Of a DNA stretch of 42,402 bases, positions 1 to 42,402 are shown in pieces. Positions within the stretch are counted from its first letter, which is position 1. Each line of letters opens with the position of its first letter. Source of the stretch: Natrialba asiatica DSM 12278 (GTDB lineage: Archaea; Halobacteriota; Halobacteria; Halobacteriales; Natrialbaceae); the NCBI RefSeq assembly GCF_000337555.1, contig NZ_AOIO01000039.1, positions 1 through 42,402 on the forward strand, given 5' to 3'. The translations under genes were made by a program, and so were the position numbers. The notes below the pieces were generated by a model. That model was not told the DNA's origin and did not search any database. It worked only from the letters and a program-made list of their open reading frames with translations.

Positions 1-30
1 AGCCCGCTCAGAGATGTGTATAAGAGACAG
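1..30 (+). other. Residual Tn5/Nextera sequencing adapter at the contig end
   Basis: Positions 12-30 match the 19-bp Tn5 mosaic end used in Nextera libraries exactly (it starts AGATGTGTATAAG and ends AGACAG). The 11 bases before it loosely resemble the GGGCTCGG end of the read-2 adapter. This is not genomic sequence. Genomic sequence probably begins at about position 31, and bases next to the junction should be treated with caution. Confidence 0.93.
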
Positions 31-137
31 CTGTCACCAACTGTCTTGATGACTGCGCTTTGGTGTTCGTCTCGTGGCAACTATTTCGATCGCTCGGTAG
101 CGAACTGCTTCCGCAGGGAAACGAGCGATCGCGTCGC

Positions 138-1088
138 TTACCGTTCCGGTCGAACGCGAACCTGCACTGCGTCGCCGATCTCGAACGCTCGTTCCGGACA
201 GATGAGTTTCACACCGAAGTCCGAATCGCGCGCACAGAACAGCGACAGCCCCGTTATCGGCTCCCCGTTCGCCGTGACGGTCACGTCGTCCCACGCGATT
301 GATCGTCCATCGTCACCGGAGCGGACGCCGAGCCGGTCCCCGTTTAGCGAGACGAGTTCGGCCGCGGCTGGCCCTGCACCTGAACTCGCGAGGAGTCCGC
401 CGCCGTCGTAGTGCGGCAGGCCGCCGTCGAGGACGCCGCCACCGTCGGAGTGGCGCTCCGACGAGGACCGGCTCGAACTGTTCGGCTCACCGCTGTCGGC
501 GTGAACGCCGGCGAACTCGGCACCCGGGTTCGGGTGTGCCGGCGCGTCGAGGATAGCGTCGGTGTCGCCGGTTGCGACGACCGTCCCCGTGCCGTCCCAG
601 TCGAGCGGTTGCGGATCGACGCCGAGTTCGAGCGGCAGCGACCCCGATGCGCGATAGGGGTTCTGTTCGGGGCTGCGAAAGCCGACGTGGAGGTGGTTGT
701 CGACCCACGGGGCGAAGAACCCGGCGCGGACGAGTTCACCGAGCGAGTCGCCGCGGTCGACGCGGTCGCCGGCCGCGACCGTCGGGTCGACGTGGAGGAG
801 CCGAGCGGTCAATCCGGCGCAATCGTCGGGGCCCTCACAGTCGATCAGGATGAGGTGGTCGTGCTCGACGGCGTAGGGTTGCTGCGGTGCGCGGACGGTT
901 CGCGTCTCGCGGACGGTCCCGGAGACGGGACTCGGCGCGATGGTCGTCCGGCCGTCGCAGGGTGGCTCGGGGTAGAGGTCGATCGCACAGCCGGCGTCGT
1001 GTGCGGGATACGGCGAGTTATAGAGCGAGAAGCGAGCGTACTGGGCGAGTACCGATTCGGGGAGTGTAACGGAAGTTGTGGCGGCCAT
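138..1088 (-). CDS. M23 peptidase-fold (LytM / duplicated hybrid motif) protein
   Basis: The product has 316 residues and no signal peptide or membrane segment. The N-terminal half carries a pattern seen in M23/LytM-type metal sites: H30 and D37 in an H-x-x-G-x3-D stretch, H99 in LLHV, and H132-x-H134 in NHLHVGF. Between them, V-x-x-GD-x-V-x-x-GD-x-L resembles the hybrid-motif barrel shared by M23 peptidases and biotinyl/lipoyl domains. Residues about 195-240 are a Gly/Ser-rich low-complexity linker, followed by a small conserved-looking C-terminal domain. Haloarchaea lack peptidoglycan, so a cytosolic or non-peptidase role is possible; the substrate is unknown. It is divergent from the lipoate-ligase-like gene with a 73-nt gap, which must hold both promoters. 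The fold is moderately sure; activity is not shown. Confidence 0.75.
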   Translation of the reverse strand: MAATTSVTLPESVLAQYARFSLYNSPYPAHDAGCAIDLYPEPPCDGRTTIAPSPVSGTVRETRTVRAPQQPYAVEHDHLILIDCEGPDDCAGLTARLLHVDPTVAAGDRVDRGDSLGELVRAGFFAPWVDNHLHVGFRSPEQNPYRASGSLPLELGVDPQPLDWDGTGTVVATGDTDAILDAPAHPNPGAEFAGVHADSGEPNSSSRSSSERHSDGGGVLDGGLPHYDGGGLLASSGAGPAAAELVSLNGDRLGVRSGDDGRSIAWDDVTVTANGEPITGLSLFCARDSDFGVKLICPERAFEIGDAVQVRVRPER

Positions 1089-1161
1089 CGGCCGAGTTCA
1101 CCTGGTCACGTTCGTCTGTGCAGCGGGACTGTTTAGGTGCGTCGACACGAACGGGCTGTGT

Positions 1162-1866
1162 ATGCGAGTGCTCCGTGGTCGCGCCGAGACGATCGACGCG
1201 GATCGGCAGGTGACAACACGTCTGCTCGATATCGCGGCCGACGGCGAATCCGCGGTTCGCGTTTGGACGCCCCACCGGCAGGCCGCCTTCGGCCGCCGGG
1301 ATCGTCGGCTGGAGGGATACGACCGCGCTCGCGAACTCGCGGACGAACACGGCTTTCCATCGGTCGAGCGGGACGTCGGGGGCCGAGCGGTCGCCTACGA
1401 CGGCGAGACGACGCTCGCCTTCGCTCGCGCCGACCCCGTTGCGGACTTCCGGCAGGGGACCGACGAGCGCTACGAACGGCTCACCGCAGCCGTCGAGCGC
1501 GCGCTCTCGGAACTGGACTGCGAGACGGTCCGCGGCGAACCGTCGAACGCGTTCTGTCCCGGCTCGCACTCGGTTTCGACGCGAGCGGCGGGCGGCTCAC
1601 TGCAAAAGCTCGTCGGGCTCGCCCAACGGGTCCGGCAGGACGCGGCGGTCACTGCCGGCATCGTCCTCGTCGATAACCGCGATGAACTCGCAGCCGTCCT
1701 CGATGCGGTCTATGACGAACTCGACGTGGCGTTCGATCCCGACTCGGTCGGAACGATCGCGGCCACAGACGGCCGGATCGATTCCGCCGTCGTCAGAGCG
1801 CGATTCGAGGATGCTCTCATCGGCGAGGAAGACGCGGCGAACGTGACGGTCAGTGCCGTGACGTAG
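1162..1866 (+). CDS. Lipoate-protein ligase A / biotin-lipoate ligase family protein
   Basis: The product has 234 residues, starting at MRVLRGRAE. An upstream in-frame ATG at 1078 would overlap the divergent gene and is less likely. Family hallmarks are the RDVGGRAVAYDG segment (residues about 73-84), which corresponds to the RR-x-x-GGG acyl-adenylate loop, and GGSLQKLVGLAQR (about 145-157), which carries the Lys typical of LplA/LipM-type enzymes. Such enzymes attach lipoate or octanoate to lipoyl domains of 2-oxoacid dehydrogenases or GcvH. It is shorter than E. coli LplA (about 338 aa) and lacks the C-terminal accessory domain, so it may be a ligase-like octanoyltransferase or need a partner. 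No lipoylated-protein gene lies in the window. It ends with TAG. Confidence 0.85.
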   Translation: MRVLRGRAETIDADRQVTTRLLDIAADGESAVRVWTPHRQAAFGRRDRRLEGYDRARELADEHGFPSVERDVGGRAVAYDGETTLAFARADPVADFRQGTDERYERLTAAVERALSELDCETVRGEPSNAFCPGSHSVSTRAAGGSLQKLVGLAQRVRQDAAVTAGIVLVDNRDELAAVLDAVYDELDVAFDPDSVGTIAATDGRIDSAVVRARFEDALIGEEDAANVTVSAVT

Positions 1867-2180
1867 GCGGTCGAAACAGCGAACTCGACGGAAAACGAGG
1901 CCCCGGAAACGAAAGCGGGGGGCGGGGACCGCCGGGCGGGTCTCGATCGGACACCTATAATCCGAAAGTCTGTCTTTTCAGACGGTTGGCCGATACATTT
2001 ACAATTCGATGGCTAAAAGACGCGATCAGCGATCGGTTCGGACCCGACTCGCACGCGGGAGCGGATACAACGGTCGATAACCGCGCTTTCGGCGGCAGCG
2101 AACGGGGAGCGTTGCCAGTGACCACACGAAACGCACGGCGACCGGACAGCACCGAATCGCATCCGGAGAATCATGATTCG
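1867..2180. other. Intergenic region with candidate promoter and small hairpin
   Basis: This 314-nt stretch precedes the membrane-anchored protein. It holds a TATA-like CCTATAATCC at about 1953-1962 and a small inverted repeat, GTCTG (1968-1972) with CAGAC (1979-1983), around a T-rich loop. The box would place a transcript start near 1985, exactly before a TTG (1986) that is open in frame with the following gene. The segment 1986-2180 could therefore be an N-terminal extension rather than spacer. I see no other gene here. Confidence 0.4.
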
Positions 2181-3086
2181 ATGCACGACACTGACACGGA
2201 CCTGGGGAACGGGGCAATCGAGACGAATGGGGCGATGGGACGCCTCGAGGGGACGGCCGAACTCGCAGCGAGAATGAGCCCCGCGCAAGCACTCCCCGAC
2301 GGGTTTTTTCTCATCGACGTCGCCGATATTCTCACGATCGTCTTCGCCGTCATACTCGTGTTCCTGTTCTGGCGGACGTACCAGATACAGGATCTCATGG
2401 CGTCGATCCAGCAGACGCAGGCGGATCTGATGGAACAACAAACGGCCTTTCTGAAGGCCAACCACCGACCGATTATCGACCTCGAAGCGGTCGGTGCCGA
2501 GCAAAATACGCTCCACGTAACGCTCCAGAACCGAGGGAACGGTCCCGCTCGGAACCTTCAGTTGCAGTGTGTCGTTTACAAACAGAACGGGGAAACGACG
2601 AACGGGCCGACCGAACTACGAGATAACGGACGGCGTACCGACTCCGTTGCGGACCCGGCCTGGGCGCACCTCTGGAAGACGTCTGCCCCGCAACTGGAGG
2701 CCGACCGCGGCACCCAGAACCCCGGCCCACACGACGGAATCGAACCGAACAGTTTACCGACCCAATTCGAAGCGGGGATTTCGTTCGCGGGGACGCCCGA
2801 AACGCGACCCCACGAATCGACCTTCTCCGAAGTCATGGAACAGATCCGCCGCGAGTGGTCCGTCGAACACATCGCACTCGACTTCCATATCGCGTTCACC
2901 GACGTGACAATAGAAACGCACACGCAGCCGATCGGCTCGTTCGGTAACATTCCAACGACTACCGTCTATACGCTAGAAGAGGCCATCGACGACGCACGGA
3001 TCCGCGCCCCGATCGGCGACGCCGTCTCGAGCGAGCACGTTTCGTCGGTGTCGCCGGCCGAGATGCAACCGAATCCGGCCGAATGA
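2181..3086 (+). CDS. Single-pass membrane protein, unknown function
   Basis: The product has 301 residues from the ATG at 2181 (MHDTDTD). One hydrophobic helix lies at about residues 43-64 (FLIDVADILTIVFAVILVFL), followed by a short polar, possibly coiled-coil stretch rich in Gln (about 68-92). A soluble domain follows with beta-rich phrases such as LHVTLQNRGNGPARNL, which resemble the immunoglobulin-like CARDB/DUF11-type folds of archaeal exported proteins. No catalytic motif is recognisable. The frame stays open upstream to a TTG at 1986 that would suit a leaderless start, adding 65 polar residues; the true start is uncertain. It converges on the polysaccharide-lyase-like gene, with a palindromic element in the gap. 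Confidence 0.65.
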   Translation: MHDTDTDLGNGAIETNGAMGRLEGTAELAARMSPAQALPDGFFLIDVADILTIVFAVILVFLFWRTYQIQDLMASIQQTQADLMEQQTAFLKANHRPIIDLEAVGAEQNTLHVTLQNRGNGPARNLQLQCVVYKQNGETTNGPTELRDNGRRTDSVADPAWAHLWKTSAPQLEADRGTQNPGPHDGIEPNSLPTQFEAGISFAGTPETRPHESTFSEVMEQIRREWSVEHIALDFHIAFTDVTIETHTQPIGSFGNIPTTTVYTLEEAIDDARIRAPIGDAVSSEHVSSVSPAEMQPNPAE

Positions 3087-3216
3087 CGTGGCCCGATCAG
3101 GATCGCCCCCTCACTCTCGCTCTCTCTCGCGATAACTGTAACTGGAAACGTCGTCCGCGAGTCGACCGTACTGCTCGCGGGCAACCGACTCGGCAGACAC
3201 CGGCCGCAAGTCCGAC

Positions 3217-3301
3217 TCAGACGGTCCGCTGTGCCGATTTTCCGGGCGACCGCAGGACGGTCTCGGGTGCGCCGATACTGACCGACGGCGGCCCGTCTCA
3301 G
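3217..3301. repeat. Palindromic intergenic element, copy A
   Basis: This 85-bp element begins TCAGACGGTCCGCTGT and ends CCGTCTCAG. It aligns along its length with copies B (11949-12044) and C (15334-15419), mainly through transitions. The two ends are inverted relatives of each other (outer motif NACGGNCYGCYGT). It lies between two convergent genes, and its right terminus read on the minus strand (CTGAGACGG) provides the TGA stop codon of the polysaccharide-lyase-like gene. It is the most diverged of the three copies. It may be a bidirectional terminator or the remnant of a MITE-like element. Confidence 0.75.
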
Positions 3302-4272
3302 CAGGGACCGAACTCGAGTCGACCGTTCAACGCCATCGAGTGATCGTCGTAGTACGCATAGAGGTTCTGGGGCGCCTCGTATCGGCCGCCGTAGTGACCG
3401 GCCGGCCCGTTCGAGTCGATGATGTTGTCGTCGTGGTCCTCCGTGAACCGGAAGTTCGTGCGCTCGTAGACGAGTTCGTCATCGAGCCAGTAGCGGACGA
3501 TGCCGTCCGGGTTCGCCACGCCGTTCGTGATCGTGTTCACGCAGACGTAATATTTGAACTCGTACCAGTTCCCGGGGACGATTTCTGGTTGCCCGTAGGC
3601 GTACTCCTCGCCGTCCATGATGAAGTCGTGGTCCTGGTTCTGATCGAGGTGGTACGTGTGCGAGAGGAGGTAAAACGGGCCCTCGGGATCGGAATCTCGA
3701 TTGGTGATGTACATCCGGTTACTCCAGCCGTTGGAACCGGTGGGCATACCGCCGCCAGCGCTGCCCTCGCCGAGCGCCATTGCACAGTTCCAGAGCCGGC
3801 AGTTCGCCGGGTAACGGCCGTCCATTCCCCACCCGGTGTCGAGTCCGAATCGAACGCGGCCGGTGAGTTCGAACAGGCCGTCCTCGAAGCCGTAGTGCAT
3901 GCTCGCGCCCCAGTGGTTGCCCTCACGAACCTGCAGTTGCAACGCGGTGTTCTCGGAGTAGACCGGATCGGTGACGAGGTCGAGCGTCTCGCTGTCACCG
4001 TTCGACAGCCGGTAGATATCGTCCCAGCTATCGTAGTCGTCGTAGTCGAGGTGAATCACGTCGTCCGGCCGGTCACACGCTGCTGCAACACGGTCGGTGC
4101 TACTCCCGAGAATACCGAGGAGACCCCCCGCACCGAGCACACCGCCCGCACGTAATGTTTGTCGACGCGTGACGCCAGCGTCAATTGATCTGGTCGAAGA
4201 GCGATCGGTCGATTCCGCCTCGGAATGCCGTGCTGGCGCGTGCCGATCACCGCCAGCGGGATATTCAGCCAT
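3298..4272 (-). CDS. Tat-exported polysaccharide lyase family 14-like protein
   Basis: The product has 324 residues. A twin-arginine signal is evident: TRRQTL at residues 35-40, a Gly/Ala/Leu-rich hydrophobic core to about residue 57, and a likely cleavage near VAAA-C66. It is preceded by an unusually long polar N-region of about 33 residues. The mature part looks like a beta-jelly-roll lectin/lyase. The phrases GGGMPTG, WSNRMYITNR, FYLLSHTYH, PGNWYEFKYYV and GIVRYWLDDELV follow the layout of PL14 lyases and related secreted jelly rolls. Several cysteines, including the final residue, could form disulfides. A role in cleaving an extracellular uronate polymer is inference from family resemblance. 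C66 might also be a weak lipobox. The stop codon lies in the palindromic element. Confidence 0.75.
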   Translation of the reverse strand: MAEYPAGGDRHAPARHSEAESTDRSSTRSIDAGVTRRQTLRAGGVLGAGGLLGILGSSTDRVAAACDRPDDVIHLDYDDYDSWDDIYRLSNGDSETLDLVTDPVYSENTALQLQVREGNHWGASMHYGFEDGLFELTGRVRFGLDTGWGMDGRYPANCRLWNCAMALGEGSAGGGMPTGSNGWSNRMYITNRDSDPEGPFYLLSHTYHLDQNQDHDFIMDGEEYAYGQPEIVPGNWYEFKYYVCVNTITNGVANPDGIVRYWLDDELVYERTNFRFTEDHDDNIIDSNGPAGHYGGRYEAPQNLYAYYDDHSMALNGRLEFGPC

Positions 4273-4472
4273 GCACGTCCCACTCTCATACGCCAGTGGA
4301 TAGTATCGAATTTGCTACCTGACCGTCCCAGTAGCAAAAACAGTATTCCACGGTGATTACCATCAAGTCCGGATAGTTCCCGTTGCCACAACAGTCACGA
4401 CATCCCGGCTCGTTTCAACCGCACCACCGGTCGGCCGAATGAACTCGATCGCTTTCGCCGTTTGGCGGTGGT

Positions 4473-5234
4473 TTACGAGTCGTCTTCCGCCCGCAGTTCC
4501 TCGCTCGCCTCTCGAACCTCCCGCATCACGCTCGAGATGCGCTCTTCGGCCTCGAGTTCGTCTTCGACGGAGAGGTCGACGCCTTCGACTTCGAGCAGGA
4601 ATTTCGCGACTTCCGTGGATTCGTACATCACGTCGTCGAGTTCCTCGGCGGTGAAAAAGTCGCACATCGCGCCGTAGAGGAAGGTGGCTCCGGCGGTGCG
4701 GACCTTGTCCTCGAAGGACGAGCGGGCCTGGTTGACCGCCTGGGGCGTGTAGGTGTCGGTCATGAACGGCACGAGTTCGGGCAGGTTCTCGCCGATCTTG
4801 GTCATCTCGACGCCGGTTTCGGTCCGAAAGTCGGCACAGAGGCGGGCGATGGCCCACTCGCGGGCGGTGATGTAGGTCCGGTCGCGCAAGAACTCGTTGA
4901 CGCGGTCGTACTGTGCGCCGTCCATTTTCTTGAAGCGGGCGTACTTCTGGACGTCGTCGGGGACGTCGGTTTCTTCGGGTTCGGTGTCCGGGACGCCTGG
5001 CATGGAGCCGGCTGACGTGTCGTCAGGATCCGAGTCGGGTTCGGAAGCGTCGGTTGCAGCGGGGTCGGTTCCGGTGGAGTTCGAGTCGGTTCCGGCGGAT
5101 TCCGATTCCGATTCCGTTTCGGGGCGGGATGCGGACTCGGCTGCGTCGTCGGCTGTCACGGCGGTGGTGGCGGACTCATCAGTCGCGGTCGTTTGATCGA
5201 GTTCTCGTCGCTCGTTCGGTCCGTCCTCGTCCAT
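4473..5234 (-). CDS. DUF5806 family protein (haloarchaeal, conserved)
   Basis: The product has 253 residues, starting MDEDGPNER. The frame stays open far upstream, but that stretch is antisense to the thiolase and is rejected. Residues about 15-90 are an extremely acidic Ser/Thr/Glu/Asp-rich low-complexity tail. The conserved part begins near VQKYARFKKMDG and continues through the helical segments DRTYITAREWAIARLCADF and FLYGAMCDFFTAEELDDV to an acidic C-terminus. I recognise it as the haloarchaeal family known as DUF5806, whose function is not established. It is cytosolic and has no membrane segment. It is divergent from the thiolase, with 151 nt between starts. Confidence 0.85.
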   Translation of the reverse strand: MDEDGPNERRELDQTTATDESATTAVTADDAAESASRPETESESESAGTDSNSTGTDPAATDASEPDSDPDDTSAGSMPGVPDTEPEETDVPDDVQKYARFKKMDGAQYDRVNEFLRDRTYITAREWAIARLCADFRTETGVEMTKIGENLPELVPFMTDTYTPQAVNQARSSFEDKVRTAGATFLYGAMCDFFTAEELDDVMYESTEVAKFLLEVEGVDLSVEDELEAEERISSVMREVREASEELRAEDDS

Positions 5235-5351
5235 AGCCGTGTATTCCGAGACGCGCGAGATAAGGGTTGTTCTCGACGGCGACACCGCCGGTAGAAGCCG
5301 GTGGGCCGGCGCCGTCCAGATAAACTCCATCCGCATCCTTCGGAGTTCGAC

Positions 5352-5385
5352 CGGATTTAAGTCCGTTAAGGATCTTCGGTACAGT
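5352..5385 (+). promoter_or_regulatory. Thiolase promoter with palindromic TATA region
   Basis: CGGATTTAAGTCCG (5352-5365) holds a TATA-like TTTAA flanked by inverted CGGA/TCCG arms. The box is about 28 nt before the ATG at 5386, which fits a leaderless transcript. The flanking symmetry could let a regulator bind across the TATA box, but that is inference. Confidence 0.55.
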
Positions 5386-6522
5386 ATGTCACAGACGCCA
5401 GTCGTAGTCAAGGCCGTGCGGACACCACAGGGCAAAGAGGACGGCGTGTACGCCGATCTTCGCAGCGAAGACCTCTCGGTCCCGCTCATCGACGACATCC
5501 TGGCCGAAACCGGCCTCTCCGGCGAGGACGTCGACGACCTGATGTGGGGCTGTGCCCAACAGCGCGGCGAACAGGGTAACAACCTGGCTCGCGTCATCGC
5601 GCTGCTCTCTGAACTCGGCGAGAGCGTCCCGGCGACGACGATCAACCGCTGGTGTGCCTCCTCGATGCAGGCCGTCATCTCCGCCTCGGACGCCGTCGCC
5701 GCCGGCAACCGCGACGCCGTCATCGCCGGCGGCGTCGAGAGCATGAGCCGCGTCCCGATGGGCGAAAACACCCCGAACGTCCACCCGAAGATGGCCGAAC
5801 TGTACAACATGGGCGAACTCCAGATGGGGATGACCGCCGAGAAGGTCGCCGAGGAGTACGGCGTCAGCCGCGAGGAACAGGACGAGTACGCCGCACAGAG
5901 CCAGCAACGCGCCGTCGAGGCCACCGAGGAAGGACGCTTCGACGACGAGATCGTCCCGATCGAAACCGAAGACGGCACCGTCGAGGAAGACGAGGGCCTG
6001 CGCCCCGGCACGACCGCCGAGAAACTCGCCGAACTGCCGACCGTCTTCAAGTCCGACGGCTCCGTCACGCCCGGCAACGCCTCCCAGATCTCCGACGGTG
6101 CGTCCGCCCTGCTGGTCACGAGCGAGGAATTCGCCGAGGACCACGACCTCGAGATCATGGCCGAAATCGGCATGAACAACGTCGCCGGCGTCGATCCGAC
6201 CGTCATGGGCATCGGTCCGGTCCCCGCAACGCGGGGCCTGCTCGAGCGCAACGGCCGCGACATCGACGAGTACGACCTCGTCGAACTCAACGAGGCCTTC
6301 GCCAGCCAGTCGATCTACTCCCGCGACGAACTCGGCATCGACCCCGAGATTTTCAACGTCAACGGCGGCGCAATCGCCATCGGCCACCCGCTCGGCGCCT
6401 CCGGTGCGCGCCTGCCGGTGACGCTGATCAACGAACTCCAGAAGCGCGGCGGCGGCCTCGGACTGGCGACGCTGTGCGTCGGCTTCGGCCAGGGTGCAGC
6501 GATCGAGTTCGACGTGAATTAA
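5386..6522 (+). CDS. Thiolase (acetyl-CoA C-acyltransferase)
   Basis: The product has 378 residues from MSQTPVVVKAVRTPQG; the VRTP motif is the usual thiolase start. Catalytic residues are visible: the nucleophile C90 in INRWCASSMQAV, the GGVESMSRVPMG loop, NEAFA, the His of GGAIAIGHPLGASGAR, and the second Cys in CVGFGQGAA. This set marks a full-length type I/II thiolase that either condenses or cleaves acyl-CoA (acetoacetyl-CoA synthesis or beta-oxidation). No DUF35 OB-fold partner is adjacent, unlike SCP2-type archaeal thiolases. It may act with the acyl-CoA synthetases at 12-17.5 kb. Substrate length cannot be told. It is probably leaderless. Confidence 0.95.
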   Translation: MSQTPVVVKAVRTPQGKEDGVYADLRSEDLSVPLIDDILAETGLSGEDVDDLMWGCAQQRGEQGNNLARVIALLSELGESVPATTINRWCASSMQAVISASDAVAAGNRDAVIAGGVESMSRVPMGENTPNVHPKMAELYNMGELQMGMTAEKVAEEYGVSREEQDEYAAQSQQRAVEATEEGRFDDEIVPIETEDGTVEEDEGLRPGTTAEKLAELPTVFKSDGSVTPGNASQISDGASALLVTSEEFAEDHDLEIMAEIGMNNVAGVDPTVMGIGPVPATRGLLERNGRDIDEYDLVELNEAFASQSIYSRDELGIDPEIFNVNGGAIAIGHPLGASGARLPVTLINELQKRGGGLGLATLCVGFGQGAAIEFDVN

Positions 6523-6696
6523 GCCGGGTGAACCCGTTCGGGTGTCGCCTCGGACCACCGATTCGTCTGTCGAACGAGTATCGCGGCGGACCGACACACG
6601 TTTTGTTGCGGACAGGTTCCGTTCGGATATGGATACGCTGGATCGGTTCTCCCATCGACACCGCCCGGCTACTGTACGGTGGGATCTCGACCGACG

Positions 6697-7692
6697 ATGA
6701 CGACGGCCAACCGCCGACTACTCCAGTTGCGGATGGTCGTCTCTCTTGCGCTGCTCGGGATCGTCCTGATCGGCTTCATTGCCGGCATCTGGGGCGTGTT
6801 CTACGGACTCCTGTCGATCGTCGGCGTCGAGAAACCGGTGACGGCGGCGTCGGTGATCAGCGTCTGTCTACTGGGAGCTATCGCCGCCCTCGAGTTCACC
6901 CAAGTTTCGACGGTCGAACGATTCGCGGGAGCCACGCCGGTCGACGGCGACGCGGAACCGGAACTGTACCGGACGGCGACGACGGTCGCAACGATGCTCG
7001 ACGTGCCCGTACCGACGATCGCGATTTCGGACAGTCACGCACCCGAAGCGATGGTCGTCGGCTACCGGCCGGACGCGATTCACCTCGTGCTCTCCGCGGG
7101 CACGATCGATGCGCTCGATGCGGATGAACTCGAGGCGGTGATCGCACACGAACTCGCCCACGTGAAAAATAGGGATGCGATGGTGATGACGGCGCTTTCG
7201 GTTCCGGTGGTGCTCGCGGCGGGATTGCGAACGCGCCTTCCCGAACCGGCGGGCAAGGGGGCGGCGTCGATCGTTATCGTTCCGTTGCTGTTCATTTCGA
7301 ACGCCGTCTGGGTCGCTGGACGAACGATCACGGCCGTTCTCGCTCGTGTTCGCGAGCGCGCCGCCGACCGCGCGGCCGCCGAAGTGACGGGATCGCCCGC
7401 GGTTCTCGCAACCGCCCTGGCCACCCTCGACGATCGAATCGAAGCGACGCCGACCCGGGACCTCAGAGCGGTCGAAAGCGTTTCGTCGCTCTCGATTCTG
7501 CCGCTCGAAGCCGATCCGGGGAGTCGAGATATTCGCCTCGGCCCGGAGGGCGACATCGAACCGTCGTACCGGTGGTTCGACCGGCTGAAGTGGCGACTCT
7601 TTACGACCCACCCGCCGACCGAGGACCGACTCGAGACGCTTCGGTCGCTCGAACGCGAACGGGGGCTGGAATCGGAACGGGACCGAGAGTAA
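6697..7692 (+). CDS. M48 family membrane metalloprotease (HtpX-like)
   Basis: The product has 331 residues from the ATG at 6697; a GTG six codons upstream is an alternative. Two hydrophobic helices near the N-terminus (about 14-38 and 47-68) precede the zinc motif HELAH at residues 151-155. A later VRERAADRAAAEVTG segment supplies the downstream Glu ligand typical of M48, and two further hydrophobic segments lie between about 168 and 212. This architecture is that of HtpX-type proteases, which degrade misfolded membrane proteins. The C-terminal THPPTEDRLETL phrase is also a family hallmark. It stands alone downstream of the thiolase with a 174-nt gap. Function by family is firm; substrates are unknown. 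Confidence 0.9.
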   Translation: MTTANRRLLQLRMVVSLALLGIVLIGFIAGIWGVFYGLLSIVGVEKPVTAASVISVCLLGAIAALEFTQVSTVERFAGATPVDGDAEPELYRTATTVATMLDVPVPTIAISDSHAPEAMVVGYRPDAIHLVLSAGTIDALDADELEAVIAHELAHVKNRDAMVMTALSVPVVLAAGLRTRLPEPAGKGAASIVIVPLLFISNAVWVAGRTITAVLARVRERAADRAAAEVTGSPAVLATALATLDDRIEATPTRDLRAVESVSSLSILPLEADPGSRDIRLGPEGDIEPSYRWFDRLKWRLFTTHPPTEDRLETLRSLERERGLESERDRE

Positions 7693-7806
7693 GACTGCAA
7701 AGACCGAGATCGAGACCAAAATCAAAATCGAACGGAGCAACGCAACGCGGTCGCGAGCACCGACAGTCGATTTACAACCATCGAGCACGTACGTCGGCTA
7801 ATTCCC

Positions 7807-8169
7807 ATGGATCCGCTGCTCCTGTCCATCGTCGTCGGCATTCCGCTCGCCTGGCACGTCGGGCTGACCGTGTTCACCTACTACGACGCCGGGAAAGTCG
7901 GGCTCGAGCCTCCCGCGAAGTGGGCAGCGATCACCGCCGTGCTCCCGCTCTTTGGCTTTTTCATCTACCTCTTCGAGCGCAGTGAACTCGACTACGATCC
8001 GGAAACGGATCCCTACCGGGGAAACAACTTCAATATCCACCCCTCGCGGGCCGACGACACGCCGCTTCGGTCCCGCGGGGACGACCGACTGACGCCGGAG
8101 GGAGACGCTGGCGCGTGGACCGACGAGGATAGCGACGAAAACGACCGGTCGAGTTCACCGCCGGAGTAG
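7807..8169 (+). CDS. Small two-helix membrane protein, unknown function
   Basis: The product has 120 residues. Hydrophobic helices lie at about residues 3-25 and 40-57, followed by a very acidic, Ser/Pro-rich soluble tail (SELDYDPETDPY onward). This small haloarchaeal membrane protein type recurs, but I know no function. A TATA-like GATTTACAAC near 7768-7777 sits about 30 nt before the ATG, consistent with a near-leaderless transcript. It converges on the aldehyde ferredoxin oxidoreductase gene with only 28 nt between stop codons. Confidence 0.75.
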   Translation: MDPLLLSIVVGIPLAWHVGLTVFTYYDAGKVGLEPPAKWAAITAVLPLFGFFIYLFERSELDYDPETDPYRGNNFNIHPSRADDTPLRSRGDDRLTPEGDAGAWTDEDSDENDRSSSPPE

Positions 8170-8197
8170 TGCCATAGCGGAGTACCGTCGTGACGAC

Positions 8198-9889
8198 TCA
8201 GTCGTCCGCGGGTGCCGTCTCCGAATCGATCGTCTCGAGTTCGCTCGCGGGAACCGTCCCGTCGTCGTTCCAGTCGCGTTCGTCGTAGTACTCGTCGAGT
8301 CCCCGCTCGAAGTCCGGGATCTCGTAGGGCAGCGTGTCGTCCGCCCGGTCGAAGCCGCGCTGGTTGTTGAAGTGGCGTTCGAGGGCGACGACGTCACTGC
8401 CGATCGCGAGCAGTTCCTCGTAGTCGGCGTCGAGTAGCGTCTCGAACCGCTCGGTCGTCATGAAGTCCCGGGAGAACTTACAGAGGACGGCGCTGTCCTT
8501 GATCGCGTTGATGTTTTCGAGTTCGACGAGCTTCGGCGGCTTGTTCTCGAGTCCCGCCTTGTCGAAGGCGTCGTCGGCGTCGACCAGCGGGTACTCGTAG
8601 GGGTAGAACTCGGCGTACATGTGGTCGGCACCGCGGTTCGAGGTCGCGAAGGCGAGGCCCTGGCCGTTCAGCGTGCGGCCGTCGTGGGCGGCGAACTCCA
8701 TACCCTTGACCGACCAGTTGTCGACGCCGAGTTCGTCGTGACAGCGGGCGACGCCCTCTGCGAGTTGGTCGCCGATGCCCTCGCGGTAGGCGATCTTCTC
8801 GACGGTTTCGTGAATGAGGTCGGCGTCGCCGAACTCGTCTTCGCTGGCGAGGTAGGCGGCGACGACGTCGCCGGCCGAGATCGTGTCGAGGCCGAGTTCG
8901 TCGCAGAGCTTGTTCGATTTCATCACGTCGACGATGTCGTCGACGCCGGAGTTCGATCCGAAGGCCATCAGGGTCTCGTACTCGGGGCCTTCGGTCTCGA
9001 GGCCGGTCTCCTCGTCTTTCGTCGGGAGCTTGCAGGCGAACGCGCAGGCCGAGCAGGTGCCTTTCTTGTACTTTTTCTCCTCGACGCGGTCGCCGCTGAT
9101 GTCGTCGATGTGTTCGTAGGAGAGTTCGGAGAAGTACCGCGTTGGCAGGGCCTCTACCATGTTCGCGTACGTTGCGACCGAGGTCGTCCCCTGGTCGCGC
9201 ATCGGGCTGTCGGACTGGGCGGCCTCGCCGTGGATTTCCATCTGGAGCGACGGGAGGTCGACCTCGCGGGTGGAGTCGCCGTCGAAGGTGATCGCCTTGA
9301 CGTTCTTCGCGCCGAGCACCGCGCCGAGGCCGCCGCGGCCGAACGCGCGCTCTTCCGAGGTCATGATCGAGGCGAAGCGAACTTCGTTCTCGCCGGCGGG
9401 ACCGACGACGACGGTGTGCTCCGAACCGAGTCCGTGTTCGTCGTCGATGTAGGCGCAGGTTTCGGGTACGGTCGCTTCTTCGAGTTCGGGGACGGCTTCG
9501 AACGAGACGCCGTCGTCGGTGACGTGGACGATGACGAGGTCGTCGCTCGCGCCGGTGATCTCGACGGCGCTGTAGCCGGTTGCGGTGAAGTTACGCGAGA
9601 GGAAGCCGCCGGCGTTCGAGGAGAGCAGGCCGTCGGTCAGCGGCGAGACGCCGGTTGCGGACATGCGGCCGGTAAAGCTCATGGTCGCGTGCTGGAGCGG
9701 GCCGGTCGCGAAGTACAGGTTGTTGTCCGCCCCGAGCGGGTCGGCGTCGAACGGGATGCGAGCGTGAGCGAGTTTCGTCCCGAGCGCGCGGCCGCCGATT
9801 GCCGACTCGAGGAGGTCGTCGATCTGTTCGGTTTCGCTCGTCTGTTCCCCGACATCGATCGTACACAGTGGCCCCCGGACGTGCTTCAT
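8198..9889 (-). CDS. Aldehyde:ferredoxin oxidoreductase (tungsten pterin enzyme)
   Basis: The product has 563 residues from MKHVRGPLCTIDVG. An upstream ATG in frame adds only unlikely sequence. The [4Fe-4S] ligands fit the AOR pattern: C279-x2-C282-x3-C286, with the distant C470 in AVLCKFSRDF. AOR-type pterin-binding phrases include GRGGLGAVLGAKNVKAI and a GMEFAAHDGR-like segment. The family oxidises aldehydes to acids with ferredoxin, using a tungsto-bispterin cofactor, in the cytoplasm. It is slightly shorter than the roughly 605-residue hyperthermophile enzymes. No dedicated ferredoxin or cofactor gene is adjacent. The aldehyde substrate is not predictable. Confidence 0.92.
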   Translation of the reverse strand: MKHVRGPLCTIDVGEQTSETEQIDDLLESAIGGRALGTKLAHARIPFDADPLGADNNLYFATGPLQHATMSFTGRMSATGVSPLTDGLLSSNAGGFLSRNFTATGYSAVEITGASDDLVIVHVTDDGVSFEAVPELEEATVPETCAYIDDEHGLGSEHTVVVGPAGENEVRFASIMTSEERAFGRGGLGAVLGAKNVKAITFDGDSTREVDLPSLQMEIHGEAAQSDSPMRDQGTTSVATYANMVEALPTRYFSELSYEHIDDISGDRVEEKKYKKGTCSACAFACKLPTKDEETGLETEGPEYETLMAFGSNSGVDDIVDVMKSNKLCDELGLDTISAGDVVAAYLASEDEFGDADLIHETVEKIAYREGIGDQLAEGVARCHDELGVDNWSVKGMEFAAHDGRTLNGQGLAFATSNRGADHMYAEFYPYEYPLVDADDAFDKAGLENKPPKLVELENINAIKDSAVLCKFSRDFMTTERFETLLDADYEELLAIGSDVVALERHFNNQRGFDRADDTLPYEIPDFERGLDEYYDERDWNDDGTVPASELETIDSETAPADD

Positions 9890-10026
9890 ACTCGATACCG
9901 TGGGACGTGCGGTGGCAAAACGGTACCGGTACGTTGTCAGCGGGGAAGACGCGGGCATCACCGTTGGAACGGCGAGTCCGTCGAATCAGCCAACGCTTAA
10001 TGTATCGGCACTGGACGACTTCGATA

Positions 10027-10599
10027 ATGACCGGCCACGACTCCGCCGCCGACATCTATCGGCAGGCGTTACCAGTGATCGTCGTCAGTCTCGTCGCGGG
10101 CCTGTTCGCCGGCACGCTGCTCGGCAGCGAAACGATGCGTGAGGGAATCAGCCGGGTTCCCGGGTTGCTGTTGCTGTTGCCGGCCTTTCTCGCCACCCGC
10201 GGTGGGGTCTATGGCTCGCTCGGAGCGCGGCTGTCGAGCGCGCTCCACCAGGGACTGCTCGACCCTCATTTCGAGTGGAGCGGGCGGCTCAGAAACGCCA
10301 TTATCGCATCCTTCCTGAACGGCATGATCGTCTCGCTGTTTATCGCCGTTCTCACCTGGGCCGTAATGCTAGCCCTGGGACGGGAGGCTGCGTTGCTCGA
10401 ACTCGTGATTATCCTCTTCGTCGCCGCTCTCTTGAGCGCCGTCGCGATGCTCGGCGTCTTGCTTCCCGTGATCTTCAAGGGCTATCGCCGCGGCCTCGAC
10501 CCCGACAACGTCATCGGCCCCGTCGTGACGACCGTCGGTGACGTGTTCGGCGTCTTCTTCCTGCTGGTCGGGATCGCCGTGACGGAGGCACTACTGTGA
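10027..10599 (+). CDS. MgtE-type divalent cation transporter, membrane half 1
   Basis: The product has 190 residues, nearly all membrane, with about five helices. It corresponds to the channel domain of MgtE/SLC41 without the N-domain or CBS pair. The conserved pore phrase is LLLLLPAFLATRGGVYGSLGARL, and a second characteristic phrase, DPDNVIGPVVTTVGDVFG, matches the DPD...P..T...D segment that binds Mg2+ in MgtE. The stop overlaps the next gene's GTG by 4 nt, so translation is probably coupled, and the two products likely form a heterodimer. Transport of Mg2+ or Co2+ is inferred from the family; without CBS domains, Mg2+ gating would have to differ. Confidence 0.88.
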   Translation: MTGHDSAADIYRQALPVIVVSLVAGLFAGTLLGSETMREGISRVPGLLLLLPAFLATRGGVYGSLGARLSSALHQGLLDPHFEWSGRLRNAIIASFLNGMIVSLFIAVLTWAVMLALGREAALLELVIILFVAALLSAVAMLGVLLPVIFKGYRRGLDPDNVIGPVVTTVGDVFGVFFLLVGIAVTEALL

Positions 10600-11195
10600 G
10601 CGCCGACGAGGCCCGCGCCGGCGACGAACTCGGGCGAGATCACATCGGCGACTGGACGATCCGGAATATCGTCACGACGCTCGTCCCGCTCTTGGCCGTC
10701 CTGTCGGTGTTGCAGATGGTGTCGGGAACCGTCCTCGAGACCTTCGAAGCGGCGTTACTGACGAACCCCGCGTTGCTCGTGTTGGTCCCGGTGATGATCG
10801 GGACCGCCGGAAACCTGGGCTCGATCATGTGCGCCCGCCTCTCGACGCAGTTACACCTGGGGACGTTCGAGTTCTCGCCGACCAATCCGGATCTGCGAGC
10901 GACAGTCGGGGCGATCGTCGGCCTCGCGGGGACGGTATTCGTCCTGCTCGGCATCGCCTCCTGGGCTATCGGGCACCTGCTGGGTGGCGAACTCGGACTC
11001 GCCCCGCTGCTGGTGATCACGGTCACCAGCGGAATGCTTCTTGCCGTCTGGGTCGTCATCGTCAGTACGACCGCGGTCTACGTCTCCTACCGGCTCGGCT
11101 ACGACCCCGACGACACGACGATTCCCGTCGTCACGAACGTCTGTGACATCACCGGCGTGCTCATCCTCTTTGCGGTGGTCTCGATCGTTCTCTGA
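10596..11195 (+). CDS. MgtE-type divalent cation transporter, membrane half 2
   Basis: The product has 199 residues and is a paralogue of the preceding gene. The GTG start is inside the upstream stop (GTGA overlap). After a short polar N-terminus it has about five helices. The pore phrase is LLVLVPVMIGTAGNLGSIMCARLSTQLHLG, and the C-terminal YDPDDTTIPVVTNVCDITGV carries the acidic/Thr/Asp signature of the MgtE channel. It has no cytosolic regulatory domain. The end of the gene falls in the first copy of a 29-bp direct duplication, whose second copy lies just downstream and repeats the stop codon region. Confidence 0.88.
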   Translation: MSADEARAGDELGRDHIGDWTIRNIVTTLVPLLAVLSVLQMVSGTVLETFEAALLTNPALLVLVPVMIGTAGNLGSIMCARLSTQLHLGTFEFSPTNPDLRATVGAIVGLAGTVFVLLGIASWAIGHLLGGELGLAPLLVITVTSGMLLAVWVVIVSTTAVYVSYRLGYDPDDTTIPVVTNVCDITGVLILFAVVSIVL

Positions 11196-11234
11196 GGCGG
11201 TCTTGGCGGTGGTCTCGATCGGTCTCTGAGGCGG
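11172..11234. repeat. 29-bp direct duplication spanning a stop codon
   Basis: The units 11172-11200 and 11206-11234 both read GCGGTGGTCTCGATCG[T/G]TCT... through TCTGAGGCGG, with one mismatch and a 5-bp spacer. The first unit encodes the last residues and TGA of the second MgtE half; the second repeats the same sense sequence and TGA after the gene. This is a recent-looking slippage or duplication event. Confidence 0.9.
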
Positions 11235-11299
11235 CAGACGGTACAACGCCTGTTTCACCCATCCCAGTCATTATCTACCACGCGTGGTGAGATGCGAGC

Positions 11300-11878
11300 A
11301 TGCACCGCCGTCATCTTCTCGCGTCTGCCGGCATCGGTCTCTCCATCGCCGGTGGCTGCCTACAGTCGTCCCTGCCGAATACCGGCGGCGAAGACCCGTC
11401 TACGGCAGCCGCCGAAACGACCATCCAGTACGACATCCAGCAGTTGGGGGTTCGACAAGGGTCATCGCTGCAATTCGACGGAGCGGTCACGGGACAACTC
11501 GACGTATTCGACTCGAGCGCGGACGTCCATCGAACGCTTTCGTTTGCCGATCACGACGGCGAGACGCCTTCAAGTCGCGCGTTCGTCGACGAAACGAACT
11601 TCGACACCGAACTTCTCGTCCGCGTGACGTCGGTCTGGCCGAAACGGGACTTCCTCGGAATCCGCGTCCGCGAACTCGACAGAACGCCCGGGACGTTCAC
11701 CGGAACCGCAACAGCGATCGGCGACGATCCAACCGAAGGCGATGGCGCACTGGCCTTTCCAGCCGCTCTCGTTCGCGTGTCAGTCGGGGAGGATCACCCC
11801 GAATCCGTCGAGTTCACGATTGTCGATTACCGGGAGAACGAGAAGACCGTCGAAGAACCGATCTCGGCGGACGCGTAA
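11300..11878 (+). CDS. Tat-type lipoprotein, unknown function
   Basis: The product has 192 residues. The N-terminus MHRRHLLASAGIGLSIAGGC combines an RR pair (residues 3-4) with a hydrophobic core and a lipobox ending at C20, the normal haloarchaeal Tat-lipoprotein signal. The mature part begins with a Ser/Thr/Gly-rich spacer and continues as a beta-rich acidic domain without known motifs. Anchoring on the outer face of the membrane is predicted. It is separated from the MgtE pair by 104 nt that includes a duplicated segment, and it converges on an acyl-CoA synthetase with the palindromic element copy B between them. Confidence 0.78.
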   Translation: MHRRHLLASAGIGLSIAGGCLQSSLPNTGGEDPSTAAAETTIQYDIQQLGVRQGSSLQFDGAVTGQLDVFDSSADVHRTLSFADHDGETPSSRAFVDETNFDTELLVRVTSVWPKRDFLGIRVRELDRTPGTFTGTATAIGDDPTEGDGALAFPAALVRVSVGEDHPESVEFTIVDYRENEKTVEEPISADA

Positions 11879-11948
11879 CGAGCACTGGATTGCGCCGCCA
11901 CTCGGCGTGTGGTCACCGCCATCCGCGAAACGGAACAGCGGTTGCGTT

Positions 11949-12044
11949 TCAGACGGTCTGCTGTACCGGTTTCTCGGCGCACCCACAGGACGCCGCGGGA
12001 TGGGTTGCGATTCTCCAGAACCGACTGACAGCAGTCCGTATCAG
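11949..12044. repeat. Palindromic intergenic element, copy B
   Basis: This 96-bp element starts TCAGACGGTCTGCTGT and ends CAGTCCGTATCAG. The outer arms are inverted (ACGG[T/A]CTGCTGT). It shares 20 identical bases (12022-12041) with copy C. It lies in a convergent gap, and its right terminus on the minus strand (CTGATACGG) contains the TGA stop of the adjacent acyl-CoA synthetase. Confidence 0.85.
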
Positions 12045-14083
12045 GCCTCCGGAGCCTGCTCCGTCGACTCCTCGGCGTACATCGAGTCCACCTCGTCGGC
12101 GAACGCGTCCAGAATCGTCCGGCGTTTCTTCTTCATCGTCGGCGTCAGCATCTCGTTTTCCTCGGTGAACTCGATCGGCACGAGTCGGAACTCCTTGATC
12201 GTCTCGTGGGCCTCGAAGTCCTCGTTGACGGCCTCGACCTCCCGACCGATCCGCTCGCGGACCCACTCGTGATCGCAGATGGCTGCCGGGTCGTCCGGCA
12301 GCGCAACGTCCTCGGTCTCGGCACGCCGTTCGAGGGCATCGATGTTCGGTACGATGAGCGCGCCGATGAATTTCTCGCCGTCGCCGACGACCAGACACTG
12401 CTCGACGAGTTCGTTCGCGGCGAAGGTGTCCTCGATCGGCGCGGGCGCGACGTTCTTGCCGGTCGAGAGGACGACGAGTTGCTTCGTTCGCTCGTGGAAC
12501 TCGATGTAGCCGTCGGGGCGGATGGTGACGATGTCGCCGGTGCGGAACCACCCGTCGTCCGCGTCGGTCCTGGACGCGCCCCCGTCTCGGTCGGCGTCGT
12601 TTGCACTCTCCCCCGGCGCGTCCTCGGTAAAGGCCCGGTCGGTCGCCGCCGGCTTGTTCCAGTAGCCCTCGGTGACGTTCGGTCCGCGGACGAGGAGTTC
12701 GCCAGTTTCGCCGGGCGTGCTGGCGGCATCGCCGTCCGGCGCGATCGACTCGTCGACGGTCGCGTCGCAGTCGATAACCGCCGGCCCGACAGTGCCGATC
12801 TTCGGTGCCTCCGGTGGATTCGTCGTTACGACGGGCGAGGTTTCTGTGAGCCCGTATCCCTCCAAAATCGGCAGTCCCATGCCGTGATAGAGCGTGCAGA
12901 GGTCCTCGGAGAGCGACCCGCCGCCGCTGACCAGCATCTCGACGTTCCCGCCGAGGGCCGCCTTGACCTTACTGAACACCAGTTTGTCCGCGACCGAGAG
13001 CTTGAACTCGAGGATCGGTCCGGGATCGTCCGCCCGATAGTAGGCTCGGCTCACGTCCGTCGCCCAGTCGAAAATGCGCTCCTTGATCGGGGACTCCGTG
13101 GCTTCCTCCCGAATCGCATCGTAAATCTTCTCGTAGACCCGCGGGACGCTCGTCGCCCCGGTCGGCCGGACCGTGCGAAAGTCCTCTTTCAACGTATCCG
13201 AACTCTCGGCGTAAGCGACGGTCGCCCCTGCGGCGAACAGCAGGAAGTGCCCCGCCGTCCGCTCGAAGACGTGCGCCAGCGGCAGGTACGAGACGAGCGT
13301 ACTGTTCTCGTCGATGACCGGCGTGTCCGCGTCCTTGTCCGGTCGCGGGCCGTAGCGCCGGTAGACCTGGTTGACGTTCGTCCGGAAGTTCCGGTGGGTG
13401 AGCACGACGCCTTTCGGCTTCCCCGTCGTCCCGCTCGTGTAGATGATGCTCGCCAGGTCGTCCGGGTCGCGCGCTGCGAGCCACTCCTCGTACGCATCCG
13501 GATCGTACCGCTCGTCCCCCAGTTCGTAGACCTCGGCGAGCGTGTAGCAGTCCGTTGCCGCGTCCTCGCCCGCACCGCCGAGCTCGTCCATCGACACGAT
13601 GAACTCGAGTTCGAGTTCGTCCTCGACGGCGAGCACCCGCTCTAGGACGGCCGCGTTCTCGACGACGACGCCGCTGGCACCGGGATCGTCGAGCAGATAG
13701 TGTGCCTTCTCGGGCGAGGAGTTCTTGTAGACGGTGGTCACGACTGCACCCGCGGCGAGCAGCGCGAAATCGGTCTGGGCCCACTCCATGCGCGTCTGGG
13801 CGAAGATACCGACCCGGTCGCCGGCCTCGACGCCGAGGTCGCGGAAGCCGGTGGCCAGCGGGCGGACGATCTCGGCCATCTCCGCGTAGGTCAGGCTCTC
13901 GTAGTCGCCGTGTGGGGCGGGGTCGACCGCCGTCCCGGAGAGACTGCGATCGTAGATGCCGCCCTGGTACTGCTGGGCGATCGCGTTCGGATGGCGCTCG
14001 ACCGACGCCTCGAACATCCCTCCCAACGGTTCCATACCCAGCACCGGACTCGTGAACTCGCGTTCCGCGGTCTGCCAATCCAT
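12041..14083 (-). CDS. Long-chain fatty acyl-CoA synthetase (AMP-forming), paralogue 1
   Basis: The product has 680 residues. ANL-superfamily motifs are clear: the P-loop-like YTSGTTGKPKGV at about residues 214-225, GYGLTETSPVV, the RTGDIV core, and the hinge/catalytic segment ERTKQLVVLSTGKNVAP near 525-545 leading to TPTMKKKRR near the end. The enzyme activates a fatty acid to acyl-AMP and then acyl-CoA in the cytoplasm. A second 680-residue paralogue lies 1.4 kb away with a kinase-like gene between. An acidic insertion (GESANDADRDGGASRTDADD) before RTGD differs from the paralogue. The start is supported by the paralogue's equivalent MNWRDTEREY; a palindrome overlaps this ATG. Confidence 0.95.
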   Translation of the reverse strand: MDWQTAEREFTSPVLGMEPLGGMFEASVERHPNAIAQQYQGGIYDRSLSGTAVDPAPHGDYESLTYAEMAEIVRPLATGFRDLGVEAGDRVGIFAQTRMEWAQTDFALLAAGAVVTTVYKNSSPEKAHYLLDDPGASGVVVENAAVLERVLAVEDELELEFIVSMDELGGAGEDAATDCYTLAEVYELGDERYDPDAYEEWLAARDPDDLASIIYTSGTTGKPKGVVLTHRNFRTNVNQVYRRYGPRPDKDADTPVIDENSTLVSYLPLAHVFERTAGHFLLFAAGATVAYAESSDTLKEDFRTVRPTGATSVPRVYEKIYDAIREEATESPIKERIFDWATDVSRAYYRADDPGPILEFKLSVADKLVFSKVKAALGGNVEMLVSGGGSLSEDLCTLYHGMGLPILEGYGLTETSPVVTTNPPEAPKIGTVGPAVIDCDATVDESIAPDGDAASTPGETGELLVRGPNVTEGYWNKPAATDRAFTEDAPGESANDADRDGGASRTDADDGWFRTGDIVTIRPDGYIEFHERTKQLVVLSTGKNVAPAPIEDTFAANELVEQCLVVGDGEKFIGALIVPNIDALERRAETEDVALPDDPAAICDHEWVRERIGREVEAVNEDFEAHETIKEFRLVPIEFTEENEMLTPTMKKKRRTILDAFADEVDSMYAEESTEQAPEA

Positions 14084-14097
14084 GGTATATTATACCA
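14083..14097. promoter_or_regulatory. Perfect palindrome overlapping the acyl-CoA synthetase start codon
   Basis: TGGTATA-T-TATACCA is a perfect 7-bp inverted repeat around one base. On the minus strand it ends in ...ATACCATGG, so the first base of the ATG lies in the arm. An AT-rich TATA-like stretch further out (about 14140-14158) is better placed as promoter, so the palindrome is more likely an operator in the leader than the TATA box itself. Confidence 0.55.
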
Positions 14098-14242
14098 AGA
14101 GGAGCGGGGAACTCTTGAAAGTACAGGGAATTCAGGACTGTTTATTATGATATTAGGATAGGAGCGGCGTACGATAGTCGAGGTGTGCGTACGTAACCCA
14201 CACCACCGAAACAGTTCTATCGGAAGCCCGGAAACCTGGCGT

Positions 14243-15337
14243 ATGGGCGACGGTCAAGCGGCACAGGAGTTGTCGAAATCGACCATCGAAGAGATGCTTC
14301 GCTCCGTAGAATGGGAGTGGGAGCCGGAACCGAAACCGGAACTCGTGGAGGCAACAGCGGTCGAGCGCGGCTTTTGTTCCGTGTACCGCATCATCGGTTC
14401 CGGCGGAGAAGGTGCCGACGGGAACGCGACGCGAGAGGGATACCTGAAAGCCACTCCTGACGGGCAGACGTGGAGCATTCCGACCGAGTCTCGGATTCAG
14501 GCAGTTCTCAACGCTCACACGTCGATTCCGGTTCCGCCGGTCTGCGGCGTCGTCGACGATCACGACTCCCTGCCGTCGCCGTTTTATCTCATGCGCGCAC
14601 TGTCCGGCGAGGAAGTCGCCTACGAGCGCGTGTGCCGACTCGAAGACGCCTCGCTCCGGCGACTCGCTCGAGAAACCGGCGAGTACCTGGCCGAACTGCA
14701 CGCGATTTCGGCGGTCGACCGGTTCGGACACGTCCGTCACGACGGCCCCGAACTCGTCGGCGGTCAGCCTGCCGGCGATCCGGCGACCCTGACCGTCGAA
14801 CCCCCGCGAGAAGCGTGGCCAACCGCACTACGCAACTACGCTGATCGTGAACTCGACCGGCACGCGGACTCCCGATTTTCGGATCTCACACCCGAACTCC
14901 GCCGGTGGGTCGAAACGGCCATCGATGAACTCGACGGACCGTTCGATCCCGTCCTGGGGCGAAACGATCACGGACTCCACAATCTCCTCATCGATCCCGA
15001 AACGGGCGAGATCACCGCGATGCTCGACTGGGGGTACACGCTCGCCGTGCCGGCGGCCTTCGACCTCGAGTTCGCGGTGTACCTCTACAGCGGGGCGTTT
15101 CTCGCAGGACTTCCCGATGTCTCTGACCGGCGGCCCCTCGTCCGCGACGCGATGCTGTCCGGCTACCGGGAGACAGCGCCGGACCGTGCTGAAGACGTTT
15201 CGGCCCCCGAACCGCTCTACGAGGCGCTCGCGATGGTCCGGGTCATGAACGACTTCCGCCACCTGGAGTTCCCCGACGGAGCCGAAACGGCGGTGATGGA
15301 CCGCATCAGCGCGGACGTGCGGACCCGCATCGACTGA
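14243..15337 (+). CDS. Aminoglycoside phosphotransferase (APH)-family kinase-like protein
   Basis: The product has 364 residues from MGDGQAAQEL. The protein-kinase-like APH fold is suggested by the C-lobe: a Brenner-type RNDHGLHNLLID (about 239-250, with Asp, His and Asn in place of HGDxxxxN) and DWGYT (about 262-266) in place of the metal-binding DFG. Mid-protein, LMRALSGEEV and GEYLAELHAIS resemble the hinge and helix phrases of APH/choline-kinase-type enzymes. These proteins phosphorylate small molecules (antibiotics, sugars, homoserine, acyl-related compounds), so resistance cannot be assumed. Its position between two acyl-CoA synthetases hints at lipid or coenzyme metabolism, but that is inference. 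The stop codon overlaps palindromic copy C. Confidence 0.85.
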   Translation: MGDGQAAQELSKSTIEEMLRSVEWEWEPEPKPELVEATAVERGFCSVYRIIGSGGEGADGNATREGYLKATPDGQTWSIPTESRIQAVLNAHTSIPVPPVCGVVDDHDSLPSPFYLMRALSGEEVAYERVCRLEDASLRRLARETGEYLAELHAISAVDRFGHVRHDGPELVGGQPAGDPATLTVEPPREAWPTALRNYADRELDRHADSRFSDLTPELRRWVETAIDELDGPFDPVLGRNDHGLHNLLIDPETGEITAMLDWGYTLAVPAAFDLEFAVYLYSGAFLAGLPDVSDRRPLVRDAMLSGYRETAPDRAEDVSAPEPLYEALAMVRVMNDFRHLEFPDGAETAVMDRISADVRTRID

Positions 15338-15419
15338 TAGGGTCTGCGGTACCGATTCGCCGGCGCAACCCGGGACGGTTCGTGGTTGCGCCGGAAACGA
15401 CTGACAGCAGTCCGTATGA
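15334..15419. repeat. Palindromic intergenic element, copy C
   Basis: This copy folds best. Its left arm starts CTGATAGGGTCTGCGGT and its right arm is the inverse of TTCATACGGACTGCTGT. Both arms are 37 nt and meet at a perfect inner GGCGCAACC/GGTTGCGCC stem with a short loop near 15371-15383. The left terminus supplies the TGA stop of the kinase-like gene. It lies in a convergent gap, 70 nt from the end of the second acyl-CoA synthetase. Confidence 0.88.
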
Positions 15420-15488
15420 AAACGCGACGCTGGCTACGAGAACAGCGGGCTGCTCGCTCGAAACCGCTCCTGACGATTCCCTGATGGT

Positions 15489-17531
15489 TCACGCGTCCTC
15501 GTAGATCCGGTCCACACGGCCCTCGAAGCGGTCCAGAATGACGCGGCGTTTCTTCTTCATCGTCGGCGTCAGCATCTCATTTTTCTCGGTGAACTCGACC
15601 GGAACGAGTTCAAATCGCTTGATCGTCTCGTGTTTTTCGAAGCCGTCGTTCGCCCGGTCGACCTCCCGTTGGACGTACTCGTGAACGCGCTCGTCGTCGC
15701 AGATGGCGTCGGTATCGTCGGGCAGGTCGATGCCCTGTTCGTCCGCCCACGCCCGGATGTGCTCGACGTTGGGGACGAGTAACGCGCCGATGAACTTCTC
15801 GCCGTCGCCGACGACCATGCACTGCTCGATAACCTCGCTGGCGGCGAAGGCGTCCTCGAGCGGACCGGGAGCGACGTTCTTGCCGGTCGAGAGGACGAGC
15901 AGTTGTTTCACGCGGTCGCGGAACTCGATGTAGTTGTCCCCGCGCAAGTGGACGACGTCGCCGGTGCGAAACCACTGCTCGGCGGTCGAGTCGTCCGTAG
16001 TATCGAGTACGGCGCCACCGTCGGGCTGAGACGTGACTCCAGCAGCGTCCTCGGCCGCAGCCTCGGCGAACGCCCGGTCGGTTGCCGCGGGTTTATTCCA
16101 GTAGCCCTCGGTGACGTTCGGCCCGCGGACGAGGAGTTCGCCGACCGCCCCCGGATCGTCGAAGGCGTCCTGGTCGACGACGCTCTCGTCGATCGAGACG
16201 TCGACGTCGGTCACCGTCGGACCGATCGTCCCGATCCGCGGGTCGTCCGGCGGATTGACTGCGATGACCGGCGAGGTTTCGGTCAAGCCGTAGCCCTCGA
16301 AGATCGGGAGTCCCATCGCGTGATAGAGCCGACAGAGTTCGGGTGAGAGGCTGCCGCCGCCGCTGATCAGGATCTCGATTTCGCCGCCGAGCGCCTCGCG
16401 GACCGTCGAGAAGACCAGTTTGTCCGCAAGGGCTCGCTTTGCCGCGAGCACGGGGCCGGGCGAGTCGGCACGCTGGTACGCGACGCCGACGTCGGTCGCC
16501 CACTCGAAGAGACGCTTTTTGACCGGCGACTCGCTCGCCTGTTCGCGGATCGTATCGTAAATTTTCTCGTAGACGCGGGGGACGCTGGTCGCCGTGTTCG
16601 GCCGAACGATACTGAAGTCCTCCTGGAGCGTATCCGGATTTTCCGCGTAGGCGACACAGGCACCGCTTGCGAACAGCAGGAAGTGTCCCGCCGTCCGCTC
16701 GAAGACGTGCGCCAGCGGCAGGTACGACATCGCCTGACTCTCGGCGTCGATAACCGGCACGTCCGCGTCTCTGTCCGGCCGCGGCGCGAAGCGCTTGCGG
16801 ATCTGATTGACGTTCGCCCGGAAGTTGCTGTGGGTGAGCCGGACGCCCTTCGGCTGCCCGGTCGTCCCGCTCGTGTAGATCAGACTCGCCAGATCGTCCA
16901 CCGCGGGTTCGTCGACCCACTCCTGGTAGGTCTCGGCGTCGAACACCGCGGCACCGCGATCGTGAAGCTCCGCGAGCGTCAGCACGTCGTCCCGGTCGTC
17001 GTACTCCGTCCCCGGCAGCTCGTCGATCGACACGATGAACTCGAGTTCGAGTTCGTCCTCGACGGCGAGCACCCGCTCTAGCAGTTCTCGGTTCTCGACG
17101 ACGACGCCGTCCGCGTCGGGATCGTCGAGCAAGTACGACACCTGCTCGGGAGACGAACTCGTGTAGACGGTGGTGACGACCGCGCCGGCCCCGAGCAGCG
17201 CGAAGTCGGTCTGGGCCCACTCCATGCGAGTGTTGCTGAAGATACCGACCCGGTCGCCGGATTCGACGCCGAGGTCGCGAAAGCCGGCGGCGAGGTTCCG
17301 AACGATGTCGCGCATCTCGGCGTACGAGATCGCCCGGAAGGCATCGGGTTCGGCCGGCGGAAGCACGGCGTCCGAGTCGGTGCCGGTGAGCGAACGATCG
17401 TAGATGCCGCCCTTGTATCGCTGGGCAGGCCGGTCCCTGTTCCGCTCGGCCGCGTCCTCGAACAGCCGACCGAGCGTCGTGGTCCCGATCACCTCGTCGT
17501 CGTACTCGCGTTCGGTGTCCCGCCAGTTCAT
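15489..17531 (-). CDS. Long-chain fatty acyl-CoA synthetase (AMP-forming), paralogue 2
   Basis: The product has 680 residues and aligns end to end with the gene at 12041-14083, with long identical stretches such as RMEWAQTDFALL and LERVLAVEDELELEFIVS. ANL motifs: YTSGTTGQPKG near residues 218-228, GYGLTETSPVI, RTGDVVHL, and DRVKQLLVLSTGKNVAPG, ending TPTMKKKRRVILDRF. It activates fatty acids to acyl-CoA. The insertion before RTGD (AAAEDAAGVTSQPDGG...) differs fully from its paralogue, marking a fast-evolving loop. Tandem duplication with later divergence is the simplest origin. A 14-bp palindrome lies 37 nt upstream. Confidence 0.95.
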   Translation of the reverse strand: MNWRDTEREYDDEVIGTTTLGRLFEDAAERNRDRPAQRYKGGIYDRSLTGTDSDAVLPPAEPDAFRAISYAEMRDIVRNLAAGFRDLGVESGDRVGIFSNTRMEWAQTDFALLGAGAVVTTVYTSSSPEQVSYLLDDPDADGVVVENRELLERVLAVEDELELEFIVSIDELPGTEYDDRDDVLTLAELHDRGAAVFDAETYQEWVDEPAVDDLASLIYTSGTTGQPKGVRLTHSNFRANVNQIRKRFAPRPDRDADVPVIDAESQAMSYLPLAHVFERTAGHFLLFASGACVAYAENPDTLQEDFSIVRPNTATSVPRVYEKIYDTIREQASESPVKKRLFEWATDVGVAYQRADSPGPVLAAKRALADKLVFSTVREALGGEIEILISGGGSLSPELCRLYHAMGLPIFEGYGLTETSPVIAVNPPDDPRIGTIGPTVTDVDVSIDESVVDQDAFDDPGAVGELLVRGPNVTEGYWNKPAATDRAFAEAAAEDAAGVTSQPDGGAVLDTTDDSTAEQWFRTGDVVHLRGDNYIEFRDRVKQLLVLSTGKNVAPGPLEDAFAASEVIEQCMVVGDGEKFIGALLVPNVEHIRAWADEQGIDLPDDTDAICDDERVHEYVQREVDRANDGFEKHETIKRFELVPVEFTEKNEMLTPTMKKKRRVILDRFEGRVDRIYEDA

Positions 17532-17567
17532 ATCCGTTCAGAGTCGTTCCTGTGCGATAAAACGTGA

Positions 17568-17581
17568 TGAAACTGGTTTCA
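17568..17581. promoter_or_regulatory. Candidate operator upstream of acyl-CoA synthetase 2
   Basis: TGAAAC-TG-GTTTCA is a perfect 6-bp inverted repeat with a 2-nt centre, 37-50 nt upstream of the ATG at 17531, overlapping the region where the promoter should be. It differs in sequence from the palindrome at the paralogue's start, so the two genes may be under different regulators. Confidence 0.4.
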
Positions 17582-17682
17582 CTCGACGATTCGTTTATTC
17601 AGGTGTGAGCGCCGACCGTCCCGGAAACGAGCGGATTCGGGAACTGAACTCGAAGCGGCGGGAGCGTCGCGCAACCGGGAGT

Positions 17683-18603
17683 TCACTCTCGGCTGTCAAG
17701 ATAACCGATAACGCCGCGGACGTTCATCGCCGCCTCGGCGCTTGCTTTCTGCTCGTTCCAGGCCTCGCCCTTCTCGGTCGCGGACGCGAAGTGGGCCATC
17801 ACGTCCTCGTCGGCGTCGAGTTCGGCGCGCTCGGTCTCGACTGCGGAGACCCATTCGGTGAGGACGGTCGCGTACTCCTCGAGCACGCGTTCGGCGTCGT
17901 CGCCGACGTAACGAGGGCCAAAGTGCGTATAGAGAAGGACGTCGGGGTCGATCTCGGCGAGCAGTTCGACGTCTTCGAGACACTGTTCGAGGTCGAAGTC
18001 GGAGGGCGGGGAGGTTTCGACGATTTCCTCGCGATTGGGAATCCAGATGCCGGCGGCGTCGCCGGTGAAGACGGCGTCGTTTGCGGGGTCCTCGAAGACG
18101 ACCTGATGGAACGCGTGGCCGGGCGCGCCGTGAACGCGGAGTTCGTGGTCGCCGAGATCGATCGCGTCGCCGCCCTCGAGTTCGACGATTCGGTCCTCTG
18201 GAATGGGCTTTGGCTCGACGTAGAACTGCCACTGGTCGCCGACGGCGTTTTTCGTGCCGGCGACCAGTTTGCCGGGGTCGGCGAGCAGGCTCGCGCCGGC
18301 GGCGGGGATGCAGATGTCGGCGTTCGGGCAGGCCTCCGCGAGGAAGCCAGCGCCGCCCGCGTGATCGAGGTGGATGTGTGTCATCGTGACGACCTCGACG
18401 TCGGCGGGATCGATGTCGAGTTCGGCGAGCGCGTCGAGAATCAGGTCGTGGTTGGTGCCGATACCGGTTTCGACGATGGCCGGCCGGTCGTCGTTTAGAA
18501 TATAGACGGCTCCGTAGCCGCTCGTCTCGTACATGCCGGTATCGAGGTAGTACAGGTCCGAACAGTCGCCGGCGGTCACCTCGCGAACGTCACCGATGTC
18601 CAT
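17683..18603 (-). CDS. Metallo-beta-lactamase fold hydrolase
   Basis: The product has 306 residues. The zinc motif HIHLDH lies at residues 76-81, preceded by the beta-strand phrase AIVETGIGTNH; later ligands are in GAPGHAFHQ (His), FTGDAAG (bridging Asp) and LLYTHFGP (final His). The fold is that of glyoxalase-II/lactonase-like hydrolases. The C-terminal 80 residues are helical, with SATEKGEAWNEQK. The substrate is unknown; thioester or lactone hydrolysis would fit next to acyl-CoA genes, but this is inference. It is transcribed in the same direction as the CDF transporter upstream, with 45 nt between them, so co-transcription is plausible. Confidence 0.9.
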   Translation of the reverse strand: MDIGDVREVTAGDCSDLYYLDTGMYETSGYGAVYILNDDRPAIVETGIGTNHDLILDALAELDIDPADVEVVTMTHIHLDHAGGAGFLAEACPNADICIPAAGASLLADPGKLVAGTKNAVGDQWQFYVEPKPIPEDRIVELEGGDAIDLGDHELRVHGAPGHAFHQVVFEDPANDAVFTGDAAGIWIPNREEIVETSPPSDFDLEQCLEDVELLAEIDPDVLLYTHFGPRYVGDDAERVLEEYATVLTEWVSAVETERAELDADEDVMAHFASATEKGEAWNEQKASAEAAMNVRGVIGYLDSRE

Positions 18604-18648
18604 ACCGGAAGCCCGTCGGCGGACGGGATAAAAGCTCGTGTCCCAGCA

Positions 18649-19560
18649 TTACCGTTCGAGTTCGTCCGGCTGATTCTTCCACTCGCCGATGCCGGACGGA
18701 TCGAGGTGGACGTGCGCGTCGCCGACGTCCTCGAGTCCGCGGAGTTGATCGACGAGTTCTGATTCGATGTCGTGGGCGCGCCGGAAGGGGAGTTCGCCGT
18801 CGACCTCGACGTGGACTTCGACTTCGAGGACGGGACCGTCGTAGAAGACGGTCAGATCGTGGACGCCCTGCACGTCGGGGTGGGACCGGAGCACGTCGAG
18901 CACCGCCGTTCGCTTCTCGGGCGTCGGGGCGGCACCGACGAGGTAGTCGACGTTTTCGCGACCGATTTCGACGCCCTGGTAGACGACCAGCAGGCTGACG
19001 AGCCCGCCGGCGACGGGATCGAGTTGGGGCTGGCCGAACGCGACGCCGATGATGCCGACGACGGCGGCCAGCGACGTGTAGATGTCGTTCAGACAGTCGG
19101 CTGCGAGCGCCGAAAGGGCGGGCGAGTCGAGTTCCGCGTTGATTGCGACCGTGTACCGGTAGACCAGGTACATATCGACGATTGCGAAGCCGAGCGAGCC
19201 GAGCAACAGCGGGCTGAAGGTGACGTCGACCTCGGTGAGCAGTCCCTCGACGGAGCGATAGAGCAGGTTCAATCCGAGGAGTGCGATGACGGCGCCGACG
19301 AACAGCGCCGTCAGCGGCTCGATGCGGTCGTGCCCGTGGGGGTGGGTGTCGTCGGGTTCGTCGTACGAACTCTGTCCCCAGATATAGACGACGATGCTGG
19401 CGATGAGATCCGCGATCGAGTGTGCCGCGTCGGCGAGGAGGGCGACGCTCCCGAAGACGAGTCCCGCAGCCCCTTCGACTGCGATTTTCGCGACGTTGCC
19501 GAGGACGTTGACCCACGATGCCCGTCGGAACCCGCGTCGCTCGTCCTCGACACTGTCCAT
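18649..19560 (-). CDS. Cation diffusion facilitator (CDF) family transporter
   Basis: The product has 303 residues. It has six predicted membrane helices and a cytosolic C-terminal domain. The transport site is visible as H47-x3-D51 (ADAAHSIAD in TM2) with D155-x3-D159 (ADCLNDIYT in TM5). The loop THPHGHDRIEPL (about 72-83) is the His-rich linker typical of CDF proteins. It exports divalent metal (Zn2+, Mn2+, Fe2+ or Co2+) in exchange for protons; H47 rather than Asp in TM2 is common in Zn-selective members, but selectivity is unproven. The C-terminal ferredoxin-like domain (from about 212) ends with HVHLDPSGIGEW. Confidence 0.93.
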   Translation of the reverse strand: MDSVEDERRGFRRASWVNVLGNVAKIAVEGAAGLVFGSVALLADAAHSIADLIASIVVYIWGQSSYDEPDDTHPHGHDRIEPLTALFVGAVIALLGLNLLYRSVEGLLTEVDVTFSPLLLGSLGFAIVDMYLVYRYTVAINAELDSPALSALAADCLNDIYTSLAAVVGIIGVAFGQPQLDPVAGGLVSLLVVYQGVEIGRENVDYLVGAAPTPEKRTAVLDVLRSHPDVQGVHDLTVFYDGPVLEVEVHVEVDGELPFRRAHDIESELVDQLRGLEDVGDAHVHLDPSGIGEWKNQPDELER

Positions 19561-19699
19561 GGACGGTTTAGAGCCAGTCTAACCTTGGGTCTTTTCCTTC
19601 CGACCGACCGCCGCGAGCGTCCCGGAACGGTCGCAGGTCATAACGCTCATCAACCTGTGCGAACGACCGCCTAGTAAGACGGTTCGAATCACGACGCGG

Positions 19700-19705
19700 T
19701 TTAAA
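19700..19705 (+). promoter_or_regulatory. TATA box of the crcB operon
   Basis: TTTAAA lies 25 nt before the first base of the fluoride aptamer, so transcription should begin at or within a few bases of the riboswitch. Confidence 0.6.
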
Positions 19706-19724
19706 CGTGGTGACCACCCCCTTC

Positions 19725-19781
19725 GGGCGATGGGGCCCGCCCGACCCAACCGCCGGCACCGACCGCCGGCTGACGGTCCCT
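19725..19781 (+). promoter_or_regulatory. Fluoride riboswitch (crcB motif)
   Basis: The sequence GGGCGATGGGGCCCGCCC opens the aptamer: GGGCG pairs with CGCCC. A second stem, CGCCGGC with GCCGGC(T)G, follows the invariant AAC. It is followed by TGACGGTCCC, whose GGUCCC pairs with the loop GGGGCC as the pseudoknot. The order and conserved GAUG/AAC/UGA positions match the Thermotoga petrophila aptamer closely. It ends 14 nt before the crcB ATG. In archaea the switch probably controls either translation of crcB or elongation. The GGUCCC is close to the start codon, but no expression platform is obvious by eye. Confidence 0.95.
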
Positions 19782-19795
19782 GCCACTACGCAGCC

Positions 19796-20215
19796 ATGGC
19801 AGCATCCCAGCCCCACCCCCTCGTTCGACTCGAAACGCTCGCACTGATCGCCGTCGGCGGCTTCGCCGGCGCGAATCTCCGCTACTTCGCGATGGGCCTG
19901 CTCTCCGACGTCCAGTCCGTCCTGCTCGTCAACGTCATCGGCAGCTTCGCGCTCGGGTTTCTCGTCTACGAATCCCAGTACACCGGCCTCGTCGCGCGCA
20001 AATCGAGAGTCGTCTTCACGACCGGCTTCCTTTCTTCGCTGACAACCTACAGCACGTTCGCCATCCAATCCGCACTCGCGTCCGCCCCCCTCCTGCTCGT
20101 CGCCATCGTCCTCGGCAACTACGGCCTCGGCTTTACCGGCGTCCTCGCCGGCCGTGAACTCGCCCGCAGACTCGGCGATCCGGCCGCCGCGACGACCGGC
20201 GGTGAGACGGCATGA
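19796..20215 (+). CDS. crcB1: Fluoride channel CrcB/Fluc, first subunit
   Basis: The product has 139 residues from the ATG at 19796; an earlier in-frame ATG lies inside the riboswitch and is rejected. Four membrane helices carry the family signatures GGFAGANLRYF, VNVIGSFALGF (pore Asn) and TGFLSSLTTYSTF (Thr/Phe of the fluoride path). Fluc channels are dual-topology or heterodimeric and export fluoride. The gene overlaps the second crcB by 4 nt (ATGA), and the pair is controlled by the fluoride riboswitch directly upstream. Confidence 0.96.
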   Translation: MAASQPHPLVRLETLALIAVGGFAGANLRYFAMGLLSDVQSVLLVNVIGSFALGFLVYESQYTGLVARKSRVVFTTGFLSSLTTYSTFAIQSALASAPLLLVAIVLGNYGLGFTGVLAGRELARRLGDPAAATTGGETA

Positions 20216-20676
20216 GCGCGACCGCCGCGGCGTCGCTTGCTGAACTCTGGACGGCGATCGGCGGACCGTTCGCGTTGGTGTCCGTCCCGGACGTTAGTAT
20301 CGCAGCGGTCACGTTCGATCCCGAACCTGCACACGTCGTGGGGACCGGCGGTGCGATCGGTGCGGTGTTGCGCTACGGCGTGTATCAACGGCTCTCGAGC
20401 GACCGATTCCCCTGGCCGACGCTGCTGGTGAACGTCGTGGGCAGTTTTGCCTTCGCGCTTGCGATGTTTGCGGGCGCGACCGAGTCGGTCCTGCAGTTGC
20501 TTGGAACTGGTCTCTGCGGGGCGTTCACGACCTTTTCGTCGTTCTCGGTCGAGACGGTGCAGTCGTACGAGCGCGGTGATCGGCTACTCGCGGTCGGCAA
20601 TGCCGGTGCGAATCTCGGTCTCGCACTCGCTGGAATCGGTCTCGCGTGGATCGTCGTCGCGCTGGGGCCCGTTTAG
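20212..20676 (+). CDS. crcB2: Fluoride channel CrcB/Fluc, second subunit
   Basis: The product has 154 residues. A longer polar/hydrophobic N-terminus (about 40 residues) precedes the four helices. Signatures are GGAIGAVLRYG, VNVVGSFAFAL and TGLCGAFTTFSSFS. Its ATG lies within the stop of the first crcB, so translation is coupled. With the first subunit it probably forms a heterodimer of opposite orientation, as in paired Fluc genes of other organisms. Confidence 0.95.
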   Translation: MSATAAASLAELWTAIGGPFALVSVPDVSIAAVTFDPEPAHVVGTGGAIGAVLRYGVYQRLSSDRFPWPTLLVNVVGSFAFALAMFAGATESVLQLLGTGLCGAFTTFSSFSVETVQSYERGDRLLAVGNAGANLGLALAGIGLAWIVVALGPV

Positions 20677-20835
20677 CCGCGGTCTACGGCCTCGTCGGCG
20701 CTGTAAGCGTCGAAATACCCAGTGCGATTGCATCGACCCGCCGTGACTGGTTCTCGTTTGCCTCGTCGATCGTCGTTTCGATTTGCCGGGAGTTCGTCAC
20801 ACCGCGGCTGAAACTGTCAGTTCAGCCCGATCGGC

Positions 20836-22044
20836 TCACGCCTGAGACAGGTCGTCGAACGCCGCCGCAGCCGTCCGGGTCCCCTTCGAAATCAGCACGT
20901 CGCCGGCCTGCACCGTCGTGTCGGAGTCGCCGACGAGTAACCAGCCCTCGTCGGGGCGGCGGATTGCGATCACCGACATGGTCGAATCGGTGTCGGGGAC
21001 GCCGCTGATGACGGTCGCGCCGTCGAGGGTGCTCTCCCGCTCGACCGGAACGCGGGTGATGATCTCGTCGCTCTCCTCGACGGCCATCTGGACGACCGGA
21101 TGAACATCGAGATCGCGGAGGACGCCCTCGCTAATGTCGGCCGCAGCGTCGCTGATAACCTCCGTGCTGTTGCCCAGTTGGATGAGTCCCCGAAGGACGA
21201 CCGGATCGTCGGCGTCGGCGGCCGCTCGAAGCGTCCAGGCTTCGAACCGAGACTCCATCGCGTCGACTTCGACCTCCAGATTGCGGACCTCCTCGGCGAG
21301 GGCCTCGCTGTCGAACAGCACGCTGCTGTAAGCCAGATCGACGGCGAGTTCGGAGAGGTTCTTCATGTGGACGATGGTGTCGACCGCCCGTTCGAGGTCG
21401 TCGATGTCCGGAACGTCGACTGCGGGGGATTCGTAGGGCGTGCCGGTGAGCGTCTCGTAGACCGATTCGATCGACGTATCCGGGCCGCGAAGGAGCGCAA
21501 CGTCGTCGCTCGCGACCGTCGTGTTCGGGCCGGGATTGAGCAACCACTCGTTGCCGCGCCGAAGGGCGATCACTCGGACGCCGGTCTCGGACTCCAGATC
21601 GATGTCCATCAGCGTGCGGTCGGCGAACGCGGAGTCCGGCGAGACGACGCCCCGAACGAGCGTCTCGGTCGCTTCGGGAAGTGCCGCCCGCATCGCCTCC
21701 GGCAACCCGACCTCCTCCAAGATGATCTTCGCGATGTCGCCCGCGGCGTCGCTGATGTCGCCCGCCGCGGCGACGATCCCTAGAACGGGAGCCAGTTGCT
21801 CCGCGTCGTCGGGATTTCGAACCGCCATCATGAGGCTCATCCGTGCCTGCAGTTCGAGGACGTCCATGCGCTCTTCTAAGCGCAGCACTTCCCGCGCGAG
21901 GTCGTCGTTACGGTGCAAGACGGCCGAGTACGAGAGATCGATCAACAGCTCCGCCGTATCCTTCATCTCGACCAGGATATCCTTGACACTACGGGGCTCG
22001 TACTCGACCGACACCGCCGCAGTCTCCCCCTCGAACGGGTCCAT
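20836..22044 (-). CDS. Duplicated PhoU-like / RCK-C (TrkA-C) protein, probable K+ channel regulator
   Basis: The product has 402 residues in a clear internal duplication. Residues about 18-110 form a helical PhoU-like domain (SVKDILVEMKDTAELLIDLSYSAV), about 125-200 an RCK-C/TrkA-C domain (GVRVIALRRG, DDVALLRGP), about 225-315 a second PhoU-like domain (VDTIVHMKNLSELAVDLAYSSV) and about 330-400 a second RCK-C (MSVIAIRRPDEGWLL, AGDVLISKGT). RCK-C domains bind ligands that gate K+ transporters. The haloarchaeal family is annotated as a potassium-channel-associated protein but has no membrane segment of its own. No channel gene is adjacent. It is divergent from serS. Confidence 0.88.
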   Translation of the reverse strand: MDPFEGETAAVSVEYEPRSVKDILVEMKDTAELLIDLSYSAVLHRNDDLAREVLRLEERMDVLELQARMSLMMAVRNPDDAEQLAPVLGIVAAAGDISDAAGDIAKIILEEVGLPEAMRAALPEATETLVRGVVSPDSAFADRTLMDIDLESETGVRVIALRRGNEWLLNPGPNTTVASDDVALLRGPDTSIESVYETLTGTPYESPAVDVPDIDDLERAVDTIVHMKNLSELAVDLAYSSVLFDSEALAEEVRNLEVEVDAMESRFEAWTLRAAADADDPVVLRGLIQLGNSTEVISDAAADISEGVLRDLDVHPVVQMAVEESDEIITRVPVERESTLDGATVISGVPDTDSTMSVIAIRRPDEGWLLVGDSDTTVQAGDVLISKGTRTAAAAFDDLSQA

Positions 22045-22162
22045 ACCTCGACAAACCCGCCGCGTCGAAAAAAACGTTTCCCGCCGGTCCCGTCACAGCT
22101 ATCACGGAATCGCACGCCGCCTTCCGATACGGTTTTGGACGGCCACACAGAACCCACGAGCA

Positions 22163-23542
22163 ATGATCGACCGAACCCTTCTTCGCGAACAGCCCGAGAC
22201 CGTTCGCGAGGCGCTCGACCACCGAGGCGATGACATCGACCTCGACGGCCTCATCGACCTCGACGAACGGTGGCGCGAACTCAAAGCCCGCGGCGACGAA
22301 CTCCGCCACGAACGCAACGAGATCACCGACCGCATCGGCGAACTCGTCGCCGACGGCAAAGACGAGGAGCGAGAAGCCGCCATCGAGGAATCAAAGGAGC
22401 TCAAAGCCGAGATCGAAACCGTCGAGGCCGAAGCCGCGGAGTTGCGCGACGAACTCGACGACCGCCTCCTCGAAATCCCGCAGCTCCCCCACGAGAGCGT
22501 TCCCATCGGCGATGACGAGTCTGACAACGTCGAGGACCGGCGCTGGGGCTTCGACGAACTGCGCACGATCCCCGACGAGATCGTCCCCCACTACGACCTC
22601 GGCGAGGAGATGGACATCATCGACGAGGAACGCGGCGCGAAGACCACCGGCTCCGGCTTTTACTTCCTCAAGGGCGACGGCGCACGGTTGGAACACGCGC
22701 TCATCCAGTTCATGCTCGACGTGCACCGCGAACAGGGCTACGTCGACATCGTCCCGCCGGTCCCGATCACCAGCGAGTCGATGCGCGGCACCGGCCAACT
22801 CCCGAAGTTCGCCGACGACGCCTACCGGCTCGGCGGCCGCAACGACGAACCCTACGATGACGACGACCTCTGGCTCTGCCCCACCGCCGAGGTCCCCGTC
22901 ACCAACATGTACGCCGACGACATCCTCCTCACGGACGACCTCCCGCTCAAACACCAGGCCTACACGCCGAACTTCCGACGCGAAGCCGGCGAACACGGCA
23001 CCGAAACCCGCGGCATCGTCCGCGTCCACCAGTTCAACAAAGTCGAACTCGTCAACTTCGTCGAACCCGCGGAGAGCTACGACCGACTCGAAACCCTCCT
23101 CGGCGAAGCCGAGGAAGTCCTTCGTCGTCTCGACCTCCCCTACCGCGTGCTCGAACTCTGTACCGGCGATCTCGGCTTCAAGGCGACCAAGCAGATCGAT
23201 CTCGAGGTCTGGGCCCCTGCGGACGATATGGACGACGGCCCCGACGAAGGCGGTCGCTGGCTCGAAGTCTCAACCGCCTCGAACTTCGAGGACTTCCAGG
23301 CCCGCCGCGCCGGCCTTCGCTACCGCCCCGAGCGCCACGAGTCGGCAGAGTACCTCCACACCCTGAACGCCTCGGGCGTCGCTATTCCCCGCGTGATGGT
23401 AGCCGTCCTCGAATACTACCAGAACGAGGACGGCACCGTCACGGTCCCCGAGGCGCTGCGCCCCTACATGGGCGGCCAAGAGCGCATCGAGGGCCACGAG
23501 AAAGTCGGCGAGAGCGCACTCGGTGCCGGCGAACGAGAGTAA
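22163..23542 (+). CDS. serS: Seryl-tRNA synthetase
   Basis: The product has 459 residues from MIDRTLLREQPETV. The N-terminal long coiled-coil arm (about 30-105, heptads rich in Glu/Lys/Arg) recognises the long variable arm of tRNA-Ser. The class II core has motif 2, FRREAGEHGTETRG (about 271-284), and motif 3, with GVAIPRVMVAVLEYYQ near 404-420 ending EALRPYMGG. This is the standard (bacterial-like) SerRS, not the rare methanogen type. An acidic insert, NDEPYDDDD, is a halophile adaptation. The start of the divergent PhoU-like gene is 118 nt away. Confidence 0.98.
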   Translation: MIDRTLLREQPETVREALDHRGDDIDLDGLIDLDERWRELKARGDELRHERNEITDRIGELVADGKDEEREAAIEESKELKAEIETVEAEAAELRDELDDRLLEIPQLPHESVPIGDDESDNVEDRRWGFDELRTIPDEIVPHYDLGEEMDIIDEERGAKTTGSGFYFLKGDGARLEHALIQFMLDVHREQGYVDIVPPVPITSESMRGTGQLPKFADDAYRLGGRNDEPYDDDDLWLCPTAEVPVTNMYADDILLTDDLPLKHQAYTPNFRREAGEHGTETRGIVRVHQFNKVELVNFVEPAESYDRLETLLGEAEEVLRRLDLPYRVLELCTGDLGFKATKQIDLEVWAPADDMDDGPDEGGRWLEVSTASNFEDFQARRAGLRYRPERHESAEYLHTLNASGVAIPRVMVAVLEYYQNEDGTVTVPEALRPYMGGQERIEGHEKVGESALGAGERE

Positions 23543-23683
23543 CGGCTCGCCGACGGCGATCGGAACCGCTCGAACCGATGCCGCTGGGACTCCCAACGCG
23601 CACCCGCACCATCACTCGTGACGCCCAAACGAACCGCCAAAACGAATTAACAGCGGAAAATAGCTCCGTCTCTCGAACGAGTT

Positions 23684-23740
23684 TCCAATACTAATTGGAG
23701 CGTTGACTGCAGCATCGACCCACCGGTCACGTTTAACTGT
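23684..23740 (+). promoter_or_regulatory. Promoter and candidate operator of the regulator operon
   Basis: TCCAAT-ACTA-ATTGGA (23684-23699) is a perfect 6-bp inverted repeat. A TATA-like GTTTAACT (23731-23738) follows, about 27 nt before the ATG at 23762, which fits a leaderless transcript. The palindrome lies just upstream of the TATA/BRE, where an activator or autorepressor could bind. Confidence 0.5.
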
Positions 23741-23761
23741 GAGACAATCGAACGAACGGCT

Positions 23762-24697
23762 ATGGCGTCATACGAGGAACGAGTCATCCGGCTGATCGCT
23801 AACCCGGACAACCGTGCGATTCTGACGATTCTCGACGACGCATCCCGACCGCTCTCCGTGGCATCGCTCGCCGACCAACTCGTTTCTCGCGACGCAACCG
23901 TTGTCGACGCAACAACCTACGACCGCCGTCTCGACTCGATGCGCCTCTCCCTGCACCACGCCCGCTTACCCCGCCTCAACGACGCTGAACTCGCCGCGTA
24001 CGACCCCGAGCAGAACGTCGTTTCCGCCCGAGACCACGCCATCATCGATCCCGAATGGCTCGAGTTCGATCTCCTCGACGAGTTCCTCTCGCGATTCGGC
24101 GGCAAGCGTGGCCCCGACACGATCGGCATACTCGAGACAGAGGCAGCGATCTACGACTACAGCCGCGAACTGGCGGACAAAGCCGACGATGAACTCTTCA
24201 TCATCTATACATCTGTTGATCTGCTCGATGAGGGCTGTCTTCCGCACACGACGCGGGCGATCGAGCGCGGGGTGGACTTTTATGCCGGGTCGCAGAACCC
24301 CGACGTCAGACGGTTCTTCCGGAATAACGTTCCGGAAACGACCATCTGGGAGCCACAGCTAGATTGGATGAACGAGCCATCGCGGTATCCGCGCCTCAAT
24401 CGCCTCATCGTGGCCGACCGTGAGAAGGTGTTGCTCTCGCTACAAGAGGAGCCGCCGTCCGATGGCGCAGCGACAACTGACACGGAGACGGGGTCCGAGA
24501 CTGAAACCGAAACTGCAACCACGCACAACACGAAAAACGGGAGCCAGACGACAATCAAACCCACCGAAACCGCAATGATCGGCGAGGGAACAACCAATCC
24601 ACTCGTCGTCCTCGTCCGAGAACTACTCGGACCACGCCTCGACCACCTCGATTATCAGAGCGACCACTTCACGGGCGAACTTCCATTCGAACCATGA
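23762..24697 (+). CDS. Winged-helix transcriptional regulator (DUF7344 HTH plus TrmB-like C-domain)
   Basis: The product has 311 residues. The N-terminal 90 residues have the haloarchaeal HTH layout: IRLIANPDNRAILTILDD, SVASLADQLV, and RLSLHHARLPRLNDAELAAYDPEQNVV, a typical DUF7344 winged helix that reads a palindromic operator. Residues about 120-230 resemble a sensor domain such as that of TrmB-like regulators (DELFIIYTSVDLL, AIERGVDFYAG). A Thr/Glu/Ser low-complexity linker (TETGSETETETATT) separates a short C-terminal tail. The ligand is unknown. It overlaps the HalOD1 gene by 4 nt, so both are co-translated. Confidence 0.8.
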   Translation: MASYEERVIRLIANPDNRAILTILDDASRPLSVASLADQLVSRDATVVDATTYDRRLDSMRLSLHHARLPRLNDAELAAYDPEQNVVSARDHAIIDPEWLEFDLLDEFLSRFGGKRGPDTIGILETEAAIYDYSRELADKADDELFIIYTSVDLLDEGCLPHTTRAIERGVDFYAGSQNPDVRRFFRNNVPETTIWEPQLDWMNEPSRYPRLNRLIVADREKVLLSLQEEPPSDGAATTDTETGSETETETATTHNTKNGSQTTIKPTETAMIGEGTTNPLVVLVRELLGPRLDHLDYQSDHFTGELPFEP

Positions 24698-25023
24698 CCG
24701 ACACCTCACGATCCGGCGGTGACGACGAACCGCCGCCAGCAACCGTCCAATCGACCCACGAGTTCACCGATGACCAACCCCCGAGCGAGACGATCGTTCG
24801 GGCCGTCGCCGCACTGACGAACACGCCGGTACTTGAACTCGAGCCGCTGTATACGGTTATCGATCCGGCGCAGATCGACGAGACGTACGAGAAAACGAGT
24901 GCGGCGGTCCAGGCCGAGTTTTCGTTTACGTACAGCGGTTGCGATGTGACGGTGACTCGTGAAGGGGTTCACGTGCGGCGGGAGAGAGACGGGGCCGGGG
25001 CGAACGAGAACACGGACACCTAA
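24694..25023 (+). CDS. HalOD1 domain protein
   Basis: The product has 109 residues. After a polar N-terminus, PPSETIVRAVAALTNTPVLELEPLY, VIDPAQID and FSFTYSGCDVTVTREGVHVR match the HalOD1 output domain found in many haloarchaeal signalling proteins. As a free-standing domain it probably interacts with a regulator. The ATG overlaps the preceding regulator's stop, so the two likely act together. No catalytic residues are known for this domain. Confidence 0.85.
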   Translation: MTDTSRSGGDDEPPPATVQSTHEFTDDQPPSETIVRAVAALTNTPVLELEPLYTVIDPAQIDETYEKTSAAVQAEFSFTYSGCDVTVTREGVHVRRERDGAGANENTDT

Positions 25024-25228
25024 CCGGGCCGGGCTATCGCGACTCTGCGTTCGGTGATTGCATCTCGTTCTCGATGAACGACCGGCCGTCGTGGACACTC
25101 GCGAGTTGCGAAGATAGTGATCGCCGGTCGGGCGGCCGGAGCGTGGCGTGGCGGCTCCGCCGTTGCTGCGGGTGACTCGACCGTTCGAAGCAAGAAAGAC
25201 CGACGGCGTCGGTCGAAAAGAAAGGCGC

Positions 25229-27415
25229 TTAGATGTACTCGATCGCCGGTGGGAGTTCGAGCTTCATGCCCTTGCGCTCGCGAATCTCCATGATCTTCTC
25301 GCGCTGGAGCGAATCGGACATGACTTCGAAGCCGGCGTTTTCCGTGTTCCAGGAGGCGCGGCCTTCGGTTGCAGAGCGAATGTCGCTGGCGAAACCGATC
25401 ATCTCGCCGACGGGGGCGATGCCCTCGACGACCATCAGATCGCCTTCCTGGTACATGTCGTCGACGCGGCCACGACGGCCCTGGATCTCGCCGGAGGCGG
25501 CACCCATGTGGTCGTTCGGAACGTCGATACGAACGTCCTGCATCGGTTCGAGCATCTTGATCTGGCCGTCGATCAGCGACTTGTGGACGGCCTCGCGGGT
25601 TGCCGGGATGACCTGTGCCGGGCCGCGGTGGATGGTGTCCTCGTGGAGTCGGGCGTCGTGCAGGCGGATCAGCGTCCCCTGAACCGGCTCGTTGGCGAGC
25701 GGGCCGTTGTCGAGTGCGTCCTCGAGCCCCTCGATGACGAGTTCCATCGTCTCGTTCAAGTGCTGGATACCCTTCGTGTCGTCGATGAGGATGTTCGTCC
25801 CGTGGATGTGTTCGACGTTCTGGGACGTGTCCTTGTCCATGCCGGCATCCTGAAGGGCCTCACGGCGTTCCTGCTCGGGCATGTCCATCGAGGCCTCGCC
25901 GAGTTGGATCGTCTCGACGAGTTCGTTCGTCATCGGTTCGATGGAGATGTAGAACCGGTTGTGGCGGTTCGGCGAGATGCCCTCGACTTCGGCGCTTGCC
26001 TGCTGGGGCTGCTCGCGGTAGACGACGATCGGTTCGCCGGTGTTGACGGGAATGCCCTGGTTCTTCTCGATACGCTGGGTGATGACTTCGAGGTGGAGTT
26101 CACCCTGGCCGGAGATGAGGTGTTCGCCGGTGTCCTCGTTGATGGTGATCTGGATCGTCGGGTCCTCCTTGGAGACCTGTCGTAGCGTCTCGATGAGCTT
26201 CGGCAGGTCGTCCATGTTCTGGGCCTCGACGGACTTCGTAATGACCGGCTCGGAGATGTGTTCGATCGATTCGAACGGCGTCATGTCGACGCTCGAGACG
26301 GTCGAACCGGCGATGGCGTCCTTGAGACCGGTGACGGCGGCGATGTTCCCCGCCGGGACGCGGTCGACTTCCTCGCGCTCGCCACCCATGTAGATGCCGA
26401 CGCTCTGGACGCGGTTCTTCCCGGCGGTACCGGAGACGTACAGCTCCTGGCCCTTCTCGAGCGTGCCGGAGAAGACGCGGCCCGCGGCGATTTCGCCGGC
26501 GTGGGGGTCGATCCCGATGTCGGTGACCATCAGGACGACGTCTCCCTCTTCATCGACGAGGCGCATGCCCTCGGCGAGATCCGAGTCGACATCGCCACGC
26601 CAGATGCGCGGGATACGACGGGGCTGGGCGTCGACCGGGTTCGGAAAGTGCTCACAGACCATGTCGAGCACGACGTCCGACAGCGGCGTCCGCTCGTGGA
26701 GTTCCTGGCGCTTGTCCGCGCGCTCGAGTTCCATGATTTCGCCGAAGTCCATACCGGTCCGTTGCATCGACGGCATGGAGACGCCCCACTTGTACAGGGC
26801 GGATCCGAAGCCGACGGTGCCGTCCTCGACGGAGACGGTCCAGTCGTCGATGTCGTCCATGTCCTCGGTCATGCCGCGGATGAGTTCGTTGACGTCGCTG
26901 ATGACCGAGAGCAGGCGCTGTTGCATCTCCTCGGGACCTTCCTGCAGTTCGGAGATCAGGCGGTCGACCTTGTTGATGAACAGGGTCGGCTTGACGCCCT
27001 CGCGAAGCGCCTGTCGCAGGACGGTCTCGGTCTGGGGCATGGCCCCTTCGACGGCGTCGACGACGACGAGCGCACCGTCGACCGCACGCATCGCGCGAGT
27101 CACGTCGCCACCGAAGTCGACGTGACCGGGCGTGTCGATGAGGTTGATGAGGTGATTGGTGTCTTCGTACTCGTGGGTCATCGAAACGTTCGCCGCGTCG
27201 ATGGTGATCCCGCGTTCCTGCTCGTCTTCCTCGGTGTCCATCGCGAGCTGCTCGCCGGCAGTCTCGTCGGAGATCATGCCCGCACCAGCCAGCAGGTTGT
27301 CGGTAAGCGTCGTTTTTCCGTGGTCGACGTGAGCGGCGATGGCGATGTTCCGGATGTTCTCCGGGTCGTCCATCAACCGTTCACACTCTTGAACGATTTT
27401 CTTACGTCGGCCCAT
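25229..27415 (-). CDS. fusA: Translation elongation factor 2 (aEF-2)
   Basis: The product has 728 residues from [10 protein letters not shown]; an upstream ATG is rejected because the family begins here. GTPase motifs are G1 AHVDHGKT (28-35), G3 DTPGH (94-98) and G4 NKVD (148-151). The diphthamide-modified His is H596 in [17 protein letters not shown], a halobacterial variant of the eukaryal IHRGGGQ. It moves peptidyl-tRNA during translocation. It is the last gene of the rps12-rps7-EF2 neighbourhood here but is separated from rpsG by a DUF5781 gene and an MFS gene. It is acidic, as expected in a salt-in cytoplasm. Confidence 0.98.
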
Positions 27416-27633
27416 ATACCCCCCAATACCGGTAGCGGGGTCAAAAGGGTAGTGTTTCGTCGGCGGCAGAATCCGACGCGTACCCCCGTTCGTGCCGTTG
27501 AATATCCATTTTGCGTGAGTGAATAACATGCACTAAGAGGGCCGACGGAGTCGCGGTCCGCTCCGCGCTCGAGTTCCACTGACTGCCACCCGGCGTAAGA
27601 GACATACCTGCCCATCCCTTGCTATCCTTGCAC

Positions 27634-28395
27634 ATGGACATTCGTATTCAGGGTCCCGGTCCGACCTCTCCCTTTCTCAGCGCCCAAGATCTCTTCGAGA
27701 CCGAACACGACCTCTCACGGCCAGTCTACGTGCGCTTGCGCGATGACCCCGACGAACGTACCTGGGCCGGCCACTACGAGAACCGCCACGTCCTCAACAT
27801 CTCCCGACAGGCCGCCTCCAGCGCGATGGCCCGTGAACTCGCCCTCCACGAGTTCGCCCACATGGCCAGACACGAACAGGAACATCCCTCGCACACCCAA
27901 TCGACCGAAGAAGTCCTCTATCTCGCACTCGCCGGCAAGAGCGTCGAACAGCGAAAACTCTCTCACTGCTACCAGATCGCGAACCACATGAAAGACATCT
28001 ACGCCGACGACATCACGCTCGAGGTCGGCCCGGGAGAGAAACTCCTCTCCTTTCTCGAGTCCGGTCTCGCAATGGCCGTCGCGAACCGCCCGGACACGCC
28101 GTCGCGGCCGGGACTGCGACGACTCTCGCCGAGCGCCGATCCCGAGATCACGGCCGTCAACGCAGCGTTCGCGCTCGCGCTCGCGGAGCGCCACGACCTC
28201 GTCGACGACGAGCACACGCACCGACTGTACGATCTCGCCCACGCGGCCGCCATGGACGCCCCCGAGGTCGACTTCGACGGCTTCAGGCGACGCTTTCGTG
28301 AACTCGGGCGGGAGACGGATTCGAGCACGTATCGGAAGGCGCTCGTCGACGCGACGCGCTCGTACGTCTCGATGAGCGACCCCGCAGCGGACTGA
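27634..28395 (+). CDS. DUF5781 family protein with HExxH motif
   Basis: The product has 253 residues from MDIRIQGPGP. The central ELALHEFAHMARHEQEHPSH (about 74-93) contains HEFAH, the zinc-metalloprotease signature, followed by RHEQEHPSH. The surrounding helical segments and conserved tail identify the haloarchaeal DUF5781 family. No signal peptide or membrane segment is seen, so it is probably cytosolic. Peptidase activity is inferred from the motif alone. It sits divergently beside EF-2, and its stop is 27 nt from the convergent MFS gene. Confidence 0.82.
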   Translation: MDIRIQGPGPTSPFLSAQDLFETEHDLSRPVYVRLRDDPDERTWAGHYENRHVLNISRQAASSAMARELALHEFAHMARHEQEHPSHTQSTEEVLYLALAGKSVEQRKLSHCYQIANHMKDIYADDITLEVGPGEKLLSFLESGLAMAVANRPDTPSRPGLRRLSPSADPEITAVNAAFALALAERHDLVDDEHTHRLYDLAHAAAMDAPEVDFDGFRRRFRELGRETDSSTYRKALVDATRSYVSMSDPAAD

Positions 28396-28422
28396 TACCC
28401 GCACTCCTGCGGACTCGGCCGG

Positions 28423-29763
28423 TCACGTGCGTTCGGACGGCGTCGTGTGACGCTCAGCGGAGACGACGCGCCGAGCGGAGACGAGCGAGAGCGTCGCACC
28501 CCCGAGCAGGAAGAACCCGCCGAGCAACGCCACGGTTTCGAGCGGACCGGTGAGATCGGCGACGTACCCCGCAACTGGCTTCAACGGGGCACGAACGACC
28601 GCATAACACATCGACATCGCACTCAGGACGGTTGCGCGTCCGGTCGACCCGATTCGATCGTTGACGTACGTGGTGACCAGCGGCTTCGATAGCGCAGCGG
28701 CCCCTTTCAGAAACACGAACGCCGGAATTGCAAGCAGCGGGAGAACCGCCGGCGCGACAAGCGCCACTGCGACGGCGACGGGTACCCACACAAGCACTGC
28801 ACGAATTCCGACGAGTTCACGAACGCGGGCCGCGCTATCGCTCGCGATCGCGCTGACGACGGCAAAGCAAGCATAGAGCACGCCCAGGAGTGCGGGCTCT
28901 GGGAGTCCAGTCGCCCCAATCGCTGTGCCAGCGCCCGTCCCGCCGCCCGCGCTCGCACCCATCGCTGCCATCGAATCGAGTACCCGACCGAGTACAGCCT
29001 CCGCAATCGGCTGGATGAAGGTATCCGCCGCGTTGACGACGGCGAAAAACAGCGCGATGAAGGCGACGAACGGGCGCAACGACCCCGAAAGCAGGTCCGT
29101 CCGGATGATCGACAGCGACTCGCGAACGCCGACCCGATCCGTCGCAATCGTCTCACCAGCACCGCGTGTGTTCTGCGGAAGCGAAAGAACGATGCCGATC
29201 CCGCAGGCGTGCAACGCCGCCGATGCGACGAACGGATACGTCGGATGGGCGACGTAGAGCAGTCCGCCGGCGATCATCGTAACCGCCGACGTGTACTCGT
29301 AGATCGCCCCGCCGCGACCACGCACGCGAGTGAACTCGTCGTAGTCGCCGTTGCCGTCGTTGTCGCCGTTGCGCAGGTCCGTCGCGAGCGTCTCGTACAA
29401 CCAGGCGTCGGCGGTTCCCGATTGAAACGCGATCGAAACGGCCCACAGCGAGTAGAGGACGACGAACTGCCAGTACGCATCGGCGACGACGAATCCGACG
29501 ACTGATGCGGTCATCGACGTCATTCCGAGCGCGAGGGCGTTCCGACGGCCGATTCGGTCGGCAACGTAGCCGGTCGGAACCTCGAGAAGGACGATGAGAA
29601 CGGCGGAGATAGCGCTCAATAGCCCGATCCGGGTAAACGAGAGGTCGTTCCAGAGCAAAAAGAGCGTGAAGACCGGCCAGATGAATCCGACCGAGTCGGT
29701 CGCTTGGTAGCCGTAGTACGTCAGAATCGTCGTGTTCGGAAGACGATCGGCGGGGGACAGCAC
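28423..29763 (-). CDS. Major facilitator superfamily transporter
   Basis: The product has 446 residues with a GTG start. About 12 hydrophobic helices are present. MFS motif A appears as GYVADRIGRRNAL at residues 65-77, between TM2 and TM3, and the second half carries a similar but weaker VTTYVNDRIGSTGRATVL loop. Two unusual loops stand out: NGDNDGNGDYDE after TM4 and a glycine-rich stretch, GASAGGGTGAGTAIGATG, near residue 270. The substrate is unknown. The gene lies between rpsG and the DUF5781 gene, breaking the usual str neighbourhood. Confidence 0.9.
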   Translation of the reverse strand: MLSPADRLPNTTILTYYGYQATDSVGFIWPVFTLFLLWNDLSFTRIGLLSAISAVLIVLLEVPTGYVADRIGRRNALALGMTSMTASVVGFVVADAYWQFVVLYSLWAVSIAFQSGTADAWLYETLATDLRNGDNDGNGDYDEFTRVRGRGGAIYEYTSAVTMIAGGLLYVAHPTYPFVASAALHACGIGIVLSLPQNTRGAGETIATDRVGVRESLSIIRTDLLSGSLRPFVAFIALFFAVVNAADTFIQPIAEAVLGRVLDSMAAMGASAGGGTGAGTAIGATGLPEPALLGVLYACFAVVSAIASDSAARVRELVGIRAVLVWVPVAVAVALVAPAVLPLLAIPAFVFLKGAAALSKPLVTTYVNDRIGSTGRATVLSAMSMCYAVVRAPLKPVAGYVADLTGPLETVALLGGFFLLGGATLSLVSARRVVSAERHTTPSERT

Positions 29764-29812
29764 TATGCTATCGTCGCGTGGCGTCCCGTTTAGTCGTTCC
29801 CTGATCGCAGTT

Positions 29813-29832
29813 TATGTAAACAATCATACATA
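29813..29832. promoter_or_regulatory. AT-rich palindrome upstream of the MFS gene
   Basis: TATGTA (29813-29818) and TACATA (29827-29832) form a perfect inverted repeat in the most AT-rich part of the gap between rpsG and the MFS start at 29763. It could be the MFS promoter/operator or a terminator for the ribosomal operon. The evidence is by sequence only. Confidence 0.3.
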
Positions 29833-29934
29833 TTTGCTAATAGAGTAGTTATTCAGAGGAGAACTGCGCTGCTCGAGTTCAGTTGTGACTGCGAGCGGTG
29901 ACGAAATCGGCGGAGGAGAAAGACTCGATCGGCG

Positions 29935-30543
29935 TTAGCGAGCGGCCGCCGCGACGCGCTCTTTTTCCTCTTTCTGACTGACCGCGTAGGTCTGGACGTC
30001 GTAGTTCGCTGCGCCGGTGAGTTGAGAGGCGATTGCCTCAGGGACCGACGTGGACGACTTGAACGAGTCGTTGTGGACGCCCTCGGCGAGGAACTTCAGC
30101 GCCTGATCGACGCGGCGCTGGGGCGCGACGTCGACGGCCTTCGGGACCGAGATGCCACCGTACTTCAGGCGGACGGTCTCCTCGCGCGGCGCTGCGTTCT
30201 CGACGGCCGTCACGAGAATCTGGATCGGATTCTCCTCGGTGCGCTCGTGGATGAGATCGAACGCCTCGCGGACGTAACTGAGCGTCTTTTGTTTCTTACC
30301 CGTGTTCTCCTCGGTCTGCATGAGGCGGTTGATAAAGCGCTCGACGATGGAGATCTGGGACTTCTGGAACTGCTTGCTGGCGTGGCGACCGGCGGTGTGT
30401 GCGACCGGTGTCACCGTGATGTAGCGCTCGGTCGAGGGGTCCTCGTAGGCGATTTCGTCGATTTCCCACGTGCCAAAGAGCTGTGCACCGACATCTGCAC
30501 CGCCTGCTGGGGCGTCCGGGTCCGGTTGATCTTCTGCCGCCAT
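29935..30543 (-). CDS. rpsG: 30S ribosomal protein uS7
   Basis: The product has 202 residues. An acidic halophile N-terminus (AAEDQPDPDAPAGG) precedes the conserved core ending in the rRNA-binding C-terminal tail (VSQKEEKERVAAAAR). The phrases VERFINRLMQTEENTGKKQKT and QALKFLAEGVHNDSFKSS are typical of archaeal S7. It assembles the 30S head. It begins 2 nt after the rpsL stop, so both are in one operon. Confidence 0.97.
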   Translation of the reverse strand: MAAEDQPDPDAPAGGADVGAQLFGTWEIDEIAYEDPSTERYITVTPVAHTAGRHASKQFQKSQISIVERFINRLMQTEENTGKKQKTLSYVREAFDLIHERTEENPIQILVTAVENAAPREETVRLKYGGISVPKAVDVAPQRRVDQALKFLAEGVHNDSFKSSTSVPEAIASQLTGAANYDVQTYAVSQKEEKERVAAAAR

Positions 30544-30545
30544 GG

Positions 30546-30974
30546 TTATCGCACCGGTTTCTCCGCGTTTCCGCGAACGAGTTCTTTCAGTGCGACGCCG
30601 TTGACCTTGTCGACCTTGTAGTTGACGCCGGAGAGGTCACCCATTGCACGACCCTTTGCCCCGCCGATACCGGCGATGGTAACTTCGTCGTGCTCGTCGA
30701 TGAACGAAATTGCGCCGTCACCGGGACAGAACGCGGTGACTTGCTTGCCGTTCTTGATCAGCTGCACGCGGACGCACTTTCGGATCGCCGAGTTGGGCTG
30801 CTTGGCTTCGATGCCGACCTTTTCGAGTACGATACCTCGTGCCTGTGGCGCTCCCTCGAGAGGGTCGGACTTCTCGCGAAGTCCGCGAGCGCGGCGCGCG
30901 TAGTCAGAGTCGGACCACCGCTGATTCTGGCGGTCCTTCTTGAGCTTACGCGCGGCGTACTTGCCGTTTGCCAT
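30546..30974 (-). CDS. rpsL: 30S ribosomal protein uS12
   Basis: The product has 142 residues from [11 protein letters not shown]. The core phrases [15 protein letters not shown] and [24 protein letters not shown] are the decoding-site signature. A TATA-like CTTAAG (31002-31007) lies about 30 nt upstream of the ATG, indicating a near-leaderless transcript that starts here. The gene is thus driven separately from nusA and the rpo genes. The expected neighbour NusA lies 2.8 kb upstream, beyond two inserted metabolic genes. Confidence 0.97.
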
Positions 30975-31296
30975 AGTGTCCGTCGCTATCCGACGAAGAC
31001 ACTTAAGCATCCCTGTTTCGATCCGCCGTTACGCCACGAGAGCGCTCGATGTACCCCGCTCGCCGGATCTGAGCGTGTTTCGTGAACTCGAGTTATCGCT
31101 CGAGCGTCGATTAGCGGGCCTCGGCAGACTGGAGGTTCCCGAACGGCACCGGGCGTCCGTGCCAGACCGCGGTCGATGTGAGTGAAGTGACAGCCGTTCC
31201 CGTAAATTCTTAGTTAGTGATGGTTCTACGGATATGAATAAAATCGTATGAGTAACGAGAAGCTATTAGTTAGGCGGGTCACATTCTGCAACCAGC
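30975..31296. other. Divergent intergenic region between rpsL and the V4R-like gene
   Basis: This 322-nt gap holds the rpsL promoter (CTTAAG at 31002-31007, on the minus strand). On the other side is an AT-rich stretch before the V4R-like gene, with ATTAGTT near 31265-31271 that could be its TATA box. I see no gene and no long repeat here. Confidence 0.5.
31002..31007 (-). promoter_or_regulatory. rpsL-rpsG promoter TATA box
   Basis: CTTAAG on the minus strand (GATGCTTAAGTGT) is 28-33 nt from the rpsL ATG, the expected distance for a leaderless or near-leaderless archaeal start. Confidence 0.5.
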
Positions 31297-31947
31297 ATGA
31301 CACTCAATACAGTACTTCTCGCCAATTCCTGGATTCAGCGACTTCTCGGTTCTAGTGACAGTAGCTCACGATCAGATGATGAACTGCCGACGGTGCACGA
31401 TCGAATCGGGTACGAGGGATCACTCGAGGACGCGGAGGTGATCGGCCGGAGTCCGCAGTCGTATATCGCTGCCGGCGAATCGGTTTCGACGTTCGTGGGC
31501 AAACAGGTGACTACCAAACTCGCCCAGCACGGCCTTGAGGACATCGAAGGCGAGGAGTGGTACTCACTCAAAATCCCGCTCGCCGCCCTGTACGATATGC
31601 GCGATGAGTACGGCGATGTCAGGATGCGGAATATGGGTCGAAACGTCCCCGAACACGTCGAATTCCCGCCAGAACTGTCCAAAGTCGAGAACGCGCTACC
31701 GGGGATCAATCAGGCGTATACTCAGAACCACCGCGGTTCGGAGATCGGGTCCTACGAGTTCGAGCAAGCGGGATCGAACGAGGGAGTGATGATCTGTGAG
31801 AACCCCTATCCGTGCGAGTTCGACAAGGGGCTTATCAAGGGCGTTGCGAAGAAATTTGCCGACAGCCACGTCACGGTTGAGGAGGTCGGCGATCAGTGTC
31901 GGTCGGAGGGCGGCCAGCACTGTGAGTACCGCGTCGAGTGGATCTAA
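31297..31947 (+). CDS. V4R-like (4-vinyl reductase) domain protein
   Basis: The product has 216 residues. The C-terminal 60 residues fit the V4R domain pattern: MICENPYPCEFDKGLIKGVAKKFA, then VEEVGDQCRSEGGQHCEYRVEW, i.e. C-x4-G-x3-C before the last strand, related to the HNOB fold. The N-terminal half (from about 34) has a helical SYIAAGESVSTFVGKQVTTKLAQHG region not recognised. V4R domains bind small hydrophobic or heme-like ligands, often in regulators, but no DNA-binding domain is visible. It converges on the aldehyde dehydrogenase gene and lies in an unusual place next to rpsL. Confidence 0.65.
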   Translation: MTLNTVLLANSWIQRLLGSSDSSSRSDDELPTVHDRIGYEGSLEDAEVIGRSPQSYIAAGESVSTFVGKQVTTKLAQHGLEDIEGEEWYSLKIPLAALYDMRDEYGDVRMRNMGRNVPEHVEFPPELSKVENALPGINQAYTQNHRGSEIGSYEFEQAGSNEGVMICENPYPCEFDKGLIKGVAKKFADSHVTVEEVGDQCRSEGGQHCEYRVEWI

Positions 31948-31961
31948 CCGATTACGGATTT

Positions 31962-31983
31962 TCGAATTCGAATTCGAATTCGA
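31962..31983. repeat. TTCGAA-type palindromic tandem repeat between convergent genes
   Basis: A run of the 6-bp unit CGAATT repeats more than three times and forms a perfect 22-nt palindrome (TCGAATTCGAA...TTCGA). It fills most of the 38-nt gap between two convergent genes, where it might act as a bidirectional stop or simply be a slippage-prone spacer. Confidence 0.75.
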
Positions 31984-31985
31984 CG

Positions 31986-33497
31986 TCAGTACGGATACTC
32001 GCGCGGCTCGCGCTGGATCGAGATCCACTTTAGCGTCGTCAAGGTATCCATGATCCACTCGTCGTTGTACCGGCCCATGCCCGACGCACCGACGCCGCCG
32101 AACGCGACGTGGGGTTCGTCGTTCAGCGGCTGGTCGTTGATGTGAACCATTCCTGTCTCTAACGCGTCGGCCACGTCGCGCGCCCGGGCGACATCAGTTG
32201 AGTGAACCGATCCCGACAGCCCGTAGTCGGTGCCGTTGGCGATACGGATCGCCTCCTCGTCGGTCTCGAACGGGATAACCGGGGCGACTGGACCGAAGTG
32301 CTCGTTGCAGGCGGCCGGCATATCGGCCGTGACATCCGAGAGCACCGTGGGTTCGATGAACAATCCGTCGTGGTTACCGCCGGCCTCGACCGTCGCGCCA
32401 CGTGCGATTGACTCCTCGAGGAATCCGACGATTTTGTCGCGCTGGCTCTCGTTGATGACCGGGCCGACGAGCGTCCCCTCTTCGCGCGGATCGCCGATAG
32501 GGAGCTGTTCGGTTCGGTCTGCAAGCCCTGCGACGTACTCGTCGTACAGCGACTCGTGGACCAGATGGCGGTTGATCGAGATACACTCCTGGCCCTGGTG
32601 AGTGAACGAACCGAACGCGCCAGCGTCGACCGCACGCTCTACGTCGGCGTCTTCGAGCACGATGTGCGCGTTGTTGCCGCCCAGTTCTAGCGCCGGTTCC
32701 GTGTACGAGCCGACGGCGCGCTGTCCGACGCCGCGACCAACTTCCGAGGACCCGGTAAACGCCATCACCGATGGGACCGAGTGACCCGAGAAGTGGTCGC
32801 CGATCTCGTGGCCGTAGCCGGGGACGACGTTCAGGACGCCCGCCGGCAGGCCGGCCTCCTCGAAGACCTTCGCGAGCACGAGGCCGCCCGTCAACGGGGT
32901 GTGTTCGTCTGGCTTTAGCACGACGCTGTTGCCCAGCGCGATAGCCGGTGCGACGACCCGACTGGAGAGATACAGCGGAAAGTTCCACGGCGTGATGACG
33001 CCGACGACGCCGGCGGGTTCGCGCACGAGCAGGTTCTCCTTGCCCGGCGTCACCGACTCCTTGCGGCGGCCGCCGTCGCGCATCGCCAGTCCGGACCCGA
33101 CCTCCATCGTCCCCTGGGCAAGTTGCGTCTCGAAGTCGGCCTTCAGCTGGACACCACCGCACTCGACCGCAAACAGTGTTGCAAGGTCCTCGGCGTACTC
33201 ACCCAGCAGCGCACAGGCATCCGCAACGATTCCGGCACGTTCCTGCGGCGGTCGCTTCGCCCACGCTTCCTGGGCCTCGTCCGCGATCGCGTACGCCTCG
33301 TCGACATCGTCCACGGTACTCGAAGGAACCCTCGTCAGGGTTGTCCGCGTCGCGGGATTTTCGACTTCGATCAGGTCTCGGTCACCGGCCGGAACCCAGT
33401 CTCCGTCGAGATACAGCGCGTTCCATCCGTCCTCCGGCGCGATATCGAGTTCATCTATAACACTCTCTTCGGCAGGGAAATCGTTCGTGCCCGGCAT
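31986..33497 (-). CDS. NAD(P)-dependent aldehyde dehydrogenase
   Basis: The product has 503 residues. It has the full ALDH architecture: PWNFPLYLSSR (about 170), KPDEHTPLTGG, the cofactor loop FTGSSEVGR, the general-base Glu in LELGGNNAH, the catalytic C305 in HQGQECISINR, and EHFGPVAPVIPF, ending GGVGASGMGRYN. The substrate cannot be told from sequence; benzaldehyde/vanillin dehydrogenases and betaine/succinate-semialdehyde types are possible. It interrupts the usual nusA-rpsL order. A perfect 16-bp palindrome lies 66 nt upstream of the ATG, suggesting specific regulation. Confidence 0.95.
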   Translation of the reverse strand: MPGTNDFPAEESVIDELDIAPEDGWNALYLDGDWVPAGDRDLIEVENPATRTTLTRVPSSTVDDVDEAYAIADEAQEAWAKRPPQERAGIVADACALLGEYAEDLATLFAVECGGVQLKADFETQLAQGTMEVGSGLAMRDGGRRKESVTPGKENLLVREPAGVVGVITPWNFPLYLSSRVVAPAIALGNSVVLKPDEHTPLTGGLVLAKVFEEAGLPAGVLNVVPGYGHEIGDHFSGHSVPSVMAFTGSSEVGRGVGQRAVGSYTEPALELGGNNAHIVLEDADVERAVDAGAFGSFTHQGQECISINRHLVHESLYDEYVAGLADRTEQLPIGDPREEGTLVGPVINESQRDKIVGFLEESIARGATVEAGGNHDGLFIEPTVLSDVTADMPAACNEHFGPVAPVIPFETDEEAIRIANGTDYGLSGSVHSTDVARARDVADALETGMVHINDQPLNDEPHVAFGGVGASGMGRYNDEWIMDTLTTLKWISIQREPREYPY

Positions 33498-33562
33498 ACG
33501 AACTTCGTCTCAGTGAATACTGTTTATTGTTTTGGTTATGATACTCATAGCCAAAAACTACT

Positions 33563-33578
33563 TGTATAGGCCTATACA
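33563..33578. promoter_or_regulatory. Perfect 16-bp palindrome upstream of aldehyde dehydrogenase
   Basis: TGTATAGGCCTATACA is its own reverse complement. It lies 66 nt upstream of the aldehyde dehydrogenase ATG, close to the likely promoter. A dimeric regulator binding site is the simplest reading. Confidence 0.6.
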
Positions 33579-33733
33579 GCAATGACTATCACCGAAAGAG
33601 ATACGTACGTATTATTAAGTATCGTCGACTAAACAGCCGAATCGGAACCGAAGAGTTCGATGTCAAACCAGCCGCTTGCGTCTGGTGGCTCGGCCACTCG
33701 TTTCGTTCACTGTCACTGAACGGGTCACCCGCG

Positions 33734-33787
33734 AGTTCAACAGGGACAGTTCAACAGGGGGACTTTAACAGGAACAGTTCAACAGAG
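33734..33787. repeat. Tandem-like repeats of AGTTCAACAGGG downstream of nusA
   Basis: Four units of 12-16 bp follow each other: AGTTCAACAGGGAC (33734-33747), AGTTCAACAGGGGGAC (33748-33763), TTTAACAGGAAC (33764-33775, degenerate) and AGTTCAACAGAG (33776-33787). They lie 30 nt beyond the end of nusA (which reads leftward into them), where the long rpo transcript should end. On that strand the repeat reads CCCTGTTGAACT. Confidence 0.75.
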
Positions 33788-33816
33788 AAGGCAGATATCG
33801 AAGCGACCGGAGCCGC

Positions 33817-34254
33817 TCAAATAAGCTGTACGTCGTCGATCCCGCAGTGTCGATCAGCGAGCCGACGAACGGTCTCGATCGTGCGACCGTTCGACCCGAT
33901 CGCAACGCCGCGGTCGGAATCGGCGACTTCGACGTAGGCGACCGTATCGTTGTTCTCGCTGATCGTCACGTTGTACACCGCTGCGGGTGCAAACGCGTTC
34001 GCGACGAACGCCTCCGGATCGTCGGCGTTTTCGACGAGCCGAACCGGCAGGCCGATACGCTCCTGAAACTGCGTTACCGTCCGTCCGTCGGGCCCGATCG
34101 CCTCGCCCAACTGACCGCTCGCGACGACGATCGTCAACTGAACTCGTGCGCCGCCAGCCTCGGTGTCGATAATGCAGTCGATACCGTCTGCACCCGTCAC
34201 CTCCTCGAACGTCTCGAGATACTGCCGGGCGTCGTCGTCGAGGGTTACCGCCAT
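33817..34254 (-). CDS. nusA: NusA-like KH-domain transcription factor
   Basis: The product has 145 residues with two KH domains only, as in archaeal NusA (no N-terminal RNAP-binding or S1 domain). KH signatures are GEAIGPDGRTV (about 51-61) and GVAIGSNGRTIETVRRL (about 115-131). It is thought to bind RNA and influence elongation or termination. It begins 3 nt after the rpoA'' stop, so it is the last gene of the rpoH-rpoB-rpoA operon. Confidence 0.95.
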   Translation of the reverse strand: MAVTLDDDARQYLETFEEVTGADGIDCIIDTEAGGARVQLTIVVASGQLGEAIGPDGRTVTQFQERIGLPVRLVENADDPEAFVANAFAPAAVYNVTISENNDTVAYVEVADSDRGVAIGSNGRTIETVRRLADRHCGIDDVQLI

Positions 34255-34257
34255 CGA

Positions 34258-35457
34258 TCAGTCTGCTTGGCCGCCGGTTCCGGGATTGATCGATCCCATC
34301 CGCAGGTCGACGTCGCCGGTCCCGAGTTTGATCGGTTTGCCGACGATGACGTTCTCCGCGACACCGTCGAGTTCATCGATCTCGCCGTGGATCGCTGCGT
34401 TCAGCAAGTGATTAACCGTCACCTCGAACGCCGCCCGCGCGAGGACGGAGTCTTTCGATCCAGAGATGCCGTGGCGGCCGATCGACTCGATCTCGCCACG
34501 ATTGGTCATGATGTCCGCGACGAGCATCAGGTGACGAACGTTCACGTCGTCGAGGCCCTGCTCTGCGAGCGTGTTGTTCGTCTCCTCGATAATGGCCTCG
34601 CGGGCGGCCTCGATACCGAGGTTGCGGTGGATCTCGTGGATGTTGTTACACGTCGTCCGCGAGGCGTCGACGCCGTCGATCTCGAGCACGTCGCCGAAGG
34701 CAGACCCCTCGGTGTAGAGGACGAACTGCTCGCCGCCGTCGTCCAATTCCTCGCGACGGATGACAACGCGAGAGACCTCCTCGATCCCTTTGAACGTAAT
34801 ATCTCGCAGTTCCTCGACGAGTTGGAGCAAGTCACGGTAGGACGGTTCCTCCGGACCGAACTCGATTTCGGTACCGTTCTGAATCGCCTTCACGCCGAGG
34901 TTATCCTCGATGATTTCAGCGACCTCGTCGGGCGTGATCAGGCGCTCTTCGAGCGTCTCCTCGTTGAGCGAAATCTGAACGCGCATATCGGCAACGTTCG
35001 TCGACACGTCACCCAAGGCGAGGATCTTCGTCGCCTCGATATTCCAGACGACTTCGTGGGCCTTCTCGCGTTCGGTCGCATATTCATTCTCGAGATATAC
35101 CGTCATCATCGGCGTATCCGGCGTCTTCCGAGCGTCGACGAGTTCGATCAGTCGCGGCAGCCCCTGGGTCACGTCGATCTCTGCGACTCCCGCGTAGTGG
35201 AACGTGTTCATCGTGAGCTGCGTCCCCGGCTCCCCGATCGACTGTGCGGAGACGGTTCCGACGGGTTCGAGCGGTTCGACGCGGGTGTCGATGTAGCGTG
35301 CCTCGACCGCCTTCGCGAGTTCGTCCGCATCTTCGACGGTCGCGTCGCCGCGGTCCTCCAGGGTTGCATAGACCTCATCCTTGAGCCGCCGGGGGAGAGT
35401 GGTGTCCTCAACAATGGCGATCGTGTCGTCGTCGACGGCGTAGTCGACCTCAGTCAT
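34258..35457 (-). CDS. rpoA2: DNA-directed RNA polymerase subunit A''
   Basis: The product has 399 residues from [11 protein letters not shown]. It is the C-terminal part of the split largest subunit (beta' homologue), with the cleft/jaw and the conserved [31 protein letters not shown] segment that closes the active-site region (trigger loop). It ends ...[11 protein letters not shown]. It overlaps rpoA' by 8 nt. It forms the catalytic centre together with A'. Confidence 0.98.
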
Positions 35458-38377
35458 CCGAAGGCACCTCCGTTTCCTCGGCAAAGCGAGTATCCGCGTG
35501 CTCGGAGAGGTTCGTCGGCTGGCGCGTCATGCCGAGGAACTCCTCTTTCTCGGCCTCGGAGGCGAACTCCGAGTCCAGGACGCGATCCGCGATCTGGGCG
35601 ACCTCGATATCGTTGTCGTCGTCCGAGGAAACCTTGACCGGCGAGGTTCCGTCCTCGCCGAACTCGAACTGGACGATCGTATCGCTCGTGTCCCGAACCG
35701 TACCGTCGTACTGCGCTTCGAGTTCGGAGAGCGCGTTGATCAGCCGCCGCTGCAGGTAGCCCGACTTCGAGGTCCGGACTGCCGTGTCGACCAGGCCCTC
35801 GCGGCCACCCATCGCGTGGAAGAAGAACTCTCGCGGCGTCAGACCGCTGGTGTAGGAGTTCTCGACGAAGCCGTGTGCCTCCGCGGAGAGGTCGTTCGGC
35901 TGATAGTGGCTGAGGGTACGATCCTCGTAACCCCGGTTGATCCGCTCGCCGCGAACCGCCTGCTGGCCGACGGCACCGGCCATCTGGGTCAGGTTGAGCA
36001 TCGACCCACGCGCGCCCGAGTTCGCCATGACGACCGCCGGATTCTCGTCGGAGAAGTGCTCGTCGGCGATGTTCCCGGCGTTGTCGCGGGCCCGCGAAAG
36101 CGTCTGCATGATCTTCATCTCGAGGGTTTCATCGAGCGTCCGGCCCGGCAGCGATTCGAGTTCACCGCGCTCGTAGGCCTCGATGAGTTCCTCGACGCGA
36201 TCGTTCGCGTCCTCGATCGTCTCGTCGATGCGCTCCTGTGCCGCCTCCGGGATCGTCTCGTCGTCGATGCCGATCGAGAACCCGAAGTGCATGATCGCAC
36301 GCATCGCCAGCGTCGAGACCTCGTTGATGAAGATCCGCGAGCGCGTGTTGCCGTAGACCTTCGTAATGGTGTCGACGATCTCGCCGCCGAACTCGCCGAC
36401 CTCGTCCTCGGCGATCGTTCCCTCGATCAACTGGCCCTCCTCGATGACGACTTCGTCGCCGACCGTGCCGGTGAACTCGAGGTTCAGGTCGTCCGGCAGG
36501 AGTTCGGAGAAGACGTCGTAGCCGGTCCAGAACGGCTCGCCGGCGTCGTCGATGCCGCTCGGTTCGGGCAGTTCGTCGATCCGAGTCGCACGCAGCAGGT
36601 CGAGCGCCTGCGTCTCGTTGAACCGCGGATTGTCGTGGGTCAGGAGGTACATCCCACTGATGTGGTCCTGAATGGCCCCGATGATGTTCTCCCCGAACCG
36701 CGGCGAGAGAATCTGCTCCTGAACTCGCATGAGCACGCGGGCCTCTGCACGAGCTTCCTCGTTTTGCAGCGCGTGCATGTTCATCTCGTCGCCGTCGAAG
36801 TCGGCGTTGTACGGCGGGCAGACGACGGTGTTCAGCCGGAACGTCTTGTACGGCATAACCACGACCTCGTGGGCCATAATCGACATCCGGTGGAGCGACG
36901 GCTGGCGGTTGAAGATGACGATGTCGCCGTCGACCATGTGACGGTTGACCTCCCAGCCGGCCTGGACTTTCTCCGCGAGTTGCTCGCAGTTCTTCTCGGT
37001 GACCTTCAGTCGGCGACCGTCGGGTCGGCGGACGTAGTTCGCGCCGGGGTGGGCCTCGGGCCCGTTGGAGACGTAGCGACGAGCCTCCTCCAGGTTTCGC
37101 TCCGTGACGTTCATCGTCTGGGTCATCTCCTTTGCGACCCGGTCCGGAACGCCGACCTCGTTCAGGCTAAGGGTCGGGTCCGGCGAGATGACGGTCCGTG
37201 CGGAGAAGTTCACACGCTTCCCGGACAGCGAGCCGCGGAAGCGCCCTTCCTTGCCCTTCAGGCGCTGCGAGAGCGTCTTGAGCGGCCGACCGGAGCGGTG
37301 GCGAGCCGGCGGCGTCCCCGAAATCTCGTTGTCCATGAAGGTGGTGACGTGGTACTGCAGCAGTTCCCAGAGGTCCTCGATGATCAGCTGTGGCGCGCCG
37401 GCCTCACGATTCTCCATGAACCGCTGGTTGATCCGGATGATGTCGACCAGTTTGTGCGTGAGGTCGTCCTCACTTCGCTGGCCGTTGTCGAGCGTGATCG
37501 ACGGTCGCGCCGTCACCGGTGGGACGGGGAGGACGGTGAGGATCATCCACTCCGGGCGCGAGCGCTCGGCATCGATGCCGAGCACTTCGATGTCCTCGTC
37601 CGGAATGGCCTCGAACCAGTCCCGGATGTCGCTCGGCATCAGCTTGTTCGTGTCCTCTTCCGTGAGGTCGATATCCAGCGCCTTCTCGATCGCTTTGCGC
37701 TGATTCTCGCGCGGACGGAACGATCCCGAGAGGATCTCGTTGATCCGCGAGAGTTCAATGTCGGTCTCCTCGGCGAGTTCGTCCGGCGAGGTTCGCTCGA
37801 TGCCTTCCTCCTCGTCGCCCTGCATCGCGCCGGCGATCCGCTGGGAGTACTCGCTGGTGAGGACCTGCTGGACCTCGTAGTAGGTGGTCGGCTTCTCGTG
37901 GTCGATATCGTACTGGATCTCGCCGCAGAACGGACAGCGATCCTTCTTTCGGGCCTGCCGAATCGCGGCCTTCGTCACGTCGTTTAAGTCCCGCCCGAGC
38001 TTTCGCGATTCGTCGATCTGGTCGCGGAACTCGCCGCGTTCGTCTTCGGTCAACAGCAGGCGCGAACACTCACGACAGGTCCCGCGCAGGAGCCGGCGAA
38101 TGAGCTTCGTGAAGCCGACGTGGATGACCGGCGCGGCGAGTTCGATGTGGCCGAAGTGTCCGTTACACGACCCCGAGTGCTTCCCGCAGGTCTTGCACTC
38201 CAGTCCGGGGTCGATCACGCCGAGCCGTGGATCCATCAGCCCCATGTCGATGGGGAAGCCGTCGTCGTCGTAGGTGTCGGCGGTGATGATCTTCGTCGCG
38301 CTCATCTCCCGGTACTCCTCGGGCTCCATCAGCCCGAAGTTGATCGATCCGATATCTTTTGGTGTACTGTTTCGCAT
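35450..38377 (-). CDS. rpoA1: DNA-directed RNA polymerase subunit A'
   Basis: The product has 975 residues. The clamp zinc site is [17 protein letters not shown] near residues 60-76, with further Cys pairs CRECS and CPFCG. The catalytic Mg2+ motif NADFDGDEM lies at 524-532, with D526, D528 and D530. The bridge helix region is [19 protein letters not shown]. It forms most of the active centre with A''. It starts 4 nt after the rpoB' stop. Confidence 0.98.
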
Positions 38378-38381
38378 TGTT

Positions 38382-40211
38382 TTAGACAGCGTCTGCCAGT
38401 TCCAGTCGCGGTGCGATTCCCAGCGCCTTCATCTCGTCCAACAGGAGCTTGAACGCGTAACTCATCTCGATTTCGTGGATGTCCGTCTCCTCGCCGCAGT
38501 TCGGACAGTAGACGCGTCGTTGCTCGACGTTCTCGACCGCACTCATCCCACACTGCCCACAGATGTTGATGAACTCGCGGTCGGACTCGTCCAGGAGTCG
38601 TTCCTTGAGCGTCATCGCGGCACCGTGGCCGATGAAGACGTCGCGTTCCATCTCCCCGATACGGAGGCCACCCTCGCGGGCCCGCCCTTCGGTCGGTTGG
38701 CGGGTCAGCACCTGCACCGGCCCGCGCGAACGGGCGTGCAGCTTGTTCGAGACCATGTGATAGAGTTTCTGATAGAAAATGATCCCGACGAAGATCTCGG
38801 CTTCGATTTTTTCGCCCGTCACGCCGGAGTACATCGTCTCCTTCCCGGCGGAGTTAAAGCCGGCATCCTCAAGCCCGTCGCGGAGTTCGGACTCGTCTTC
38901 GCCGAGGAAGGGCGTCCCGTCGACGCGCCGTCCTTCCATCGCACCGAGTTTCCCCCCGATCATCTCGAGGATGTGCCCGACCGTCATCCGCGACGGCAGC
39001 GCGTGCGGGTTGACGATCAGGTCCGGCACGACGCCGTTCTCGGTAAAGGGCATGTCCTCCTGGGGTGCGAGGTGGCCGACGACGCCCTTCTGTCCGTGGC
39101 GGGATGCGAACTTGTCCCCGAGTTCGGGAATGCGCTCGTCGCGCACGGAAACCTTCGAGAGTTTCGAGCCGTCCTCGCCTTCCATCAGCGTGACGGTGTC
39201 GACGACGCCCGACTCGCCCGAGCGCATGGTAACGGAGGTCTCACGGCGCTTCTGCGGCGAGAGGCCGCCCATGTCGTCCGGCTCCTCGAGGAATCGCGGC
39301 GGGCTCGTCTTGCCGAGCAAGACGCTGTTCTCGTCGACGTCCGTCTCGGGGTTGACGAGGCCGTCTTCGTCCAGGTGCGCGTAGGCGTCCTCACCGCGCG
39401 CGCCGCGGACGTCCTGGGAGGGGACCTCGAAGCGGTCCTCCTGGCCGCCCGGGTATCGGCGTTCCTCGCCCTCGTAGGTCCGGAAGAAGTGCGATCGGGC
39501 GAGTGCGCGCTCGACCGAGGCCTTGTTCATGACGAGTGCGTCCTCGATGTTGAACCCCTCGTAGCTCATCACGGCGACGACGAAGTTCTGGGCCGCGGGT
39601 CGGTCGTCGAAGCCGATCTGCTCGGTCGTCTGAGTCTTGACCATCGAGAGCTGCGGATAGTGCAGCAGGTGCTGGCGCGTGTCCGGCCGAATTCGGTAGT
39701 TGGCCGAGGGCAGCCCCAGCGACTGCTTGACCATCCCCGCCCCCATCGTAATTCGCGGTGACGCGTTGTGCTCCGGGTACGGAATCATCCCCGCACCGAT
39801 CCCGAAGATGAGCTGCGGGTCGATCTCGAGGTGGGTATGCTCCTCGTTCAGGTCGTCCTCGTCGACGGCGACGTAGATGTCCTCTTCCTCCTCGGCGTCG
39901 ATGAACTCGATGTAGCCGTGATCGACGAGATCCTCGAACTCGAGTTCGTCGTTCTGGAGGGCTTGGATCTCCTGGTCGGAGATGCGTGGTTCGCCGTCTT
40001 CGACGACGAGCAGCGGGCGGCGAGCGCGTCCCGCATCGGCGTTGACGATCACTTCGCGGGTACGTTCTTTGACCGAGACGTTGACCATCTCGCTGACGTC
40101 GCCGATTCGTCGTGCTTCGCGGATCTGTGCTGCAAGCTCGTGCGGGTTCGGGTGCGTTCCCACCAGCGACCCGTTGACGTAGACCTTGGCGTCTCGTTGT
40201 TGGCTGCTCAT
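38382..40211 (-). CDS. rpoB1: DNA-directed RNA polymerase subunit B'
   Basis: The product has 609 residues, the C-terminal half of the split B subunit (beta homologue). It includes [27 protein letters not shown] (nucleotide and hybrid binding) and the C-terminal zinc site CGQCGMS...[27 protein letters not shown] is the conserved segment that contacts A'. It is 6 nt downstream of rpoB''. Confidence 0.98.
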
Positions 40212-40217
40212 GATTTA

Positions 40218-41798
40218 TTAGTCGTCTGCCGGTGATGTCGTTCGTTCGATGCCTTCGAGACCGGGAATCCCTTCGACCCCCATCGAGGCGAGTTCACGTT
40301 TGAGCGATTGCTCGTCCTCGATGTTCTGAGAGAGTTCCATCGCCTGCGCGAAGTTCTTGACCAGTCCACAGTTCGGTCCTTCCGGCGTCTCGGAAGGACA
40401 GATGCGTCCCCACTGGGTTGCGTGGAGGTCTCGCGCTTCGAAGTGCGGCTGGCTGCGCGAAAGCGGACTGCGCAGGCGACGAAGGTGCGAGAGAACCCCC
40501 ATGAAGTCGGTTCGGTCCACCAGTTGGGAGACGCCCGAGCGGCCGCCGACCCAGTTCCCCGTCGCGATCGGGTGCTCCAGGCGTTCGGTGAGTACGTCCG
40601 AGCGGACGACCGTCGAGACAGACAGGTTCCGGTTTCGCATGTTGGCGCGCTCGAGCTGGTACTTCACGTCGCGTGCGAGCTTGTTCAGCGCCGTCCGGAA
40701 CAGGTCTTTCATCAGGTCGCCGGAGACCTTCAGCCGCTTGTTGGCGTAGTGGTCCTTGTCGTCTGCCTCGCGACGGTTGAGCGCGAGTTCGAAGCAGGCC
40801 TCGGCCATCCGGCAGAGGTAGTGGGCTTTGTTGATTCGGACGTCTTCTTCCTCGACGCCGTCCTCGTGGAGGTGCGGCAGGAGATAGCGGTCGATAACGT
40901 AGTTCGCTCGTTTGAGCTGGTAGTTCTTGCCCTGGCCGGAGGCGACGCGTTTCCCGAGTTCTTCGATGGCACCCTCCTCGGTCTGGACGTCCGCCTCCTC
41001 CAGATTTTCGAGCATGTACTTGACGACCTCGGGGTCGTTCGAGACCTTGTGGACGATCTCTTCGTCCGATTCGAGGCCGAGGGCCCGCACGAGCGTCACG
41101 AAGTTGATAGAGCCGGAGACGGAGGGGAAGCTCACCTCGAGCAGGCCGTCGCGAGTTCGCTCACAGAGAACGAGCGCTCGGTAGCCACGGCGCTGGGAGA
41201 AGGTCTTTGCGACCTGGATCTCGTCGCCGTACTTGGTGTCGTATTCGGCGAGGATCTTGTTCGGCGCGAGGTCCTCGCTGGTCATCAGCACGCGCTCGGA
41301 GCCGTTGACGATGAAATAGCCCCCCGGGTCCGCCGGATCTTCGCCGATCTCGATCAGTTCCTCGTCCGAGAAGCCGGCGATGTTACACTTATCGGAGCCG
41401 ACCATGATCGGCATCCGACCGATCTTCGTCTCCGTGGAGTCGACGACTCGCTGGTCGCCTTCTTCGCCCTTGACGATCGACATCTCCATGAAGACCGGTG
41501 CGGAGTACGTGATGTTTCGGAGGCGGGCCTCCTGTGGGTAGAGGAGTTCCTCGGAGCCGTCGGCCTCCCGAACGCGGGGCGTGACGACACGCACGTCGCC
41601 AAGCTCGACGTGGACCGGTTCTTCGCCTTCCTTGTCGCCGATATCCGTATCGATGGTTTCCTTCTCGTCGACGACCTCCTGCATCCCCCGGTTGAGGAAG
41701 GAGTTGAACGAGCGGTAGTGATGTTCTGCGAGCCGTTCCCTCGAGAAGTATTCGCGTGAGATGTCCCGTCGTTTCTCGCGGTTGAGTTCTATTGCCAT
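40218..41798 (-). CDS. rpoB2: DNA-directed RNA polymerase subunit B''
   Basis: The product has 526 residues, the N-terminal half of the B subunit with the protrusion and lobe. The conserved fork region is LRRLRSPLSRSQPHFEARDLHATQWGRICPSETPEGPNCGLVKN. The B''/B' split is a feature of many euryarchaea including haloarchaea. It directly abuts the rpoH stop with no spacer. Confidence 0.98.
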   Translation of the reverse strand: MAIELNREKRRDISREYFSRERLAEHHYRSFNSFLNRGMQEVVDEKETIDTDIGDKEGEEPVHVELGDVRVVTPRVREADGSEELLYPQEARLRNITYSAPVFMEMSIVKGEEGDQRVVDSTETKIGRMPIMVGSDKCNIAGFSDEELIEIGEDPADPGGYFIVNGSERVLMTSEDLAPNKILAEYDTKYGDEIQVAKTFSQRRGYRALVLCERTRDGLLEVSFPSVSGSINFVTLVRALGLESDEEIVHKVSNDPEVVKYMLENLEEADVQTEEGAIEELGKRVASGQGKNYQLKRANYVIDRYLLPHLHEDGVEEEDVRINKAHYLCRMAEACFELALNRREADDKDHYANKRLKVSGDLMKDLFRTALNKLARDVKYQLERANMRNRNLSVSTVVRSDVLTERLEHPIATGNWVGGRSGVSQLVDRTDFMGVLSHLRRLRSPLSRSQPHFEARDLHATQWGRICPSETPEGPNCGLVKNFAQAMELSQNIEDEQSLKRELASMGVEGIPGLEGIERTTSPADD

Positions 41799-42026
41799 TT
41801 ATTCCACCACAAGTCGGTATACGACTGCCTGATCGGTTGTGCGTGAGTCGCGGACGATCTTGATGACGTCGCCGAGCTCCGCCTCGTCCGGGATCGCGGG
41901 ATCGGTCCGTTTGATTTTCGGCAGATCTGTGCGGTCGATGTCGTACTCGGAAAGGACCTCCTCGAGCGTCTCCTCCTCGAGGATGGAGTGGTCCGGCACG
42001 AGTTCGTGTTGGCTTACGTCTACCAT
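41799..42026 (-). CDS. rpoH: DNA-directed RNA polymerase subunit H
   Basis: The product has 75 residues from [16 protein letters not shown]; a longer reading upstream is rejected because RpoH normally begins at this point. It is homologous to the C-terminal domain of eukaryal RPB5 ([13 protein letters not shown]...[12 protein letters not shown]). It is the first gene of the rpo operon. A TATA-like GTTAAATG on the minus strand (about 42101-42109) suggests a leader of about 50 nt. Confidence 0.97.
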
Positions 42027-42206
42027 GTATTGATGTGCGTGTGCGCTATTGGGAGAGAAGCGGCTGTCACGAGATACTACAGCCACGTAGCGGCGGCAGG
42101 CATTTAACGGTTTCTAACTCGACTCAGAAGCGTCGCTGTTCGACCGGGCGGACCTGACCGGAGTAACCGATCACACTCGTGAATAGCCGATTCTCAGTTA
42201 AATTCC

Positions 42207-42234
42207 TTGTGGGTCGTGTGAGGGACCCACACAA
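42207..42234. promoter_or_regulatory. Inverted repeat between rpoH and tRNA-Asp
   Basis: TTGTGGGTC (42207-42215) and GACCCACACAA (42224-42234) pair with one extra base, around an 8-nt loop. It lies about 180 nt upstream of rpoH and about 100 nt upstream of the tRNA. Regulatory site or structural RNA element; unproven. Confidence 0.35.
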
Positions 42235-42298
42235 TAATCGAAAGTCGCGGATAGTTGTGTCCCGATTTCCCGTACCACGGCGCGTTCAATTGGAAACC

Positions 42299-42305
42299 CT
42301 TAATA
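42299..42305 (+). promoter_or_regulatory. tRNA-Asp promoter TATA box
   Basis: CTTAATA is about 30 nt before the first tRNA base at 42333, with purines (GAAAC) just upstream in the BRE position. Confidence 0.6.
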
Positions 42306-42332
42306 CTCTCACCGGGAAATCAAGAGTTGCAA

Positions 42333-42402
42333 GCCCGGGTGGTGTAGTGGCCCATCATACGACCCTGTCACGGTCGTGACGCGGGTTCAAATCCCGCCTC
42401 GG
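42333..42402 (+). tRNA. tRNA-Asp (GTC), truncated at the window end
   Basis: The acceptor strand is GCCCGGG. The anticodon stem CGACC/GGTCG encloses CTGTCAC with anticodon GTC, and the T-arm is GCGGG-TTCAAAT-CCCGC. The sequence ends in CTCGG, so the last 3 nt (GC plus the discriminator base) lie beyond the window. The 70 visible bases otherwise form a normal cloverleaf. Confidence 0.93.

Follow-up and report, generated by a model that had tools for sequence, protein, structure and literature searches.

Members of the crcB motif class were already recognised in bacteria as well as archaea in 2010 (PMC2864571). The haloarchaeal copies described here, among them one in a 42,402-nt stretch of DNA from Natrialba asiatica DSM 12278 (the whole stretch is called the window below), share with this class (RF01734) the P1 and P3 hairpins, the pseudoknot, A6, U38, A40 and U48, and the position before crcB. 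They depart from it in that the window copy and the Natrialbaceae type carry C instead of U at position 41 and a GGGGCC/GGUCCC pseudoknot, and in that P3 is expanded in relatives. The Thermotoga petrophila aptamer (PDB 4ENC) is presumably near-identical to the window copy in its 5' half, with a GC-rich pseudoknot and the same key pairs. It is bacterial and transcriptional, unlike the window copy, which also differs in C41 and in the 3' strand of the pseudoknot. A first-pass annotation of the window had placed the aptamer close to the T. petrophila sequence; the likeness holds mainly for the 5' half and fails at position 41, which is C and not U. The bacterial fluoride switches of Pseudomonas syringae and Burkholderia pseudomallei control a Shine-Dalgarno region, and the Natrialba copy is without one. 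Shared with these translational riboswitches (PMC13273304) are the absence of a terminator and the opening of the start region expected from fluoride.

The fluoride riboswitch of Thermococcus kodakarensis is described as the only archaeal riboswitch experimentally tested so far (PMC8241225). Like the Natrialba element it is an archaeal fluoride aptamer with presumed translational control, but it belongs to another archaeal lineage, and its aptamer RNA lies upstream of TK0513 and not directly before crcB (PMC4247193, transcriptome map). Masking of the AUG in a haloarchaeon, as proposed below, is also a property of the theophylline riboswitch E, which works in Haloferax volcanii and masks the Shine-Dalgarno sequence together with the AUG when no ligand is present (PMC8241225); unlike the Natrialba element it is synthetic and covers a Shine-Dalgarno sequence as well. 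About 72% of haloarchaeal transcripts are leaderless, and leaders with a defined structure are regarded as unusual in this group (PMC4983044). No paper on a haloarchaeal fluoride riboswitch was found in a full-text literature search with subscription journals outside its scope. The Natrialba copy belongs to a widespread haloarchaeal version of the fluoride riboswitch, which seems to need no ribosome-binding sequence and to act by alternately covering and uncovering the start codon. As it occurs in about half the members of one haloarchaeal family and also in several further families, it would provide a natural, testable case of how start-codon access is regulated in archaea without a Shine-Dalgarno sequence.

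The RF01734 match in the window was located on the forward strand at 19717-19789, with a score of 29.7 bits (E 5.2e-6, whole-genome search), below the gathering score of 34 bits. No further match with E<0.1 was obtained in the whole genome, the next best (0.33) being at chance level. Within the match the aptamer core extends from G1 to U48 (19725-19781, +). P1 (19725-19742, +) is formed by 19725-19729 and 19738-19742, and P3 (19752-19770, +), seen in the folds and in the family alignment, by 19752-19757 and 19765-19770. GGGGCC at 19732-19737 (+) is the first strand of the pseudoknot and pairs with GGUCCC at 19775-19780. A6, U7, U38, A40 and U48, the pocket residues and the A40-U48 linchpin, are all present; position 41 (19774, +) is C where the family consensus is U. 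The copy sits immediately 5' of crcB, in keeping with the placement of RF01734 members before fluoride-resistance genes. Exactly 14 nt separate U48 (19781) from the ATG at 19796, the distance given in the first-pass annotation, and all six pairs of the pseudoknot reported there form. Its assignment of a fluoride riboswitch before crcB was borne out by the RF01734 match, the pocket residues and the covarying stems, and on this sequence evidence the element is very probably a fluoride-binding riboswitch.

Two genes for fluoride channel FluC subunits follow on the same strand, crcB1 at 19796-20215 (PF02537, 54.5 bits, E 1.7e-14) and crcB2 at 20212-20676 (PF02537, 82.9 bits, E 2.3e-23), both above the PF02537 cut-off of 32.9 bits. 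They overlap by 4 nt (ATGA, 20212-20215). The pairing of crcB genes, previously singled out as a feature of this locus, proved to be ordinary, as at least two crcB genes were present in all 25 aptamer-less haloarchaea tested.

Comparison with other haloarchaeal crcB leaders, which the first-pass annotation had proposed as a check, showed the aptamer to be conserved. Of 391 genomes of the class, 66 gave RF01734 matches. When the 5' half of the aptamer was searched for as a sequence pattern, 77 of the 391 had it; within the family it was present in 67 of 125, all seven Natrialba genomes among them, and the reversed pattern occurred in none of the 125. The comparison set consisted of 95 distinct haloarchaeal loci, which are not independent. 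A6 and U7 were kept in every locus, and U38 as well as the A40-U48 pair in 94. The six pseudoknot pairs formed in 95/95 loci with GC, AU, CG, GU and UA types, and two of the pairs had changed on both sides. In a covariation alignment of 41 distinct sequences, from which the P3 loop was cut out, 96.8% of the cells were paired (P1 99.5%, P3 90.2%, both with two-sided changes). Two-sided changes were counted in 57 cells, compared to a mean of 16.3 after shuffling, and none of 500 shuffles reached this number; shifting the partner by one column reduced pairing to about 54-55%. Judged by this pairing and these two-sided changes, the aptamer is under selection as a folded RNA. The switch seems to have been lost in some family members. 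Upstream of crcB1 in L213 (genome G344) there is an aptamer remnant with GGCGATAGGGCCC in place of GGCGATGGGGCCC, and the remnant upstream of crcB1 in L198 (G005) is heavily changed. In loci L074 and L075 (G358 and G296) a pair of fluoride aptamers is separated by about 415 bp; a small open reading frame of its own follows the first aptamer, and crcB directly follows the second. A cluster of seven RF01734 matches was seen at 70-82 kb of contig 16 of G654, a non-halophilic archaeon of the same phylum.

C at position 41 was found in 63 of the 95 loci, which constitute the Natrialbaceae type with one other counted in; the non-halophilic archaeal loci inspected in the same phylum have T at this position. 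The type is further marked by its GC-rich GGGGCC/GGUCCC pseudoknot and by a P3 that varies in length. The distance between G1 and U38 is 39 to 210 nt, compared to 37 to 57 nt in other haloarchaea, and P3 of relatives is stretched by up to about 170 nt. Long inserts in P3 are present in four of the seven Natrialba. In loci L120-L123 (Natrialba G163, G338, G032 and G262) expansion of P3 brings the distance from G1 to U38 to roughly 110-210 nt, and the P3 loop of L120 contains an 8-bp tandem repeat, CGACCAGC, in 10.4 copies. C41, the pseudoknot and the variable P3 lower the Rfam score, and the stretched P3 hides many copies from Rfam. Most of the Natrialbaceae copies found by the model score below the gathering cut-off, four C41 copies score above it, and the close relatives G350 and G047 pass. 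This shows that the cut-off misses a large clade of predicted fluoride riboswitches in which position 41 is C and the P3 loop is expanded. The clade-wide substitution at position 41 calls for caution. The base at this position is presumably extruded in the crystal structure, and we are aware of no strict requirement for U. In Bacillus cereus, U41A abolished switching, and the position is highly conserved (PMC11077080).

A TATA box had been annotated at 19700-19705, and TTTAAA is present there (+), with a PWM score of 4.0, between the 95th and the 99th percentile of the background. It is preceded by a BRE-like CGAA at 19685-19688 (+). The upstream consensus of 42 non-redundant Natrialbaceae loci reads CGcAA at -41 to -37, close to the position of this CGAA, CTCAT at -34 to -30 and AA at -15/-14, and 81% of these loci have A at -4 from the first G of the aptamer. 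BRE, TATA, the -10 WW element and the initiator all point to the same transcript start for the family, which would lie about 4 nt before G1, and TATA-like sites of other haloarchaea fall in the same range. The earlier placement of the start at the aptamer edge fits this family consensus; the window's own TTTAAA predicts a different position. The spacing was calibrated on about 0.84 Mb of the window's own genome, using TATA-like elements before leaderless genes. A distance of 30 nt to the leaderless start was the most frequent (36 sites; 10-90% range 29-36 nt), and 25 nt was at background level (4 sites). TTTAAA begins 25 nt before G1 in the window, in N. taiwanensis and in N. aegyptia, and with the spacing of 29-36 nt the window transcript would begin at 19729-19736, inside P1.

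The spacing opens the reading that in this species the switch is decaying or bypassed. A TTTAAA-driven transcript would then begin at the ATG at 19730-19732 (+; A6, U7 and G8 of the aptamer), lack the 5' strand of P1 and encode a leaderless, N-terminally extended CrcB1. TTTAAA and 19730 lie exactly 30 nt apart, the commonest spacing in this genome, and the three Natrialba species have kept the block around TTTAAA, with 0-1 differences in 26 positions compared to 4-6 in 19 just downstream. The stretch 19730-19796 is open and in frame with crcB both in the window and in N. taiwanensis. However, P1 is intact in all three species, with changes that preserve pairing, the frame is random in other members, and in N. 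aegyptia (L038) it is interrupted by a stop codon. Decay or bypass of the switch is improbable, and the ATG at 19730 was rejected as a conserved leaderless start. The block at 19680-19706, TTCGAATCACGACGCGGTTTAAAC, is better conserved in the three species than the sequence downstream of it and contains the palindromic hexamers TTCGAA and TTTAAA; it might serve as the binding site of a regulator and not as a core promoter.

Translational control had been favoured before the present comparison, and it was supported by the short distance to the AUG, the lack of a U-run, the scarcity of Shine-Dalgarno sequences and the enrichment of CAG at the AUG. From these sequence features, control is probably exerted at translation. 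The distance from U48 to the AUG was 10-19 nt in 91 of the 95 loci despite differing linker sequences. If transcription were controlled, the archaeal RNA polymerase would terminate or pause ahead of the coding region depending on fluoride, in agreement with most studied fluoride riboswitches, which act on intrinsic terminators (PMC11077080, PMC13273304). However, none of the 95 loci has five consecutive T in the 70 nt that follow the aptamer, and the approximately 14 nt between aptamer and AUG are too short for a separate terminator, so that transcriptional control has a low probability. Fluoride could also act on mRNA stability, the locked fold protecting the transcript without any alternative pairing of the start codon. 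The family promoter elements speak for this, since with a start about 4 nt before G1 the transcript would open with the fold. Protection of the transcript leaves unexplained why the AUG follows at a short, fixed distance and is flanked by CAG triplets, and it is considered quite unlikely.

No Shine-Dalgarno sequence was found in the 14-nt linker of the window. Sequences resembling one were present in 7 of the 95 loci, compared to 85 of 484 control gene starts, taken from one genome as the 5'-most ATG of predicted open reading frames. In many copies from non-halophilic archaea of this phylum the aptamer is closely followed by a GGAGG- or GGUGG-like sequence. Haloarchaea seem to have lost this Shine-Dalgarno sequence while retaining the spacing of aptamer and start codon. 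What was found at the haloarchaeal start codons is the triplet CAG, located within 9 nt upstream or 7 nt downstream of the AUG in 84 of 95 loci, compared to 93 of the 484 control starts. CAGCC directly before the AUG occurred in 31 of 69 riboswitch loci and 2 of 484 control starts, and AUGGCAG in 35 Natrialbaceae-type loci and 4 of 484. The aptamer carries the complementary triplet CUG at positions 37-39 and 47-49; these two triplets contain U38 and U48, the residues that close the pocket (PMC11586693).

In the window both contacts can be drawn. GGCUG at 19768-19772 (+; the 3' strand of P3, U38 and G39) is complementary to CAGCC at 19791-19795 (+), directly before the start codon of crcB1. A start-codon hairpin is predicted at 19780-19802 (+), in which CUGCCA (19780-19785) pairs with UGGCAG (19797-19802) and C47 and U48 are used. 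In the model conditions (1 M NaCl, pseudoknot-free), which differ from haloarchaeal intracellular salt, this hairpin has an energy of -6.5 kcal/mol alone and -2.3 kcal/mol once the aptamer has taken up C47 and U48. One or the other CAG/CUG pairing appeared in the predicted folds of 43 of 57 Natrialbaceae loci. The mean duplex energy between the aptamer core and the start region was -13.5 in Natrialbaceae, compared to -8.6 for other gene starts, and complementarity between aptamer and start exceeded the control median in 14 of 16 clades (p 0.0016). In constrained folds, aptamer formation opened the start region by 0.149, compared to 0.057 in controls; the gain was mainly in the bases preceding the AUG, and the AUG itself opened little, from 0.497 to 0.511. 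The exact pairing register varies between clades. One compensatory change was seen within a genus, GAUGAC/GUCAUC in L023 and L024 and GACGAC/GUCGUC in L070; L070 also has a U38C change.

The CAG enrichment might instead reflect initiation context or the N-terminus of CrcB, with the switch operating via another contact. Swapping of start regions across clades caused no loss of pairing strength (p 0.47), so that clade-specific co-evolution was not found, in a test of low power because the aptamer side of the pairing hardly varies. The Natrialbaceae are closely related, and N-termini of the MA and MS kind recur. Against an origin in initiation context or N-terminus, only 6 of 25 aptamer-less haloarchaeal crcB starts had a flanking CAG and none had CAGCC before the ATG. 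Furthermore, the alanine codon of AUGGCN starts was GCA in 40 of 40 Natrialbaceae-type cases, compared to 19 of 47 in the genome. We regard this explanation as rather unlikely.

It is reasonably likely that the element is an RF01734 fluoride riboswitch which switches on crcB1 and crcB2 at the level of translation, with the start-codon region masked by the 3' part of the aptamer. The RNA would begin at the aptamer or a few bases from it, so that the leader would be little more than the aptamer. When fluoride is absent, the start-codon region would fold back onto this 3' part, and the CAG triplets on either side of the AUG would pair with the CUG triplets that carry U38 and U48; in the window, masking would take the form of the hairpin 19780-19785/19797-19802. 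Fluoride and Mg2+ would lock the pseudoknot, A6-U38 and A40-U48, by which the CUG triplets would be taken and the AUG freed. Because both use the same nucleotides, fluoride binding would compete with masking of the start codon. Translation of crcB2 would follow by coupling at the ATGA overlap. That this CAG/CUG competition is the switch itself can be put forward tentatively. Equally tentative is the wider suggestion of a haloarchaeal switch free of a Shine-Dalgarno sequence, in which the CUG triplets of the pocket may double as the expression platform by pairing with the CAGs around the AUG.

Upstream of the riboswitch, a divergent gene for a CDF-family cation efflux protein was found at 18649-19560 (-), and the intergenic region is common to both. 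A convergent gene with PhoU and TrkA_C domains lies downstream of crcB2 at 20836-22044 (-). A tRNA-Asp (GTC) gene at 42333-42402 (+) is cut by the end of the window.
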